A stretch of DNA of 64,000 nt, from positions 1 to 64,000 of the forward strand of contig JANXDU010000018.1 of assembly GCA_025059195.1 (NCBI GenBank). The letters are read 5' to 3'. The stretch is from Candidatus Bathyarchaeota archaeon. Its GTDB lineage: Archaea > Thermoproteota > Bathyarchaeia > Bathyarchaeales > Bathycorpusculaceae. Positions 1-64,000 of this stretch are shown here, piece after piece; position 1 is the stretch's first letter, and every line of letters begins with the position of its first letter. The notes under the pieces were generated by a model that made no database searches, was not told the DNA's origin, and saw only the letters and a program-made list of their open reading frames with translations. A program made the position numbers and the translations under genes.

Positions 1-939
1 CCTCAAAAATTGAAGTTTGCGTTTTACTGGGCGGCTAGCTGCGGCGGATGCGAAATCGCTGTTCTGGATGTCAACGAGAAAATTTTGGATGTTATAGCTA
101 AGGCGGACATAGTTTTTTGGCCCGTTGCCATAGATGTTAAATACAAAGATGTGGAAAACATGTCCGATAAAAGCATAGACGTGTGCTTCTTTAATGGTGC
201 CATCCGGAACAGTGAACAGGAATATTTAGCGAAACTATTGAGGCGGAAGTCAAAGGTTCTTGTGGCTTTTGGCTCATGCGCCTGCGACGGGAGCGTTGTC
301 GGTTTAGGCAACCTTTGGAACCGTGAAAAAATCTTTGAAAGAGCCTACTTTGAAACGTCTTCAACGAAAAATCCCGAGCGCATAACACCTCAAACCAGTT
401 TTAAGGTGCCGCAGGGCGAGCTTGAGCTTCCAGAGTTCTACGACACGGTCAAAACTTTGGCGCAAACAGTGGACGTGGACTACTTTATATCTGGCTGTCC
501 ACCTCCGGTTCCAAGGATTATTGACGCCTTAGAAGCCATTTTTAGCGGAAAGCTTCCACCGAAAGGTGCAAACCTCCTCTTCAACAAGTCCGTGTGCGAC
601 GAGTGTCCAAGAGAGAGGAAAGACCGTAAAATCCCTCAATTAAGGCGAATTTACGAGATAGAAGACGACTTCAAAACATGCTTCTTAGAGCAAAGCGTAA
701 TATGCATGGGTCCGGCCACCAGAGGCGGATGCAGCGCTCAATGTTTAAAGGCGAATATGCCGTGCACTGGATGCGGAGGACCCGCACCACGTGTAACCGA
801 CCAAGGCGCCGCCATGATCGGTGCCTTTGCCTCTATAGCCGTAGACCCAAAGGTTATAGAGCAAGTTGTGGATCCGGTTGGGACCTTTTACAAGTATTCT
901 TTGGCCAACTCACTTCTGCGGAGGAGGGTGGTGCGATGA
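1..939 (+). CDS. mvhG: F420-non-reducing hydrogenase small subunit (MvhG/VhuG type), copy A, 5' partial
   Basis: Small, electron-transferring subunit of a cytosolic group 3 [NiFe] hydrogenase that works with Hdr. The frame is open from base 1, so the first few codons lie outside the window; copy B (16364) has about six more N-terminal residues. The proximal-cluster motif CGGCE is near the N-terminus, and the C-terminal half carries CDEC, CMGPATRGGCSAQC and PCTGCGGP, the cysteines expected for three Fe-S clusters. The TGA stop overlaps the ATG of the large subunit. The TTG at base 10 is an internal codon. Several stretches are nearly identical in DNA to copy B. Confidence 0.93.
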   Translation, partial: PQKLKFAFYWAASCGGCEIAVLDVNEKILDVIAKADIVFWPVAIDVKYKDVENMSDKSIDVCFFNGAIRNSEQEYLAKLLRRKSKVLVAFGSCACDGSVVGLGNLWNREKIFERAYFETSSTKNPERITPQTSFKVPQGELELPEFYDTVKTLAQTVDVDYFISGCPPPVPRIIDALEAIFSGKLPPKGANLLFNKSVCDECPRERKDRKIPQLRRIYEIEDDFKTCFLEQSVICMGPATRGGCSAQCLKANMPCTGCGGPAPRVTDQGAAMIGAFASIAVDPKVIEQVVDPVGTFYKYSLANSLLRRRVVR

Positions 940-2393
940 GGGAGGTGGTTATAAACCCTATTACAAGGCTTGAAGGCCACGGGAAAATAACCATATTCCT
1001 AAACGAGGAAGGCGACGTGGACGAGGCTTACCTTCAAGTTCCAGAACTAAGAGGCTTCGAGAAGTTCTGTGAAGGCCGCAGAGCCGAAGACCTCCCCATA
1101 ATAACGCCCCGCATTTGCGGTGTCTGTCCCGTCGCCCACCACATGGCAAGTGCCAAAGCCTTGGACGCAGCCTTTAACGTGGAGCCGCCGGAACCGGCCA
1201 AAAAACTCCGCGAACTCATGTATTGTGGCTACTATCTTTACGACCACACCCTACACTTCTATTACCTTGGAGGCCCAGACTTTGTCGTTGGACCAGATGC
1301 ACCGCCTGAGAAGCGCAACGTTTTAGGCGTTATTGAAAAGGCTGGCCTCGAAATTGGCAAAGAAGTCATAAAGCATAGGGCTTACGGCCAAAAAATAACA
1401 GAGATTTTAGGTGGCAAGGCAACTCACCCCGTGAGCGCGTGTATTCCAGGCGGTTTTTCGAGACCCATAACGGAGGAGGAACGTCAAGAAATCGAGCGCA
1501 TGGTTAGAAGCCTCCTTGAATTCGCCAAGTTTTCGCTGAAGCTTTTCGACGACATCGTGTTGAAAAACCCAAGCTATGTGAGCCTTGTTAAAAGCGAGGC
1601 GTACACCCTTAAAACCTACTACATGGGATTGGTGGACAAAAACAACAAGGTAAACTTTTACGATGGAAACGTCCGTGTAGTGGACCCGGCCGGACGGGAG
1701 TTCATCAAATTCTCGCCCAAAGAATACTTAGACGTGGTAGAGGAACGCGTGGAGCCATGGACCTACGTGAAACTTCCATACCTAAAGAAGGTGGGCTGGA
1801 AAGGCTTTGTGGGCGGTTTGGAAAGCGGCGTTTACCGTGTTGGGCCTCTTGGAAGGCTTAACGCGGCGGACGGCATGGCGACACCCCTTGCTCAAGAGGA
1901 ATATGAGCGCATGTATGCAACACTGGGCGGAAAACCAGTCCATTACACGTTGGCTTACCATTGGGCCAGACTCATCGAGCTTTTGTATGCAGCTGAACGC
2001 GCCCTTGAGCTCGTAACAGACCCAGAAATTACAAGCAAAAACATCCGCGGCAAGCCTGACAAGCCCGGCGAAGGTGTTGGCATAGTTGAGGCTGCCCGTG
2101 GAACCCTTATTCATCATTACCAGTTAGACGAGAACGCTCTAGCTAAAAAAGTCAATTTAATCGTGGCCACCACGCATAACGTGCCGGGCATATGCATGTC
2201 AATTAGGGACGCGGCAAAAGGCCTAGTCAAAAAGGGAAAGGTTACGGACGGCGTATTAAACATGATTGAGATGGCCTTCCGGGCTTATGACCCATGTTTT
2301 GCATGTGCAACCCACTTCGCTGGGGGCCAAATGCCCCTAGAAGTGGAAATTTACGACAGTGAAGGGAGGCTTATTCAAAAAATTAAGAGGTGA
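936..2393 (+). CDS. mvhA: F420-non-reducing hydrogenase large subunit (MvhA/VhuA type), copy A
   Basis: Catalytic NiFe-site subunit, 485 aa. The N-terminal ligand motif RICGVC (Cys61, Cys64) and the C-terminal DPCFACATH (about Cys454, Cys457) are both intact, so it should bind the NiFe centre. About 25 residues follow the last histidine; in this family such a tail is removed by a maturation protease, and one is encoded at 18842. The start at 936 overlaps the mvhG stop (ATGA) and gives MREVVINPITRLEGHG, the normal family N-terminus. A longer in-frame start at 678 lies inside mvhG and is rejected. Its own stop overlaps the next GTG start. Confidence 0.95.
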   Translation: MREVVINPITRLEGHGKITIFLNEEGDVDEAYLQVPELRGFEKFCEGRRAEDLPIITPRICGVCPVAHHMASAKALDAAFNVEPPEPAKKLRELMYCGYYLYDHTLHFYYLGGPDFVVGPDAPPEKRNVLGVIEKAGLEIGKEVIKHRAYGQKITEILGGKATHPVSACIPGGFSRPITEEERQEIERMVRSLLEFAKFSLKLFDDIVLKNPSYVSLVKSEAYTLKTYYMGLVDKNNKVNFYDGNVRVVDPAGREFIKFSPKEYLDVVEERVEPWTYVKLPYLKKVGWKGFVGGLESGVYRVGPLGRLNAADGMATPLAQEEYERMYATLGGKPVHYTLAYHWARLIELLYAAERALELVTDPEITSKNIRGKPDKPGEGVGIVEAARGTLIHHYQLDENALAKKVNLIVATTHNVPGICMSIRDAAKGLVKKGKVTDGVLNMIEMAFRAYDPCFACATHFAGGQMPLEVEIYDSEGRLIQKIKR

Positions 2394-4807
2394 AAAACGT
2401 GGAAGAAGTTAAGGTTGGCGTATTCCTATCTGACTGCGGTGGGCAAATAGCCAAAATCCTGGACTTTGAAGCCTTAACAAAATTTGTTAAGGATGTCTCG
2501 GGGGTTGTGCTCGTTGCTCGGGGAAGCGAGTTCTGGAGGGGTCAAGGCCTCCAAGCAATAGTGGACGCTGTTAAATCCAAGAAGATAAACCGCGTCGTTG
2601 TGGCAGAAACTATTCCAAAAATAAGCGAAGTAGCCATTGCAAAAGCCGTGGAGGAAGCTGGGCTTAACCCGCATTTAATGGAAGTTGTAGACCTTAAAAA
2701 CCATTGTGCATGGCCCCACATAGACACGCCTGAAGAGGCTACGGAAAAGGCTAAGGCAATGCTTCTGGCAGCCATTGAAAAAGCTAAGCTTCTCGAGCCA
2801 ATAGGTAAAGCTGAGTTTCCAGCTGTCAAGGCCGTCCTCGTCATCGGCGGCGGAGCAGCTGGAATGCAAGCGGCTGAAGACTTGGCTGAAATGGGTTTCA
2901 AAGTTTACCTTGTCGAAAAAGAGCCGTTTTTGGGCGGTTTAGCAGCTAAAGCTGTGCGGTTCTTTCCAACAGACGACTGCGCCATATGTATTCAGTCTCC
3001 AGCAAGCCTTACAACAGTCACGCAGACTTCGAGGAAGTGTGTTTACCGCTCCGGCTTGTCGGAGATTCCAAACCTAAACGTTTTGACAAACACTAAAATT
3101 GTGAAAGTCGAAGGCAGCCCGGGCAACTTTAAAGTGACGGTTGAACGGAAACCCCGCTACGTGGACGAGAAAAAGTGCGTGGCTTGCGACCTTTGCACAA
3201 GCGTCTGTCCAGTGGAGGTGCCAGACGAGTATAACGCTAAGCTCTCAAAACGTAAAGCTATTTACGTAAACAAGCTGCTGGTTTATCCGCCAGCTTACGT
3301 TATAGACGCTAAAGCCTGTAAGTTCCATGAATGCGCTAAATGCTTTCAAGTCTGTCCAACAAAAGCCGTTAACCTAGACCAAAAACCCGAACACGTGACG
3401 CTTAATGTTGGCGGTATTATTGTGGCCACGGGCTTCCGCGAATACGACCCAAGCGTCATCAAAGAATACCACTACGGCGAGTATCCAGACGTGATAACCC
3501 ATCTGGAACTGGCGAGGATGCTTGACGCTTTCGGCCCCACAAGCGGTGTGCCAGTTAAGCCCTCCGACGGCAAACCAGCTAAACGCATAGTGTTCGTGCA
3601 ATGCGTCGGCTCGAGGGACCGCCGTTGGAACCCCTATTGCTCGAGCATTTGCTGCATGATTTCACTGAAACATGCCACCATGATTAAGGAGGCTTTTCCA
3701 GACGCAGATGTAACCATATGCTACATAGACATTCGCACAACGGGCCGTGAACACGAATACTACTATGAAAGGGCTCGCGAAATGGGCGTCAAATTCGTTA
3801 AGGGAAGGCCCTCCGAAATAATCCATGACCCAGCTACAAACACGCTTGTTGTTGAGGTTGAAGATGAGCTTTTGCGAAGACTTTTGGAGCTTGAAGCAGA
3901 CCTGGTGGTTTTGGCCACGGCTATGGTTCCATCCGAAGACGCAAAAGAGCTGGCGCAAATTTTGGACATCGAACTTGACCAAGACGGCTTCTTTAAAGAG
4001 TATAACGCCAAACTAAGGCCGACGGAAACAAAGCGGAGAGGCATATTCATATGCGGAGGCGCAGTTTTCCCCAAAGACGTGCCAACGGCTTCGCTTCACG
4101 CTCACTCTGCAGCTGTCAAGGCAGCTAAGTTCCTAATGAACGGAAAAATTGTAAAGGACTTAAAGGTCGCCGTCGTCAACCAAGACTACTGCGGAAACTG
4201 CCAATTCTGCCCGGTAACATGTCCTTACGGCGCCATAATCCTAGAGCCCAAAGGAGACGGCCACTTCACCGCCAAGGTTTCAGAGCTTCTCTGTGAGGGT
4301 TGCGGTGTCTGCGTCGGCACATGCCCCGTGGGCGCCATAGAGCTTAGCCACTTGAAGTCAAGCCAAATATCTGCCCAGATAAAGGCGCTGCTATCCGTCA
4401 ATGGCACTTCCAAGCCGCTTGTGTTAGTATTCAGTTGTTCTGAATGTGGCCATGCAGCTGTGGATTCTTCTGGAATGGCTATGATGAGCTATCCAGCCAA
4501 CGTGCGGGTGCTGCGGGTTCCATGCACCGGCGTGATTCAAGTTCAACATATACTTGAAGCCTTCAAGGCTGGAGCCCAAGGCGTTATGGTTGTTGGCTGC
4601 AAGCCCGACGGGTGTCACTACGAAGTTGGAAGCCAAAAAGCCAAACAAAGAGTGGAGATGGCGAAGATGCTGCTTCAAGCCTATGGAATAGAACCCGAAA
4701 GGCTTGAAATGTTAAACCTAGTCTTCATCGAAGGCGACAAGTTCGCCGAAGCCGCCAAAACCATGTCCGAGAAAGTGGAGAAACTAGGCCCACTACAGCT
4801 CTCCTAG
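2390..4807 (+). CDS. hdrA: HdrA-MvhD fusion: heterodisulfide reductase FAD/Fe-S subunit with C-terminal hydrogenase-linker domain
   Basis: 805 aa, GTG start overlapping the mvhA stop. Order seen: an HdrA N-terminal domain (1-135); FAD Rossmann motif VIGGGAAGMQ (151-160); the DDCAIC cysteines; an inserted two-cluster ferredoxin (Cys263/266/269/273 and Cys310/315/318/322); the rest of the flavoprotein; two more [4Fe-4S] motifs (CGNCQFCPVTC and CEGCGVCVGTC); and an MvhD domain from about 675 with CSEC, PCTG and GCKPDGC. MvhD normally links hydrogenase to HdrA, so the fusion joins both jobs. The N-terminal domain is degenerate: compared with the second module of the tandem HdrA at 11437, most cluster cysteines are replaced. 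Probably bifurcates electrons from H2 to ferredoxin and HdrB; the real acceptor is unknown. Confidence 0.93.
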   Translation: MKNVEEVKVGVFLSDCGGQIAKILDFEALTKFVKDVSGVVLVARGSEFWRGQGLQAIVDAVKSKKINRVVVAETIPKISEVAIAKAVEEAGLNPHLMEVVDLKNHCAWPHIDTPEEATEKAKAMLLAAIEKAKLLEPIGKAEFPAVKAVLVIGGGAAGMQAAEDLAEMGFKVYLVEKEPFLGGLAAKAVRFFPTDDCAICIQSPASLTTVTQTSRKCVYRSGLSEIPNLNVLTNTKIVKVEGSPGNFKVTVERKPRYVDEKKCVACDLCTSVCPVEVPDEYNAKLSKRKAIYVNKLLVYPPAYVIDAKACKFHECAKCFQVCPTKAVNLDQKPEHVTLNVGGIIVATGFREYDPSVIKEYHYGEYPDVITHLELARMLDAFGPTSGVPVKPSDGKPAKRIVFVQCVGSRDRRWNPYCSSICCMISLKHATMIKEAFPDADVTICYIDIRTTGREHEYYYERAREMGVKFVKGRPSEIIHDPATNTLVVEVEDELLRRLLELEADLVVLATAMVPSEDAKELAQILDIELDQDGFFKEYNAKLRPTETKRRGIFICGGAVFPKDVPTASLHAHSAAVKAAKFLMNGKIVKDLKVAVVNQDYCGNCQFCPVTCPYGAIILEPKGDGHFTAKVSELLCEGCGVCVGTCPVGAIELSHLKSSQISAQIKALLSVNGTSKPLVLVFSCSECGHAAVDSSGMAMMSYPANVRVLRVPCTGVIQVQHILEAFKAGAQGVMVVGCKPDGCHYEVGSQKAKQRVEMAKMLLQAYGIEPERLEMLNLVFIEGDKFAEAAKTMSEKVEKLGPLQLS

Positions 4808-4836
4808 AAAACGGAAAACTTTAAAGGAGGAGGAAA

Positions 4837-5340
4837 ATGACTGAGGAAAAACCCCTCGATTTTGCAAGGGAGATAACTGGCAGACTTGGCGGAGAAACCA
4901 TAACCCGCTGTTACCAATGCGGCACATGTGCCAGCGCATGCCCCGTTACAAAAACAACCGAACGCTATAACCCCCGCCAAGTGATAAGGCTGGCTTTGCT
5001 TGGACAAAGAAACGACGTTCTCAAAGGCGACGCCATCTGGCTTTGCGCTTCATGCTACAACTGCCAAGAACGGTGTCCCCAAAAAGTCGAAGTCGCAGAT
5101 GTAATATACGCCCTAAGAAACATGGCCATCCGAGGAGGCAACATACCCGCCATATACACGGAGTTTGCGGCGGCCCTTATGAACGAGGGACGCCTAGCCC
5201 CCATGTCAAAATTCCTCGAAAAGAAAAGAGCAGAGTATGGATTGCCGCCGCTTAAACCAGCAAACACAGAAGCCCTCAAAAAGATTTTGGCGGCGACAGG
5301 CTTCGACAAAATAATGTTCAGAAAGGAAGGCGCAACATAA
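4837..5340 (+). CDS. hdrC: Heterodisulfide reductase subunit C (HdrC), copy A
   Basis: 167 aa, with the two complete [4Fe-4S] motifs of HdrC: Cys25/28/31/35 and Cys70/73/76/80. It relays electrons between HdrA and the catalytic subunit HdrB. A strong purine-rich ribosome site (AGGAGGAGG) sits just before the ATG, after a 29-base gap from the HdrA-MvhD gene. Its TAA stop shares a base with the hdrB start, so the two are translationally coupled. Confidence 0.95.
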   Translation: MTEEKPLDFAREITGRLGGETITRCYQCGTCASACPVTKTTERYNPRQVIRLALLGQRNDVLKGDAIWLCASCYNCQERCPQKVEVADVIYALRNMAIRGGNIPAIYTEFAAALMNEGRLAPMSKFLEKKRAEYGLPPLKPANTEALKKILAATGFDKIMFRKEGAT

Positions 5341-6215
5341 TGACAGGTTACGCTCTATTTTTGGGCTGCACAATACCTGCCCGCCAACCCCACTATGAAC
5401 TGGCAGCGAGAAAAGCCCTAACAAAACTCGGAATAGAGCTTGTGGACATGGAAGGCGCAACGTGCTGTGCACCACCCCCCATTCAGTCTATAGATTTAGA
5501 AACAAGCCTCGCATTAGCCGCCTACAACATATGTCTAGCAGAAGAGGCAGACCTAAACATCCTCACGCTATGCACTGGGTGTTTCGAATCGTTAACCATT
5601 GCAAACCGCATTCTAAAGGGAAAGCGGGAGCTTCGCGAAAAAATAAACAAGATTTTGTCCAACGTGGGAAAAGAGTTCAAAGGCACAAAAGAGGTTAGGC
5701 ATTACCTACAAGTTCTAATGGACGATGTAGGCGTAAACCGCCTAAAACAAAACGTCGTGAAACCATTAAACGGGCTTAAGGTAGCTGCATTCCCCGGATG
5801 CCACCTACTAAGGCCAAGCGAACTGCTACGCCTTGACGACCCGGAACGTCCCCGCATCTTTGACATGTTGATAGAAACGGTAGGCGCCAAAAGTATACCC
5901 TACAAGAACAAACTGCGATGTTGCGGTGGGCTCCTCAGAGGCTACGCGGATGATGTAGCTCTAGCCATAGCGAGAGACAAAATCGCAAACGCTTACAACG
6001 CTGGAGCGGACTGCATTTCAACGCTCTGCCCCTTCTGCTTCCTAACCCTAGACCTAGGACAAATGCTGATAAAAACCGCTTACAAGGAAGAATACAACAT
6101 GCCAATAATCCATTATGCCGAATTATTAAGCTTAAGCCTAGGCGTAGCGCCCAAAGAGCTAGCCCTAGACTTCCATAAGATGAAAGTGGACAAAGTTTTG
6201 GAGAAAATAGGCTGA
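5340..6215 (+). CDS. hdrB: Heterodisulfide reductase subunit B (HdrB), copy A
   Basis: 291 aa, two CCG domains that in HdrB carry the noncubane [4Fe-4S] clusters reducing the disulfide. The second domain is canonical (Cys154, CCGG at 194-195, CPFC at 230/233). In the first domain the double-cysteine motif reads TCCAPP (Cys42, Cys43, Ala44) rather than CCG, with CTGC at 78/81 and Cys10 conserved; the cysteines are kept and the usual glycine is not. Last gene of the first hydrogenase-Hdr operon. The natural disulfide (CoM-S-S-CoB or another thiol) cannot be told from sequence. Confidence 0.94.
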   Translation: MTGYALFLGCTIPARQPHYELAARKALTKLGIELVDMEGATCCAPPPIQSIDLETSLALAAYNICLAEEADLNILTLCTGCFESLTIANRILKGKRELREKINKILSNVGKEFKGTKEVRHYLQVLMDDVGVNRLKQNVVKPLNGLKVAAFPGCHLLRPSELLRLDDPERPRIFDMLIETVGAKSIPYKNKLRCCGGLLRGYADDVALAIARDKIANAYNAGADCISTLCPFCFLTLDLGQMLIKTAYKEEYNMPIIHYAELLSLSLGVAPKELALDFHKMKVDKVLEKIG

Positions 6216-6301
6216 TGAAGGCGTGGCACTTTCCCTTTCCTTTAGCCCTTGTTAGAAAGTGTTAAAAGCTGGTGGCGGCATTAGCCTTTTGAGGTGTCTT
6301 C

Positions 6302-6499
6302 ATGAAGACCACAGCCCTTAAAGAGCATAAGTGTTTCTGCTGCGGCGGAGTTATCAAAAGAGGCGAAGAATGTTTTGTGTTCATCGTTAACCCCGAGAAT
6401 CCAAGCAAAAACGAGTTTGACGTGATATACACTTGTGCGAAATGCGCCGAAGAAGAGGCTTGCCGAAGAAGGATTAGACAAAAAGGCGTAACAGTTTAG
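6302..6499 (+). CDS. Small cysteine-rich, probably zinc-binding protein, unknown function
   Basis: 65 aa. Paired CFCC near residues 12-15 and CAKC at about 46-49 look like a zinc ribbon split by about 30 residues, with a basic C-terminal tail. It lies 86 bases after hdrB on the same strand, and its end nearly meets the convergent Hsp20-like gene. I do not recognise a named family. The clean pair of CxxC-type knuckles and charged, non-repetitive composition favour a real gene. Confidence 0.6.
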   Translation: MKTTALKEHKCFCCGGVIKRGEECFVFIVNPENPSKNEFDVIYTCAKCAEEEACRRRIRQKGVTV

Positions 6500-6500
6500 C

Positions 6501-6965
6501 CTAATTTTTATAGTTTAAAAGTGTTCTGATTTTTGGAATTTCAACCTCTAATGCTTTGTTGTTGTTGCATCGCATAACCATGTTCTCAACCTGCAACTCC
6601 TCAACCGGAAGGTTAAGCTTCCAGCAAACGTCCTCAATACAGATCTGCAAGCCATCATCAACCTTGTTAACGGTTATCCTATGATCTAGGCAGCGACATT
6701 GCATCAAAACCTTGACATAATTTTCATCCTCGAAAACATCTATCAAGGGCTCTTCAATGTGTGGAAGCGGGATAAAATGCTTAAAGGTTGGGCTTTCAAA
6801 TTTTTCTTCAAACATGTACTTCCTTTTCAAAAGCTTTTCCATAGGCTCTAAGGGGTTTCCTTCACCCACTTTTTCTTCTTCTTTGAGGCTTTCCACCAAC
6901 TTCTTAGCTAGGACTTTGCAGAAGACGTCAATATTCCGCAAGGCTTCTTCAAAATCATCACTCAT
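6501..6965 (-). CDS. Hsp20/alpha-crystallin-like protein
   Basis: 154 aa. The N-terminal half is acidic and helical. From about residue 70 the pattern EEPLIDVFEDENYVKVLMQC, then KLNLPVEELQVENMVMRCNN, matches the beta-strand layout of small heat-shock proteins (a 'V.V...LPG' type sandwich ending in an L/I-x-I/P strand). Typical Hsp20 ends are not strong, so it could be a GvpH/Hsp20-like adaptor rather than a true chaperone. It is convergent with the small zinc-like gene and followed by the PhoU gene on the same strand. Confidence 0.55.
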   Translation of the reverse strand: MSDDFEEALRNIDVFCKVLAKKLVESLKEEEKVGEGNPLEPMEKLLKRKYMFEEKFESPTFKHFIPLPHIEEPLIDVFEDENYVKVLMQCRCLDHRITVNKVDDGLQICIEDVCWKLNLPVEELQVENMVMRCNNNKALEVEIPKIRTLLNYKN

Positions 6966-7052
6966 GACGTCTTCCCATAAATAGAAATGTGCATTGGTCT
7001 ATTTAACTTTGTTTGTTTTAAGCATAGCTGAATCCTATTTTTGCTTTACAAA

Positions 7053-8126
7053 TTATTTCTTTTCAATTGTCAAAGGTAAAGTTCTAACATGCTTTACTGC
7101 TCGAACCACGTTGCCCGCATACCTGCTCGGGTCTTCTAATGCTCTGTTTATGGCAATTTCAGCTATTGTTGCGCCCTTGTCGGCAATTTTACTTAGGCAT
7201 GACAAAATAGACCTTATGTAAGGGATTTCCGGGGCTTCCCGCACAAGTCTGTTTGACTCTATTTCCAAGGTTTTCCGAAGTTCCAGAAGCTGGTTTGCAA
7301 CTTTTAGTTCCCTTGCAAAGAGGCACTCAATAGACTTTTGAAGGATTGTTTGGGTTAACTCGCTTAGGTGGAATATCCTATTAACAAAGTCTTCATGTAG
7401 CCTGTTTCTGTAAACCTCCATTTCAAGAACCTCTCTGGCTAAGTCTTCAGAATAGTCTGCAACCAACTCCAAATATTGAAGGATAAGTCTAGCTGCTGGT
7501 ATGAAAATCACATCCACCATTCCGACCTCTTCGGCTATGGCTGGCTTAACCTGAGCAGACAAAAGAAGCCGCACCGCCAAATAATAGATCTTGTCTGCTT
7601 CGTCCTCGCGGGCTATCGCCTCTTCGACGAGATCATAGTTTTTATCTTTGAAACCCAGCATTGCCTCGGAAAGTATTGTTGAAGCTATAAGGGCGAGCCT
7701 TCGGATGAGCATATCAAGCTTAAACTTTGTGGAGTCGATAGAGCATTGCAGGAGAACGTTTTTAGGGGTTTCCTCAAGAATACCTAAGCCTATAAGTTTT
7801 TGAACTATTCTTCGCACTTCGTCCACGTGGTTTTTCCCTATTCGGTTTGCGGAAATCACGCGTATGACGTCGCGTCCAAGGATGTAGCTTCCAACAATAA
7901 TCCTTTCAAGCATGCCTGGCTCGTCGCATGCATCAGCGTTCACGATGTATTCGTCGGCTTCTTCTCGTTGAGCCACGTGTCGAGGCATAATTTTTAGTGA
8001 ACCATCTCTTTCCGGGATTAGGAATAGTATGTCTTTTGGTTTTATGCCTTGTTCTTTAGTCCATTCATTGGGCAAGGAAACGGTCAGCGTTGAGTGTCCT
8101 ACTCTTTGAACTCTTCTAATTTCCAT
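7053..8126 (-). CDS. PhoU-family regulator with N-terminal AbrB/SpoVT-like DNA-binding domain
   Basis: 357 aa. Residues 1-48 form a swapped-hairpin AbrB-like domain (RRVQRVGHSTLTVSLP.. then DILFLIPE), and the rest is two helical PhoU repeats rich in E/D and conserved basic patches. Archaeal proteins of this layout are annotated as phosphate-uptake regulators, but no pst transport genes are in the window, so the phosphate link is by family only. A TATA-like stretch (TATAAATA on the minus strand near 8138-8156) lies about 26 bases ahead of the ATG, which suggests a leaderless or very short leader transcript. Divergent from the RHH-GcvH gene. Confidence 0.85.
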   Translation of the reverse strand: MEIRRVQRVGHSTLTVSLPNEWTKEQGIKPKDILFLIPERDGSLKIMPRHVAQREEADEYIVNADACDEPGMLERIIVGSYILGRDVIRVISANRIGKNHVDEVRRIVQKLIGLGILEETPKNVLLQCSIDSTKFKLDMLIRRLALIASTILSEAMLGFKDKNYDLVEEAIAREDEADKIYYLAVRLLLSAQVKPAIAEEVGMVDVIFIPAARLILQYLELVADYSEDLAREVLEMEVYRNRLHEDFVNRIFHLSELTQTILQKSIECLFARELKVANQLLELRKTLEIESNRLVREAPEIPYIRSILSCLSKIADKGATIAEIAINRALEDPSRYAGNVVRAVKHVRTLPLTIEKK

Positions 8127-8251
8127 GGGGTTTCCCTATTTATAGTATTTATATTGGCAGATTTATTTATTCTATATTTTCTATTTACGTTAGATATATA
8201 TTTTTCGCTTTGCTCTATATATCACGCAGATGTAAAGGAGGTTGATATGAA
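8127..8251. promoter_or_regulatory. Divergent AT-rich promoter region between the PhoU gene and the RHH-GcvH gene
   Basis: A 125-base, strongly AT-rich gap. Toward the minus strand a TATA-like block near 8138-8156 serves the PhoU gene. Toward the plus strand GATATATATTTTT near 8192-8205 and a clear ribosome site AAAGGAGGTT (8234-8243) serve the gene at 8252. An RHH protein encoded at this junction could bind here, but no obvious operator palindrome was picked out by eye. Confidence 0.5.
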
Positions 8252-8842
8252 ATGTCTGAATGGAAAACCGTAAGCATAAGGCAAGAGCTGATAAAAGAAA
8301 TCGAAAAAATCCTCAGAACAGGGCGATACCGCAGCATTTCAGAGTTCGTCTCAGAAGCCATAAGGCTCCGCCTAGAAGAACTCATGCGGGCTGAGGGAAT
8401 TTCAACCGCCAAACGTGAAGAGCTTTTAGCTATTCCAGAGCAGCTGCTGTACACGCCGAAGCACACGTGGGCGCAAATAACTCCCGAAGGAAACATCCGC
8501 GTGGGCGTTTCAGACTACGCTCAGAGACATCTCAGGGGCGTAGCCAACGTCATGACAGAGCCCGTGGGCAAAGAAGTGGCCAAAATGGAGCCTTTCGGTG
8601 TAGTTGAAACTTGGATGTTTATGTTTGATCTTTATTCACCTGTAAGTGGCAAAATTGTTAAGGTTAACGAGAAGTTGAAGGATAAGCCTTACCTGGTGAA
8701 TGAGGATCCCTATGGTGAGGGCTGGATAGTAGAGATCAAGCCAAAGAACTCTCTGACGCTTGAGGAGGAACTCAAAAGCCTTCTAAGCCCCAGGGAATAC
8801 AACAAATGGGTCAGCAAGCTTGAAGGTAGACTTCGCGAATAA
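8252..8842 (+). CDS. Ribbon-helix-helix / GcvH-like (lipoyl-domain) fusion lacking the lipoyl lysine
   Basis: 196 aa. Residues 1-46 are a CopG/RHH DNA-binding domain (KTVSIRQELIKEIEKI, then RSISEFVSEAIRLRLEEL). Residues 66-190 follow the glycine-cleavage H protein: YTPKHTWAQI, VGVSDYAQ, PVGKEV, FGVVET, DLYSPVSGKI, LVNEDPYGEGW, LLSPREY. The lysine that normally carries lipoate (GVVESVKA in H proteins) is Met122 here (GVVETWMF), so it cannot be lipoylated in the usual way. No glycine-cleavage genes are nearby. It precedes the GltD-Hdr operon and may regulate it; this is inference. Ribosome site AAAGGAGGTT supports the start. Confidence 0.88.
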   Translation: MSEWKTVSIRQELIKEIEKILRTGRYRSISEFVSEAIRLRLEELMRAEGISTAKREELLAIPEQLLYTPKHTWAQITPEGNIRVGVSDYAQRHLRGVANVMTEPVGKEVAKMEPFGVVETWMFMFDLYSPVSGKIVKVNEKLKDKPYLVNEDPYGEGWIVEIKPKNSLTLEEELKSLLSPREYNKWVSKLEGRLRE

Positions 8843-8918
8843 CCCCCTTTCCCCATTTTTTGTAAAGTTTAATTTGGAAATTTTGAATCATAATTATGTT
8901 AAACTTAGCTTGGATGAC

Positions 8919-8928
8919 TTAATATATT
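8919..8928 (+). promoter_or_regulatory. TATA-like box of the GltD-Hdr-hydrogenase operon
   Basis: TTAATATATT, centred about 22 bases ahead of the ATG at 8946, in an AT-rich gap after the RHH-GcvH gene. The spacing would put transcript start at or very near that ATG, so the message may be leaderless; no ribosome site is visible in front of it. Confidence 0.45.
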
Positions 8929-8945
8929 GGGTTGAACACTCAAAT

Positions 8946-10679
8946 ATGCTTCTAAGAAGGGTTGGATCAAGATTGACGGAAAAGGCCAGAAAGTTACCGC
9001 CTTGTCGAGCGGCTTGCCCAGCGCACGTCAACGTCCAAGCTTATGTCGCCTTAATTCAAAGGGGTATGTTTAAAGAGGCCGTTGAGGTTATAAGGCGAGA
9101 TTTGCCGTTCCCAGCCATTTGTGGAAGAGTGTGCTTCAGCCCGTGTGAAGACGCGTGCGCGAGGGTTAACCTTGACCAAGCAGTGGCTGTGCGCGCCTTA
9201 AAAAGGCTTGTAGCGGACATTGAACGCGAACAGGGAAGGGTTGTTGCTCAGCCATTGCCCAAAAAGTACAATGAAAAAGTTGCCATAATTGGTGCTGGGC
9301 CGGCAGGCTTGACGGCAGCCTATGAACTCGCAAAACTGGGTTACCCTGTAACAGTTTTTGAGCGGATGGCTGAACCCGGTGGAATGATGCGATATTGCAT
9401 ACCGGATTTCCGCCTTGAAAAGTTTGTTGTGGCAAATGAAATTGCCTACATAGAAGATTTGGGTGTTGAAATCAAGACTGGAGTAGAATTCGGCAAAGAC
9501 ATAACCGTTGAAAGCCTTAGGAAAGACGGTTATAAGGCGATTTTCATCGCTATTGGAACGCAGCTTGGAATGAAGCTAAACGTGCCCGGCGAAGACTTAG
9601 AAGGCGTAATAAATGCTGTAGACTTTTTGAGAGCCGTTGCGCTTGGAAAGAAAATAGCCGTTGGCGAGAGAGTAGCGGTTATAGGCGGTGGCAACACAGC
9701 CATCGACGCTGCAAGAACCGCCAAAAAACTTGGCGCAAAAGAGGTTATGATTCTATATAGAAGGTCCCGCGAGGAGATGCCGGCGCTTCCCCATGAGGTG
9801 GAGCTGGCTGAAAAGGATGGTGTTAAGTTCTATTTCTTGGTGGCTCCGAAGCAGATTATAGGCGAAAACGGAAGGGTTAAGGCCGTTGAATGTTTAAGAA
9901 TGCGGCTCGGCGAACCCGACGAAACTGGAAGGAGGCGCCCAATACCCATAGCCTTTTCAGAGCATCAATACGAAGTGGATATGGTTATTCCGGCTCTTGG
10001 GCAGGTTGTTGAAACTTCCGTTTTGCCGCCTGAACTATTGAGCAAGGACAAGCGCGGTCCACCGTTGCAAGTCGATCCATTGACGCTTGAAACTGATATT
10101 TCAGGGGTCTTTGCTGGCGGGGATGTTGCCACTGGACCAGCAAGCATCATTGAGGCTGTTGGCGCAGGAAAGCGGGCAGCGGTGTCTATCCACCGCTATT
10201 TGAGGGGTGAGGACCTACGAAAGGATAGGGATGAGGAGAGAATCGAAGAGACTACTTGGGTTAAGGATTGGCGGCTGCTGGAAAAGAAGGAGCGCAGGTA
10301 TGAGCCGCCCGTTGAGAAGCCTCACCTAAGCTTTGAGGAAGCGAAGGCTTATCTTGAAAAGCTGAAGAGTCAAGCTAGATTCGAAGCCTTCCGCTGTTTG
10401 GGCTGCGGTCCGTGCGCTGAATGCCTCGCGGGCATGGAGCTTTGTGAGGGCGACAAGGCTGTTGTTGATGAGGGTAAATGTGTGGGCTGCAATGTCTGCG
10501 CCATTATTTGTCCAGTGGGCGCCATCAAAAAGAACGAGAGAGGAGTAGCTCAGGTTAACGAGGAGCTATGCAAAGGCTGCGGGTTATGTGCAGCACGTTG
10601 CCCTGAACGAGCCATATCCATGCAGAAGCTTTCCAACGAGCAGATATTGGCCATGGTCTTAACAGCCTTGGAGAGGTGA
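8946..10679 (+). CDS. GltD-like NAD(P)H-dependent flavoprotein with C-terminal 2x[4Fe-4S] ferredoxin
   Basis: 577 aa from the ATG at 8946. N-terminal Fe-S domain (Cys20, 24, 59, 63, 67, 71), then FAD motif GAGPAG (116-121), a second NAD(P)-binding motif VIGGGNTAIDAA followed by YRRSREEMPA, the second FAD motif GDVATGPASIIEA, and two ferredoxin motifs at the C-terminus (CVGCNVCAIICP and CKGCGLCAARCP). This is the glutamate-synthase small-subunit/NfnB fold. With no glutamate synthase large subunit nearby and Hdr genes directly downstream, it more likely gives the Hdr complex an NAD(P)H port. A longer TTG start at 8820 would overlap the previous gene and add an unconserved tail. Confidence 0.88.
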   Translation: MLLRRVGSRLTEKARKLPPCRAACPAHVNVQAYVALIQRGMFKEAVEVIRRDLPFPAICGRVCFSPCEDACARVNLDQAVAVRALKRLVADIEREQGRVVAQPLPKKYNEKVAIIGAGPAGLTAAYELAKLGYPVTVFERMAEPGGMMRYCIPDFRLEKFVVANEIAYIEDLGVEIKTGVEFGKDITVESLRKDGYKAIFIAIGTQLGMKLNVPGEDLEGVINAVDFLRAVALGKKIAVGERVAVIGGGNTAIDAARTAKKLGAKEVMILYRRSREEMPALPHEVELAEKDGVKFYFLVAPKQIIGENGRVKAVECLRMRLGEPDETGRRRPIPIAFSEHQYEVDMVIPALGQVVETSVLPPELLSKDKRGPPLQVDPLTLETDISGVFAGGDVATGPASIIEAVGAGKRAAVSIHRYLRGEDLRKDRDEERIEETTWVKDWRLLEKKERRYEPPVEKPHLSFEEAKAYLEKLKSQARFEAFRCLGCGPCAECLAGMELCEGDKAVVDEGKCVGCNVCAIICPVGAIKKNERGVAQVNEELCKGCGLCAARCPERAISMQKLSNEQILAMVLTALER

Positions 10680-10685
10680 TGATGA

Positions 10686-11435
10686 ATGAGTCCAGATGCT
10701 CATCCTCCAAGAATTGTTTGTTTCATGTGTAATTGGGCTTTCTGTGAAGAGGAGATGCGTATACCCTATAACGTTGACATCATTCGCGTCATGTGTGTTG
10801 GAAGGATGGACCCCGTCCTTGTCTTGGAGACTTTTATTAATGGCGCGGAAGGAGTGATGCTGGTTGGATGCAAGCCCTCGGACTGCCACTTTGTCGATGG
10901 AAACCTCCACGCGCAGCGTGCGGTTAAAATGTTGAAGAAGCTTCTGGCGCTGACTGGACTGGAGCCTGAACGGCTAAAGCTTCTGCTCATTTCACCCTTA
11001 GAGGATAGAGACTTCAGCCACTACGCCAAAGAATTCACCGAAGAGGTTTGGAAGCTTGGAAACTCTCCACTAAGCAAGGAGGAAATTGTAGCCAATCTTG
11101 CAGCAGCTAAAGAGGCGGTTTCAGCCTTTAGGCTGCGTGTTTTGCTGGGAAGAGAGGAAGAGCTAACAGAGTTCATGAATGCTTATGGAGAAAAAATTCC
11201 CGAGGAAGAGTTTGAGGCGTTGCTTGACGGCATTGTTAAGGCGGAGTTTATCCGATACAAAATCCACTATTTGACGAGGGTTAAGCCCCGCTCTGTTAAG
11301 GAGCTTGCCCAAATCCTTGGAATAAGACCCTCTGCCGTTTTGAGGCATATAACGAACATGCGGCGGAAAGGCATGATAACCCTCGACAAGGTTGAAGGCT
11401 ACACACCCCTATACAAGGCTTTGGAGGTGCGATAA
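10686..11435 (+). CDS. MvhD domain fused to a C-terminal winged-helix domain
   Basis: 249 aa. Residues 1-135 are the hydrogenase/Hdr iron-sulfur linker MvhD, with Cys12/15/20, MCVGR (Cys37) and GCKPSDCH (Cys62, Cys67); the usual CNWC has become CNWAFC, so one cysteine is shifted. After a charged helical linker, about 185-245 form a winged helix (VKELAQILGIRPSAVLRHI, then RKGMITLDK). A canonical MvhD is also present at 14466, so this one may be a redox-responsive regulator or a specialised adaptor. It sits six bases after the GltD-like gene and one base before the tandem HdrA. Confidence 0.88.
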   Translation: MSPDAHPPRIVCFMCNWAFCEEEMRIPYNVDIIRVMCVGRMDPVLVLETFINGAEGVMLVGCKPSDCHFVDGNLHAQRAVKMLKKLLALTGLEPERLKLLLISPLEDRDFSHYAKEFTEEVWKLGNSPLSKEEIVANLAAAKEAVSAFRLRVLLGREEELTEFMNAYGEKIPEEEFEALLDGIVKAEFIRYKIHYLTRVKPRSVKELAQILGIRPSAVLRHITNMRRKGMITLDKVEGYTPLYKALEVR

Positions 11436-11436
11436 A

Positions 11437-14400
11437 ATGGCGAATGAAAAAGTCGGCGCGGTTCTCGTCGTGGGCGGCGGTGTCGCCGGAATCCAAGCCG
11501 CTCTGGACTTGGCCGATTCAGGCTTTAAAGTGTATATGGTTGACGATTCGCCCAGCATTGGCGGCGTCATGGCTCAGCTTGACAAAACTTTTCCGACAAA
11601 CGACTGTTCCATGTGTATTTTGGCGCCTAAGCTTGTGGCCGCTGGAAGGCATCCCAACATTTCGCTTATTACGAACAGCGAAGTATTGGGCTTGAATGGC
11701 GATGCTGGAAACTTCGAAGTAAAGATTCGAAAGAGAAGCCGCTACATAAACGAAGATAAATGCAACGGCTGCGGGCTCTGCGCACAAAAATGTCCCGTTG
11801 AAGCCATAGACACCTACAACAAGGGCTTAACGGACAGAAGCGTCGTGTACGTGGAGTTTCCACAAGCAGTTCCATTACGCTTCAAAATAGACCGGGAAAA
11901 ATGCATAGGCTGCAGGACATGCCAAGAAGTCTGTAAGGCTAACGCCGTCGAATATGACCAGAAAGACAGCGAAATAACCCTAAAAGTTGGCGCGGTAATT
12001 CTGGCACCTGGCTTTGAACCCTTCGACGCGAGGCTCAAAAGCGAGTATGGTTATGAACGGTATGCAAACGTTGTCACAAGCATAGAGTTTGAGCGTATAT
12101 TGAGCGCTTCCGGCCCTTATGGTGGAATTGTTTTAAGGCCTTCTGACGGCGAGATTCCACGCAAAATTGCTTTTGTCCAGTGTGTAGGCTCTCGGGATGC
12201 TCAGCTTGGAAACCTTTATTGTTCAGCTGCGTGTTGCATGTACAGCATTAAGGAGGCAATAATCGCCAAAGAACACGTGCCAACAAAGCTGGACTGTACA
12301 ATTTTCTACATGGATATTAGGGCTTATGGCAAGGAATTTGACGCCTACTACAAGCGTGCTCAAGAAGAGTATGGTATACGTTTCGTGCGTTCAAGGGTTG
12401 CAAGCATAACGGAGGATCCAGCAACCGGCAACCTGTTCGTCCATTACGTGGGTGAAGATGAAACTCCAAGAGTTGAAGAGTTTGACATGGTTATACTTTC
12501 CACGGGCATGCAGCCGCCGAAAAACGTGGAAAAACTGGCTAAAGCCTTGGGAATAAAGCTTAACAAATATCGATTCTGCGAAACAAGCACCTTCACGCCT
12601 CTGGAAACTTCAAAGTCTGGCGTATATGTTTGCGGCGCGTTCAGCTCACCCAAAGATATTCCGGAAAGCGTTGCCCAAGCAAGTGGCGCAGCGGCCAAAG
12701 CCATGGCAACAATCGCTCCGGAACGGGGCAAACTTGTTGCTGTTAAAGAATATCCGCCTGAACGGGATGTAAGCCAAGAGGAGCCCCGCATAGGCGTCTT
12801 CATTTGCCATTGTGGTATAAACATTGGCGGCATTGTGCGGGTTCCAGAAGTTGTGGAATACGCTAAAACTCTTCCAAACGTTGTTTACGCCGAAGAAAAC
12901 CTTTACACATGCTCTGACGACACCCAGAAGCGGATAAGAGAGAAGATTAAGGAATACAACCTAAACCGCGTCGTTGTGGCTTCATGCACACCTCGAACCC
13001 ATGAGCCGCTCTTCCGCGAAACAGTACGGGAGGCGGGCTTAAACCCATACTTGTTTGAGATGGCAAACATTCGAGACCAGTGCAGCTGGGTGCACATGCA
13101 CGAGCCAGACGAAGCAACAGAAAAAGCAAAAGACCTTGTCCGCTCTATTGTTGCCAAAGCAAGACTATTGAAGCCGCTTAAAAACCCCACAGTGAACGTT
13201 ACACCAGTAGCCCTCATCATCGGCGGCGGAGTTTCCGGAATGACTGCAGCCTTAGAGCTGGCGAATCAAGGGTTTGAAGTTCACCTTGTGGAACGCGAGA
13301 AAGAGCTTGGCGGACACTTGAGGAAAATCCATTACATGTTGGAAGGCGAAGATCCGCAGGAACACCTACAGAGGCTCGTTAAGGCAGTTATGGAAAACAA
13401 GCTAATCCACGTTTACTTAGGCGCTGAAGTTGTTGACGTAAACGGTTTCGTGGGGAACTTCAAATCAAAGATAAGATTGAACGGTGGCGAAGAAAAACAA
13501 GTCGAACACGGCGTTGTTATTGTTGCCACTGGTGCGGTTGAATATAAGCCGAAAGAGTACTTGTATGGTTTGGATCCCCGCGTTTTGACCCAGCACGAGT
13601 TAGAGGAGAAAATTGCCAAGGGCGAGTTTAACGCCAAAAAAGTGGTTATGATTCAGTGTGTGGGCGCCCGAAACGAGGAGCGCCCCAACTGTGCGAGGAT
13701 ATGCTGCGGGCAAGCCATTAAAAACGCCTTGAAAATTAAGGAGCTAAATCCAGACGCTGAAGTTTTCGTCCTCTACAAGGATGTTAGAAGCTACGGCTTC
13801 ATGGAGGAGTATTACCGCGAAGCCGCCGGCAAAGGCGTGCTCTTCATAAACTATTCAGACGGGATGAAACCAAAAGTGTCCAATGAAAACGGAAGATTGA
13901 AAGTGGCTTTTTATGAACCAGTGCTGAAGCAAGAGATTCAAATCGAACCAGACCTCGTTGTCTTAAGCGCCGCGACCATTCCAAACCCGGACAATAAACG
14001 CATAGCTGAAATGCTTAAGGTGCCATTAACAAAGGATGGCTTCTTCTTGGAGGCGCACATGAAGCTTCGTCCAGTGGACTTCCAGACGGACGGCGTTTTC
14101 CTTTGCGGTATGGCGCACTCGCCGAAGTTCATTGATGAAAGCATCGCTCAAGCGTGTGCAGCCGCCGCCAGAGCAGCTACAATACTGTCGAAGAAAGCCC
14201 TTGAAATGGAGGGAATTGTGGCAAACGTAGATGAAGATTTATGTAGTGGATGTAGAATTTGTGAATTTCTATGTCCCTACGGCGCGATTGAAATGATTGA
14301 AAAAGAGGGCAAAACAGTTGCACACGTGATTGAAGCCCTCTGTAAGGGCTGCGGAGTATGCGGCACGGCGTGCCCAACGAAAGCCATAATTCTAGGACAC

Positions 14401-14469
14401 TTTACAACCGAGGAGATTCTAGCTCAGGTTAGGGCGATCTTGCGGGAGATGGAGGTGGCAGCCAAATGA
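11437..14469 (+). CDS. hdrA: Tandem HdrA-HdrA fusion
   Basis: 1010 aa, against about 650 for a single HdrA. Module 1 (about 1-445) starts directly with the FAD motif VVGGGVAGIQ, has NDCSMC (57-60) and an inserted ferredoxin (Cys109/112/115/119, Cys156/159/162/166). Module 2 starts with a full HdrA N-terminal domain (FICHCG, LYTCSDD, ASCTPRTHEP, DQCSW), a second FAD motif LIIGGGVSGM, and lacks the inserted ferredoxin. Two C-terminal clusters follow (CSGCRICEFLC, CKGCGVCGTAC). Two flavins in one chain suggest two bifurcation or entry points. The ATG at 11437 follows the previous stop by one base; an upstream start at 11392 lies inside the MvhD-winged-helix gene. Confidence 0.93.
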   Translation: MANEKVGAVLVVGGGVAGIQAALDLADSGFKVYMVDDSPSIGGVMAQLDKTFPTNDCSMCILAPKLVAAGRHPNISLITNSEVLGLNGDAGNFEVKIRKRSRYINEDKCNGCGLCAQKCPVEAIDTYNKGLTDRSVVYVEFPQAVPLRFKIDREKCIGCRTCQEVCKANAVEYDQKDSEITLKVGAVILAPGFEPFDARLKSEYGYERYANVVTSIEFERILSASGPYGGIVLRPSDGEIPRKIAFVQCVGSRDAQLGNLYCSAACCMYSIKEAIIAKEHVPTKLDCTIFYMDIRAYGKEFDAYYKRAQEEYGIRFVRSRVASITEDPATGNLFVHYVGEDETPRVEEFDMVILSTGMQPPKNVEKLAKALGIKLNKYRFCETSTFTPLETSKSGVYVCGAFSSPKDIPESVAQASGAAAKAMATIAPERGKLVAVKEYPPERDVSQEEPRIGVFICHCGINIGGIVRVPEVVEYAKTLPNVVYAEENLYTCSDDTQKRIREKIKEYNLNRVVVASCTPRTHEPLFRETVREAGLNPYLFEMANIRDQCSWVHMHEPDEATEKAKDLVRSIVAKARLLKPLKNPTVNVTPVALIIGGGVSGMTAALELANQGFEVHLVEREKELGGHLRKIHYMLEGEDPQEHLQRLVKAVMENKLIHVYLGAEVVDVNGFVGNFKSKIRLNGGEEKQVEHGVVIVATGAVEYKPKEYLYGLDPRVLTQHELEEKIAKGEFNAKKVVMIQCVGARNEERPNCARICCGQAIKNALKIKELNPDAEVFVLYKDVRSYGFMEEYYREAAGKGVLFINYSDGMKPKVSNENGRLKVAFYEPVLKQEIQIEPDLVVLSAATIPNPDNKRIAEMLKVPLTKDGFFLEAHMKLRPVDFQTDGVFLCGMAHSPKFIDESIAQACAAAARAATILSKKALEMEGIVANVDEDLCSGCRICEFLCPYGAIEMIEKEGKTVAHVIEALCKGCGVCGTACPTKAIILGHFTTEEILAQVRAILREMEVAAK

Positions 14470-14903
14470 GCGAATCCCAAAAGGATTTTGAACCAAAAAT
14501 TGTCGGCTTCCTATGCAACTGGTGCGCTTATGCGGGCGCGGACTTGGCTGGCGTAAGCCGCATCCAATATCCACCAAACATCCGTGTTATCCGTGTCATG
14601 TGCAGCGGTAGAATAGATCCAGCTTTCATCCTTGAAGCCCTTAAGAATGGTGCAGATGGCGTTTTAGTGGCCGGCTGCCACTTGCCATCCGACTGCCACT
14701 ATTTAAGCGGTAATTTCAAGGCTCTGCGAAGGGTAATGTTATTAAAGAAGGTGCTTAAAGATTTTGGGGTTGAACCCGAACGTGTACGGCTGGAATGGGT
14801 CTCCGCCAGCGAGGGAGACAAATTCGCAGCCGTAGTGCGCGACATGGTTGAACAGATCAAGAAGCTTGGTCCAAACCCGTTGAAAATGGAGGCGAAAGAA
14901 TGA
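14466..14903 (+). CDS. mvhD: Hydrogenase/Hdr iron-sulfur linker subunit MvhD
   Basis: 145 aa, a normal stand-alone MvhD with CNWC, VMCSGR and GCHLPSDCHY. It carries the [2Fe-2S] cluster that connects hydrogenase to HdrA. Start overlaps the tandem-HdrA stop and its own stop overlaps hdrC (ATGA both times), so this is a tightly coupled operon. Confidence 0.94.
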   Translation: MSESQKDFEPKIVGFLCNWCAYAGADLAGVSRIQYPPNIRVIRVMCSGRIDPAFILEALKNGADGVLVAGCHLPSDCHYLSGNFKALRRVMLLKKVLKDFGVEPERVRLEWVSASEGDKFAAVVRDMVEQIKKLGPNPLKMEAKE

Positions 14904-15469
14904 GCGAAACAAGAAGCGAAGCCCGCGAATACGCTCCGCCAGTGATTAAAGCCGAGGAGCTTGACCCGAAATTCAAGTATAAAATAAGCAAGATGCCCGG
15001 TGCAGAAAAGATAATGGCTTGTTTCCAATGTGGCACCTGCACGGCTGACTGTCCCATCGCCAGATTCAGCGAGTTTTACAGACCACGCCGCATAGCCCGC
15101 ATGGTTCAGCTGGGCTTGAAAGACAGGCTTCTGTCGGATAAGGCTTTGTGGCTTTGCTCCGCATGCTTCACGTGCGTGGACCACTGCCCCCAAGATGTGG
15201 AAATAGCTGGAATAGTTCGCGTTCTGCGGAACATGGCGGTAGCCGAAAAGAATGTTCTACCCCTGGTTTACAAGGAGTTAGCCACAAACTTGATGAAAAG
15301 CGGCTTCGTCTACGAGATTCCAGAAACGCGGCTTCAGAAGCGGGTTGAGCAGGGACTACCTCCACTGCCTAAGCCCAACGTGAGCCAAGTTGTTAAAATT
15401 TTTGAGGTTACTGGTTCTGCCCGTTTACTTGAAAAGGTTCAAACTGTCGCTAAGGTGGAAAGTAGATGA
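14900..15469 (+). CDS. hdrC: Heterodisulfide reductase subunit C (HdrC), copy B
   Basis: 189 aa with Cys41/44/47/51 and Cys86/89/92/96 forming two [4Fe-4S] clusters. It has about 20 more N-terminal residues than copy A. Coupled by ATGA overlaps to mvhD before and hdrB after. Role as for copy A: electron wire from HdrA to HdrB. Confidence 0.94.
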   Translation: MSETRSEAREYAPPVIKAEELDPKFKYKISKMPGAEKIMACFQCGTCTADCPIARFSEFYRPRRIARMVQLGLKDRLLSDKALWLCSACFTCVDHCPQDVEIAGIVRVLRNMAVAEKNVLPLVYKELATNLMKSGFVYEIPETRLQKRVEQGLPPLPKPNVSQVVKIFEVTGSARLLEKVQTVAKVESR

Positions 15470-16347
15470 GCAACCCCAAATATCTGCTGTTCCCGGGCTG
15501 TGTAATACCCTACAGGCTTTCAAGCTATGAGATTTCCGCCAGAAAAGTGCTTGCTAAGCTTGGTGTGGAAATAGTGGAGATGCCCGAATATAACTGCTGT
15601 GGCTACCCCATGGACGTTATAAACCATGATTTAATGTTAACGTTAGCTGCGAGAAACCTATGCATAGCTGAAAAAGTGGGTTTACCCATAATGGCGCTTT
15701 GCAATGGATGCTTCTGCAGCCTAAATGAAACCAACAAAATCCTAAAAGAAGACAAGAAACTTCGGGAAAAAATCAACGGCTACTTGAAAGAGGTTGGAAT
15801 GGAGTTTAAAGGCACAACAGAAGTTAAACATCTAGTCTACGTTCTTTCGGAGGATGTGGGTTTCGAGAAAATAAAAAACTCTGTCATAAGACCTTTGGCT
15901 GGCGTTCGCGTAGCCCAGCACAGTGGATGCCACGTTTTAAGGCCTCGCAAATATGTGGGACGAGACGATCCGGAGAACCCGACAACCCTTAAAGAATTGG
16001 TTAGGTTGACTGGTGCCGAATGCCTAGACTACATGGATGAAAGCGCATGTTGTGGAAACCCGATTATAGGTGTTAACGAAGACGTTCCATTCCAGATGGC
16101 TAAGGAGAAACTTGAACACGTGCGGGCTGTGGGCGCCCAAGCGCTTATAACCGTCTGCCCCTTCTGTCATATAATGTTTGACTTAAACCAGCCCCGCATT
16201 GAAAGAGCTTTTAACGAAAAATTCAATTTACCAGTTCTCCATTACCCACAACTTTTGGGGTTAGCCATGGGCTTTTCGCCAGATGAACTAGCTTTAAACG
16301 AGCTTAGAGTTAAACCCACAGAACTGTTAAACCTAATTAAGTTTTAG
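15466..16347 (+). CDS. hdrB: Heterodisulfide reductase subunit B (HdrB), copy B
   Basis: 293 aa. Both noncubane-cluster CCG motifs are complete: Cys12, CCG at 44-45, CNGC at 79/82; and Cys155, CCG at 195-196, CPFC at 231/234. Unlike copy A it keeps the glycine after the first cysteine pair. Followed 16 bases later by the second hydrogenase small subunit, so Hdr and hydrogenase are in one transcription unit. Confidence 0.95.
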   Translation: MSNPKYLLFPGCVIPYRLSSYEISARKVLAKLGVEIVEMPEYNCCGYPMDVINHDLMLTLAARNLCIAEKVGLPIMALCNGCFCSLNETNKILKEDKKLREKINGYLKEVGMEFKGTTEVKHLVYVLSEDVGFEKIKNSVIRPLAGVRVAQHSGCHVLRPRKYVGRDDPENPTTLKELVRLTGAECLDYMDESACCGNPIIGVNEDVPFQMAKEKLEHVRAVGAQALITVCPFCHIMFDLNQPRIERAFNEKFNLPVLHYPQLLGLAMGFSPDELALNELRVKPTELLNLIKF

Positions 16348-16363
16348 GTAGGTGAAAAAGGGT

Positions 16364-17347
16364 ATGGCAAAACAGAAATTGAAGTTTGCATTTTACTGGG
16401 CGGCTAGCTGCGGCGGATGCGAAATCGCTGTCTTAGACATCGACGAAAAAATCTTGGACGTGGCGCAGATCGCCGACATCGTGTTTTGGCCTGTTGCCAT
16501 GGACGTCAAGTACAAAGACGTGGAAAACATGCCTGACAAGTATATTGACGTGTGCTTCTTTAATGGAGGAATCCGCAACAGCGAACAAGAGTATTTGGCG
16601 AAACTTTTGAGGCAGAAGTCGAAGATCCTGATCGCCTACGGCGCGTGTGCTCATCTCGGCGGCGTGCCTGGACTGGCAAACCTCCACAACAGGAAGGAAA
16701 TATTCGAAAAAGTCTACGCCCAAACGTTCTCAACCTATAACCCAAACGGGACATTCCCCCAGCCCAGAATGCAAGTGAAAGAAGGTGTGCTGGAGATTCC
16801 CGAGTTCTACGACACTGTGCGAACCCTTGACCAAACAGTGGACGTTGATTACTATGTTCCAGGGTGCCCCCCGGCTGTTGAACGAACAATATTCGCTTTA
16901 GAAGCCATAGCTAAAGGCGAACTGCCTCCAAAAGGCTCAGTGCTGGCGCCGTTAAAATCCGTCTGCGATGAATGCCCCAAAAAGAAGGAAAACAAGAAGA
17001 TAACGCGGATATACCGCGTCTACGAAAAGACTCCTGATCCAGAAAAATGTCTGCTGGAGCAAGGAATAATATGCATGGGTCCGGCCACCAGAGGCGGATG
17101 CAGCGCCAGATGTTTAAAGGCGGATATGCCATGCACTGGTTGCGGTGGGCCTTGTCCAAATGCGCCAGAACAGGGCGCTGCCATGATCAGCGCTTTGGCT
17201 TCCATCCTCGGCTTGGAGGAAGAAAAAGAGAAGTACACTGAAGAAGAAGTTGAAAAGTTGATTGATCAGATAAAGGATCCCGTTGGAACCTTCTACATGT
17301 ATGGTTTACCAGCCTCAATTTTGAGGAGGAAGGTGATGCGCCCATGA
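16364..17347 (+). CDS. mvhG: F420-non-reducing hydrogenase small subunit (MvhG type), copy B
   Basis: 327 aa from the ATG at 16364, chosen because AGGTAGGTG just upstream is a better ribosome site than start; a GTG at 16352 would add four residues. Cluster motifs CGGCE, CDEC, CMGPATRGGCSARC and PCTGCGGP are intact. Compared with copy A it has a longer charged insert before the C-terminus (EEEKEKYTEEEVEKL). Overlaps mvhA by ATGA. Confidence 0.94.
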   Translation: MAKQKLKFAFYWAASCGGCEIAVLDIDEKILDVAQIADIVFWPVAMDVKYKDVENMPDKYIDVCFFNGGIRNSEQEYLAKLLRQKSKILIAYGACAHLGGVPGLANLHNRKEIFEKVYAQTFSTYNPNGTFPQPRMQVKEGVLEIPEFYDTVRTLDQTVDVDYYVPGCPPAVERTIFALEAIAKGELPPKGSVLAPLKSVCDECPKKKENKKITRIYRVYEKTPDPEKCLLEQGIICMGPATRGGCSARCLKADMPCTGCGGPCPNAPEQGAAMISALASILGLEEEKEKYTEEEVEKLIDQIKDPVGTFYMYGLPASILRRKVMRP

Positions 17348-18798
17348 AGGAAATTATTATAGATCCAATCACAAGGCTCGAAGGCCACGGCAAAATATCC
17401 ATATTTTTGAACGACGCTGGCGAAGTGGAAAATGCCTACCTACAGATCCCTGAACTGCGCGGCTTTGAAAAGTTCTGTATTGGACGCAAAGCCGAAGACA
17501 TGCCCCTATTAACAAGCCGGATTTGCGGCGTCTGTCCAGTTGCCCACCACATGGCTGGAACAAAAGCCTTGGACGCAGCCTTTAACGTGGAACCACCGTC
17601 CGCTGCCAAAAAACTCCGCGAACTCATGTATTGTGGCTACTATCTCTACGACCACACCCTACACTTCTATTACCTTGGAGGCCCAGACTTTGTCGTTGGA
17701 CCAGATGCACCACCTGAAAAACGTAACATTTTAGGCGTCATTGAGAAGGCTGGATTGGATATTGCCAAAGAAGTTATCAAGCATAGGGCTTACGGTCAAC
17801 GAATAACGGAAATTATCGGCGGAAAGGCAACCCATCCAGTTTGCGGACTGCCCGGTGGCGTTTCCAAGCCCCTAAGCGAGGAGAACAGGCAAGAGATTGA
17901 GAAAATGGTGAAATCCTCCGTCGAGTTTGCAAAGCTTTCGTTAAAGCTTTTCCACAACATTGTTTTGGGAAACAGCAAATACGTTGAACTGATTAAAAGC
18001 GACGCATACACGCTGCGCACTTATTACATGGGATTGGTAGACGAACACAACAGGGTGAACTTTTACGACGGCAAAATCCGCGTCGTAGACCCCTATGGAA
18101 AAGAGTTCGTGAAGTTTGAGGCTAAAGACTATTTAGAGCACATCGCAGAACACGTTGAGCCATGGACCTACGTGAAACAGCCATTCCTCAAAAAAGTGGG
18201 ATGGAAGGGATTCGTAGACGGACCGGACAGCGGAATTTACCGTGTCGGCCCTCTTGGAAGGCTTAACGCGGCGGACGGCATGGCAACTCCACTAGCTCAA
18301 GAAGAGTATGAGCTTATGTACAAGACTTTAGGCGGAAAACCTGTTCACCATACGTTGGCTTATCACTGGGCTAGACTGATCGAGCTTTTGTATGCAGCTG
18401 AAAGGGCTCTGGAGCTTGTTAAGGATCCGGAAATAACGAGCACTAACGTGCGGAACAAGCCGGGTGAACCGGGTGAAGGCGTTGGTGTTGTGGAGGCGGC
18501 CAGAGGCACGCTGATCCATCATTATGTTTTAGACGAGAAAGCTTTGGTCAAGGATGTCAACTTGGTTGTGGCTACCGTGAATAATGCGCCTTCTATTAAC
18601 ATATCTGTGCGGAACGCCGCCAAGGGTTTGATTCACGGCGGAAAAGTTGATCAAGGCTTGCTTAACATGGTGGAGATGGCTTTTAGAGCTTATGACCCGT
18701 GCTTTGGATGCGCCACCCACTTTGCTTTTGGACAGATGCCGTTAACCGTGGAGATCTACGACAGCATGGGGAAGCTTATTAAAACAGTGCGAAGGTAG
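17344..18798 (+). CDS. mvhA: F420-non-reducing hydrogenase large subunit (MvhA type), copy B
   Basis: 484 aa. NiFe ligands RICGVC (Cys61, Cys64) and DPCFGCATH (Cys453, Cys456) are intact, with a C-terminal tail of about 25 residues to be cleaved on maturation. Close relative of copy A; bases 17605-17711 differ from bases 1197-1303 at a single position, far closer than the flanking sequence. The maturation protease follows directly. Confidence 0.95.
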   Translation: MKEIIIDPITRLEGHGKISIFLNDAGEVENAYLQIPELRGFEKFCIGRKAEDMPLLTSRICGVCPVAHHMAGTKALDAAFNVEPPSAAKKLRELMYCGYYLYDHTLHFYYLGGPDFVVGPDAPPEKRNILGVIEKAGLDIAKEVIKHRAYGQRITEIIGGKATHPVCGLPGGVSKPLSEENRQEIEKMVKSSVEFAKLSLKLFHNIVLGNSKYVELIKSDAYTLRTYYMGLVDEHNRVNFYDGKIRVVDPYGKEFVKFEAKDYLEHIAEHVEPWTYVKQPFLKKVGWKGFVDGPDSGIYRVGPLGRLNAADGMATPLAQEEYELMYKTLGGKPVHHTLAYHWARLIELLYAAERALELVKDPEITSTNVRNKPGEPGEGVGVVEAARGTLIHHYVLDEKALVKDVNLVVATVNNAPSINISVRNAAKGLIHGGKVDQGLLNMVEMAFRAYDPCFGCATHFAFGQMPLTVEIYDSMGKLIKTVRR

Positions 18799-18841
18799 AC
18801 CCTTTTCTATTTTTTCCTTATTTTTCTTGGAGATCCTTTTA

Positions 18842-19333
18842 ATGGCGGAGACTTCTTCTGCCGAGAAAAAGTTGAAAGGTTGGCTTTCCGGTGCCGAACG
18901 GGTTGTGGTTGCTGGAGTGGGGAACCCTATTCGTATGGATGATTTTGTCGGCGTAAAGGTTGTTAGGGATCTGTGTGGGAAAGTTTCGGAGAATGTTTTG
19001 CTTGTTGAGTGTGAGACTGTTCCGGAGAGTTTTCTCCAGCGGATTGTGGATTTTCAGCCTTCTCACGTTTTGATTGTGGATGCAGCAGTTATGGGTTTGG
19101 AGCCTGGCGAGTACCGTTTTGTCCAGTCGGAGCATTTGCGGGTTTTTCCAGCTATTTCGACTCACATGTTGCCTTTGCGGGTTTTCTGTGACTATTTGGC
19201 TGGGGTTATGGGAGCCAAAGTTGGGCTTCTTCTGGTTGAGCCTAAAAACGTGGATTTTGGGGAAGGCTTGTCAGAGGAGGTTGAGGCTGCCAGCCGCCGA
19301 ATTGTTAATTTTTTAGTTGAGGTTCTTCCATAA
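18842..19333 (+). CDS. Hydrogenase maturation protease (HycI/HyaD family)
   Basis: 163 aa. The family signature GVGNPIRMDD, with the nickel-sensing acidic residue, is near the N-terminus; VDAA.MGLEPG and the STHMLPL histidine motif follow. It trims the C-terminus of the NiFe large subunit after nickel insertion, and probably serves both mvhA copies. The ATG at 18842 is preferred because GGAGAT sits eight bases before it; an in-frame TTG at 18827 covers that ribosome site. Confidence 0.9.
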   Translation: MAETSSAEKKLKGWLSGAERVVVAGVGNPIRMDDFVGVKVVRDLCGKVSENVLLVECETVPESFLQRIVDFQPSHVLIVDAAVMGLEPGEYRFVQSEHLRVFPAISTHMLPLRVFCDYLAGVMGAKVGLLLVEPKNVDFGEGLSEEVEAASRRIVNFLVEVLP

Positions 19334-19378
19334 AAAGTTAATTTTGTTGTTGAAGGTGGACTGCAAATTTGGTGGTTT

Positions 19379-20377
19379 CTAGGTTTTGTATTGGTATTTT
19401 ATGTTGTTGTCTATTATGTAAAAGGTGTGCTGGTTGGCTTCTGTTGCGTGGAGGATGGGTTTTGCTAGGATTTCAGCTATTTTCGCTAGGTCTTCTAGGG
19501 TTTTAACCTCTATTGTGGTTTGGGTTGTGGGTGGTTTTTGGGCGGTTTCTGCTATTAGGTCTTTGTGGGGTGCAGTTAGCTTTTCTATGGGTTTTTGGGT
19601 GGTTTTTGGTTTAGTCTTGCTGTGGAGGTATGTGGAGAAGGCCAGTCCGGTTAAGGCTACAGCTGTTAGGCCATAAGCCAAATATCGTTGGTTTACCGTT
19701 TCTGGACGGGTTATTGTTTGGTTTTGGGTTATTTTTCCGGTTTTTGAGTGTTGGAGGGGTTCTAGGTTTGTTGTTTCGCCTTTTTCTGTGCGTTGGAACG
19801 TGATGGTTAGGGTTGGTGTGAAGGTTTGGTGGATTTGTCCAGCTAACGTGTTTGCTTGGACCGTGAATGTTGGCGTGATTTCTAGGGTGTATGCGGTGGT
19901 TGACGTTCCTGTTTCGGCGTCTAATTTGTTTTTGATTTGGTCTAATGTTGCCTTAACTATTGGCGGGAGTGTTATCTGGATTTGTTTTTGGTTTGTGGTT
20001 TTGGAGGGTTCTGTGTGGATTGTGTAGGTCCATGCGGTGGTTTTTATGGTTTGGGTTATGGTGTAGTTTATTTGGGTTTCCGCTGGTAGGTCTGCCTCAA
20101 AATTGTAGGTTAGGGTTAGGTTGATTTGGCGGGTTAGCCTCGTATAGATTGGGGTTTGGTCTTCTGGTTTTAGAATGGTTTTGTTGTTGTAGATTATGTT
20201 TGGTGTTTGGAGTATAGCGGTGTAGTCGTAGGTGGCTGTGCTTGTGTAGGTGCATAAAGTCTGCGTTTCCGTTTCTTCTGTTGGGGTTTGGTGGACTGCG
20301 TAGACTGTTATGATGGAGAGTATTGTTAAAATTGCGAAGGAGGTTAGGAGAATTGTTGTGGTTTTTGGTTCTTTCAT
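19379..20377 (-). CDS. DUF5305-type membrane-anchored extracellular protein
   Basis: 332 aa. N-terminal membrane segment (about 9-29), a threonine/asparagine/glutamine-rich extracellular beta domain to about 235, a second membrane segment (YGLTAVALTGLAFSTYLHS), then a cytoplasmic tail. The CTYTSTATYDYTAIL start and general layout match archaeal DUF5305. Last gene of the minus-strand surface cluster. Family members often occur beside SipW/TasA-like genes, so a helper role in assembly or anchoring is inferred. Confidence 0.75.
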   Translation of the reverse strand: MKEPKTTTILLTSFAILTILSIITVYAVHQTPTEETETQTLCTYTSTATYDYTAILQTPNIIYNNKTILKPEDQTPIYTRLTRQINLTLTYNFEADLPAETQINYTITQTIKTTAWTYTIHTEPSKTTNQKQIQITLPPIVKATLDQIKNKLDAETGTSTTAYTLEITPTFTVQANTLAGQIHQTFTPTLTITFQRTEKGETTNLEPLQHSKTGKITQNQTITRPETVNQRYLAYGLTAVALTGLAFSTYLHSKTKPKTTQKPIEKLTAPHKDLIAETAQKPPTTQTTIEVKTLEDLAKIAEILAKPILHATEANQHTFYIIDNNIKYQYKT

Positions 20378-20465
20378 GTTTCGGCGCGTCCTTCCCTTTT
20401 ATGATTTGGCTTCATCCCTAAAATGTTTTGTTTCCTTTAGGGAAAAAGGGGATGGTTGGCTGGGT

Positions 20466-21350
20466 TTATCCTCCTAGGTTGTTGAAGCCTTCGCACATGT
20501 TTTTCCAGTATTCGTATTGTTTTGTCCAACCGTTGAGGATGGCGTTTTCTGAGCCTTGGATTATTTGTTGGGCTGTCATGCCTTTGTATGTGTAGCCTTC
20601 AGCGTAGCCCGCCACCTGGTTTAGCCATAGAGCCAACAGTTGAGCCTTCAATTTGTCTAGCATGGTTGGGCGTTTTGGCATTTCAAGAATGTCGTAGGCT
20701 TGGGTGAATTTTTGTCTGCGGTTTCCTGTGAACTCGAAGACTTGGGATTGGCTGCTTATTTGGTTTAGGTAGCCTTCAAGGGTTTCAGCCCCTATCTGGG
20801 GTTTGCCGGGCTTGCCTAGGTATGGGGCGAACTGGTTTTTCCAGAATCCTATGGTGCGTGGGTAAGCATAGGGCTTGCATTTGGCGCTTATCCTTATCTC
20901 GAATTCGTATTGCCATTTTTGGCGGGCTGGTTGGAGGATGTGGACTTTTGTTGTGCCCTTTATGGTTTGGCATGGTCCAAGCACTGTGCCAGTGTGGTCT
21001 GTGGTTGTGATTTGTAGGGCTTCTGGGTTGGGGTTTAGTATTGTTACGCTTGTGAATTGAGCTGGGCGGTTGCCTACGTTTTTTATCGTGTAGTTTATGT
21101 GGGCTGTGTAGGATGGGTAGGCGTTTTTTATCACGATTTTTATGGTGTCTTTGTCGTAGGTTATGCGGGCGGTTACGGTGGCTACGTCTTTTTCTATTTC
21201 GTTGTCCCATGCGACGGTTTTTGTGAAGATTAGGTCGCATTTGCTGTAGCAGTCTATTCGGAATCCGCCGTTCCAGCATGCGTAGCTATAGCCTATTAGG
21301 CTTAGGGCGGTTATGGCGAGAATGAGGGAGGCTAAAATTTTTGTTTTCAT
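20466..21350 (-). CDS. Secreted surface protein with SipW-type signal peptide
   Basis: 294 aa. Signal segment 1-24 ends GYSYACW, the same kind of end as its neighbours. Residues 25-165 look like a TasA/camelysin-type beta domain (KIVIKNAYPSYTAHINYTIKN, a strand pattern shared with the pilin-like genes upstream). From about 168 a separate domain begins with the motif RTIGFWKNQ, known from other surface proteins, and is helical. It may be a minor or tip component. Signal cleavage is presumably by the peptidase at 21937. Confidence 0.72.
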   Translation of the reverse strand: MKTKILASLILAITALSLIGYSYACWNGGFRIDCYSKCDLIFTKTVAWDNEIEKDVATVTARITYDKDTIKIVIKNAYPSYTAHINYTIKNVGNRPAQFTSVTILNPNPEALQITTTDHTGTVLGPCQTIKGTTKVHILQPARQKWQYEFEIRISAKCKPYAYPRTIGFWKNQFAPYLGKPGKPQIGAETLEGYLNQISSQSQVFEFTGNRRQKFTQAYDILEMPKRPTMLDKLKAQLLALWLNQVAGYAEGYTYKGMTAQQIIQGSENAILNGWTKQYEYWKNMCEGFNNLGG

Positions 21351-21362
21351 GGTTTTGCCTCC

Positions 21363-21944
21363 TTAGCCGATGGTGCGGGTTATGGTGTATTTTATGGTGA
21401 TGGTTTCTGTCCAAGACTGGAAGGTGGCGGTGTAGGTTACCGTTATCTCGATGGCGGTGTCGACTGGTATTAGTTCGGTGAGCATGGTTATGTTTTGCCA
21501 TGTTATTAGGATTTTTTGGGCTGGGAGTTCTGGCGGTGATGAGGCGCCGCCTGATGGCGGCAGGGTTGGCGAGTTATCCCATTTTTCAGGTGGGACTGTA
21601 GCGTAGGGTCCGTAGTAGAGGGTTTGGGTTTGGAAGCGGTTTTGGGTGTCGTTGGTCTGGGTTGTTTGGGTGATTGTTACTGGAGTTGTGCCAGTATTGT
21701 TTATGATTATTCCTGTCCATAGGGTTTTGTTTTGGGAGTTCATCGTGCCTCTTAGCCATAGCTTGTGGGTTGTTTGTTCGATGACTTGTAGGGTTGTGTT
21801 GTGGGCTTGTAGGGTGATTTGGACTTTCGCTGAGTTTAGGGTTCCTTGGATTTGAAGGGTTTCCTGCCATTTTGTGTAGGCGTATCCTGTTATTGCTAAT
21901 GTTAATAATAGAACTGCGAAGACTGTTAGGATTTTTTTATGCAT
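21363..21944 (-). CDS. TasA/camelysin-like secreted protein
   Basis: 193 aa. Hydrophobic signal 1-20 followed by GYAYTKWQETLQIQGTLNSA, similar in spacing to the HWYE..LWLTGEVNTG start of the genes at 23343 and 23994. The rest is Thr/Asn/Gln-rich beta sequence with a proline/serine/glycine-rich loop near 120-140. Its start overlaps the end of the signal-peptidase gene by 8 bases, so the two are co-translated. Likely a filament or surface-layer subunit. Confidence 0.7.
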   Translation of the reverse strand: MHKKILTVFAVLLLTLAITGYAYTKWQETLQIQGTLNSAKVQITLQAHNTTLQVIEQTTHKLWLRGTMNSQNKTLWTGIIINNTGTTPVTITQTTQTNDTQNRFQTQTLYYGPYATVPPEKWDNSPTLPPSGGASSPPELPAQKILITWQNITMLTELIPVDTAIEITVTYTATFQSWTETITIKYTITRTIG

Positions 21945-23262
21945 TTTTTCCCTCCTTTTTTGTTGTCTTGTGATAAGCGAGTAAGAGGGACGTGTATGCG
22001 GTTAGGGTGAGAAGGGCTGTTATAGGAAGCCCGTTTATGAGGGCGGCTGGTGCATGCTGGGTTAGGGCTGTTGGAAGGGTCTGGGCGATGAAGGTGTAGG
22101 CGGCTGTGGCGGCTTCTTTTAGGGTTATGCTTACCCAGCCCAGTTTGGGGATGGTGAATATTACTTTGCCTTTTACTTGGTTTTCGTTTATTGGGTCGTC
22201 TGGGGCGTTGTTGGCGTCGCCTTGGGTTATGAACCATGTTGTTCCGCCTGACTCGTATTTATCTATGACTCGGTGGATGATTGGGGGTTCTCCGCTTGCC
22301 CTATAGTATTGGATTATGTCGCCTACTCGAATGGCTTTTGCCGGCGTGGAGAGGACTATGGCTATGTCGCCTACATTTAGCGTGGGGGTCATGCTTCCGC
22401 TGGCTATTATGGTTGGCGTGAAGCCCAATAAGCCTGTTGTGCTCCAGACGGCGATTACGGCTATTAGGGCTATAACTGTCCAGTGGGTGGCTTGTTTTTC
22501 GCCTTTTCTTGTCAGGTGGAGGCGGGTTTGGCGGCGGTGTTTGGCGGTTGGCAGCGGTTTTACGGCGGCGTCTAGGAGTAGGAAGCCTACCGTGGCGCCT
22601 ATCACGGTTAGTATGGAGCTTGTTTGCCATGGGAGGTTTGGCAGTATGGGGCTGAACCATGTGAAGAAGGTTGGAACTGCCATATACGCCAAGTTTGCGG
22701 GTAAAGCGCCCAAATAGGCGAAGTAGGTGGCTAGGAGGCTTGTGGCTAGGGTTGGTATGAATGTGCGTATTAGGAATTCTGCTATGGCGAGCGGCGATGT
22801 TAAGCCTTGGTATTGGGGGACCGTCGCCTTTAAAAGTGCGTAGAATAAGCCCGTGAGGAGAATGGCGGTTGTTGGTTTGTGTTTGCTTGCTGTTTGGGCG
22901 AGGTAAGCCCGCGAGATTTCAGTTGCAAGGAAAGGTGCAAGCAAAAATGGGAAGTATATGGCTATGGCTCTGGGCGTCCAGACAAGGCTGTTTCTGCCGA
23001 AGCCCATGAAAAAAGCCATGAAAACGGATAAGGAGACTTGGAATATGGCGATTATTGTGGCAAGTTGGATTAGGGTTTTATCCGTTTTTAGTAGGTTGGT
23101 TTGGGAGTTTTTAGCTGTCAAAAGTGTTAATGGGATTACGGTTGCCCATAAGAGGGTGTCCACAATAAAAATTAGTTCACCCCTAAAGGCATAGGGGACT
23201 ATTAGATTTGTGAGTAGGTAAACGGTTAAGATTAGGGCGGGAATTGTTAATTCGGGTTTCAT
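21937..23262 (-). CDS. SipW-type signal peptidase I fused to an N-terminal multi-membrane-span domain
   Basis: 441 aa, against about 180 for ordinary SipW/archaeal signal peptidases. Residues 1-235 hold about six to seven hydrophobic segments with no recognised catalytic motif. A linker (KHRRQTRLHLTRKG) and a further span (261-280) lead into the S26B peptidase: SGSMTPTLNVGD with nucleophile Ser290, IIHRVI with His330 (histidine replaces the bacterial lysine, as in SipW and ER types), and QGDANNAPD with Asp349/Asp355. Placed among genes with matching signal peptides, it is the likely dedicated processing enzyme. Confidence 0.88.
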   Translation of the reverse strand: MKPELTIPALILTVYLLTNLIVPYAFRGELIFIVDTLLWATVIPLTLLTAKNSQTNLLKTDKTLIQLATIIAIFQVSLSVFMAFFMGFGRNSLVWTPRAIAIYFPFLLAPFLATEISRAYLAQTASKHKPTTAILLTGLFYALLKATVPQYQGLTSPLAIAEFLIRTFIPTLATSLLATYFAYLGALPANLAYMAVPTFFTWFSPILPNLPWQTSSILTVIGATVGFLLLDAAVKPLPTAKHRRQTRLHLTRKGEKQATHWTVIALIAVIAVWSTTGLLGFTPTIIASGSMTPTLNVGDIAIVLSTPAKAIRVGDIIQYYRASGEPPIIHRVIDKYESGGTTWFITQGDANNAPDDPINENQVKGKVIFTIPKLGWVSITLKEAATAAYTFIAQTLPTALTQHAPAALINGLPITALLTLTAYTSLLLAYHKTTKKEGKNA

Positions 23263-23342
23263 ATTACTTATTCCAGTGAATGTTTTTGAGTGAGATTAAA
23301 ACTAAAAGGGGGGAGATGGGTTTAATGTTTGGCTTTTGCCGT

Positions 23343-23972
23343 TTACTCGTTCCAGTTCACCATTATAATGGTGGCTGTGAACTTGAGTTTTGTGTTTTCT
23401 GGGCAAGGTTGCAATACGTGTATGTCGAAGCTGATGTCTACTCGTCCACATGGGTCTACTTGTTGTCCGAAGTTGTTGCCCCAGTATAGTTCAATGTCTG
23501 CTTTTTTGTCGCCGTTTAGGTCTAATGTTAAGTAGCTTGGTTTTGTAATTGATTTGGTTTCGTATGGTGTTGTGAAGTTTACGCGTACTATTTTCCATGG
23601 TATTGTTCCGCAGTTGTGTATCCAGAAGGCCATGTGTTCATAGTAGCATGGATACACGTTGTTTAATTCCACAACAAGCGTGTCATTGCAACCGTCTTTA
23701 TTAGTGTCAATGAAGTATGCGTTGCTACTGCCTATGTCCTTGTTTATTTGGCGGACATTGTTAAAGCCTTCGTCGCATGTCCAGTCCTTTCCTGTGTCTG
23801 TTCGTGTTACAATTCCCCAGAAGCGTGCGCACAGGTTTCCCGTTTTCACTTCGCCGGTGAGCCATAGGTTTTCGTACCAGTGGGCGTAGCTGAAGCCTAC
23901 GATGGCTAAGGCTATTAGAGTGATGGCTAATATTGCGGGCAGTGCGGTTTTAGACTTTTTTAGGAGCGCCAT
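23343..23972 (-). CDS. TasA/archaeal-bundling-pilin-like secreted protein with calcium-type loops
   Basis: 209 aa. Basic start, hydrophobic signal to Ala30, then HWYENLWLTGEVKTGN, almost the same as in the next gene (23994). Contains DTNKDGCND (89-97) and DLNGDKKAD (151-159), aspartate-rich loops like EF-hand or dockerin calcium sites, and a conserved NCGTIPWK. Several cysteines could form disulfides. Beta-rich, about the length of TasA-type subunits. Paralogue of the gene at 23994. Confidence 0.75.
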   Translation of the reverse strand: MALLKKSKTALPAILAITLIALAIVGFSYAHWYENLWLTGEVKTGNLCARFWGIVTRTDTGKDWTCDEGFNNVRQINKDIGSSNAYFIDTNKDGCNDTLVVELNNVYPCYYEHMAFWIHNCGTIPWKIVRVNFTTPYETKSITKPSYLTLDLNGDKKADIELYWGNNFGQQVDPCGRVDISFDIHVLQPCPENTKLKFTATIIMVNWNE

Positions 23973-23993
23973 AGGTTATCACCTGCTTGTCTG

Positions 23994-24563
23994 CTATGGG
24001 ACGGCGTTCCACTCCACAAAGGTCAAGTCAATGCGTATTGTTAGGTAAGCGTTTTCGGGAGCATTTTGTGTGAAGTGTATATAGAAGTTTAGGCATAGGC
24101 TTTTGTCTGGGTCAATCTGGTTGGGGTTGCCAACAAGTTTTGTTTTGAGCTCTATGCCTTCTTTCCACCAGCCATCTGGTTTGCCTTCAATGCTTATGCT
24201 GGAAGTCCATAGTTTCGCTGGGATTGTTCCACAGTTGGTAACGTCAAGGGTGCCGTTAATCCATAGGCTTGGATAAGCATTCCAAACCCAAACCTTTAAG
24301 CCTTCATAGCAGCCATCGCCATCACCATCGACAAATTCGTGTTTAACGATGGCTACTGGATCATCCACTTTGCCGTCGCCGTCCAAGTCTTTTAGGTTGC
24401 CAGGCCAAACGTCGTAGTCTAGCGACCATTCTAAGCATAGGCTTCCCGTATTCACTTCGCCGGTGAGCCATAAGTATTCATACCAGTGGGCATAGGCGAA
24501 TCCCGCTATGCCAAGCGCCAACATTAAAATTGCAAATGTTGCAGCCAACTTCTTAGTGTCCAT
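23994..24563 (-). CDS. TasA/archaeal-bundling-pilin-like secreted protein with calcium-type loops
   Basis: 189 aa. Signal to Ala25, then HWYEYLWLTGEVNTGS. Two aspartate-rich loops, DLDGDGKVDD (59-68) and DGDGDG (79-84), and NCGTIPAK shared with the gene at 23343. Probably a major or alternative filament subunit. Its promoter carries the 36-bp element at 24591-24626, which puts a TATA-like box about 37 bases ahead of the ATG. Confidence 0.76.
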   Translation of the reverse strand: MDTKKLAATFAILMLALGIAGFAYAHWYEYLWLTGEVNTGSLCLEWSLDYDVWPGNLKDLDGDGKVDDPVAIVKHEFVDGDGDGCYEGLKVWVWNAYPSLWINGTLDVTNCGTIPAKLWTSSISIEGKPDGWWKEGIELKTKLVGNPNQIDPDKSLCLNFYIHFTQNAPENAYLTIRIDLTFVEWNAVP

Positions 24564-24590
24564 TTTACCGCATCACTCTCCTTTCTCCAT

Positions 24591-24626
24591 TTGGGTATAT
24601 TTAACGTGCCCCACCCTCGGCACGGG
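24591..24626 (-). promoter_or_regulatory. 36-bp promoter element with palindrome, copy 1
   Basis: Identical over 36 bases to 25449-25484. On the minus strand it reads as a palindrome, CGTGCC-8 bases-GGCACG (24605-24624), directly followed by TTAAATATA, a TATA-like box, and then the gene at 24563. The palindrome is placed just upstream of TATA, where an archaeal activator or repressor could act. Confidence 0.7.
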
Positions 24627-24788
24627 TTAGGCCGCGCGGCCCAACCATTATATACAGCCGGCCATAAAGCCTAACCAGCAATAATGTGTGATTACCCATC
24701 CATATAAACCCCCATGAAACAAAAGTCTAGAACAAAAGACTAGAAAAATAAAAGGAGAGTTAGGAAGCTCGAAAGAAATGTTTCCCCG
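24627..24788. other. Intergenic region with possible minus-strand terminator
   Basis: Between the gene at 24789 and the copy-1 promoter. It holds an imperfect repeat TCTAGAACAAAAGACTAGA (24726-24744 region), which reads on the minus strand as a weak 5-bp hairpin flanked by T-rich tracts and could end transcription of the upstream gene. A GC-rich patch next to the promoter (GGCCGCGCGGCC) is a further perfect palindrome of unknown meaning. Confidence 0.35.
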
Positions 24789-25424
24789 CTACACCGCTTG
24801 AACCACATTAAGCGTTATCTTAAAGCTAACGGAGGCCCCCTCAAACCCGCTCTCAGCCGCTGCATCCATTTCCAGATAAGCGTAAACGGCATACCAATCG
24901 CCCGGCGCAAAAACAACCTGCGGCACACCATGACTAGCATAATCCAACTCATAACCATTCCAAGCCCTCAAAGTATTCTTGAAATAGACAACATTGTTCC
25001 AGCCCGTAGCCCACTTGTTCGGTGCATCCACATTTACGCCTGGAATGCCAAAGTAAATCACACTCGTAAGGTTGCCAGTATCAGAGGTCACGTCAATCCT
25101 CATAGACTTGATTTTAACCGGCAAACTGCCAGTGTTCTTTATGGCTAAGCCCAATATGCCCTTAGCCCCAGCATAAAAGTTCCCCACCGTAACCGTCGCC
25201 TCATAAACATAGTTTGGGCCCCGATAGCCACTAACAGAAACCCCCTGAGGAACAAGGAAACCATGCATACAAAGGCGGCCCTGCTCGTCGACAAGCCACT
25301 CTACCGCCACGGTGCCAGTGCTAACCGTCGTATACACGTATGTCTTCTCCATGAATAAGGCGTAGCTAACGCTGACGCCGAGCAAAGCCACCATCAAAAT
25401 TGCAAATACGTTAACAGCCCTCAC
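24789..25424 (-). CDS. Secreted surface protein, SipW-substrate-like
   Basis: 211 aa. Signal ends near SVSYALFMEKTYVYTTVSTG; the pattern aromatic-Ala followed about 15 residues later by STGT resembles the cluster's other subunits but lacks HWYE. The rest is beta-rich (LGLAIKNTGSLPVKIKSMRI is typical of CalY/TasA-like domains). First gene of the cluster, with the copy-2 36-bp promoter element just upstream. Codon use is more ordinary than in the 19.4-23.3 kb part. Confidence 0.7.
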   Translation of the reverse strand: MRAVNVFAILMVALLGVSVSYALFMEKTYVYTTVSTGTVAVEWLVDEQGRLCMHGFLVPQGVSVSGYRGPNYVYEATVTVGNFYAGAKGILGLAIKNTGSLPVKIKSMRIDVTSDTGNLTSVIYFGIPGVNVDAPNKWATGWNNVVYFKNTLRAWNGYELDYASHGVPQVVFAPGDWYAVYAYLEMDAAAESGFEGASVSFKITLNVVQAV

Positions 25425-25448
25425 TTTACTCCCTCCCCCTCACTCCTC

Positions 25449-25484
25449 TTGGGTATATTTAACGTGCCCCACCCTCGGCACGGG
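25449..25484 (-). promoter_or_regulatory. 36-bp promoter element with palindrome, copy 2
   Basis: Exact copy of 24591-24626, again with CGTGCC and GGCACG arms (25463-25482) next to TTAAATATA, 25 bases or more ahead of the ATG of the gene at 25424. Two such exact copies ahead of two paralogous-role genes point to shared control. Confidence 0.7.
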
Positions 25485-25643
25485 CCAGACGGCGGCTCTC
25501 CACCTCAACTGGACGCCACCATCCAACCAAATCAGTTTATCTCAAATTTCCCATAAAAATCTTAATGGAAAAAAAACTTCTAGTAGAAAATGTCCCCAAA
25601 ACTTAAAACCATACCAAAAGTCTAGCCTAAAAGACCTTAACCC

Positions 25644-25650
25644 TTTATAA
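25644..25650 (+). promoter_or_regulatory. TATA-like box of the small winged-helix gene
   Basis: TTTATAA within the gap 25485-25696, about 50 bases before the TTG start at 25697; expected transcript start near 25673. The rest of the gap is AT-rich with short direct repeats (CTTAACC occurs twice) and no gene seen. Confidence 0.4.
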
Positions 25651-25696
25651 GCAACGAAACCTTAACCATTTTCAAGCCCTCCGGAAGGTTAAACCT

Positions 25697-26086
25697 TTGT
25701 CCACGAAACTGGAGAAACTGCTAATGCTTCTCAACGACAACCAATGGCACAGCATAAACCAAGTTGCAGAAACCCTCGAAATCCCACCAGAAAAAGCCCA
25801 AAAAATAGTAGAAATCCTAACGGAAGCCGACATGATTCAACACAACTCCGCCACAAACCAAGTAAAACTAAACCAAAACTGGAAAACCCTCATCATAAAC
25901 CAAAGGGAAACACCCTCAGAACAAGAGCCAACACCAGCCACAGCCATAGCCACCATAATAATCCCACCCCAGAAAACATTAACCATCCAACAAACCCGCA
26001 TAACAAACCTAACAGACACCAGCTTAGAACTGGAAATCCGAATAAACAAAAAACTAAACGAAATAGCAATAAACAAAATCAACTAA
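25697..26086 (+). CDS. Small winged-helix-like protein, possible regulator of the surface cluster
   Basis: 129 aa. Residues 5-60 look like a winged helix (WHSINQVAETLEIPPEKAQKI, then LTEADMIQHN), followed by a Pro/Thr linker and a beta-rich tail of about 50 residues. TTG start supported by GGAAGGTT a few bases upstream; an ATG nine codons in is an alternative. Divergent from the surface genes and convergent with the next winged-helix gene, with stops overlapping by four bases. Confidence 0.6.
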   Translation: MSTKLEKLLMLLNDNQWHSINQVAETLEIPPEKAQKIVEILTEADMIQHNSATNQVKLNQNWKTLIINQRETPSEQEPTPATAIATIIIPPQKTLTIQQTRITNLTDTSLELEIRINKKLNEIAINKIN

Positions 26087-26361
26087 ACAGACAAAAACTC
26101 GCCAGCCTTCTCCAAAATTTTAAGAAGCTCCCGCCCCTTCTCCGTAGTCCTATACAAAACAAAGCCTTCTCCCGGGTTGCCGCCAACCTGCTCCAACAAA
26201 CCAGCATCCAACAACTCCTTCAAATAACGGTTAAACCGCCCAAAATTCAAGTTGCAACGATACATAAGCCTAGTTTTGTTAGCGCCATCCAAAGCTTCCC
26301 TCAAAATCTCCCCAATAACCTCAACCCGACTACGCCTACGCCTCCCCCCACACCAGCCCAT
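26083..26361 (-). CDS. Winged-helix DNA-binding protein (HTH_45-like)
   Basis: 92 aa. The pattern RSRVEVIGEILREALDG, NKTRLMYRCNLNF, FNRYLKELLDAGLLEQV and YRTTEKGRELLKIL is the common archaeal single-domain winged helix. Start taken at the ATG at 26361; an upstream TTG at 26382 adds seven residues of unlikely composition. A probable local transcription regulator, target unknown. Confidence 0.75.
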   Translation of the reverse strand: MGWCGGRRRRSRVEVIGEILREALDGANKTRLMYRCNLNFGRFNRYLKELLDAGLLEQVGGNPGEGFVLYRTTEKGRELLKILEKAGEFLSV

Positions 26362-26448
26362 AGCAAACCACAAACTCAACAAACACTAATACAAGAACAT
26401 AAATGTAAACGTTTTCAAACAAAATAGAAAGGATGGAAAAGAAGGCGC

Positions 26449-26958
26449 CTAAGCCGATGGCGCCGCCTTCAAGACTTCCTGGAAAAGCTTCTTAGTAGCC
26501 GTTATACGAGCCTTCTGCGCTAACACATCCGCCGTCACAAGGTCTAAGGCTTCCTCTGGACACCACTTAACACACTGAGGACCGTCAGGCTTATCCTTAC
26601 ACAAGTCACAGACAAAAACAACCTTCTTATCCGGATGGAGCATAATCGCCCCGTAATCACAAGCCTCGATACACCATCCGCAACCGTTGCACTTATCCTC
26701 ATCCACCAAAATCGTGCCATTCTCCTCAGACTGCGTCAGCGCGTCTCTGGGGCAAGCAGCCACACACGGCGGATCCTCACAAAGCCTACAAGTAATGGAA
26801 ACGTTGACCAACGGATTAAGCCTAACAACCCTAATCCTCGACTTCAAAGGATTAAAAGCCTTCTCCTTAGTCCAAGCGCAAATATACTCGCATATCTGGC
26901 AGCCGACACACTTTTCCGGATCAACCGAAACAAACCTTCTCTCATGAATCTTAACCAT
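26449..26958 (-). CDS. Polyferredoxin (four [4Fe-4S] motifs), partner of the AOR-family enzyme
   Basis: 169 aa from the ATG at 26958, which has GGAGG eight bases before it; an ATG at 26973 overlapping the AOR stop (ATGA) is an alternative. Cysteine motifs: CVGCQICEYIC, CRLCEDPPCVAACP, CNGCGWCIEACD and CDLCKDKPDGPQCVKWCP. The HycB/DmsB-like fold carries electrons from the tungsten enzyme encoded just upstream to other carriers. Confidence 0.88.
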   Translation of the reverse strand: MVKIHERRFVSVDPEKCVGCQICEYICAWTKEKAFNPLKSRIRVVRLNPLVNVSITCRLCEDPPCVAACPRDALTQSEENGTILVDEDKCNGCGWCIEACDYGAIMLHPDKKVVFVCDLCKDKPDGPQCVKWCPEEALDLVTADVLAQKARITATKKLFQEVLKAAPSA

Positions 26959-26972
26959 TCCCATCGCCTCCA

Positions 26973-28835
26973 TCAAGCTTTGCGGATCCTCGCCTCCACA
27001 ATCGGGATCAAGTCGTCCATGCCCAACGCCTTAAGCTTCTCGGGCGTAGGTATGCCATCCCTAGTCCAGCCCCGCACCTCATAATAGTCGTCCAACATCA
27101 ACTCAAGCTCTTCCTTACGGACATAAGCGCCCTTAGAAGGCCCCTCATCTGGAATCGGCACATTCATAACCTTCCACGGCAAAGTGTCGTCCTTGCGGCT
27201 TAAACCCTCCCGCACATTGATAACCCTGGCAAGATTGTTTATGCGTTCACCTTTCAAGCGCATCTCCTCAGGCGTCGTTTCCCAGCCAGTGACCAAAGTG
27301 TAAACTTTGGCTAAGTCCTCAAACTCCTTATAATACGTGCCTCTGGAGAACTTGCAAATAATCAGCGAATCAATAACCGTATAGACATCCTCAATATCTT
27401 TGACGTATTTGGCCCTTCCCTTCTCGTATGTCAGCCTATTAAACTTGCCCTTAACGTCGAAGGCGTAAGCCCCATGCCTATTGTGGTCGGCGCCACGGAA
27501 GGAAACCGCGAAACCCAAAGCCGCCGTCTTCAAACAGCGCAGGTCATAACCCGTAACCTCAAGGCCTTTAATGTGTTGGGCAAGCTTCTCAGCGCCTTTG
27601 CCGATTTTTTCAGCCGCAAGCCTTACGCCTTCAGCCAAAATGTTGCCTATGCCCTCCCGCTTGCCAATCTTCTCAATGAGCTTCACCATAGCCTCATGAT
27701 TGCCAAAACGGGCCTCAATGCCGTCCATGTCCTTGACCGTTAAAATGCCGTTCTCAAAACAGTCCATAGCAAAACCAACAATCACACCAGCACTAATAGA
27801 GTCTATACCATAATAATTACAGAGCTCACTGCCCTTGATAATGGCATCAAGACGGTCAACTCCACAGTAGGGGCCCATAGCCCACAAAGGCTCATATTCA
27901 ACCCTCGCCATAGCCCCTTTATACGGGCCCTCGTTAACAACGCACACATGCTCGCAGCGCATGGCACAGGAGCTGCAGCCGATGATTTTAGCCACAAACC
28001 GTTCATTTAAGTATTCGCCGCTCACCTTTTCAGCAGCCTCAAAATGCGCATTGTTGTAGTTGCGGGTCGGCATACAGTGCAGAGCATTATGCACCAAAAC
28101 GTTTTCCGGAGTGCCCAAAGTCCTATACTTCTTCGTGGCGGGACCCTTCATCCTCTCATGAAACTCTTTAACAAACTCCAGAAACTCATCGGGCTTCGCC
28201 ACTGCCACGTCTTTTGTTCCTCGAACAGCAACAGCCTTCAAATTCTTTGAACCCATAACAGCACCGAGGCCGCATCTTCCAGCAGCCCTAGACTTTTCGT
28301 TCATTATGCACGCTATCCGCACAAGCTTCTCTCCAGCAGGTCCAATGGCGGCCACACGAATATAGTAGTCGCCCAACTCCTCCTTAATCACGTCTTCTGT
28401 TTCAGCTGGTGATCTACCCCATAAATGCGAGGCATCCAAAATCTGAACAGAATCGTCGTCAATCCAAACATATACAGGCTTCTCAGCCCTCCCATGGAAT
28501 ATGACACCGTCATACCCAGCCCGTTTAAGCTCTGTGCCAAAACTGCCATGGGATTTCGCTTCAGCTACGCCATAGGTTTGCGGAGACTTCGCCACAAAAG
28601 CGTGGCCATTGCCTCCCGTAGGCCAAATGGTGCCAGAAGTCGGCCCCGTTGTCAAAACCAGCGGGTTTTCTGGACTGAAGGGGTCAACACCAGCCTTTGA
28701 ATAGTCAACCCACAACCGCATCCCAAGCCCTATGCCGCCAATGTATTTTTTAGCGTACTCTTCGTTTAACGGCTCCACACGGGTTTTTCCAGTCGTTAAG
28801 TCAACGTGAAGGATTCTGCCAGCATATCCGTACAA
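26973..28835 (-). CDS. Aldehyde:ferredoxin oxidoreductase family tungsten enzyme
   Basis: 620 aa from a TTG at 28835 (MYGYAGRILHVDLTTG, the usual family N-terminus, with GGAGGA six bases upstream). A TTG at 28856 would add seven residues. The cluster motif CSSCAMRC plus a later Cys in LIICKF gives the [4Fe-4S] ligands, and PTGGNGHAF and GRCGLGAVMGSKNLKA are pterin-binding motifs. It oxidises aldehydes to acids with ferredoxin, or the reverse; subfamily substrate is not clear. Operon with the polyferredoxin. Confidence 0.9.
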   Translation of the reverse strand: MYGYAGRILHVDLTTGKTRVEPLNEEYAKKYIGGIGLGMRLWVDYSKAGVDPFSPENPLVLTTGPTSGTIWPTGGNGHAFVAKSPQTYGVAEAKSHGSFGTELKRAGYDGVIFHGRAEKPVYVWIDDDSVQILDASHLWGRSPAETEDVIKEELGDYYIRVAAIGPAGEKLVRIACIMNEKSRAAGRCGLGAVMGSKNLKAVAVRGTKDVAVAKPDEFLEFVKEFHERMKGPATKKYRTLGTPENVLVHNALHCMPTRNYNNAHFEAAEKVSGEYLNERFVAKIIGCSSCAMRCEHVCVVNEGPYKGAMARVEYEPLWAMGPYCGVDRLDAIIKGSELCNYYGIDSISAGVIVGFAMDCFENGILTVKDMDGIEARFGNHEAMVKLIEKIGKREGIGNILAEGVRLAAEKIGKGAEKLAQHIKGLEVTGYDLRCLKTAALGFAVSFRGADHNRHGAYAFDVKGKFNRLTYEKGRAKYVKDIEDVYTVIDSLIICKFSRGTYYKEFEDLAKVYTLVTGWETTPEEMRLKGERINNLARVINVREGLSRKDDTLPWKVMNVPIPDEGPSKGAYVRKEELELMLDDYYEVRGWTRDGIPTPEKLKALGMDDLIPIVEARIRKA

Positions 28836-28996
28836 TCGTATTCCTCCATGCCTCAAGTAAGAAGTAAAATACCTATATGATTCATATATTAAGGTATCTG
28901 TCTACTTTCGCCAAAACTCCATCTATAACTTTTGCTAATCCCGCAAGACGACAGAAACATTTAAAGGAAAAAGCCCTTTTGATTTTGCTGATAGCC

Positions 28997-29221
28997 ATGG
29001 AAGAAGCCTTCAGAAACTTCAAAACCAAATACGAACGCTTCTTGAAAGGCCATGAAGACCCCTCAGCTCTCAGAAGGGAAGCAGAAAAACTTTTAGTTGA
29101 GGCAAAGGCCAAAGGCAACCTAGACATCGCCGAGGAACTTAAAGAAATCCTCATAGAGCTAACAATATCCTCTGAAGGGATGAAATGCAACTGCCACATG
29201 TCAAGCAGATGCCCATGTTAG
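28997..29221 (+). CDS. Small helical protein with Cys-rich tail, unknown function
   Basis: 74 aa from the ATG at 28997; an upstream in-frame reading from 28877 starts inside the promoter region and looks like non-coding sequence. Mostly charged helix (EEAFRNFKTKYERFLKG, then ALRREAEKLLVEAKA), ending CNCHMSSRCPC, which could bind zinc or an Fe-S cluster. TTTAAA at about 28960-28966 could be its TATA box. No family recognised. Lies between the AOR gene (divergent) and tfrB (convergent). Confidence 0.55.
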   Translation: MEEAFRNFKTKYERFLKGHEDPSALRREAEKLLVEAKAKGNLDIAEELKEILIELTISSEGMKCNCHMSSRCPC

Positions 29222-29232
29222 AGAAAAAGCGC

Positions 29233-30798
29233 CTACAAAACCTCCATCAAAATTTCTAGAACATCCCTAACGGCTATTTTATCCTCCACCTCTAAGACTT
29301 TCACAGCGTCTTCAAGCGTTGTCACACAGAAGGGACAAGCCACAGCAATAACGTCCACTCCAAGCTCCAAGGCTTCTTTTACACGGTTTACGCAGGGCCT
29401 TTTCTCAGGTTCGGCTTCTTCTGTCCAGACCCTTCCAGCTCCGCCCCCACAGCAGAAGCCAGCCTCCCTTACCCGCTTCATTTCAATGAATTCCAAGCCT
29501 CTTATTGACTGAAGGATGCGTCTCGGCTCCTCATAGATTTGGTTTCGCTTCCCCAAAAAGCACGGATCATGATACGCAACCCGCTTTGGATAAGGCTTTG
29601 ATGGTTTGAGTTTGCCTTTATCTATGGCTTCCGCCAAAAACTGCGTGTAATGCTGAACGTTCAACCCCAAATCTTTGTAAAGCTTCTCGTTTTTGAAGGT
29701 GTTGTAGCAGTGGGGTGAAACCGTTAAAATGCGGTCTGCGTTAAACTTTTGGAAAACAGCCATGTTGTGTTCTGCAAGCATTTCAAACAAGCCTTTCTCA
29801 CCCATGCGCAGTATATGGTCTCCACAGCACCATTCCTCCTCACCTAAAGTGGCATAGTCGACACCAAACCTGTCTAACATGGCTGCCATGGCTCTGGCAA
29901 GCTCCCGGTTACGCACGTCGTAGGCTGCTGAGCAACAAACGAAATAGAGTACATCTGCCTTCGCCACCTTTGGGTAGGCCTTAACGTTTAAGCCCTCAGC
30001 CCAAGCCATCCTTTTGCTCTGATGAGTCCCCATGGGGTTATGGTATTTCATAACGCTTTCCAACACGTCCTTAACTGTTCTTGGAATGGCGCCCATCTCC
30101 ACCAGTAGGCTGCGGTCTTCGACCACGGAGTTTGCGCAATTAACAAGCTTTGGACAGAAAAGCGTGCATGAGTTACAAGAAGTGCAAAGCCACACGTTGT
30201 CAGCCATGGCCTTAAGCCTTTCGCTTAATCCCTCATCCCTTGAATCGATGATAAACCGGTAGTTAGCCGTCAAAGCTGAAGGCCCGAGGAACTTTTCATC
30301 TATGGCTGCTGGACAAGCAGAATGACAAATCGAACACTTAGTGCAAAGCGTCAAATCCCAGTATCTCTTTAAGGCTTCAGGAGACTGAGTGAACTCTTCG
30401 GGCCTTTTGAAGGCCTCAGAGGTCTTAACCAGCACGTTTTTTATTTTCCTAAAGTTTTTAAAGAAGGGCTGAATGTCCACAACTAAATCCTTTATAACTG
30501 GAAGATTGGACAGCGGCTCAATGGTCACCGTGTCAGTGTTGAGGTCTAAAACTTGCGTGTAGCATGCCAACATGGGCTTGCCGTTAACGTTTACAGCGCA
30601 GCTTCCGCAGATTCCCATTCTACATGAATGTCTAAAAGTAAGAGTTTCATCCAGATTCTCCTTAACATAATTGAGCGCATCGAGAATGGTTGTTCCACGG
30701 AGAACCGGCACCTTGTAAGTGGACGTGTAATACTTTTTCGCTTCTGGGTCGTATCGGCGAATTTGAAATTCAACAACCTTAACAACCTCACCGTTCAC
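29233..30798 (-). CDS. tfrB: TfrB-type subunit: fumarate reductase Fe-S protein fused to an HdrD-like CCG domain
   Basis: 521 aa. N-terminal FrdB part: [2Fe-2S] ligands CRMGICGSC with a later Cys, then CTKCSICHSACP and CTSCNSCTLFCP. C-terminal part has two CCG motifs (EEWCCGD, GFCCGGG) as in HdrD/HdrB. In methanogens TfrAB reduces fumarate with CoM-SH plus CoB-SH; here the thiol may be the same or different. GTG start at 30798 has GGAGGGG just ahead; earlier in-frame codons lie within the tfrA gene. Confidence 0.88.
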   Translation of the reverse strand: MNGEVVKVVEFQIRRYDPEAKKYYTSTYKVPVLRGTTILDALNYVKENLDETLTFRHSCRMGICGSCAVNVNGKPMLACYTQVLDLNTDTVTIEPLSNLPVIKDLVVDIQPFFKNFRKIKNVLVKTSEAFKRPEEFTQSPEALKRYWDLTLCTKCSICHSACPAAIDEKFLGPSALTANYRFIIDSRDEGLSERLKAMADNVWLCTSCNSCTLFCPKLVNCANSVVEDRSLLVEMGAIPRTVKDVLESVMKYHNPMGTHQSKRMAWAEGLNVKAYPKVAKADVLYFVCCSAAYDVRNRELARAMAAMLDRFGVDYATLGEEEWCCGDHILRMGEKGLFEMLAEHNMAVFQKFNADRILTVSPHCYNTFKNEKLYKDLGLNVQHYTQFLAEAIDKGKLKPSKPYPKRVAYHDPCFLGKRNQIYEEPRRILQSIRGLEFIEMKRVREAGFCCGGGAGRVWTEEAEPEKRPCVNRVKEALELGVDVIAVACPFCVTTLEDAVKVLEVEDKIAVRDVLEILMEVL

Positions 30799-30811
30799 AA
30801 GCACCCCTCCC

Positions 30812-32512
30812 CTAATATTTCCGCGCGGCCGGCTGCCACTTTGTAATCGTAACAGGAATATAATCAAGCCTCGGGCCATCCGCGGTGTGGTAGGCCAACG
30901 TGTGCACAAGCCATTTTTCGTCGTCGCGGTTTGGATAGTCGAGCCTTGAATGGGCTCCGCGTGACTCAGTCCTTGCAAGAGCGCTTACTGTTGTGACTTC
31001 AGCCAAATCCAACATGAAGTCAAGCTGCAAGGCGGCTACAAAGCCAGTGTTAAAAGTTTTTCCCTTATCCTCAACCCTTATGTGTTTGAACCTCTCTTTA
31101 AGGTTTCTAATCCCTTTCAAGGCTTCTTTCATATCTTCGCCCGTACGGAAAATCCAAACCTTTGTGTTCATAAGCTTTCGCATTTCGTCTCTAAGTTGGG
31201 GAACCCTTTCGCCGCCCTCGCTTCCAAGAATCCCGTCGAAGACTCGCTTTTCCTCGGCTAAAGCCTTCTCCATCGGAAATTCATGGAAGCTCGTGGACAT
31301 GGCGTATTTAGCTGCCTCCTCGCCGGCGACAGCCCCGAAGACTAGGCATTCAGCCGTTGAGTTTGTTCCAAGCCTGTTGGCGCCGTGCAAACTCAAACAT
31401 GAGCATTCGCCAGCCGCATACAACCCTCTAATAGGCGTTTCAGCCTTAACGTTGGCCTTGATTCCCCCCATGGAGTAGTGGGCTGCCGGCCTTATTGGAA
31501 TAAGCTCCTTAACCGGATCTACTCCAGCAAGTTTTATGGCAACCTCCCGTATTAGGGGCAGCCTTTCGTTGATTTTCTCCTCGCCCAAGTGCCTAAGATC
31601 CAAGGCAATATACGGCCCATAAGGCCCTTGGAAGGCTCTTCCCTCAAGGATTTCGGTTTGTTCAGCCCTTGAAACAACATCGCGGGGCGCTAACTCCATC
31701 ATTGCTGGCGCGTAACGTTTCATAAAACGTTCGCCTTGAGCGTTTATTAGGTAGCCGCCCTCGCCTCGGGCGCCTTCAGTTATTAAAACGCCCGAAGGCA
31801 CAAGCCCCGTGGGATGGAATTGGACGAACTCCATGTCTTCTAATGGTGCGCCGGCCCTGTAGGCCATGGCCATGCCGTCGCCGGTTGTGGTGTGAGAGAA
31901 TGTGGTAAACTCGTATATGCGTTCATGTCCACCCGTCGCCATTACAACGGCCTTGGTTTGGAAAGCGTGCATTTCACCTGTTTTAAGCTCTATGGCTGTT
32001 AAACCCCTTGCAGTGTTGTCTTCAACAATTATGGATGTGGCAAACCACTCGTCGTAAAACTTCACGTTTGGATAGGTTATGGCTTTGCCGTAAAGCGTGT
32101 GCATTTCGTGGAACCCCGTCATGTCAGCTGCGAAGCAGGCTCTCGGGTAAGAGTGGCCGCCGAAAGGCCTCTGGTCAATTTTGCCGTCAAGTGTGCGGCT
32201 CCAAGGACATCCCCAATGCTCCATTAGAACAATTTCCTTGGGCGCTTGTCTGACGAAGAATTCCACAACATCTTGGTCTGCCAAGAAGTCTGCACCTTTC
32301 ACGGTGTCAAAGGCGTGTAGGTCAAAGGAGTCTTTTTCTCGCATAACGGCGGCAGTTCCGCCTTGCGCACAAACGGAGTGCGACCTCAAAGGATGAAGCT
32401 TAGAGATCACTGCTATGTCAAGCTTGTTGCTTCTTTCCGCGGCTGCAACAGCTGCCCGGAGACCAGCCAACCCCGCGCCGACAATGACTATGTCGTGGGC
32501 ATGTTTCTCCAT
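30812..32512 (-). CDS. tfrA: TfrA/FrdA-type flavoprotein of fumarate reductase / succinate dehydrogenase
   Basis: 566 aa from the ATG at 32512 (GAAGGGA eight bases upstream; ATG 32518 and a longer form to 32557 are alternatives). FAD motif [11 protein letters not shown]; the [10 protein letters not shown] segment with the histidine that is usually covalently attached to [35 protein letters not shown]. Stop is 13 bases before tfrB. With tfrB it would link fumarate/succinate to thiol redox chemistry, and the methylmalonyl-CoA genes downstream supply or use succinyl-CoA. Confidence 0.9.
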
Positions 32513-32679
32513 CAGCATTTCCCTTCTCTTTGAAGAATAACCTAGATTCCACCTCAACGTTTATATTTTTTGTCAATGCGAACGATGGCTAATCACTGTA
32601 AACCCGCAGAAAATCCTAGACGGGCGCGGCAGTTGAATTTAAAAGGTTAAAGGCTGGTTAATGAATGCTGTTGCTAAAT

Positions 32680-33636
32680 CTAGCCGCCAAGGAAAAAACG
32701 GACAATAAATGGACGGCTTCTCCATTTATCCTTTAAAATTCTTAATCCGTATGCCACCAGCACCATAAAAAGTGAAACCGTAATATAGATGAGAAGAAAG
32801 GTTTCAAGGTTCACATGGGACCACGTGGCCGCCACTACATAGTGGAGCAGGGAGAGGTGCAGAATATACATGAAAAGCGGTGCTTCTCCCAAAACTTGCA
32901 GCGGTTTATAGAGGATGAAGGAAGGTTTGTAATCCACTATAGGCAGCAGTGTCAACATTACCCCAACAGCGCTTACCACGTATCCAATTGATGGCCAAGG
33001 GTATAGGTGGAACGTGAGCCCCCAAAGGAGGCTACCGAAGGTTAGGGTGATGCTTCCCAGAAAAGCAAGCCTTTTCCGCCTTATAGTGGGCGAGTTGAAA
33101 CCCCAGCGTAAGAAGGCAAGATTCACTCCCAATAAAGAGAAGCCAAGCCATGGAAAAACGGGGAACCAACCGTCAACAATAAAGCGGTGAACTAAGTGGT
33201 CAGCGTGTTTGAGGGTCTCTTGAAGCAAGGGGTGCAAAAGGAAAAAGACGATAACCGTGATCCAACGGGATAAGGCGTTCAAATGGGAGAAAAGGTAGGC
33301 TATGGGCAAGGAAACTCCAATAAGGTAGAGAATCTGGAAAAACATGAAAGGATAACCGCCCAACATAAAGACTTCGATAAGCAAACCAACAATTATCAGC
33401 AAGACTCCCCGAGCTAAGAAATACTTTAGCCTATGCTCCCTTGTTTGAGCTGTAAAAACAACCATCATCCCGGATATCATAATAAAGAACGGAGCGGCCC
33501 AAGCATTACAAAGAACAAGCCAAAAGGGATAATATTCTAGGAACAATACCGTGGGTAAATTACCGCACACCATCATGAGAACAGCTAATCCCCGCAGAAC
33601 ATCTATAGTTAAATCTCTTTTCCTTTCCGGAAACAC
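32680..33636 (-). CDS. DUF1624/heparan-acetyltransferase-like multi-pass membrane protein
   Basis: 318 aa with about nine or ten hydrophobic spans. The start RDLTIDVLRGLAVLMMV is the signature of the DUF1624/YeiB/acyltransferase-3-like group, which often acylates sugars across the membrane. Substrate unknown. Stands alone, divergent from the epimerase gene. Confidence 0.72.
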   Translation of the reverse strand: MFPERKRDLTIDVLRGLAVLMMVCGNLPTVLFLEYYPFWLVLCNAWAAPFFIMISGMMVVFTAQTREHRLKYFLARGVLLIIVGLLIEVFMLGGYPFMFFQILYLIGVSLPIAYLFSHLNALSRWITVIVFFLLHPLLQETLKHADHLVHRFIVDGWFPVFPWLGFSLLGVNLAFLRWGFNSPTIRRKRLAFLGSITLTFGSLLWGLTFHLYPWPSIGYVVSAVGVMLTLLPIVDYKPSFILYKPLQVLGEAPLFMYILHLSLLHYVVAATWSHVNLETFLLIYITVSLFMVLVAYGLRILKDKWRSRPFIVRFFLGG

Positions 33637-33812
33637 TAGCCCCTCCTTTGTTGTTCAAGTTTATTAAAGCAATTAGGATTTTACAAAACTTTTCCAACGC
33701 TTATTTTGTAGGAGGCTCTGTAAAATGAGGATTATGTTCCGTGTTTGTGAACTAAAAACTTTAATAATAAGGTACCACCGCATTCTACACTCCAGTGAAG
33801 GGGAGCACATCA

Positions 33813-34214
33813 ATGTTTATGGGTGTTGAACATGTCGGCGTGGCTGTTAAATGCTTGGACGAGGCCCTAAGGATTTACCGGGACGTGTTAGGATTCAGGC
33901 TTTTAAGCATCCACGTTTTAACGGAACGAAAGGTGAAAGCAGCATTCCTTTCCACGGGCGGCGAAACCCATATAGAGCTTTTAGAGCCCTTGGACAGCGA
34001 CAGCCCCGTGGCGAAATTTCTTGAGAGTCGAGGGGAGGGGATACACCACATCGCCATAAAAGTATACGACATTGAAAAGACATTGGAAGAATTCAAAAAG
34101 AAGGGCGTGTTTCTTGTCGACGAAAAGCCTAGAATCGGCGCTGAAGGGAAGAAAATAGCTTTTGTCCACCCGAAAAGCACGAAAGGCGTACTTCTTGAGC
34201 TTGTGATGAAATGA
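33813..34214 (+). CDS. mce: Methylmalonyl-CoA epimerase
   Basis: 133 aa, a VOC-fold protein. MGVEHVGVAV, THIELLEPL, EGIHHIAIKV and GVLLELV give the two His/Glu/Gln metal sites. Interconverts R- and S-methylmalonyl-CoA between carboxylase/transcarboxylase and mutase. The ATG at 33813 with GGGGAG seven bases before is preferred to GTG 33795. TTTAATAATA near 33760 looks like its TATA box. Confidence 0.9.
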   Translation: MFMGVEHVGVAVKCLDEALRIYRDVLGFRLLSIHVLTERKVKAAFLSTGGETHIELLEPLDSDSPVAKFLESRGEGIHHIAIKVYDIEKTLEEFKKKGVFLVDEKPRIGAEGKKIAFVHPKSTKGVLLELVMK

Positions 34215-34218
34215 AAAT

Positions 34219-35376
34219 GTGTCGAGGGTTTTCTCTTTAAAAGGTTGGTTTCGCTTGCACTCTGTGAAAAACGCCTTGCTGATTCAAGTTTTTCATTCTT
34301 TTGCAAGCGGAGTTTTAGGCGTGGTCATACCTTTGATGATGAAGGAACGAAACATAGAAGTTGTTTTAATAGGCTTTGTTTTCGCATCCATGCCCTTAAT
34401 AATGCAGTTTGGAAGAATGTTCTTCGCGACGCTCTCAGACTTTTTTGGAAGAAAACCCTTCTTCATAGCCAACGGTTTTCTCGGCACCGTTTCAAGCCTA
34501 GTTTACTGTTTCGCCTACACGCCGATGGAGTTTCTCTTCGGCAAAATAGCGGAAGGAACAAAAGAAGGGGCTATATGGGCTGTGAACAGAGCCTACCTCC
34601 TTGAAAGAAGCCGTGGAGACTGGAGAACCCTAGTAATCCTAAGAACCACGGTTTATTTGGCCTATGCCACGGGAAGTTTGGCAGCTGGTTTTCTGATGGT
34701 TTCCATTTTTTACGAGGGAACGCTGCTTTTATGCGCCTTTTTAGGCGTTCTTGGGGTTCTTTTTTCCATAACGCTTGTAGACGATAAGAAAGGGGAATTT
34801 GATATGCAGCAAGCCTTACGTTTTCTTGATTTTAGAAAGAAAAATCGGAAATTCAAAATCTTTCTTTTCCTCTTTTTCATGATGGGCTTATCCTTCGGCT
34901 TCCGCTCCGGATACGTTATACCCTACTTCCTCAGCGCTTCCGGCTTTTCCGCCGAAACGGTTGGACTAATCGTTGGCGTTATGATTTTGCTGGCAGGGTT
35001 ATTCTCCTACCTCTTTTCAAAGTGTTCCCGCGTAAAAGAACTCATTTTAATAAGCGGAACCGCCTATTCAGTTCTCTTGACCCTTCTCGGTTTTTCCCCT
35101 CCAGCCCTCACCGCAGTGCTCGTTATACTTGTAGGCATTGTTGAGGGGATGAACAGCATAGGCCAGGAAGGCATTCTCTCAAAAATATGCGACAAAGAGT
35201 CTTATGGGACGGATATAGGCTTACTCATGATGGGCCTTCATATAGGCGAGGCTGGCAGCCTAGCTTTAAGCGGCGTTTTAATTGCCAAGGGAGGTTTCGC
35301 TGCCTCCTTCATACCAGCAGCAGCCCTATACTCAGCTTTCTACATGGGCACGTTCATGTTATATGAGGAAAAATAA
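34219..35376 (+). CDS. Major facilitator superfamily transporter
   Basis: 385 aa, GTG start, about 11-12 hydrophobic spans, with the motif-A-like loop SDFFGRKPFF between spans 2 and 3. Starts five bases after the epimerase stop, so they are co-transcribed; a carboxylate substrate would fit but is not shown. Confidence 0.82.
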   Translation: MSRVFSLKGWFRLHSVKNALLIQVFHSFASGVLGVVIPLMMKERNIEVVLIGFVFASMPLIMQFGRMFFATLSDFFGRKPFFIANGFLGTVSSLVYCFAYTPMEFLFGKIAEGTKEGAIWAVNRAYLLERSRGDWRTLVILRTTVYLAYATGSLAAGFLMVSIFYEGTLLLCAFLGVLGVLFSITLVDDKKGEFDMQQALRFLDFRKKNRKFKIFLFLFFMMGLSFGFRSGYVIPYFLSASGFSAETVGLIVGVMILLAGLFSYLFSKCSRVKELILISGTAYSVLLTLLGFSPPALTAVLVILVGIVEGMNSIGQEGILSKICDKESYGTDIGLLMMGLHIGEAGSLALSGVLIAKGGFAASFIPAAALYSAFYMGTFMLYEEK

Positions 35377-35377
35377 C

Positions 35378-36181
35378 ATGGCTCCGACTATAAAAGTGGA
35401 TAAGGTTCAAGAAAACCTAAAAACAAAACTTTTCGGAAAATACATGTTTTTCAGCCGTGAAGTCGGCTCAACGAACGATTGGGCTAAAGAACTGGCGGAG
35501 CTTGACGCTCCAGAGGGCACAGTAGCTATTGCGGAAACTCAAACTGCCGGACGGGGGAGACTTGGCAGAAAATGGCACTCGCCGAAAGGCGGGTTATGGT
35601 TTTCCATAATCCTAAAACCAAATCTAAAGCCGACAGAAACGGTCAAGCTTGTGTTTCTGGCAAGTCTAGCCGTAGCAGAAACTATTCGTGAACTATACAG
35701 TTTGAAGGCTGAAACCAAGTGGCCCAACGACGTTATCGTGGACGGACGCAAAGTTTGCGGCATCCTCTTAGAAATGAAAACGGTCGGCGAAAGAGTGATT
35801 TACGCAGTTATAGGGGTAGGCATAAACGTTAACATTGATATCGAAAAAGAGTTTCCGCGGGAGCTTTGGGAAAAAGCAACGTCGCTGGAGGTGGTGTTAG
35901 GCAAGAAAATAGTCTTAGAAACTTTTTTTAAGGCGTTGCTAGAAAAAATGGAAAGTCTCTACCAAGTGTTTTTAGAGGGTGGCTTCAGTCCGGTTCTGGC
36001 TAAATGGAAAGCCTACGCTTCTTTTTTAGGCTGCGAGGTGGAAGTTTCCAGCGGAGACGAAAAGTTTGAAGGGGTAGCCCTCGACGTTAATGGCGGTGGC
36101 GCGTTAGTTTTGAAACTTAAAGACGACACGGTGAAGCATGTCTTCGCTGGAGACCTTTCTCTAAAGATAAAAGGATGCTGA
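35378..36181 (+). CDS. birA: Biotin-[acyl-CoA carboxylase] ligase
   Basis: 267 aa, with no N-terminal DNA-binding domain. GSTNDWAKELA, GRGRLGRKWHSPKGGLWFS and KWPNDVIVDGRKVCGILLE are the biotinyl-AMP and catalytic motifs, and a small SH3-like domain ends the protein. It would charge the carrier protein encoded at 40247. The ATG at 35378 follows the MFS stop by one base; the longer reading from 35282 lies inside the transporter gene. Confidence 0.92.
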   Translation: MAPTIKVDKVQENLKTKLFGKYMFFSREVGSTNDWAKELAELDAPEGTVAIAETQTAGRGRLGRKWHSPKGGLWFSIILKPNLKPTETVKLVFLASLAVAETIRELYSLKAETKWPNDVIVDGRKVCGILLEMKTVGERVIYAVIGVGINVNIDIEKEFPRELWEKATSLEVVLGKKIVLETFFKALLEKMESLYQVFLEGGFSPVLAKWKAYASFLGCEVEVSSGDEKFEGVALDVNGGGALVLKLKDDTVKHVFAGDLSLKIKGC

Positions 36182-36189
36182 AAGGAAAG

Positions 36190-36963
36190 TTAGGTTTTCT
36201 TTCCCGTTATTTGGAAACCTCGTCTCTCCAGCTGTTCTAGTAATATTCTCGGGTCTGGGAACCATTGCCCCCATTTTCTGCAAATATGTTCAGTCCAACT
36301 ATAGTTTTCGTAGGTGTAAGGATCCGGGCGCCCGTTTTCCAACGGAATCTTCGCGTTCAACCGCCTGTAGTAGTCTTGGGCTAAGTAGCCTTCATCCATG
36401 ACCCGCATAGCCTCGGAAACCATTTCATCTGTCAGTTCTCGGTATTTGCCCTCAAAAAGCGTAAACTCCATAGGGTATCTGGGTCTTGGCGGGGGGTTTT
36501 CGTCCGGATAACCCATAACAAGCTGCACCAGCGGAAAGACCCGTTTTGGCAATTCGTATTGTTGGGCTATTTTTTCTGCGTGTAGCATGGCGCTTCCAAG
36601 GAAGCAGCTTCCCAAGCCTAAGCTTCTGGCGGCTATAACCATGTTTTCCGCCATCAAGGCGGCGTCCTGAATTCCGAAAAACAATAGCACCAAATCGTTT
36701 GTGACCATTTCCCAGCCTCGCTTCTCCATGATTCTCTCAAACTTGTAATAGTCCACGCAGATGGTGAACAACAGTGGCGCCTTGTAGGGGTGGCGTTCCC
36801 TATCCCGCGAAAGTATTATGCTGTAGGCTTGCGAAGCGAAAGGCGCCTGCTGTCCAGCCCTAACAATGGTGCGAATGACTTCTTCCGGCGGCATGTCCGC
36901 CTTATACTTGCGGATTGACTTGTGGTTAAGCAAAGTTTCTATGACAGGGTTTACTAAAGCCAT
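36190..36963 (-). CDS. Nitroreductase-family FMN oxidoreductase
   Basis: 257 aa. HKSIRKYKADMPPEEVIRTIVRAG and the GYPDENPPPRPRYP segment are typical of nitroreductase/NADH oxidase-like flavoproteins; the middle portion matches the FMN-binding dimer fold. The C-terminal extension of about 60 residues is longer than the core family. Substrate unknown. Convergent with birA. Confidence 0.85.
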   Translation of the reverse strand: MALVNPVIETLLNHKSIRKYKADMPPEEVIRTIVRAGQQAPFASQAYSIILSRDRERHPYKAPLLFTICVDYYKFERIMEKRGWEMVTNDLVLLFFGIQDAALMAENMVIAARSLGLGSCFLGSAMLHAEKIAQQYELPKRVFPLVQLVMGYPDENPPPRPRYPMEFTLFEGKYRELTDEMVSEAMRVMDEGYLAQDYYRRLNAKIPLENGRPDPYTYENYSWTEHICRKWGQWFPDPRILLEQLERRGFQITGKKT

Positions 36964-37081
36964 GGCATACTTCCTCCAGTTTTCGCTAGAACTAAGTTGC
37001 TAAGGGCACATATAATTTTCTTGACGTATATTCTAAATACTGATTGTGCCTACATACTTTAGTGACTGAGGGTTTCCCTGT

Positions 37082-38650
37082 ATGGTAGAAGTTAAAGAGC
37101 CTACCGTCGAAGAGAAGATTAAGCGTTTGCGGGAAATGCGGGAACAAGCCAAACTTGGCGGCGGACTTAAACGCATAGAGGAACAACATGCCAAGGGCAA
37201 GTTAACAGCCAGAGAACGCCTAGACCTTTTGTTAGACCCGGGCAGCTTCAACGAGCTTGACCCTTTTGTCGTCCACCAATGCACGGAGTTCGGCATGGCT
37301 GAACGTAAATACTTGGGCGACGGTGTTGTAACCGGCTACGGCACAGTAGACGGGCGTCTCGTCTTCGTTTTCTCGCAAGATTTTACCGTTTTCGGCGGGT
37401 CCCTTGGCGAGATGTTCGCCAAAAAGGTTTGTAAGCTCATGGACTTAGCCATGAAAACAGGCGCGCCAGTCATAGGTTTAAACGACTCCGGCGGGGCGCG
37501 TATCCAGGAGGGCGTTGCAAGCCTCGCTGGTTATGGCGACATATTCTTCCGCAACGTGATGGCCTCCGGCGTGATTCCACAGATATCCGCCATTATGGGT
37601 CCTTGCGCCGGCGGCGCCGTTTATTCGCCAGCCCTAACAGACTTCATCGTTATGGTGGACAAGACAAGCTATATGTTCATTACGGGACCGGATGTTGTTA
37701 AGGCGGTGCTGGGGCAGGAGGTCACTTTTGAAGAGTTAGGTGGGGCCATGGTGCACAGCCAAACAAGCGGCGTAGCCCACTTTATAGCCAAAGACGAGGA
37801 GCAATGCATCCAAATAATTAAGAAGCTTTTAAGCTATTTGCCAAGCAACTACCTTGAAGATCCGCCTTATGTGGAGACGGGCGACGACCCAAACCGCACG
37901 GACGAAAACTTGCCGCGAATAATGCCAGATGACCCCGACAAACCCTACGATGTTGAGGAAATAATCCACAGCGTCGTAGACAACGGCGAATTCTTGGAAG
38001 TGCAACCTCTTTGGGCGCCAAACATAGTCATAGGCTTCGCAAGGCTAAACGGGCACGTGGTTGGCATAGTAGCCAACCAGCCTGCCTACTATGCTGGGGC
38101 TTTAGACATAAACTCGTCAGTTAAAGCCGGAAGGTTCGTGCGGTTCTGCGACTGCTTCAACATACCCATAATAACCTTCGTGGACGTGCCGGGCTTTTTA
38201 CCGGGCATAGAGCAAGAACACGGCGGCATAATCCGCCACGGCTCAAAACTGCTTTTCGCCTATTGTGAGGCAACGGTTCCAAAAATAACGGTTATACTGC
38301 GAAAAGCTTACGGCGGAGCCTACGACGTCATGGGAAGCAAGCACTCTGGCGGAGACATAAACTATGCCTGGCCAACAGCTGAAATCGCCGTCATGGGACC
38401 CCAAGGAGCCATAAACATAATTTTCCGGAAAGAAATAGCTGAAGCTCCAGACCCAGAGCATAAACGTCTAGAGCTTGTTAGCGAATACCGTCGGAAGTTT
38501 GCCAATCCCTATGTAGCTGCGCAGAAAGGCTACATAGACGAGGTCATCGAGCCGGCGGAAACGCGCCCAAAACTGGTAAGCGCCCTTGAAATGCTAATGA
38601 CGAAACGGGAGCCTAGACCATCCAAAAAGCATGACAACATCCCATTATAG
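37082..38650 (+). CDS. Acyl-CoA carboxyltransferase beta-type subunit (PccB/MmdA/12S transcarboxylase)
   Basis: 522 aa, the size of MmdA and of the 12S transcarboxylase subunit. Two crotonase-fold halves with oxyanion loops at [18 protein letters not shown] and at [17 protein letters not shown]. Transfers CO2 between biotin and propionyl-CoA/methylmalonyl-CoA. Next genes on the same strand are the 5S-like and biotin-carrier genes; no biotin carboxylase is in the window. Confidence 0.93.
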
Positions 38651-38696
38651 ATAAATAAGCGACCTCCAAAGTTTTAATTCTACTGCCCCCGTCGAA

Positions 38697-40250
38697 GTGA
38701 AGGATTTGGACGCCAAACCCGTTAAAATTACAGACACGACTTTTCGCGACGCCCATCAGTCTTTGATGGCGACGCGGATGCGCACCGAATCTATGCTTCC
38801 CATAGCCGAGAAAATGGACATGGTTGGCTTTTTCTCCATGGAGGTTTGGGGCGGCGCCACCTTTGATGTTTGCATCCGTTATTTGATTGAAGACCCTTGG
38901 GAAAGGCTTCGCCAGTTAAAAAGCCGCATAAAACGCACGCCATTGCAGATGCTTTTAAGAGGACAGAATGTTGTTGGCTATAAAAATTATCCAGATGACG
39001 TTGTCGTTAAGTTTGTGGAGAAGGCGGCGGAAAACGGCATAGACATATTTCGCGTTTTTGATGCGTTGAACGATGTTCGCAACATGGAGGTCGCCATAAA
39101 AACCGTTAAAAAAGTTGGCAAGCATGCGCAGGGCACCATATGCTACACTATAAGCCCTGTCCACACAACAGGGTACTACGTAAAAGTTGCCAAGAAACTG
39201 GCGGAGATCGGCTGCGACTCTATATGTATAAAAGACATGGCGGGAATGCTTGCACCTCAGCCAGCCTACGAACTCATAACATCCTTAAAACAAGAGGTGG
39301 GCCTGCCCGTGCATTTGCATTGCCACTGCACCAGCGGGATGGCCATGATGACTTATCTGAGGGCATGTGAAGCCGATGTGGACATTTTGGACACAGCTTT
39401 CTCACCTTTTGCGTGGGGCACATCCCAGCCCCCTGTGGAATCCGTAGTTGCCGCTTTAAAGGGCACACCTTACGATTCGGGCTTGGATATAGGTCTTCTC
39501 CAAGAGATCGCCCAATATTTTTGGGAGCTTAGGGAGAAATACTATGACCCCCTTGGGCTTATTGACCCTAAAGCTGAAAGGGTTGACCCTTCCATAATGG
39601 TTCACCAGATCCCCGGCGGGATGTTCTCAAATCTCCTTGAACAGTTGAGGGAGCAAAACGCCGTTCATAGACTCAGAGAGGTTCTTGAAGAAGTGCCGAA
39701 GGTTAGAAGGGAGCTTGGTTATCCGCCGCTTGTTACGCCTACAAGCCAAATCGTGGGCACCCAAGCTGTTCTAAATGTCTTGTCGGGTAAACGCTACCAC
39801 GTTGTGCCAAAAGAGGTTAAAGACTATGTTAAGGGGTTTTATGGGCAACCTCCAGCCCCCATAGACGAGGAAGTTAAAAGGCTTATCATAGGCGACGAAA
39901 AACCCATAACATGTCGACCCGCAGACCTTCTTGAGCCAGCCTTGGGCAAGATTCCAGAAAATGTTAAGCCCTACATTGAAAGCGAAGAGGATATACTCAC
40001 ATACACGTTGTTCCCAACAATAGCCGTTGAATTCTTTAAAAAGCGAAAAGCGAAAAGGGAAGAAGCCAAAGCCGAAGTGTCTCTGGAAAAACTGGCCGAG
40101 CTGGAACGGGTAGCGGCTATTTCAGCAGCGGTCGCTATCTATACAATAAGCCAAAGTGAAGTGAAGGCTTTAACCTTGCAGAAAACCAAACGCGAAATTT
40201 CACCATGGGTTTTGGCTTGGCGGCAAAGCCTAGCCGAGCATGGTGCATGA
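38697..40250 (+). CDS. Pyruvate/oxaloacetate carboxyltransferase subunit (PycB/OadA/5S transcarboxylase)
   Basis: 517 aa, close to the length of the 5S subunit. TIM barrel starting ITDTTFRDAHQSL, the carbamylated lysine in CIKDMAGM and metal ligands HLHCHC. The biotin carrier domain that often ends OadA/PycB is absent and is encoded separately just after. GTG start. The last 60 residues (ERVAAISAAVAIYTIS, then SPWVLAWR) are hydrophobic-helical and resemble the small gamma-type tail. Transfers carboxyl between biotin and pyruvate/oxaloacetate. Confidence 0.9.
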   Translation: MKDLDAKPVKITDTTFRDAHQSLMATRMRTESMLPIAEKMDMVGFFSMEVWGGATFDVCIRYLIEDPWERLRQLKSRIKRTPLQMLLRGQNVVGYKNYPDDVVVKFVEKAAENGIDIFRVFDALNDVRNMEVAIKTVKKVGKHAQGTICYTISPVHTTGYYVKVAKKLAEIGCDSICIKDMAGMLAPQPAYELITSLKQEVGLPVHLHCHCTSGMAMMTYLRACEADVDILDTAFSPFAWGTSQPPVESVVAALKGTPYDSGLDIGLLQEIAQYFWELREKYYDPLGLIDPKAERVDPSIMVHQIPGGMFSNLLEQLREQNAVHRLREVLEEVPKVRRELGYPPLVTPTSQIVGTQAVLNVLSGKRYHVVPKEVKDYVKGFYGQPPAPIDEEVKRLIIGDEKPITCRPADLLEPALGKIPENVKPYIESEEDILTYTLFPTIAVEFFKKRKAKREEAKAEVSLEKLAELERVAAISAAVAIYTISQSEVKALTLQKTKREISPWVLAWRQSLAEHGA

Positions 40251-40810
40251 GCATGCCGACTTACGAGATTTTAGTAGACGGTAAACCCAAAAAAGTTGAA
40301 GTTTCAAAAACTGGAAATAAAGTTTTCACAGTTAATGTTAATGGTGAAACTTTCACCGTGGAGGTTCCAGAGGGCAAGCTTGTTTTTGGAAAAGAGACCC
40401 AAATAAACATCGGTAACAAGGTTTATGGCGTAATGCTGCAAGGAACCAGCAAAACAAAACCCTTCACCATAAAGGTTGAAGAAGCCTCCTTTAAAGTAGA
40501 GTTGAAAACGGCGACGCCCATGCAAAAAATTGCGTCAACAGCTGAACAAGCTATCCAAGCTCTGAAAGAGAAGGCTACAAAACCTAAACAAGTGGGTTTA
40601 GGGGTTGTCACTGCGCCGATGACGGGCAAAATAATATCCATAAAAGTTGGGAAGGGCGAACATGTTAAGGCTGGGCAGGTTTTATGCATATTGGAAGCCA
40701 TGAAAATGGAAAACGAGATCACAGCACCGACGGCTGGAACTGTTCGGGAAATCTTTGTTTATGAGGGCGCATCCGTGAACGAGGGCGACCCGCTGTTTAT
40801 TATCGACTAG
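40247..40810 (+). CDS. Biotin carboxyl carrier protein (1.3S-like)
   Basis: 187 aa. N-terminal beta domain about 1-90, an Ala/Lys-rich linker, then a biotinyl domain with EAMKMENE (Lys153 is the biotin site) from about 118. The start overlaps the 5S-like stop (ATGA); ATG at 40253 is an alternative. Ends on a CTAG that is also the stop of the convergent mutase gene. Confidence 0.93.
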
Positions 40811-42486
40811 AATATGGATGGAGGCTTGTACTCGCCGAAAATTTCGCGGAGAACATCGCATATCTCCCCTAATGTTGCGTATTCCTTTACAGCTTGAATT
40901 ATGTAAGGCATTAGGTTTTCATCCTCTCTTTCGGCAGCATTACGCAGCTTATCTAGAGCTTCTCCGACTTTAGCGTTGTTTCTCTGACGTTTCACTTCGT
41001 TTAGACGTTTTACAAGCTTTTTTTCGATTTCCGGGTCTATCCGTAAAATCTTTATGGGCGTTTTCTCCTCGCTTACGAACTCGTTTACGCCGACTATTAT
41101 ACGCTTCCTGCTTTCAACCTCCTTCTGGTAGCGGTAGGCGCTCTCTATTATTTCCCGTTGCATGAACCCCTTCTCTATGGCTGCCACGGCACCGCCCAAT
41201 TCATCTATCCGCCTTATGTATTCGGCTGCGTTTTCCTCAATTTGATCTGTCAAATACTCCACGTAATATGAGCCTCCAAGGGGGTCTATGGTGTCTGCAA
41301 CACCGCTTTCGTAGGCAATTATCTGCTGGGTTCTAAGTGCAATGGTGACCGCTTGCTCGCTTGGCAAGCATAAAGCTTCGTCAAAAGAGTTTGTGTGAAG
41401 CGACTGGGTTCCGCCTAAAACCGCTGCAAGGGCTTGCAGTGTTACGCGGATAATGTTATTTAGGGGCTGCTGCGCTGTAAGTGAAACCCCAGAGGTCTGC
41501 GTGTGGAAACGTAGCATCCAAGAAGCTGGATTCTTAGCCCTGAAACGTTCCCTCATGATACGCGCCCAAAGGCGGCGGGCAGCCCTAAACTTGGCGGCTT
41601 CCTCAAAAAGGTTGTTGTGGGCTGCGAAAAAGAACGAAAGTCCGCTGGCAAACTGGTCTACGTCTAAGCCGCGTTCTATGGCTGCTTGGACATAAGCAAT
41701 GGCATTTGCAAAAGTAAAAGCTACTTCCTGAACGGCTGTGGCGCCTGCCTCGCGGATGTGATAACCGCTTACACTAATAGGGTTCCACTTAGGCAAATGT
41801 CTAGCACAATACTCAAAAATGTCGGTAACTAAACGCATGGAGGGTTTTGGAGGGAAAATGTACATGCCTCTGGCAACATACTCCTTTAAAATGTCGTTTT
41901 GCACGGTGCCGTCAAGAATGTACTGGGGAACCCCTTGTTTTTCGCCGACAACAACATACATGGCAAGCAAAACCGCCGCCGGCGCATTAATAGTCATAGA
42001 AGTCGTAATTTTGTCCAAGGGGATGCCGTCAAAAACCGTTTCCATATCCCGCAAAGTGCTCACACTAACGCCAGCCTTGCCAACTTCTCCCCTCGCCAAG
42101 GGATGATCACAGTCGTAGCCCACCTGTGTCGGAAAGTCGAAGGCAACGCTTAACCCAGTCTGCCCCTGGCTTAGCAGATATTTGAAGCGTTGGTTTGTCT
42201 GTTCAGCCGTGCCGAAACCAGCATACTGCCGCATAGTCCAAAAACGCGCTCGATACATGGTGGGATAAACGCCCCGCGTGAAGGGATACTTACCCGGGAA
42301 ACCCAGATCCCCAATATAATCAAAATCGGCGACCTCCGCCGGAGTGTAAAGACGGCTTACAGGTATGTCTGAACTTGTTAAAAATTCACCTCTTTCAGGA
42401 AGCCGCTCAACACTCTTAGCCACCGTTTCCCTTTCCCATATCTCCTTTTCACGGCGAATCTTCTCTAAGGCTTCGCTTTCAAACAA
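40807..42486 (-). CDS. Methylmalonyl-CoA mutase large (catalytic) subunit, no B12 domain
   Basis: 559 aa, TTG start. [25 protein letters not shown] and [15 protein letters not shown] are family signatures; [17 protein letters not shown] and [10 protein letters not shown] close the barrel. The cobalamin-binding domain is on a separate small protein not in this window, as in other archaea. Converts succinyl-CoA and R-methylmalonyl-CoA. Convergent with the biotin-carrier gene. Confidence 0.94.
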
Positions 42487-42766
42487 ATGTCACACCCAAA
42501 AGTACAACGCTGGAAGCGCATATAAATCATTATTCATACAAGTTTACCGTTTAAGTTAATAACTAAACCAACTGGGCGGAAGCGGATCAATCCAAAAGCG
42601 TGAATGTAGGGTTATAAGTGGCTTTTTTGGCGGCTGGTTGCAATATTAAACCGTGACGCTACCCGTTATAGCTGTTGTTTTGGTAGCAAGTTTATCTTAG
42701 CTTCGCACAGAACTTCGAATAGCGGAAACGTGAAAACTGTTGAAAATCATAAACGACATGCAGAAA
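42487..42766. other. Gene-free region with mutase promoter and one inverted repeat
   Basis: A minus-strand TATA-like TTATATGCGC near 42517-42526, about 36 bases ahead of the mutase start. Further on, GCTACC (42658-42663) and GGTAGC (42682-42687) form a 6-bp stem with an 18-base loop of unknown role. No open frame of note on either strand. Confidence 0.3.
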
Positions 42767-42855
42767 TGGCGCGGGGTGCGGGATTTGAACCCGCGCGGCC
42801 CAAACGGACCACAGGCTTAGCAGGCCTGCCCCCTACCAGGCTAGGGCAACCCCGC
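42767..42855 (-). tRNA. tRNA-Ser (anticodon GCU)
   Basis: Read on the minus strand from 42855: acceptor GCGGGGT pairs with ACCCCGC; D arm CCC..GGG; anticodon stem CAGGC/GCCTG with loop CTGCTAA, giving GCT; a long variable arm (class II); T arm CGCGGGTTCAAATCCCGC. Discriminator G fits serine. The 3' CCA is encoded (bases 42769-42767). No intron. Also explains the false ORF on the opposite strand here. Confidence 0.95.
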
Positions 42856-42896
42856 AATTATCCCCTAACTTTTTTATTTGCAGCTTTTCTAATTGT

Positions 42897-43037
42897 TTAT
42901 TTGTTTAGGTCTTTTTCTATTAGTTTTGCTATTGCATCTGCTATCTTTTCTTTTTCTTGGCATTGTATTTGTTCGAAGAGTTCTATAAGTTTATTTATGA
43001 GGTGGTCATACTTTTTGTGTGCTAGTTTAGGAACCAT
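42897..43037 (-). CDS. Possible 46-aa small protein
   Basis: Below the size of most gene finders. ATG at 43037, stop at 42897. Composition is charged and helical (KKYDHLINKLIELFEQIQC, then EKEKIADAIAKLIEKDLNK), with codon choice like local genes. The frame stays open upstream of the ATG to about 43095. No clear ribosome site. It could be the intact end of a damaged gene (see next entry). Confidence 0.35.
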   Translation of the reverse strand: MVPKLAHKKYDHLINKLIELFEQIQCQEKEKIADAIAKLIEKDLNK

Positions 43038-43283
43038 TCTGCGAAGCCGTGGGCTAGTAGTTTTCGACGCGTTTTCTTGGATTCTAGTCTAACTGATTTT
43101 TGAAAAGTGGATAATCTCGTCAAATGTGAAGCCGGCCTCGAGATGCGAGCAACAGCCAGGTGCATAATAGCCCGCCAGCCCCTCAAGGGTTATAAAGCTT
43201 CCTCTATGCGTGGGTGAAGTAATGGCATTATGGCTTTCGCTGCATGTATCAATGGAATAAAAGCTTTGTTTCAGGCGATGTCT
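43038..43283 (-). pseudogene. Possible frame-disrupted coding remnant downstream of the radical SAM gene
   Basis: Directly after the stop of the radical SAM gene, the same minus-strand frame stays open for about 60 codons to a TAG near 43105 (contains GLAGYYAPGCCSHLEAG), without any ATG, GTG or TTG start. A second frame then reads open (RLESKKTRRKLLAHGFAEWF) and a third becomes the 46-aa frame. Three overlapping protein-like frames in order suggest a decayed gene; chance is not excluded. No homology recognised. Confidence 0.22.
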
Positions 43284-44027
43284 TTAAAATTCAAATTTGT
43301 AGGGGATTCCTTCCTTCTCGAGGAGCTTGGCTATCTCCTTCTTTTTTTGCCTAAAAAACTTGCTTGTCATGGCATGTTCAAGATGGTGTCGCCTATAAAT
43401 CCAGTCTGCATAATGGTAGTTCATTTTGTCCACCAGTACATAGTCCGTCTTGCCGACAACCTCCCTAACCAAGCCTTCAGCCTTCGGCAGCAGAGGCGCA
43501 ATCATAACACATGTTTTCACGCCGGCGGAATGCAGCTTTTCCAAAACTTCTAGGCGCTCCCTTATGGACGGGGCTTTCGGCTCGAAGATTTGCCGGATTC
43601 CCTCGTCGGCGGTGGTGATGGTTAGGGTGACTTCAACGTTGCCATAACCTTTTATGAGGTCTATATCGCGTAGTACAAGGGTGGATTTCGTTTGTATGGT
43701 GACTGGCCAACCCCTTTTTAGCAGGATTTCGAGGCACTTTCTTGTTAAGTTGTATCGTTTCTCCAGAGGCTGGTATGGGTCGCAGAGGCCGCTAACCCAA
43801 ACCCTCCCAACTTTTTTGCGGCGGGTTTCTTGTTGGAGCAGTGTGGGAGCGTTGATTTTTACGTCTACAAATTCGCCCCAAGGCTCCATGTAGCCTGTAA
43901 ACCTCTTAACATAGCGTGCATAACAGTAGGCGCATCCATGCTCGCATCCTACATATGGGTTGACAACATAGTCTAAAACCTTCGACTTAGACAGAACGCT
44001 TTTGGCGTAAACTTCCCTGACAATCAT
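43284..44027 (-). CDS. SPL-like radical SAM protein (copy 1)
   Basis: 247 aa. Radical SAM cluster CEHGCAYCYAR near residue 28, preceded by NPYVGC, the form seen in spore-photoproduct-lyase-like and Rv2578c-like proteins. VTLTITTADEGIRQIFEPKAPS and VMIAPLLP complete the barrel. Function in archaea is unknown; a DNA repair or other radical role is a guess by family. A related protein is encoded at 46004. Confidence 0.85.
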   Translation of the reverse strand: MIVREVYAKSVLSKSKVLDYVVNPYVGCEHGCAYCYARYVKRFTGYMEPWGEFVDVKINAPTLLQQETRRKKVGRVWVSGLCDPYQPLEKRYNLTRKCLEILLKRGWPVTIQTKSTLVLRDIDLIKGYGNVEVTLTITTADEGIRQIFEPKAPSIRERLEVLEKLHSAGVKTCVMIAPLLPKAEGLVREVVGKTDYVLVDKMNYHYADWIYRRHHLEHAMTSKFFRQKKKEIAKLLEKEGIPYKFEF

Positions 44028-44043
44028 GCTTTTACAGCCGCTT

Positions 44044-44715
44044 TTAAGATTTCACCACGTGCTTGTGATAGTTGCTGTAGAGGGCGGCCACTGGATTATG
44101 GCCCAAAAGCCTGTCCTTGACTATTAAGGTTGTAACGGGAGCCTTTGAGTGTATTGTGAAAAGCATATCGTGGCCTACGCATAAGCCCACGATGACGTTT
44201 ATTTCTGTTTCAGCCTCGTTTAAAAGCTGAGCTTGAACAATGGGGTTGCAGGCGGCTTCAAACTGGAAGGCTGCGCCAATCTTGTGGTCTTCGGCTGCAC
44301 CGAGTTCCGTTTTATCCACAGCGCCACACTTGCAGCAAACCGATGCAACTGTAAAGCCAGCCTCTTTAAGGAACGCCACAGTTCTAGCCGCTTCGTCCCG
44401 AAGCCCAACGCAGAAGGCCAATCCAAGCTTTTTGGCGTCTACCAGTTTAGCGAACTCTATAAGCTCCTTTATTCTTGGGAGGACGCCCATCAAAACGCCC
44501 CTAACAACTTGGTAGGCCTTCTTCTCTGTAATGGTGGCTGGAACATAGATTCGCTTTACATGGTCTTCTCCATACTTTGTTATGGCTGATTGAATGGTTT
44601 CTTTCATGTTTTTCATGGGGCAGAAGCTTGGAAGTACTGTATCGTCAATTTTTTCTAGCGGCACACGGCTGCAGTGAAAACTTGAGCATTCAGCACATTG
44701 AGGATAAACCTTCAT
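44044..44715 (-). CDS. DUF1847 family cysteine-rich protein
   Basis: 223 aa. N-terminal CAECSSFHC and a later FCP look like a metal site, then FCVGLRDEA, CCKCG, ACNPIVQAQLLN and GLCVGHDMLF match DUF1847, a family of anaerobes with possible Fe-S or metal centre and unknown function. Same strand as, and 16 bases before, the radical SAM gene, so possibly one operon. Confidence 0.82.
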   Translation of the reverse strand: MKVYPQCAECSSFHCSRVPLEKIDDTVLPSFCPMKNMKETIQSAITKYGEDHVKRIYVPATITEKKAYQVVRGVLMGVLPRIKELIEFAKLVDAKKLGLAFCVGLRDEAARTVAFLKEAGFTVASVCCKCGAVDKTELGAAEDHKIGAAFQFEAACNPIVQAQLLNEAETEINVIVGLCVGHDMLFTIHSKAPVTTLIVKDRLLGHNPVAALYSNYHKHVVKS

Positions 44716-44809
44716 ACATAATCCCTTTAAGCCTCATATTACATGCTTACTTCTCACAGACAAAAATAAAAAGGGTTCTGCAAAAAGCGCCCTAAATGGG
44801 CTGCAGTCT

Positions 44810-45196
44810 CTACTCTATCCCCCACTTTTTCGTTAACTTCACTATAAGGAAGACCACGAAGGCTACGAGAAGGAATGTTATCAAGGCGCCTATAAAGTGG
44901 CCGATGCGGAAAGGCCCCAATGCAAAGGCTTCCCATTCTATGCCGGGCAGTATTAAAGTTATTATTGGCATGATTAGGTCGTTTACAAGGGCTTGGACCA
45001 ACGCGCCCAAGTACAAGCCGAGGATGAAGGCTACAGCCATTCCCATAACTTTGTATTTGGATATGAAATCCATAAACTCGTTCCAAAAGCCTTTTGGCGG
45101 TGGCGGTGGTGGAGGCGGCGGTTTAGGCTCCAATAACGCCTTTATCTCCTTTAAAACTTGCAGTATTTCCTCATCTTTAGGTTTAGGTTTCGACAT
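44810..45196 (-). CDS. mscL: Large-conductance mechanosensitive channel (MscL) with polyproline linker
   Basis: 128 aa. An N-terminal charged helix (1-22), then nine prolines in a row, then the MscL core: FWNEFMDFISKYKVMGMAVAFILG (first span), NDLIMPIITLILPG, and second span IGALITFLLVAFVVFLIVKL. The proline tract and preceding helix are not part of usual MscL. Opens on membrane tension to release solutes. Confidence 0.85.
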   Translation of the reverse strand: MSKPKPKDEEILQVLKEIKALLEPKPPPPPPPPPKGFWNEFMDFISKYKVMGMAVAFILGLYLGALVQALVNDLIMPIITLILPGIEWEAFALGPFRIGHFIGALITFLLVAFVVFLIVKLTKKWGIE

Positions 45197-45210
45197 TTGT
45201 TCACCGCTTA

Positions 45211-45218
45211 TTTTTATA
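45211..45218 (+). promoter_or_regulatory. TATA-like box of the leader ORF / small membrane protein
   Basis: TTTTTATA, centre about 30 bases ahead of the ATG at 45245, which would make the message nearly leaderless. It lies in the gap between mscL and this gene. Confidence 0.4.
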
Positions 45219-45244
45219 CCTCTTGTAGATTTAACACTTGCCGT

Positions 45245-45319
45245 ATGGAGGTTTTCGAAAGTTTTAACAGCTTAGAAGAACAAATAATGTTTGTTGAGCT
45301 CTGGGGAAGGCTTCGATGA
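45245..45319 (+). CDS. 24-codon leader ORF coupled to the small membrane protein
   Basis: ATG at 45245, stop TGA at 45317-45319 overlapping the ATG of the next gene (ATGA). Product is acidic and amphipathic (MEVFESFNSLEEQIMFVELW, then GRLR). Position just after the TATA-like box and the stop-start overlap point to translated, coupled reading rather than chance. Confidence 0.45.
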   Translation: MEVFESFNSLEEQIMFVELWGRLR

Positions 45320-45522
45320 GCTACAGGGAGCGGTTCTCTTTACGGACTTTATTTTTGGCGCTCGTTATTGTGGTGGTGGGCGTGCTGCTTATGTTGCATG
45401 GTTCAAACATGCTTTCTGAAATGAACCCATTAGCCATTTTCGTTATTGGTTTGGCTGCCGTCCTCATTTTTTCTGGAATAACCCTCATCGTTGTGGGTGT
45501 GGCTGGTTTGGCTTCTGTTTAG
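45316..45522 (+). CDS. Small two-span membrane protein
   Basis: 68 aa with two hydrophobic helices (about 12-28 and 38-66) and a basic start (MSYRERFSLR). No family recognised. Start overlaps the stop of the 24-aa leader frame. Confidence 0.65.
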   Translation: MSYRERFSLRTLFLALVIVVVGVLLMLHGSNMLSEMNPLAIFVIGLAAVLIFSGITLIVVGVAGLASV

Positions 45523-45596
45523 GGTCAATATTGATTTCGCTTTCACAACTCAGATTAAGCAACCTCTGAAGCTGAATCTAAAGCGGAGGTCAAGAG

Positions 45597-45998
45597 TTGG
45601 CACCGTCCCCTAAAAAATTTGCCGGAATTGTTGCCGGGCTTGTAGTAATGGTTTTTGTTGCATATTTGGTGATCACGTACCCGCGGGTTTTAGTTTGCTT
45701 CTCCGTCTCCTTCACCGTCGGCGCCGACATTAAACGTGTAGAGTTTGAGGTTCCGTTTATCCATAAGCAGGTAAAGGTGGAGGTTCGCGTCCAAAGCGGC
45801 AACGCCTTATGGGCTGCCAGCATTCTGGATGGCGAAACTGTCGTTTGGAGACATGCCGCTACGCAGAGCGGACAGACAACCTACGCAAGCGACTGGATAA
45901 AGCTGGCGGGTGGACGGTACAATTTCACCTTTGCAACGGCGAGTTTGGGCTCTTTAGAGGCGGAGGTCAAAATAATGTCTAAGGGCGGGTTCTGGTAA
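45597..45998 (+). CDS. Membrane-anchored extracellular protein, unknown
   Basis: 133 aa, TTG start with GGAGGT about ten bases upstream. One N-terminal membrane segment (about 9-27), then an about 100-residue beta-rich domain (VEFEVPFIHKQVKVEVRVQSG, then GGRYNFTFATAS) like a small extracellular sandwich. No family recognised. Convergent with the second radical SAM gene. Confidence 0.62.
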   Translation: MAPSPKKFAGIVAGLVVMVFVAYLVITYPRVLVCFSVSFTVGADIKRVEFEVPFIHKQVKVEVRVQSGNALWAASILDGETVVWRHAATQSGQTTYASDWIKLAGGRYNFTFATASLGSLEAEVKIMSKGGFW

Positions 45999-46003
45999 GA
46001 GCT

Positions 46004-46864
46004 TTAAGACCTTCCTTTTATAAGCCATGAGCCGTCGCATGTGGCGGTATTCAACCCCTTCAAGCCTTCACGGCACGTGGCAAACTTTAACCCATATTTT
46101 TTGGCTAGTTTCGCCAAGTTCTCCAAAAGCCTAATCCTCAAGCCCTTCGGCAGATATAGATACCGTGCCATCTTTTCGCCTTTCTCGAAGTATAATGGTT
46201 TCAATTTTTCGGCTATTTTAGGCATGGCTAGGCTTAGCCGTTGCCAGTTGTCCATTTTCACCTTGTAGGTTGAAGCTGTAATGTGTCGAACACCTATCTC
46301 AGCTGCAGCCCTAACTAAAAACTCCGGATTCTCGTTCACATATGGGATTATGGGGTCTATACGTATCACCACCGGTATGCCCTCCGCCGCAAGCCGTTCA
46401 GCGGTTTTGAGGCGTTCCTCTGGCGGCGGCGCATACGGCTCAAGAGCTTTGGCTGTCTCCGCATCATCAGTTGTTATTGTTAAAGCCACCATGGAAGACG
46501 CCCGCTTTAAGAGGTCCATGTCCCGCAAAACAATGTTTGACTTGGTTATTATTTGGATTTGACAGTTGCACTCCGCCAAAATCTGAAGGCAGCGCCTAGT
46601 CAACCCAGCCTCCGCTTCAACCGTTGGATAAGGATCCGAAGAATTCGATATCGATATTAATTCACCTTTAAGTTTGATGGCTTCCCGCCTCAGTCTTAGC
46701 AGTAAATCTTTTTTGGGGCGGCACTCAAAAAACCGTGGAACGTAGCTGGAAGCATAACAGTAGACACATCGGTGGTCGCAGCCCGTGTAAGGGTTAAAAG
46801 TTAACTTAGGCGGGCAAGTGCAAAGGCTTGAGTGCCAAGGATCAAACCGCACCAGCAGACTCAA
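46004..46864 (-). CDS. SPL-like radical SAM protein (copy 2)
   Basis: 286 aa. NPYTGCDHRCVYCYAS gives the cluster cysteines; SNSSDPYPTVEAEAGLTRRC and ALTITTDDAETAKALEPYAP parallel copy 1 at 43284. Longer C-terminus (KYGLKFATCREG). Same broad family, different gene; substrate unknown. Confidence 0.85.
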   Translation of the reverse strand: MSLLVRFDPWHSSLCTCPPKLTFNPYTGCDHRCVYCYASSYVPRFFECRPKKDLLLRLRREAIKLKGELISISNSSDPYPTVEAEAGLTRRCLQILAECNCQIQIITKSNIVLRDMDLLKRASSMVALTITTDDAETAKALEPYAPPPEERLKTAERLAAEGIPVVIRIDPIIPYVNENPEFLVRAAAEIGVRHITASTYKVKMDNWQRLSLAMPKIAEKLKPLYFEKGEKMARYLYLPKGLRIRLLENLAKLAKKYGLKFATCREGLKGLNTATCDGSWLIKGRS

Positions 46865-47057
46865 AGTTGGACAACTCCATAAATTGTTTACTGAAAGCCT
46901 TGTATAAGCGCTTGCTTCTGGGCGGAACCGTCTTACCCACGCTCTGGAATCTAGAATAAAGCACCTATACGAGAAAGCATGGAGGTACTGGTTGCTATAG
47001 CCTTTAACACAAAATATTTTAATGGTTAATAGTAAACAATATTACGAGGAGGTCCAA

Positions 47058-47300
47058 ATGCCGAAAGCCTTTGTATTAATCAACACGGAAATCGGCTCAG
47101 AAGCCGACGTTTTGAGGGACCTAAAGAAAATTGAAGGCGTTGAGGAAGCCTTTGCCGTTTACGGAGTATACGATATAATCTGCAGAGTCGGCGCCGAATC
47201 CATGGACAAGCTGAAAGAGATTGTAACTTGGCGTATAAGAAGGCTCGACAAAGTTAGGTCAACCCTCACTATGATAATAGTTGAGGAATCGCCGAAATAG
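47058..47300 (+). CDS. Lrp/AsnC-type ligand-binding (RAM) domain protein
   Basis: 80 aa, only the C-terminal sensor domain of Lrp/AsnC regulators, with no DNA-binding part (KAFVLINTEIGSE, YDIICRVGAES, RSTLTMIIVEES). Such stand-alone RAM proteins bind amino acids or pair with full regulators. ATG 47058 has GAGGAGGTC before it; a TATA-like AAAATATTTT at 47011-47020 would start transcription after the alternative ATG at 47022. Confidence 0.88.
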   Translation: MPKAFVLINTEIGSEADVLRDLKKIEGVEEAFAVYGVYDIICRVGAESMDKLKEIVTWRIRRLDKVRSTLTMIIVEESPK

Positions 47301-47396
47301 CCTATCTTCCTCTCTTTATTTCACAGCGTTAAGCAACTCCTCAGCGGCGCATTATTTTTAGCCTAAAGGGAGTTAATGCTCTCTAGGCTGTTATGA

Positions 47397-48737
47397 ATGA
47401 CCTTGCAGCACATGCACATAGGCTTTGACGACACTGATTCGCCACAAAAAGGCTGCACAACCTATATTGCGGCCCTTTTAGTGGAGAAACTAGAAAAGTT
47501 TGAAGTCGAGTTTACGGACTACCCGAACCTTGTTAGGTTAAATCCGAACGTCCCGTGGAAAACCAGGGGAAACGGCGCCCTCTGTTTAAGAGTTAAATGC
47601 GACGCAACGGTTGCCGACGAAATCAAGGAAGTTGTCATAGACACTGTGGAGGAAAACTCTGATTTAAACTGCGAAGGCACCGACCCCGGCATAGTTTTCT
47701 TTCCAGGGGCGAAAATCCCGAAGGAGGTTCAATTTTTCGCCAAAAGGGCAATAACTGGAATTGTGGATTTAAAGACAGCCCTTAAACTTCTAAAGAAGTT
47801 TAAAGCTGAGGCTGTAGGCTTCAAAACTGGCCGTGGCATAATAGGTGGTTTAGCGGCTGTTGGCGAAACACTACAAAAAGACCACACTTACGAAATAATT
47901 GCCTACCGCTTTCCAGAGAATTATGGTACTGAAAGGAAGATAGATAAAACGTCAATTGTTAATATGGACCAAGCCACAGCGCCTTACACCTTTAACAATA
48001 TTGACCCAGAAACTGGCAGAGTTCTAATAACGCCCCGCGGACCGGATCCCATCCTTCTTGGTATAAGGGGTGAAACCGCGGAAATTGTAAAGAAAGCTTT
48101 CACACTTGTAAAGCCGCTTGAACCCGTGGAACGCTGGGTTATTTTCCGTACAAACCATGGCACAGACGTCCATTTAAAACGCGTTAAGCAATTAAGCCAG
48201 ATAAAGCCCTATCATCCAGTGATAGTTAGAGGAACCGTTGCGTCAGACCCTAAGTTGGTCCCTAGAAGACACGTTGTCTTTGTCATTGAGGACCGGTCAG
48301 CTCGTGTCGACTGCGCCGCCTACGCGGCCACTGGCATATTAAGGAAAATAGCGGGCGAGTTGATTGCCGGAGACTATGTGGAAGTCTACGGAGGGGTTCG
48401 TCCGCCATCAAAAAATCGTCCGTTAACTATAAACCTCGAAAAACTACGCGTGTTGAAACTTGCCCAAAAAATTGTTTATCGCAACCCCATCTGCCCAACT
48501 TGTGGAAAACGTTTAGAATCCATGGGTAAAGGTAAGGGTTTCAGATGCAAGAGATGTGGGTCACGTTTTCCAAACATGGGCAAAGTCGCCGTCAAAATCA
48601 AGCGAAATTTAAAGAGGGGGTTGTATATCACTTCGCCGCGGTCCCAGCGGCACCTCACAAAACCTCTTACACGTTATGGAATGGAAAAACGCTGTCATAC
48701 ACCAGTGGAATTGATTGAAGGGTGGCATTTTCCATGA
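47397..48737 (+). CDS. tiaS: tRNA(Ile2) 2-agmatinylcytidine synthetase TiaS
   Basis: 446 aa. MHIGFDDTDSPQKGCTTY opens the kinase-like domain; KTRGNGALC and CEGTDPGIV follow; an OB-fold near 280-345 and a zinc ribbon (CPTCGKRL, CKRCG) complete the enzyme; RHLTKPLTRYG is the conserved C-terminal part. It modifies C34 of tRNA-Ile(CAU) with agmatine so AUA can be read, an archaeal trait. Its last bases are overlapped by a small antisense frame. Confidence 0.95.
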   Translation: MTLQHMHIGFDDTDSPQKGCTTYIAALLVEKLEKFEVEFTDYPNLVRLNPNVPWKTRGNGALCLRVKCDATVADEIKEVVIDTVEENSDLNCEGTDPGIVFFPGAKIPKEVQFFAKRAITGIVDLKTALKLLKKFKAEAVGFKTGRGIIGGLAAVGETLQKDHTYEIIAYRFPENYGTERKIDKTSIVNMDQATAPYTFNNIDPETGRVLITPRGPDPILLGIRGETAEIVKKAFTLVKPLEPVERWVIFRTNHGTDVHLKRVKQLSQIKPYHPVIVRGTVASDPKLVPRRHVVFVIEDRSARVDCAAYAATGILRKIAGELIAGDYVEVYGGVRPPSKNRPLTINLEKLRVLKLAQKIVYRNPICPTCGKRLESMGKGKGFRCKRCGSRFPNMGKVAVKIKRNLKRGLYITSPRSQRHLTKPLTRYGMEKRCHTPVELIEGWHFP

Positions 48738-48843
48738 CAAGCCTTATTTTTTCGTTTTCTTTGAGTTTGAAAACTTGTAAGATGGTTCGGCTAAGCTCCT
48801 TGCCGCTTTCAACGCTACCGGAAAAGCCCTTTTTCGTTTCCAT
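48667..48843 (-). CDS. Possible 58-aa small protein, antisense to the TiaS 3' end
   Basis: ATG at 48843, stop at 48667, so 71 bases overlap tiaS on the opposite strand. Composition looks protein-like (METKKGFSGSVESGKELS, then LKENEKIRLVMENATLQSI). TTTTAAAG about 40 bases upstream could be its TATA box. No family recognised. It fills most of the gap between tiaS and the FUN14 gene. Confidence 0.4.
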   Translation of the reverse strand: METKKGFSGSVESGKELSRTILQVFKLKENEKIRLVMENATLQSIPLVYDSVFPFHNV

Positions 48844-48922
48844 GCTTTGTTATGCTATTAGGTTTTGTAGCCAATAAGCTTTAAAATAATGTTGCAAAAT
48901 GCTTGATATATGGAGAGTGCCG

Positions 48923-49231
48923 ATGAGCGAGTTTTTGTCTCCAATCATTTACGAGCTGGGTTTGGGGGGTATAGGCGGCTTTATAATTGGGTTTGCCGTT
49001 AAAAAGTTAAGCAAGCTTGCAATCTTTTTATTAGGCTTGTTCACTGCTTTCCTGGTTTACCTCGGCTTAAAGGGGGTTCTAAGCTTAAACTATGAAGCGC
49101 TTTTCAGTTTTTTAAGTGGCCTCTTAGGAACGGTTAGCCACGCTTTTTCCTGGCTTATCCACACTGTAGCTTTGCTGCCCTTTGCAGCAAGTTTTGTTGC
49201 TGGCTTTTTTATAGGCCTTAAGCTCGGATAG
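48923..49231 (+). CDS. FUN14-family small membrane protein
   Basis: 102 aa from the ATG at 48923 (GGAGAG five bases before; an ATG at 48899 is less likely). ELGLGGIGGFIIGFAVKKLSK and the C-terminal FVAGFFIGLKLG are FUN14 features, with three hydrophobic segments. Function in archaea unknown. It lies 13 bases before alaS. Confidence 0.78.
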   Translation: MSEFLSPIIYELGLGGIGGFIIGFAVKKLSKLAIFLLGLFTAFLVYLGLKGVLSLNYEALFSFLSGLLGTVSHAFSWLIHTVALLPFAASFVAGFFIGLKLG

Positions 49232-49244
49232 TAAAATGGTTTAA

Positions 49245-52088
49245 ATGTTGGCGGCTCCTTTATCCATTGAAAGCGTGGGGGCGTTTGAAGCCTTGGAAAA
49301 GTTTCCAGCCGAAGAATACGCTCTCCCCTTCTTTAAGGAGAAAGGCTACGTTAGAAAGTTTTGCCCAAAATGTGAAACATACTTTTGGACTTTAAACCCC
49401 GGGCAAGAAACGTGCGGCGAAGCAAGGGTTGAAGGTTGCGCCACCTACACTTTCATAGGGGATCCCCCCACAAGGAGAAGTTATACGCTGCGTGAGATGC
49501 GGGAAACATTCTTGTCCTTCTTCGAAAGGCACGGTCACACGCGCATTAAACCTTATCCCGTTGTTGCCAGGTGGAGAGACGACATCTATTTGACACATGC
49601 AAGCATAATAGATTTTCAACCATACGTCACCGAAGGGATTGCGCCGCCTCCAGCAAACCCTTTAGTTATAGCCCAGCCCTGTATCCGTTTGGTTGATATA
49701 ACCAATACTGGGCCAACTTTTGGAAAGTATTTGACAATATTTGAGATGGGTGGACATCATGCGTTTAACTATCCGGATAAGGAAGTTTACTGGAAAGACC
49801 AAACAGTGCGGTATCATCACGCCTTTACCACGGAAGAGCTCGGCATAAAACCTGAAGAAATAACTTACAAGGAAGAAGTATGGTCTGGCGGCGGAAACGC
49901 TGGCCCATGCCTTGAATGTGTTGTGCGAGGCTTGGAGGTGGCAACGCTCGTCTTTATGCAATACAAAGTTGTCGGCGACCAACTCATCAAGCTGCCGATA
50001 AGAACCGTTGACACCGGTTATGGTATAGAACGTTATGCGTGGCTTTCGCAAGGGACTCCCAGCGCTTTTCACACCATTTATGGAGAGTTGTTGGACAAGA
50101 TCATGGAGATGGCTGGAATACAGGTTGACAAGGATTTGCTTGAAAAGGTTGCAAAAGTTTCCGCCTTCATAAATTTAGAAAAAACCGCTGGTTTGATGGA
50201 TGCTAGACGGAAAGTAGCCGCGATTGTAGGCGTGGATGCCTACGCGTTGGATAGGGTTTTATCTCCCGTAGAAAATGCCTTTGCCGTTGCGGATCATACA
50301 AAATGTTTGAGTTTTATACTTTCTGAAGGCGTTGTTCCGTCAAACATTCAAGAGGGCTATTTGGCTAGGCTTCTGTTTAGGAGAATTTACCGCCTTTTAA
50401 GATCGCTTGGAATTCCCAATAGGCTTTACGATATCTTTGATATGCAGATTCGCTATTGGTCTTCTGATTATCCGCATCTTCTTGAAATGCGAGATGATAT
50501 AATAGAGATGCTCCATGTGGAGGAGGAGAAGTTTAAAGAAACCATATCGAGGGGAGATAGCCTCGTAAAACGTATAACTGGAGAATTAAAGTCTAAAGGT
50601 ATTAAGCAGGTTCCCATCGAAACCCTAATCGAGCTTTACGATTCTCATGGTCTACCGCCGGAAATCGTTAAGGAAACGGCGGAAGCCGAAGGCTTGAATG
50701 TTGAAATTCCAGAAAACTTCTACAGTTTAGTCGCCGAAAAACACATGCAAACTACAAAACCCTCTGAGGAAGTTGGATATGAAAAATGGATTGAAAGTGA
50801 AGTGGCTGGTCTCCCGGAAACGGAAGCCCTCTATTACAAAGATCAATACATGACAAGTTTTGAGGCAAAAGTTCTCAAAGTGTTTAAGGGCCAATACGTT
50901 GTCCTTGATAGGACATGTTTCTATCCGGAGGGTGGAGGGCAACCGGCGGACACCGGTTTTTTGATGTTTGATGGTGAAAAAGCCGAAGTTGTTGATGTTC
51001 AAAAAATCGGTAAAGTCATAGTCCATAATGTTGTTGGAGAAAAACTTCCAAGGGAAGGTAGCACAGTTCAAGGCTTCATCAACTGGGATAGGCGGTATGC
51101 GTTAATGAAAAGCCACACGGCGACCCACGTTATTAATGCTGCTGCAAGGCGTGTTTTGGGACAGCACGTCTGGCAGTTCGGCACCCAAAAAGGGGTTGAA
51201 AGTTCAAGGCTTGACATCTCCCATTACCGCCGCCTCACAAGAGAAGAAGTGCAGAAAATAGAGATTTTAGCCAACGAAGCCATCTTCCGTAACATTCCAG
51301 TTGAAATTTCATGGATGCCAAGAACAGAGGCCGAAAACCTTTACGGCTTTAGGCTTTACCAGGGAGGCGCTGTCCCTGGAAGAGAGCTCCGTGTTGTCAA
51401 AATTGGAGACTGGGAAGTTGAGGCATGCGCCGGAACGCATGTGCAAAGCACTGGTGAAATAGGCTTCATTAAAATAATTCACTCTGAAAGAATCCAGGAC
51501 GGCGTTGAACGTCTCGAATATTCTGTCGGGATAAACGCTTTGAAGGCGATCCAGAAGAATGAGGAACTCCTTTGGCGGCTCTCGGAGATTTTGAACGCTC
51601 CTTTGGAGAAGCTGGATAAAACCGCTGAGAAACTTGTTAAAGATTTGAAAGAGGCAAACGCTGAAAGGAGGAGGCTGGTTAAGGAAATAGCGAAATTAGA
51701 AAGCCTCGGCGTAGGCGTGAAAACGGAGGCGGAAGCCATCCGTCAAATAGGCGACATTAAACTGGTCATTCGTGATTTCAAAGACAACATCGATGTTAAC
51801 CGCATGGTTCAAACAGCCAATGAAATAATCAAAAAGGACGAAGGAGCTGTTGCTGTTTTCTACGGTGCAGACGGAAAAACTGCGAGGATAATGGTTATGG
51901 CTGGGCGAAGGGCTGTCGAAAGAGGCGTAAACGCTGGTGAAATAGCCAAAGAAGCCTCAAAAACAATAGGCGGGGGAGGAGGGGGAAAGCCAAACTTCGC
52001 TCAAGGCGGCGGGCCTTTAACAGAAAAATTGCAAGAGGCTGTTGAGAAAGCTGAGGAAATTTTGAAGAAGCAAATTAAGAACGGGTGA
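49245..52088 (+). CDS. alaS: Alanyl-tRNA synthetase, archaeal type
   Basis: 947 aa. Archaeal N-terminal zinc-like FCPKCETYFW and GETCGEA region, class II motif 1 at TFLSFFERHGHTRI, motif 2 THASIIDFQPYV, the editing domain with the zinc motif HTATH..CAGTH, a helical linker and the glycine-rich C-Ala end (GGGGGGKPNFAQGGG). Charges tRNA-Ala. The next gene starts 116 bases later. Confidence 0.97.
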   Translation: MLAAPLSIESVGAFEALEKFPAEEYALPFFKEKGYVRKFCPKCETYFWTLNPGQETCGEARVEGCATYTFIGDPPTRRSYTLREMRETFLSFFERHGHTRIKPYPVVARWRDDIYLTHASIIDFQPYVTEGIAPPPANPLVIAQPCIRLVDITNTGPTFGKYLTIFEMGGHHAFNYPDKEVYWKDQTVRYHHAFTTEELGIKPEEITYKEEVWSGGGNAGPCLECVVRGLEVATLVFMQYKVVGDQLIKLPIRTVDTGYGIERYAWLSQGTPSAFHTIYGELLDKIMEMAGIQVDKDLLEKVAKVSAFINLEKTAGLMDARRKVAAIVGVDAYALDRVLSPVENAFAVADHTKCLSFILSEGVVPSNIQEGYLARLLFRRIYRLLRSLGIPNRLYDIFDMQIRYWSSDYPHLLEMRDDIIEMLHVEEEKFKETISRGDSLVKRITGELKSKGIKQVPIETLIELYDSHGLPPEIVKETAEAEGLNVEIPENFYSLVAEKHMQTTKPSEEVGYEKWIESEVAGLPETEALYYKDQYMTSFEAKVLKVFKGQYVVLDRTCFYPEGGGQPADTGFLMFDGEKAEVVDVQKIGKVIVHNVVGEKLPREGSTVQGFINWDRRYALMKSHTATHVINAAARRVLGQHVWQFGTQKGVESSRLDISHYRRLTREEVQKIEILANEAIFRNIPVEISWMPRTEAENLYGFRLYQGGAVPGRELRVVKIGDWEVEACAGTHVQSTGEIGFIKIIHSERIQDGVERLEYSVGINALKAIQKNEELLWRLSEILNAPLEKLDKTAEKLVKDLKEANAERRRLVKEIAKLESLGVGVKTEAEAIRQIGDIKLVIRDFKDNIDVNRMVQTANEIIKKDEGAVAVFYGADGKTARIMVMAGRRAVERGVNAGEIAKEASKTIGGGGGGKPNFAQGGGPLTEKLQEAVEKAEEILKKQIKNG

Positions 52089-52204
52089 ACATCCCTTATC
52101 GTAATTTTAGTAGAATACTATGTTCTGAACCAGCATTTTTAAGCAAAAATTATATGAAACTAAAACTTGAACAAAATCTCCTAACGATTAGGAGAGAGGG
52201 GCAT

Positions 52205-52993
52205 TTGGACATTATAGTTTGTGTTAAACATGTTCCAGAAACAGCGGAAGCGGAACTGAAAATAGATGCAACTGGCAAGGGTATAGAGAAGGCTGGTTTG
52301 GTTTTTGACATAAACGAGTGGGACGATTACGCTCTGGAAGAGGCTGTGCGGATAAAAGAGAAGTTCGGTGGAACAGTGACAGCCATAACTGTTGGCGCTG
52401 AAGATTCTGACAGTACTCTGCGAAAGTGTTTGGCCCGCGGCGCAGATAAAGCAATACGTCTAACCGATCCAAAGTTCATAGGTTCAGACGCGTATGCCAC
52501 AGCCAAAATTCTTTACAGCGTTATTAAAAACATGCATTTCGACTTGATCCTAACAGGCGCCCAAGCTGGCGACGACGGAAGCGCAGTTGTCGGCCCAGTT
52601 TTAGCGGAGCTTCTGGGCATTCCCCATGCTACAATGGTGAAGAAGATTGAGTGGGGTGAAGGCAAGGCTATTGTTAACCGTGAGCTTGAAGGCGGCCTCG
52701 AAGAAAGGTTGGAGGTTAAGCTTCCAGCGCTTTTTACTGTGCAAACGGGGATAAACGAGCCCCGTTACGTTTCAATCATGGGGATTCGCAGGGCTATGCA
52801 GAAAGAAATTAAGGTTATGGGGTTAGCAGACATAGGCTTAAATGAAAACGAGGTGGGCGAAGCTGGCTCATGGCTGTTTATAGAGAAACTTTATGTTCCT
52901 CCAGTAGAGAAACAAGCCGAGTTTTTAACTGGTAGTCCAGATGAAATAGCCTCCAAGATTGTTGAAATTCTGAAATCGAGGGGGCTAGTGTAA
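52205..52993 (+). CDS. etfB: Electron transfer flavoprotein beta subunit
   Basis: 262 aa from a TTG at 52205 (MDIIVCVKHVPETAEAEL, the normal start), with GAGAGGGG just ahead; a longer frame from 52085 has no family match. TGAQAGDDGSAVVGP is the nucleotide-binding motif. It takes electrons from the acyl-CoA dehydrogenases next to it. Two bases before etfA. Confidence 0.93.
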   Translation: MDIIVCVKHVPETAEAELKIDATGKGIEKAGLVFDINEWDDYALEEAVRIKEKFGGTVTAITVGAEDSDSTLRKCLARGADKAIRLTDPKFIGSDAYATAKILYSVIKNMHFDLILTGAQAGDDGSAVVGPVLAELLGIPHATMVKKIEWGEGKAIVNRELEGGLEERLEVKLPALFTVQTGINEPRYVSIMGIRRAMQKEIKVMGLADIGLNENEVGEAGSWLFIEKLYVPPVEKQAEFLTGSPDEIASKIVEILKSRGLV

Positions 52994-52994
52994 A

Positions 52995-53987
52995 ATGGCT
53001 GAAATATTCGTGCTAGCTGAACACAGACAAGGTCAGCTAAGAGACATAACCTTTGAAATGCTGACAAAAGCCAGAGAAACAGCTGAAAAAGCAAACGCTG
53101 ACTTAACTGCGGTTTTGCTGGGCAAAAATATTAAGGAACACGCAAAAATCCTATCAGAGTACTCAAAAAAGGTTCTGCTTGTCGAGGATGATAAACTTGA
53201 AAACTTCAACTCAGACGCATACCAAAAGGTTCTTACATACCTAATAAAAGAGCACAAGCCAACATTAACAATCATCGGGCACACTTCCTACGGAGTGGAG
53301 CTTGCTCCAAGATTAGCGGCCGCCTTAAACATTCCTTTGGCTACAGACTGCCTAGACTTTGGCTTTGAAGGTGAAAGGTTCACAGTAACACGGCAGATGT
53401 ATGGTGGAAAAGTGAACGTAAAGGCTGCGCTTCGAAAAGCTGAAAGCTACATGGTTACCGTGCGGCAAGCAGCCTTCCAAGCCCAAAAACCACTAGTTCC
53501 GCTAAATGGGCAAGTAGAGGAGATCAAGGCGCCCCTGACAGAAGAGATAACCTCTAAACGTTTTCTAGAATACGTTTTGCCCCCGCCAGGAGGCGTGGAC
53601 ATAACAGCTGCCAGCGTGTTAGTTGGCATCGGAAGAGGCGTAAAAGACCAGAGCAACATACCCTTAATGGAAGAGTTGGCGAAATCCCTTGGCGGAGTAT
53701 TAGCGTGCTCCCGTCCAATAGTGGATAAGGGCTGGCTTCCAAGCGACAGACAAGTAGGCACTTCAGGCAAAACTGTGAAACCAAAACTTTACATTGCGCT
53801 GGGAATTAGCGGAGCCTTTCAACACGTTTTAGGAATGAAAAACTCTGACCTAATAATAGCCGTAAACAAGGATCCAAAAGCTCCCATATTCAGCTTTTCA
53901 GACTACGGCGTGGTTGAAGATCTCTTCAAAATAGTGCCCGCCTTGAAAAACAAGATTAACGAGTCAAAAGCCCAGAAAACGCCATAA
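52995..53987 (+). CDS. etfA: Electron transfer flavoprotein alpha subunit
   Basis: 330 aa. The C-terminal FAD domain is clear: SRPIVDKGWLPSDRQVGTSG, then GISGAFQHVLGMKNS. The C-terminal 55 residues hold FSDYGVVEDLF, as usual. No ferredoxin domain is fused. No Etf:quinone oxidoreductase is in the window, so the final acceptor is not shown here. Confidence 0.95.
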   Translation: MAEIFVLAEHRQGQLRDITFEMLTKARETAEKANADLTAVLLGKNIKEHAKILSEYSKKVLLVEDDKLENFNSDAYQKVLTYLIKEHKPTLTIIGHTSYGVELAPRLAAALNIPLATDCLDFGFEGERFTVTRQMYGGKVNVKAALRKAESYMVTVRQAAFQAQKPLVPLNGQVEEIKAPLTEEITSKRFLEYVLPPPGGVDITAASVLVGIGRGVKDQSNIPLMEELAKSLGGVLACSRPIVDKGWLPSDRQVGTSGKTVKPKLYIALGISGAFQHVLGMKNSDLIIAVNKDPKAPIFSFSDYGVVEDLFKIVPALKNKINESKAQKTP

Positions 53988-54008
53988 CTCCATGGGTGGC
54001 GGGGCGAC

Positions 54009-55163
54009 ATGAATTTTAAATTAACTGATGAGCAGATGGAAATAAAGCGGGCAGCCCGGGAGTTTGCGGAGAAAGAGTTCACACCGGAGCTTGCGTTAGA
54101 ATACGACCGCAAGGAAGAGTTTCCACTAGAGCTTTATAGAAAAGCTGCAAAACTGGGCTTTACAAGCATGCGCATACCTGAAGAGTATGGGGGGCAAGGC
54201 TACGGCGTCCTAGAGGAATGCCTGGTGGTTGAGGAGTTTTGCCGTGTGGATCCTGGGTTGGGGGTGGCTGTTTCCCTTGGAAACCTTATGGTCCCAGACG
54301 TTTTGCTCAAGCATGGCACTGAGAAACAGAAGGAAAAGTATATTCCACCTTTGGCGAAAGGCGAAAAAATCGCTGCTGCCGCCTTCACAGAACCCGAGCA
54401 TGGAAGCGATATAACACGCCTAGACACAACAGCCGTTAAAGTCGGAAACGAATGGGTTATAAACGGTTCGAAACAGTTCATAACAAACGCCTCAATAGCT
54501 GACACTTTTATAATATTGTGCCAAACAGACCCCAATGCAATGCCGCCGCACCGTGGACAAAGCCTATTTCTCGTGGAGAAAAACACTTCGGGCCTTGAAG
54601 CGACAAAACTTCAGGGTAAAATGGGAATACGGCCATGCGTGACTGGTTCACTGGCCCTCAGCGACCTTCACGTGCCCGAAGAGAACCTGGTCGGCGAACT
54701 TAACAAGGGCTTTTACTACGCTCTTGAACTCTTTGATGGAACACGGATAACAGTGGCGGCTCAAGCCGTCGGAATAGCTCAAGGAGCCTTTGAAAAGGCG
54801 CTTGCTTATGCTAAAACCCGCAAACAATTTGGACAACCCATAATCAACTTTCAAGGGGTATCCTTCAAGTTGGCTGAGATGTCAATGAAAATCGAGGCGG
54901 CTCGTTTGTTGACTTATAAGGCGGCTTGGATATATGACCACGAAAAGCCAAGTCCCGCTGCCACTTCAATGGCAAAGGCTTACGCAAGCCGCATCGCTAT
55001 GGAGGTAACAGACGAAGCTATACAGATTTTCGGCGGATATGGCTATTTGGCAGATTATCATGTGGAACGCTTCCACCGGTGCGCCAAGATAACCGAGATA
55101 TATGAGGGCACAAGCGAAATCCAGAAACTAACTATAGTAAACTTCCTACAAAAACAGCCATAA
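54009..55163 (+). CDS. Acyl-CoA dehydrogenase (1)
   Basis: 384 aa. Typical N-, middle and C-terminal domains; the FAD/acyl motif AAAAFTEPEHGSDI and the C-terminal IYEGTSEIQKL containing the catalytic glutamate. Oxidises acyl-CoA to enoyl-CoA with Etf as acceptor. Start ATG 21 bases after etfA. Paralogue at 56445. Confidence 0.94.
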   Translation: MNFKLTDEQMEIKRAAREFAEKEFTPELALEYDRKEEFPLELYRKAAKLGFTSMRIPEEYGGQGYGVLEECLVVEEFCRVDPGLGVAVSLGNLMVPDVLLKHGTEKQKEKYIPPLAKGEKIAAAAFTEPEHGSDITRLDTTAVKVGNEWVINGSKQFITNASIADTFIILCQTDPNAMPPHRGQSLFLVEKNTSGLEATKLQGKMGIRPCVTGSLALSDLHVPEENLVGELNKGFYYALELFDGTRITVAAQAVGIAQGAFEKALAYAKTRKQFGQPIINFQGVSFKLAEMSMKIEAARLLTYKAAWIYDHEKPSPAATSMAKAYASRIAMEVTDEAIQIFGGYGYLADYHVERFHRCAKITEIYEGTSEIQKLTIVNFLQKQP

Positions 55164-55259
55164 TTTTCTCCAATTTCCAATGCAAAACCGCATTTTCCGT
55201 TTTTACTGGAAAGTTTTATACATTTTGAACCTATAAATTCTGATTTGGAGGAATATTGT

Positions 55260-56444
55260 TTGACTGAAAAATTGAAAAAGGCAGCTGTCATTGGCTCTGG
55301 AGTTATGGGGCATGGTATAACGCAGCTTTTGGCAACAAGCGGCCTCGAAGTGGCAATGGTGGACATAAGCGATGAACTTCTCCAAAAGGCTATGGAGAAG
55401 ATTAAATGGAGCCTTGGCAAGTTTGTGGAAAAGAGACGTATAAGGCAAGAGGACGCAGAAGCGGCACTTGCAAGAATAAAGACGACAACAAGCTATGAAG
55501 AGGCGGCCAAGGACGTAGACATCGCCATTGAGGCGGTCCCTGAAAACCTTGAATTAAAGAAAAAAGTTTTCGCTAAACTTGACAGCGCAGCCCCACCCCA
55601 CGCGATTTTAGCCTCCAACACTTCTACTCTGAGCATAAGCGAAATGGGAAACGCCACGAACAGGCCTGACAAGGTGGCTGGAATGCACTTTTTTAATCCA
55701 CCGCAGTTGATGGCGCTTGTGGAGGTGATTAAAGGCGAAAAAACAAGCCAGGAAACAATAAACATGTTGGTGGAGCTGGCTAAAAAGCTTGGAAAAACCC
55801 CTGTTGTTGTGAAGAAGGATGTGCGGGGCTTCATAGTTAATAGGGTTTTAGGTGCAGTTTTTAACGAGGCTTTCTGGGCTTTCCACCGGGGAGAGGCAAC
55901 AAAAGAGGGGATAGACGCTTCAGTGAAGTATGGTGGAGGCTTCCCAATGGGATGGTTTGAGTTAGCCGATTTCGTTGGTTTGGACATAGCCTACGAGGTT
56001 GGAAAAATACTCTATGAAGCCTATGGGGAACGCTTCAAGCCCTGTGCAGAAGTCATAGAACCGCTGGTTAAAGCCGGAAAGCTTGGACAAAAAACAGGCG
56101 TCGGCTTCTATGATTGGACTAAGGGGCGCCCAAGAATCCCCTTCAACCTAATGGAGGAGTACGACGTTGAGAGGTCTTGGGCTGTGGCCATAAACGAGGC
56201 TGCCTGGCTGATACATGAAGACGCAGCAACCCCCGTGGACATAGACACCGGAATGAAGCTTGGCACATACTGGCCGTCTGGTCCATGTGAGTATGCGGAT
56301 AGAGCGGGTATAGATGCCGTCTTAAACAAGTTGAAGGAACTTTATGCCAAATACAACATGGAGCTGTACAAGCCATGTCCCTTGCTGGAGGATTATGTTG
56401 GCAAGGGCCGGCTTGGCAAGAAAACTGGAAGGGGGTTCTATTAG
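55260..56444 (+). CDS. 3-hydroxyacyl-CoA dehydrogenase
   Basis: 394 aa from the TTG at 55260 (GGAGG nine bases upstream). Rossmann motif AVIGSGVMGHGITQ, SNTSTLSISEM, and GMHFFNPPQLMALVEV with the catalytic His and Glu. Two C-terminal helical domains are present (KTGVGFYDW and KTGRGFY mark their ends), so it is longer than a single-domain bacterial enzyme. No enoyl-CoA hydratase is fused; that is at 57657. Stop touches the next ATG. Confidence 0.94.
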   Translation: MTEKLKKAAVIGSGVMGHGITQLLATSGLEVAMVDISDELLQKAMEKIKWSLGKFVEKRRIRQEDAEAALARIKTTTSYEEAAKDVDIAIEAVPENLELKKKVFAKLDSAAPPHAILASNTSTLSISEMGNATNRPDKVAGMHFFNPPQLMALVEVIKGEKTSQETINMLVELAKKLGKTPVVVKKDVRGFIVNRVLGAVFNEAFWAFHRGEATKEGIDASVKYGGGFPMGWFELADFVGLDIAYEVGKILYEAYGERFKPCAEVIEPLVKAGKLGQKTGVGFYDWTKGRPRIPFNLMEEYDVERSWAVAINEAAWLIHEDAATPVDIDTGMKLGTYWPSGPCEYADRAGIDAVLNKLKELYAKYNMELYKPCPLLEDYVGKGRLGKKTGRGFY

Positions 56445-57599
56445 ATGAAGTTCGAACTAACTGAGGAACAGGTTGGGATAAAAAACGCCGTGAGAGAGTT
56501 CTGCGAAAAAGAGTTTAAACCCGAACTAGCCTTAGAGCTGGACCGCAAAGAAGAGTTCCCCATGGAGCTTTATAGGAAGGCTGCGAAGCTTGGCTTTACA
56601 AGCATGTTCTTCCCGGCGGAGTATGGGGGGCAAGGCTACGGGCTTCTTGAGACATGCCTCGTGATAGAGGAAATGTGTCGAGCAGACTCGTCGCTTGGCG
56701 TGGCAATTTCAAGCGGGAACTTCGGCAGCGAGCTTATTCTAGCTTATGGCAGCAAAGAACAGAAGGAGAAGTATTTGCCACCCATCTGCAAGGGCGACTA
56801 CATTTCCGCTGCCGCCTTCACGGAGCCCAACGTAAGCGGGAGCGATATAACCCGCATGGAGACAACGGCCACCAAATACGGGAATGAATGGTGGATAAAC
56901 GGCACAAAAACCTTCATAACAAACGCCACGATAGCTGACTTCATCATAGTCTTAACGCAGACGGATACCAAAGTTAGGCCCACATACCGAGGCGAAACAC
57001 TGTTTGTGGTTGACAAAGGCGTGCCTGGGCTGGAGACGACGAAACTTCACAACAAAATGGGTATAAGGTGCTCCGTGACGGGCGAGGTTCGGTTTGACAA
57101 CGTTAAAGTTACAGACTGGCACATCGTCGGCGAGCTTAACAGAGGCTTCTACCACTCTATGGAATTCTTTGACAAAACAAGGGTTGGCGTCGCTGCCCAA
57201 GCCGTGGGCATGGCTCAAGGTGCGTGGGAAATAGCCTTCAAATACGCGAAACAGCGGGAAGCCTTTGGACAGCCAATAATACAGCATGAGGCTATAGGCT
57301 GCACTTTGGCTGAATTAGCCACAAAAATCGAGGCTGCAAGGCTCCTAACATACAAAGCCGCCTGGCTTGTAGACGCTGGAAAAATGGACCCTATGGCAAC
57401 GGCTATGGCTAAACAGTTTGCAAGCCGCGTGGCAATGGAAGCCACAGACTTCGCCATTCAAACGTTGGGCGGATATGGCTATTTGGGCGAGTACCGTGTT
57501 GAAAGATACCACAGAGACGCAAAAATAACCGAAATATATGAGGGCACAAGCGAGATTCAAAAGCTAACGGTGCTCAAGTACCTTCTAAGGAAGTTCTGA
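56445..57599 (+). CDS. Acyl-CoA dehydrogenase (2)
   Basis: 384 aa, paralogue of the gene at 54009 with the same length, AAAFTEPNVSGSDITRM and IYEGTSEIQKL. Starts immediately after the hydroxyacyl-CoA dehydrogenase stop with no gap. Likely of different chain-length or branch specificity. Confidence 0.94.
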   Translation: MKFELTEEQVGIKNAVREFCEKEFKPELALELDRKEEFPMELYRKAAKLGFTSMFFPAEYGGQGYGLLETCLVIEEMCRADSSLGVAISSGNFGSELILAYGSKEQKEKYLPPICKGDYISAAAFTEPNVSGSDITRMETTATKYGNEWWINGTKTFITNATIADFIIVLTQTDTKVRPTYRGETLFVVDKGVPGLETTKLHNKMGIRCSVTGEVRFDNVKVTDWHIVGELNRGFYHSMEFFDKTRVGVAAQAVGMAQGAWEIAFKYAKQREAFGQPIIQHEAIGCTLAELATKIEAARLLTYKAAWLVDAGKMDPMATAMAKQFASRVAMEATDFAIQTLGGYGYLGEYRVERYHRDAKITEIYEGTSEIQKLTVLKYLLRKF

Positions 57600-57656
57600 A
57601 AGTCTGCAAAGAGTAATATATGACCTGCCTGCGAGAATGGTCTCGGGTGAAATGTT

Positions 57657-58445
57657 ATGAGTAAAGCGTATGAAACCATAAAATTGGAGAGAGAAGACAG
57701 CATTTTGTGGCTGATCCTAAACCGTCCACATAGGCTTAATGCTTTCAACGACGTCTTAATGGAGGAGCTTGCAGACGCTTTGGATACTGCTGAAAAAGAC
57801 CCCTCCGTAAGGTGTGTGGTGGTAACAGGCGAGGGCGACAGAGCCTTCAGCGCCGGCGCCGATGTAACAATGTTTCCAAAAGCGACACCCGTCAAGGCTG
57901 AGGAATTCTCTAGGCTTGGGCAGAAAGTCTTCAGCAAAATAGAGGAAATGTCAAAGCCCGTTATAGCCGCCATAAACGGTTTCGCCTTAGGCGGGGGCTT
58001 GGAACTCGCGTTGGCGTGCGACTTTAGAATAGCTGCGGAACATGCTGAGTTAGGGAGCCCTGAAATAAACTTAGGCCTTATACCGGGTTGGGGTGGAACC
58101 CAGAGGCTTGTTAGAATTGTTGGTTTGGCGAAGGCTAAAGAGATGGTTATGCTGGGAATTCGGCTTAAAGCCGAAGAAGCGCTCAAAATAGGCTTAGTTC
58201 ACAAAGTTGTACATTACGAGAAACTTAGGGATGAGGTTCGAGAAATAGCCAAAAAACTAAGTGAAGGCCCGCCGGTGGCTTTGAAGTATGCGAAGTTCGC
58301 CTTAAACTTTGGAACTCAAGTGCCTTTAGAAGCGGGACTGCGCATGGAATCTGGGCTGATGGCTTTAACTTTCTCAACTGAGGACTTAAAGGAAGGCGTA
58401 GAAGCCTTCATGTCAAGGCGGAAACCCGAATTCAAGGGGAAATAA
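57657..58445 (+). CDS. Enoyl-CoA hydratase
   Basis: 262 aa, crotonase fold. Oxyanion loop AFSAGADVTMF, ALGGGLELALACDFRIA, and GSPEINLGLIPGWGGTQRL with both catalytic glutamates kept. Hydrates enoyl-CoA between the dehydrogenase steps encoded before and after. Confidence 0.95.
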   Translation: MSKAYETIKLEREDSILWLILNRPHRLNAFNDVLMEELADALDTAEKDPSVRCVVVTGEGDRAFSAGADVTMFPKATPVKAEEFSRLGQKVFSKIEEMSKPVIAAINGFALGGGLELALACDFRIAAEHAELGSPEINLGLIPGWGGTQRLVRIVGLAKAKEMVMLGIRLKAEEALKIGLVHKVVHYEKLRDEVREIAKKLSEGPPVALKYAKFALNFGTQVPLEAGLRMESGLMALTFSTEDLKEGVEAFMSRRKPEFKGK

Positions 58446-58492
58446 CCCCCAACTTTTTTGTAAAGTTTGCGCGAAAATATGGAAGTGGCGTT

Positions 58493-59665
58493 ATGAGAAA
58501 AGTGGCAATCATAGGCGTTGGAAGCTCGAAATTCGGTGTCAGAAACGACGTGAACGTGGCGGAGTTGGCCTTCGAAGCTTTTAAACCTTCAGTTGAAGAT
58601 GCTGGAATAACGCCAAAGGACATAGAATTCGTAGCCGTGGGCTCCACCGGTGCGGGAGCATGGTATGAAGAACTTCTCCCCGCAGTGGTTTCAGCCGAAT
58701 ACTGTGGTTTAACTGGCGCAGGGCTTATGCGTTGTGAAGCTGCATGTGCCAGTGGAAGCGCTGCTTTTACAGCGGCCTATTGGACCGTGGCGAGTGGGCA
58801 AGCGGAAATCGCCTTAGCCTTGGGCGTTGAGAAGATGAGGGAGATCGATACGCCAACAATGATGGAGTGGATTGGAAGAGCCGGCTATTATCTGTGGGAG
58901 TTTCATAACTTCGGCTTGACTTTTCCCGCTTATTACGCTTTATACGCAACAGCTCACATGGCGAAGTTTGGAACAACGGAGGAAGATTTGGCATTGGTTG
59001 CCGTTAAAAACCACAAGTACGCTTCAATGAACCCGATAGCCCACCTCCGGAACAAAATAACTGTTGACGATGTTCTATCTTCGATGGTTATTGCCGCCCC
59101 CCTAAAACTTTTTGACTGCTGTCCAGTAACTGATGGCGCAGCCTCAATAATTCTTGCTTCAGAAGAAAAAGTAAGAGAGCTTAAAATTGACACGCCGGTT
59201 TGGGTCGCCGGAATAGGCTATGCTTCTGGAACCGCAAATTTGAGCAAAAGGCTTGATTATGTTGGGTTGGAGGCAGCTGTTTCAGCCTCCCAGATGGCTT
59301 ATAGAATAGCCAAGACTTCACCAGACCAGATTGATGTAGCAGTGGTTCACGACTGTTTCACGATAGCCGAAATAATGGCGTATGAAGACCTCGGCTTCTG
59401 TAAAAAGGGCGAAGGCGCCAAACTAATCCGAGAAGGCCAAACTGAGATAGGTGGAAAAATTCCCGTAAACGTTGACGGCGGATTGAAAGCGAAAGGCCAC
59501 CCCATAGGAGCGACAGGTTGCTCCATGATATATGAGCTGACAAAACAATTGAGGGAAGAGACGGTTGAAAGGGAACGGCAAGCCCCCATGAAAAATTATG
59601 CGGCGCTAGCTCACAACGTTGGCGGAACCGGTCACTACTGTTACGTTACAATTTTGAGGAGGTGA
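58493..59665 (+). CDS. Archaeal thiolase (acetyl-CoA acyltransferase, SCPx type)
   Basis: 390 aa. Nucleophile cysteine in RCEAACASGSAAF, then GHPIGATG and HNVGGTG histidine motifs. Cleaves 3-ketoacyl-CoA to acetyl-CoA and a shortened acyl-CoA. Followed four bases later by its DUF35 partner. Confidence 0.94.
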   Translation: MRKVAIIGVGSSKFGVRNDVNVAELAFEAFKPSVEDAGITPKDIEFVAVGSTGAGAWYEELLPAVVSAEYCGLTGAGLMRCEAACASGSAAFTAAYWTVASGQAEIALALGVEKMREIDTPTMMEWIGRAGYYLWEFHNFGLTFPAYYALYATAHMAKFGTTEEDLALVAVKNHKYASMNPIAHLRNKITVDDVLSSMVIAAPLKLFDCCPVTDGAASIILASEEKVRELKIDTPVWVAGIGYASGTANLSKRLDYVGLEAAVSASQMAYRIAKTSPDQIDVAVVHDCFTIAEIMAYEDLGFCKKGEGAKLIREGQTEIGGKIPVNVDGGLKAKGHPIGATGCSMIYELTKQLREETVERERQAPMKNYAALAHNVGGTGHYCYVTILRR

Positions 59666-59669
59666 CTAA

Positions 59670-60101
59670 ATGGCAGCGATGCCCTCAATAAAATCTAGGG
59701 AAATAAAAATCGTGCAGGACATACCGGTGAGCAAAACTTTGCCCTTCTGGGAGGGACTTAAACAAGGGAAAGTGTTAGCTACAAGATGTGTAAACTGCGG
59801 GAAACTCCATTTCCCACCAGTTGCAGACTGTTCGCAATGTCTAGCTTCCAATATGGAGTGGTTTGAACTCAGCGGTGAGGCGACGATTGAAACATTTACA
59901 CACGTTGTTGTTAGGCCGGCAACCTTTCAGCATGAAAAGCCCTACACCGTGGCTATTGGCAGACTAAAGGAGGGGTTGCGGGTGCTTGCATGGTTGACAG
60001 GCTTCAAACTTTCGGAAATAAAGGTGGGCATGAAAGCCAAGCTTGTAGCAAAAATTACCCCAGAAGGAAACCCAACCTACGAGTTCACTAGACCTGAATA
60101 G
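59670..60101 (+). CDS. DUF35 zinc-ribbon/OB-fold partner of thiolase
   Basis: 143 aa. A rubredoxin-like zinc ribbon (CVNCGKLHFPPVADCSQC) followed by an OB fold, as in proteins that bridge archaeal thiolase and pair with it in complexes. The ATG is four bases after the thiolase stop. Confidence 0.93.
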   Translation: MAAMPSIKSREIKIVQDIPVSKTLPFWEGLKQGKVLATRCVNCGKLHFPPVADCSQCLASNMEWFELSGEATIETFTHVVVRPATFQHEKPYTVAIGRLKEGLRVLAWLTGFKLSEIKVGMKAKLVAKITPEGNPTYEFTRPE

Positions 60102-60174
60102 GCGGTCAACGAGCTTCATTTATGGAAAGTATTATTACCTTCAACCCATGTCTATCTAACTAGTAGGGTTTGTT

Positions 60175-61911
60175 ATGTCGTCTAAAAGGAGAAAAAGAGT
60201 AAAAGCTGAAGAGGAAGGAGAAAAGTCTGCAGAAAAACCATGGTACAAGTTTTATCTTCCAGGCGTCAGAAAACACATCGACTACCCTGAAGTGCCTCTC
60301 CACGAGTTTCTGAGAGCTTCGGCTCAGAAGCATCCGGATAGGACGGCTCTAATTTACTTTGATGGAAAAATGACTTACAAAGAGCTGGACGTCCTTACAG
60401 ATAGGTTTGCAACAGCTTTGGCGGATCTCGGAGTTAAAAAGGGAGACAGGGTTGCCTTATTCCTGCCCAACACTCCCCTGTTCGTGATTTCATATTATGG
60501 TGCATTAAAGGCGGGCGCTGTTGTAACCGCTATCAGCCCCCTCTACAGGGAGCGGGAGGTTGAGCATCAGCTAAACGATTCGGAAGCCGAAACCATAGTC
60601 GTGCTTGACCTGCTATATCCCATCGTTGAGAAAGTTTGGGAGAAAACAAAGCTTCGAAACGTTATTGTTGGAGGCTTAAAAGACTATATGCCTTCATTTA
60701 AAGCTGTTCTTGGATCCTTACTTAGAAAGATCCCTTCACGCAGTGTGGAGCGCAGAGCAAACCTCTACTTCTTTAAAGAGTTGATGGGAAAATATGAGGC
60801 TAAACCGCCAAAAGTTGATGTGAATCCCAAAGAAGATTTAGCCGCCTTACAATACACTGGCGGCACAACCGGCATTTCAAAGGGGGCCATGTTAACTCAC
60901 ATGAACCTTGTTTCAAACGCTGTCATGTGCAAGGAGTGGCTGCAAGCCAATGAAGCCGAGGAAGTTGTTTTAACAGTGCTTCCACTATTCCACATTTATG
61001 GCATGACAACAAGCATGAACGCCCCCATACTCTTCGCAGGAACTATGGTTCTTCTACCACGGTTTGATCCCACGGCGGTTTTAAAAGCCATCCACAAGTA
61101 TAGAATAACGGTTTTTTGCGGCGCGCCCACCATGTACGCTATGCTACTCGCCCAACCAGACATTAAAAAATACGACTTAACCTCGGTTAAGTTCTGCATA
61201 TCCGGTGCAGCGCCTCTCCCGCCGGAAGTTCAGAAGAAGTTTATGGAGGTTACCGGCGGCGTTCTGGTTGAAGGGTATGGGCTCACAGAATCATCGCCTG
61301 TCACTCATGCTAATCCGCTTGATAGAACCATGAAAAACGTGAAGATAGGCTCCATAGGGATACCGTGGCCCGACACTGACGCTAAAATAGTTGACATTGA
61401 AACGGGTGAGAAGGAGCTTCCACCCGGAGAAATCGGCGAACTGATAGTTAAGGGGCCCCAAGTTATGAAGGGTTATTGGAAGATGCCTGAGGAAACCGCC
61501 GCTGTTCTTAGGAATGGTTGGCTCTACACGGGCGACATTGGAAAAATGGATGAGGACGGCTACTTCTATATAACGGACCGCAAAAAGGACCTCATTAAAT
61601 ACAAGGGTTACAGCGTCTATCCAAGAGAGCTTGAGGACGTCTTGTATGAACATCCAGCTGTGAAATTATGTGGCGTGATTGGTAAACCGGATCCAGTCGC
61701 GGGCGAGATTCCAAAGGCCTTCGTAGTGCTGAAGGAGGGGATGACCGCCACAGAAGAGGAGCTCATGAAGTTTGTCAACGAGAAGGTTGCTTCCTATAAG
61801 GCGATTAGGGAGCTTGAAATCAGAAAAGAGCTGCCTTTAAGCGCCGTTGGCAAGGTTCTCCGTCGAGTCTTACGTGAAGAAGAACTGAAAAAGATGGCTG
61901 CTAAAGCCTAA
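60175..61911 (+). CDS. Acyl-CoA synthetase (FadD-like)
   Basis: 578 aa. AMP-forming motifs: YTGGTTGISKGAM, YGLTESSPVTH, LYTGDIGKMDEDGYFYITDR and a terminal LSAVGKVLRR lysine. Activates a fatty or related acid to acyl-CoA with ATP, feeding the cluster before it. Confidence 0.94.
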   Translation: MSSKRRKRVKAEEEGEKSAEKPWYKFYLPGVRKHIDYPEVPLHEFLRASAQKHPDRTALIYFDGKMTYKELDVLTDRFATALADLGVKKGDRVALFLPNTPLFVISYYGALKAGAVVTAISPLYREREVEHQLNDSEAETIVVLDLLYPIVEKVWEKTKLRNVIVGGLKDYMPSFKAVLGSLLRKIPSRSVERRANLYFFKELMGKYEAKPPKVDVNPKEDLAALQYTGGTTGISKGAMLTHMNLVSNAVMCKEWLQANEAEEVVLTVLPLFHIYGMTTSMNAPILFAGTMVLLPRFDPTAVLKAIHKYRITVFCGAPTMYAMLLAQPDIKKYDLTSVKFCISGAAPLPPEVQKKFMEVTGGVLVEGYGLTESSPVTHANPLDRTMKNVKIGSIGIPWPDTDAKIVDIETGEKELPPGEIGELIVKGPQVMKGYWKMPEETAAVLRNGWLYTGDIGKMDEDGYFYITDRKKDLIKYKGYSVYPRELEDVLYEHPAVKLCGVIGKPDPVAGEIPKAFVVLKEGMTATEEELMKFVNEKVASYKAIRELEIRKELPLSAVGKVLRRVLREEELKKMAAKA

Positions 61912-61939
61912 TCTGCCATTCCCATTTTATTTTTTGGGG

Positions 61940-63469
61940 TTAGATCGGTTCGTTTAGGCGTTTACCGGTTTTTGCAGTCCACTCGTCAACGGGTATGGCG
62001 AACTGTTTTTCGACAGAGGCTCTATGAAAGCTGTTGTAGGTGCAGAAGGGCACCACTCTACCATCTGGTGTGGCGTAATGAATGACACATTTTTGAACTC
62101 GGTCTAAATCAAAGTTCCAAATGTCCATGAAGTGCATTATCCCTATCATGACGATTCTCCGCATGAATTTTCCAAGGGCCTCATAGCTTCCCTTGGTTAT
62201 AACGTCTTTGAGCAAGCCTCTAACCAGCGGCGATTTCACCATGGGCAGAAACTCTAACATTTTAATTTTCGCCGCCGTCTTTTTGCCCTTCACGCCAGCA
62301 TAGTAAATGTTCCAAAAAGTTTCGGCAAACTTATCCACGTCCACGTATTGAGTTATGGGCTTGTAGGCGCCGTCCTCTTCAACAATTATGAAGGTTGCAG
62401 CCCCACACATGGGATGCATTGTGAACTCTGGATAAACACGGTTTTTAAGGATTTCCATTCCCTTTGATATTGGTAGAGGCCAGTTGACCGGGCGCCAATC
62501 CCATCGAGTGATTTTTCCATCCGTCTGTTCCTCTATCAGTTTGATGGTGTCCGGCACGGTTATGCGCATTTTCCGCATTTCTTCTCGGCGAGCCCTTCCA
62601 GCCATAGATATGGGTTGGATGTTGACACATCTGACGACATCGTGGTTTTCGACGGCGTATCGAATTATATCTCCCAAGTCCTTGTCATTAACGCCTTTTG
62701 CCAGCGTTACAACCAAAACTATAGAGTCTAAGCCGATTTTTCTGGCGTTTTCCACAACCCTCTGCTTTATCTGGATGAGGTCTGTTCTCCCCCTTGTTTT
62801 CTTGTATATTTCCTCTCTTAGACCGTCAAATTGAAGGTACAGCGTGCTTACTCCAGCGTCCAATAGCTTTTTGAAGTATTCTATGTCTTCTGCGAGGCGT
62901 AAACCGTTTGTGTTAACCTCCACGTGGGTTATTCCAGCCTTTTTGGCTTCCGCGACAAGGGCTGGCAAATCATTTCTTATTGTGGGTTCGCCGCCGCTGA
63001 ACTGAAGGGCGTTACAAGCCCACGGCTTGTTGCTTCTAAGAAGCTTAATCATATCCACAATCTGTTCGTAGCTAGGCTCGTAAACATAGTTCACCGCTCC
63101 TGCATAGGCGAAACAAACCGGACAAGCCATGTTGCACCTGTTTGTGACATCTATTATGCCCAGAACAGTGTGAGATTTGTGCTGGGAGCATAATCCGCAG
63201 TCGTAAGGGCAGCCTTCAACCGGCTTCGTGTGAGGGTTCTCCAGTCCAGTTCCATCGTATTTTGCGCTGTGCCAGTCTCTGTGGAACCATTTATAGAGCT
63301 CAGCATCCCCCCAGTAAACGTCTTCAAACTTTCCGTGTTCTGGGCATTTTTTCTCTAGGTAGATTAGACCGTCTTCTTCGTAAATTTTCATGGGGATTCT
63401 GCTTAGGCATTCCGGGCATACGCTTGTTGAGTAGCGCTCAAATTTCGCCGCTTCCTTGCTTCCAGCCAT
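61940..63469 (-). CDS. tes: Tetraether lipid synthase-like radical SAM protein
   Basis: 509 aa, the size of the MJ0619 type enzyme. N-terminal cysteines 18, 21, 42 and 87, 91, 94 for auxiliary clusters, and the radical SAM motif CNMACPVC (112-119) after TVLGIIDVTNR; SGGEPT follows. By family it joins lipid tails to make tetraether membrane lipids. Convergent with the acyl-CoA synthetase gene; the homologue assignment is by motif and length. Confidence 0.85.
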   Translation of the reverse strand: MAGSKEAAKFERYSTSVCPECLSRIPMKIYEEDGLIYLEKKCPEHGKFEDVYWGDAELYKWFHRDWHSAKYDGTGLENPHTKPVEGCPYDCGLCSQHKSHTVLGIIDVTNRCNMACPVCFAYAGAVNYVYEPSYEQIVDMIKLLRSNKPWACNALQFSGGEPTIRNDLPALVAEAKKAGITHVEVNTNGLRLAEDIEYFKKLLDAGVSTLYLQFDGLREEIYKKTRGRTDLIQIKQRVVENARKIGLDSIVLVVTLAKGVNDKDLGDIIRYAVENHDVVRCVNIQPISMAGRARREEMRKMRITVPDTIKLIEEQTDGKITRWDWRPVNWPLPISKGMEILKNRVYPEFTMHPMCGAATFIIVEEDGAYKPITQYVDVDKFAETFWNIYYAGVKGKKTAAKIKMLEFLPMVKSPLVRGLLKDVITKGSYEALGKFMRRIVMIGIMHFMDIWNFDLDRVQKCVIHYATPDGRVVPFCTYNSFHRASVEKQFAIPVDEWTAKTGKRLNEPI

Positions 63470-63565
63470 TCCTATCCCTAACTTTAATGTTAAATTGGCT
63501 ATGGTGTCGGAGGCTATATTAAAATTTCCATAACTTTAATATGGTGAAAAGGGTTATTCTTTTCC

Positions 63566-64000
63566 ATGAGCGAGAAAGTAAAAATCCTTCTGCGGAAGGT
63601 TGGGCTAACAGATTACGAGGTAAACGCCTACCTCGTTCTTCTGGAGAAGGGCGCCCTAACAGCCAAGCAAATAAGCTATGGAGCGCAAATTCCCTTTTCA
63701 AAGGTTTACCAAGTCCTTAACGGTTTGGAGAAGAAGGGCTGGATAGAAGTCACCCGAAAAAGGCCCAGTAAATACTTTCCAAAAGCTCCCGAGGCAGCCT
63801 TAAAATCGGCTAAAGCCGCCATGGAAAGCGAGTGGATTCAGGTTGAAAAAACCGTGGCTGACGAGTTAACGCCCCTTTACGAGAGGATTAAAACCAAGGA
63901 GAAGTATGACATATGGATTCTGAGAGGCTTGCCCAACATCGCTTCAAAGTTCAAGGAGATGATTAAAAATTGTCGAAAGGAACTGCTAGTGGCCTTTCCC
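63566..64000 (+). CDS. TrmB-family transcription regulator, 3' partial
   Basis: 145 residues seen; the gene runs off the window. Winged helix at LLRKVGLTDYEVNAYLVLLE, ALTAKQISYGAQIPFSKVYQ and LNGLEKKGWIEV, then a coiled-coil linker and the start of an effector domain (YDIWILRGLPNI). TrmB types control sugar, lipid or redox genes; here it is divergent from tes, so it may affect that gene. TATA-like TTTAATAT lies about 25 bases upstream. Confidence 0.88.
   Translation, partial: MSEKVKILLRKVGLTDYEVNAYLVLLEKGALTAKQISYGAQIPFSKVYQVLNGLEKKGWIEVTRKRPSKYFPKAPEAALKSAKAAMESEWIQVEKTVADELTPLYERIKTKEKYDIWILRGLPNIASKFKEMIKNCRKELLVAFP

Follow-up and report, generated by a model that had tools for sequence, protein, structure and literature searches.

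The minus-strand block at 19379-25424 of the analyzed window, which is a stretch of 64,000 nucleotides from a Candidatus Bathyarchaeota contig, very probably represents an expanded operon for a fiber of the AbpX type (archaeal bundling pilus-like), as judged from sequence comparison. It encodes five related secreted proteins, a Ser/His signal peptidase (archaeal, SipW-like) and a DUF5305 protein. All seven genes, which the preliminary description had placed in one block, were found on the minus strand with intergenic gaps of 88, 12, -8, 80, 21, and 225 nt. The block ends at 25424 with the GTG start of the 211-aa subunit, and the end given before, 25484, lies 60 nt beyond. Genomes of the same genus contain orthologs in the same order, many of them ~80-90% identical, and therefore the genes can be regarded as real. 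The features are:

19379..20377, minus strand: DUF5305 protein, 332 aa (PF17231, 63.2 bits, cut-off 29); adjoins the peptidase or subunits across Thermoproteota
20466..21350, minus strand: GFWKN-domain subunit (AF2 model; subunit-family profile match 1e-45; domain found in other loci)
21363..21944, minus strand: 193-aa subunit, lineage B, mature end KWQE (profile matches; supported clade with subunits of other clusters)
21937..23262, minus strand: 441-aa signal peptidase (TIGR02228, 99.6 bits, cut-off 51.85; PF10502, 23.7 bits, cut-off 22.9; motifs and TMs)
23343..23972, minus strand: 209-aa AbpX-like subunit, mature end HWYENLWLTGEVKTG (A4, A6, and A10 profiles to AbpX; tree clade)
23994..24563, minus strand: 189-aa AbpX-like subunit, mature end HWYEYLWLTGEVNTG (phmmer and profile to AbpX; AF2 model)
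24580..24636, minus strand: upstream element copy 1, palindrome CGTGCC-n8-GGCACG (24605-24624), then TTAAATATA
24789..25424, minus strand: 211-aa subunit, lineage C, GTG start, mature end LFME, separate upstream unit (profile matches)
25438..25494, minus strand: upstream element copy 2, identical 20-nt palindrome at 25463-25482 (86% identical to copy 1)
25697..26086, plus strand: wHTH-like regulator, 129 aa, TTG start, divergent; beside most Bathyarchaeal clusters fetched

AbpX (archaeal bundling protein X; PDB 9sj2, 9rhp) is the subunit of a donor-strand fiber of Pyrodictium abyssi, as cited in PMC11952670. The subunit-family profile detects AbpX with E=4.8e-15 (hmmsearch) over residues 26-187, further subunit profiles do so with E=1e-13 and, comprising 74 rows, E=2.6e-18, and the 189-aa subunit alone finds it in a single-sequence phmmer search (E=0.0011). 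The motif HWYE..LWLTGEV.TG, which had been noticed in two of the proteins, is common to them to a degree that chance does not explain (189- against 209-aa subunit, mature portions, z=29 over shuffles) and aligns with the N-terminal donor strand of AbpX. The AbpX chain in 9sj2 starts with QWSETLSLSATISTG, aligned with HWYEYLWLTGEVNTG of the 189-aa subunit, and in 9rhp the 15 residues of QWSETLSLSATISTG are located at the C-terminus of the chain, as would be expected of a donor-strand-complemented construct. In the AF2 monomer model of the 189-aa subunit (mean pLDDT 67) a signal helix (3-24) is followed by an unpaired segment (25-43) and beta strands (44-184), and the presumed donor strand is of low confidence and unpaired. 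The work cited for AbpX (in PMC11952670) concerns Pyrodictium, the cannulae of which are donor-strand structures as well. The operon could thus be imagined to form some other donor-strand assembly instead of bundling fibers, for example intercellular tubes resembling cannulae, but this is very improbable, since the similarity in sequence is to AbpX and none of the PDB profile searches brought up a cannula subunit.

The preliminary description had called the cluster TasA/bundling-pilin-like, which holds with regard to the AbpX homology, the aromatic P2' residue, the Ser/His peptidase and the co-localization of the genes, but not with regard to the curated family models. No window protein matches PF12389 or NF046066 at E<=1 or reaches a SipW-dependent model, and none in the genome matches at 0.001. 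A marginal link to the family appears via the relatives, as 11 of 74 rows match these models at E<=1 (best 4.3e-5), the relatives' profile and the TasA structures 8aur and 5of1 match at E=0.034 and E=0.073, respectively, and in one locus (L055) a curated CalY/TasA gene is followed by a SipW-like peptidase and then by DUF5305. The likeness to bundling pilins could be followed to AbpX only, since AbpA gave no match in any PDB search and Pyrobaculum-like subunits used as query gave only AbpX. Structure prediction yielded beta-sandwiches with a free N-terminal segment for the 189-aa subunit and the GFWKN protein, but Foldseek of both models (pLDDT 67 and 81) against the PDB found nothing at E<=0.001. 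The best matches, at ~1e-3, are other proteins, and TasA and AbpA are without a significant fold match among the matches listed. The top fold matches (viral envelope proteins, adaptin ears, TRAP) were set aside as generic beta-sandwiches or noise, and weak Pfam/NCBIfam matches (flagellin, UpsA, FG-GAP, and others) were taken as chance or composition. Because the AbpX profile match is strong, the TasA match is marginal, and no window protein falls into the TasA/CalY Pfam family, the block is assigned to the AbpX type.

The mature parts of the five proteins start with HW, HW, KW, CW, and LF, so that P2' is aromatic in all of them, and this small-x-W/F signal end is present in 114 of 119 family rows, while three of the other five rows are partial. 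In pairwise comparison of mature parts with shuffles, the 209-aa subunit and the GFWKN protein (z=10.5) as well as the 211- and 193-aa subunits (z=6.7) are related, and the remaining pairs, not clearly significant in one-to-one alignment, are joined by profile searches. The 209-aa subunit groups with the second core subunit across the phylum (support 97/94) and the 193-aa subunit in a supported clade with subunits of other clusters; the rows of the 211- and 193-aa subunits are long branches, the exact placement of which is unsure. Recent tandem duplication was rejected as the source of the paralogs, as the five window rows stand in five places of the tree. As far as the tree and alignments tell, the five paralogs are old, separate lineages, which suggests that they probably form a mixed fiber. 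The initial descriptions of bacterial camelysins were of surface proteins. The paralogs might likewise be surface antigens, i.e., SipW-processed, monomeric adhesins near the membrane or associated with the S-layer, each complementing itself with its own strand and forming no fiber. Several diverged paralogs with different inserts plus a non-sandwich domain would fit this, TasA monomers are able to self-complement (PMC9715654), and self-complemented surface monomers would yield identical sequences. However, AbpX, the closest solved relative, is a donor-strand fiber (PMC11952670), the Trp of the donor strand ranks with the YP and N-G-P core among the most conserved positions, and a core of two subunits and the peptidase is stable across the phylum, and we therefore consider monomeric adhesins unlikely.

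The peptidase, announced before as SipW-type, is of the archaeal/ER-type signal peptidase I according to TIGR02228, with Ser and His motifs present (SGSM at 288, HR at 330, GDA at 348), and scores 53.1 bits against the SipW equivalog NF046067, below its cut-off of 190 bits. The dependence of TasA on SipW stems from its aromatic P2' (PMC10269814), and here both an aromatic P2' in five proteins and a dedicated peptidase in the operon are found. Genomes of the same genus have a separate housekeeping peptidase besides that of the cluster, and a genome without the cluster (G001) has the housekeeping peptidase only. The Ser/His S26 catalytic domain is preceded by an N-terminal multi-TM domain (~1-240), which has no match to CPBP/Rce1 (PF02517) in Pfam but aligns with CPBP genes that stand alone in other clusters (hhalign 59%, E=9.4e-5, 183 columns). 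In three genomes the CPBP-like domain is a separate neighboring gene, and two such genes pass PF02517; by this alignment the membrane domain appears to be distantly like CPBP/Rce1.

The DUF5305 protein has an N-terminal TM, an extracellular domain, a weaker hydrophobic segment (~233-252), and a cytosolic tail. Of 397 Thermoproteota genomes, 54 encode subunits, 47 encode DUF5305, and 27 encode both compared to 6.4 expected (hypergeometric p=8e-15, with the relatedness of the genomes ignored). The peptidase is present in 38 of 40 fetched loci, and the peptidase and DUF5305 genes overlap or are <=25 nt apart in 19 of 23 pairs. Subunit-subunit-peptidase-DUF5305 is thus a core locus across Thermoproteota, and therefore DUF5305 is regarded as a dedicated partner of the fiber, probably a membrane base or assembly factor on the cell side. 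Some genomes have DUF5305 without subunits nearby. That its ectodomain is a relative of the subunits was rejected, as the alignment was limited to the TM. DUF5305 is not mentioned in the open-access literature searched, outside of which stand Wang 2022 and the Pyrodictium paper of Sleutel, with possible overlap. The cytosolic C-terminus (EDL.K.A..L.KPI...FY..D...Y.Y) belongs to the most strongly conserved regions of DUF5305 and no homology to the subunits is detectable, both of which would suit a signaling or quality-control partner reporting fiber assembly to the cytosol via this tail. As the ectodomain is conserved, too, and across the phylum DUF5305 has no partner kinase or regulator as a constant neighbor, such a role, which concerns DUF5305 only, is possible but rather doubtful compared to that of a base.

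In its AF2 model (mean pLDDT 80.8), the GFWKN protein consists of a signal helix, a beta-sandwich (40-158), and a C-terminal helical GFWKN domain (166-290). This helical domain recurs in other loci on donor-strand-only proteins, which suggests that the GFWKN protein is a minor or terminal subunit, i.e., a cap or adhesin. A twin palindrome is located ahead of the two transcription units, one copy each, and Rfam returned nothing credible for 19300-26500. The wHTH gene (25697-26086), the product of which has only weak Pfam HTH matches, belongs to the fiber locus. This divergent gene and the repeated upstream element had both been missed in the preliminary description.

From the features computed directly (gene content, AbpX homology, donor-strand alignment, aromatic P2', conserved synteny, and shared palindrome), we infer a pathway of processing, strand exchange, and fiber formation, with roles for DUF5305, GFWKN, and regulation. 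Each of the five subunits would be exported by Sec via its N-terminal hydrophobic helix, and the peptidase of the operon would cleave after the small residue to give the new N-terminus x-W/F. The freed N-terminal strand of ~16 residues (HWYE..LWLTGEV.TG) would then enter the beta-sandwich of the following subunit, which is incomplete, and fill it, so that polymerization would proceed without chaperone or usher. The five paralogs would probably build a mixed fiber with the GFWKN protein at one end, and DUF5305, a membrane protein made together with the peptidase, would serve at the cell side. Expression is probably set by the wHTH protein and the palindrome upstream of both units.

The window subunits are similar to AbpX over the whole subunit including the donor strand, with a mature end x-W in both, but in contrast to the one solved AbpX the locus is from another lineage, Bathyarchaeota, and has five diverged paralogs, one with a helical GFWKN domain. 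TasA-TapA-SipW of Bacillus subtilis and CalY (camelysin) share the subunit with a dedicated SipW-like peptidase, the aromatic P2', a conserved proline before an Asn-Gly turn, and a distant profile match. The window proteins differ in that they are below the PF12389 cut-off and no TapA homolog was recognized, and the tapA-sipW-tasA operon contains neither DUF5305 nor the CPBP-like membrane domain. The AbpA bundling pilus of Pyrobaculum calidifontis, in the literature an archaeal donor-strand fiber related to TasA, is alike in concept, but was not reached by sequence. The Sulfolobus threads (Saci_0406/0405) are likewise archaeal donor-strand fibers with a putative cap gene, and their assembly pathway has been called unknown (PMC9715654); no sequence link to them was found, and a dedicated peptidase or DUF5305 is not described for threads. 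Since donor-strand fibers are already known, the suggestion of a new type of fiber was too strong. Relative to the known fiber type, the locus is new in its extra paralogs, its GFWKN domain and its partner DUF5305.

We see an even chance that archaeal donor-strand fibers in much of the phylum Thermoproteota depend on a dedicated kit, as yet undescribed as such, of paired subunits, a peptidase joined to or beside a CPBP-like membrane domain, and DUF5305 as the membrane base, with donor-strand-only GFWKN proteins as caps or adhesins in some lineages and the Bathyarchaeal operon as a five-subunit mixed version. The locus bears on how such fibers, in the absence of a chaperone or usher, are anchored and how their growth is started and stopped. 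The recurring four-gene core in Thermoproteota and uncultured Bathyarchaeota singles out DUF5305 as a specific candidate base that could be deleted, and the donor-strand-only GFWKN protein is a candidate cap. The range of TasA-like matrix fibers would thereby come to include an archaeal group that is abundant and for the most part uncultured.

The seven genes of the minus-strand block at 19379-25424 are flanked by hydrogenase genes on one side and by an oxidoreductase/ferredoxin pair on the other. The lower six genes are spaced -8 to 88 nt apart, the gene for the 211-aa subunit lies 225 nt upstream of them and a divergent wHTH regulator gene (25697-26086, plus strand) a further 272 nt away; due to this spacing the block is likely to form two transcription units. 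The source assembly, assigned to Candidatus Bathyarchaeota kin, is a draft of 1.37 Mb in 36 contigs and is 92% complete. A same-genus genome (G001, 96% complete) lacks the cluster, so that its presence differs within the genus.

The preliminary description had read this block as a TasA-like cluster with its own SipW-type peptidase. The cluster is real and was correctly recognised, and it is predicted to work like TasA, although by curated models its proteins are not members of the TasA/CalY family but relatives of AbpX, an archaeal donor-strand fibre subunit (PDB 9sj2, 9rhp). In single-sequence PDB searches AbpX was the top match of the 189-aa protein (E = 0.0011), and the 209-aa and GFWKN proteins gave weak AbpX matches at the same core motif. 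A seven-relative profile matches AbpX over the whole mature domain at 4.8e-15, a 32-row subunit profile at 1e-13 and a 74-row profile at 2.6e-18, the latter also matching TasA weakly (8aur, 0.034; 5of1, 0.073). Judged by sequence, the window cluster is grouped with AbpX-type fibres, and PMC11952670 describes ABPx of Pyrodictium abyssi as a fibre built by donor-strand exchange. In the model of the 189-aa protein, built from 7 sequences (pLDDT 67), there is a signal helix, residues 25-43 remain unpaired and beta strands extend over residues 44-184; in that of the GFWKN protein, built from 74 sequences (pLDDT 81), the signal helix precedes a sandwich of eight strands (40-158) and a set of six helices (166-290). 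Fold searches with both models gave no significant match. Subunits of 418-502 aa in the core loci L151, L152, L158, L159, and L166 are about twice the usual length and perhaps double-domain.

The window stretch HWYEYLWLTGEVNTG aligns to QWSETLSLSATISTG, with which the AbpX chain of 9sj2 begins, and because of this alignment the motif HWYE..LWLTGEV.TG, noted in the preliminary description, is read as the putative donor strand plus the residues flanking the cleavage site. In 9rhp the AbpX donor-strand residues are at the C-terminus, not the N-terminus, and we infer that the construct in 9rhp is complemented by a donor strand of its own. In 114 of 119 family rows the cleavage site follows the pattern small-x-(A/S/T)↓x-W/F; according to PMC10269814, an aromatic P2' turns TasA into a SipW substrate that is poor for an ordinary peptidase. 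The window peptidase has catalytic motifs of the Ser/His type, and the model that it matches is that of the archaeal/ER type rather than the SipW equivalog of Bacillus. Its N-terminal membrane domain (~240 residues) recurs in further members of the phylum with Glu115 and Arg118 invariant, and in three genomes (G041, G009, G133) a short peptidase is adjoined by a separate CPBP/Rce1-like gene. In a profile comparison the domain and these separate genes are collinear (59% probability), and a distant kinship to CPBP is plausible, not proven. A second, housekeeping peptidase is present in same-genus genomes, G001 has this one alone, and in the incomplete genome of the window no signal peptidase besides that of the cluster was found.

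When 69 subunits are placed in a maximum-likelihood tree, the rows of the window proteins stand in five separate places, which rules out recent copying as the origin of the five paralogues. The 209-aa protein groups with the second core-locus subunit of other families (support 97/94), and the 193-aa protein joins additional subunits from other clusters (95/92). Five such old lineages would argue for specialised places within a single fibre, or for more than one fibre. The GFWKN domain, for which no Pfam model was found, is joined to a full sandwich in the window and occurs in longer proteins of other loci as well. At three loci of the group f36 there are genes for ~190-aa proteins that carry the GFWKN domain immediately after signal and donor strand, without a sandwich; such a protein can donate a strand and accept none, and should therefore be located at one end of the fibre, a position likewise proposed for TapA and Saci_0405 (PMC9715654 for Saci_0405). 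The domain itself is presumably a cap or adhesin.

Upstream of both units lies a 57-nt element (two copies, 86% identical), and the repeats and the neighbour of the regulator gene are:

24605-24624 and 25463-25482, minus strand: palindrome CGTGCCGAGGGTGGGGCACG, 20 nt, then TTAAATATA; both palindrome copies identical
24720-24753 and 25615-25635: second repeat CAAAAGTCTAG......AAAAGAC, upstream of both units at a greater distance
26083-26382, minus strand: Sso10a-family wHTH/chromatin protein (74.7 bits, cut-off 60), adjoining the regulator gene and kept in G002 and G003

Among 21 genomes the palindrome (≤2 mismatches) is confined to fibre loci, with two copies each in the window genome and G003, one in G002, adjoining the regulator gene, and one in G041, where it precedes the CalY-like gene of locus L055; the reversed-palindrome control gave no match in the 21 genomes. 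The palindrome element may serve as an operator next to a TATA box, or alternatively form a hairpin in the RNA, and the second repeat is a possible regulator site. The wHTH gene adjoins most of the Bathyarchaeal clusters examined.

Among 397 Thermoproteota genomes the subunit profile was found in 54 and DUF5305 in 47, and both together in 27 compared to 6.4 expected with kinship ignored. The commonest order in 40 loci, about half of which were picked because both matches were known, is a ~190-aa and a ~230-aa subunit, then a ~400-aa peptidase and DUF5305, with peptidase and DUF5305 genes overlapping or ≤25 nt apart in 19 of 23 pairs. At nine further subunit loci (L129-L136, L139), which were not picked in this way, the adjoining DUF5305 was missed by Pfam and detected by a sensitive profile. 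DUF5305 was mostly undetected at the Pyrobaculum-like f35 loci and at f36 loci, and is thus frequent, not universal. At L055 it comes directly after a CalY/TasA protein, which scores above the threshold of PF12389, the TasA/CalY family (48.9 bits, cut-off 22.5), and a SipW-like peptidase, and at L059 it follows a similar pair. The C-terminal part of the L055 peptidase (3029-4027, plus strand) matches the model of the SipW-cognate signal and gives a weak match to PF12389 as well, which possibly reflects a fusion to a camelysin-like domain. Some fibre/DUF5305 loci may adjoin proviruses or be carried on them: a gene run judged by eye as head-tail-virus-like (L058, 3934-15614) encloses a DUF5305 gene (8245-9246), and two further virus-like genes, likewise judged by eye, adjoin the regulator gene at L020 (12331-14670). 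No mention of DUF5305 was found in the open-access papers searched. The general core that includes DUF5305 is the more valuable of the findings.
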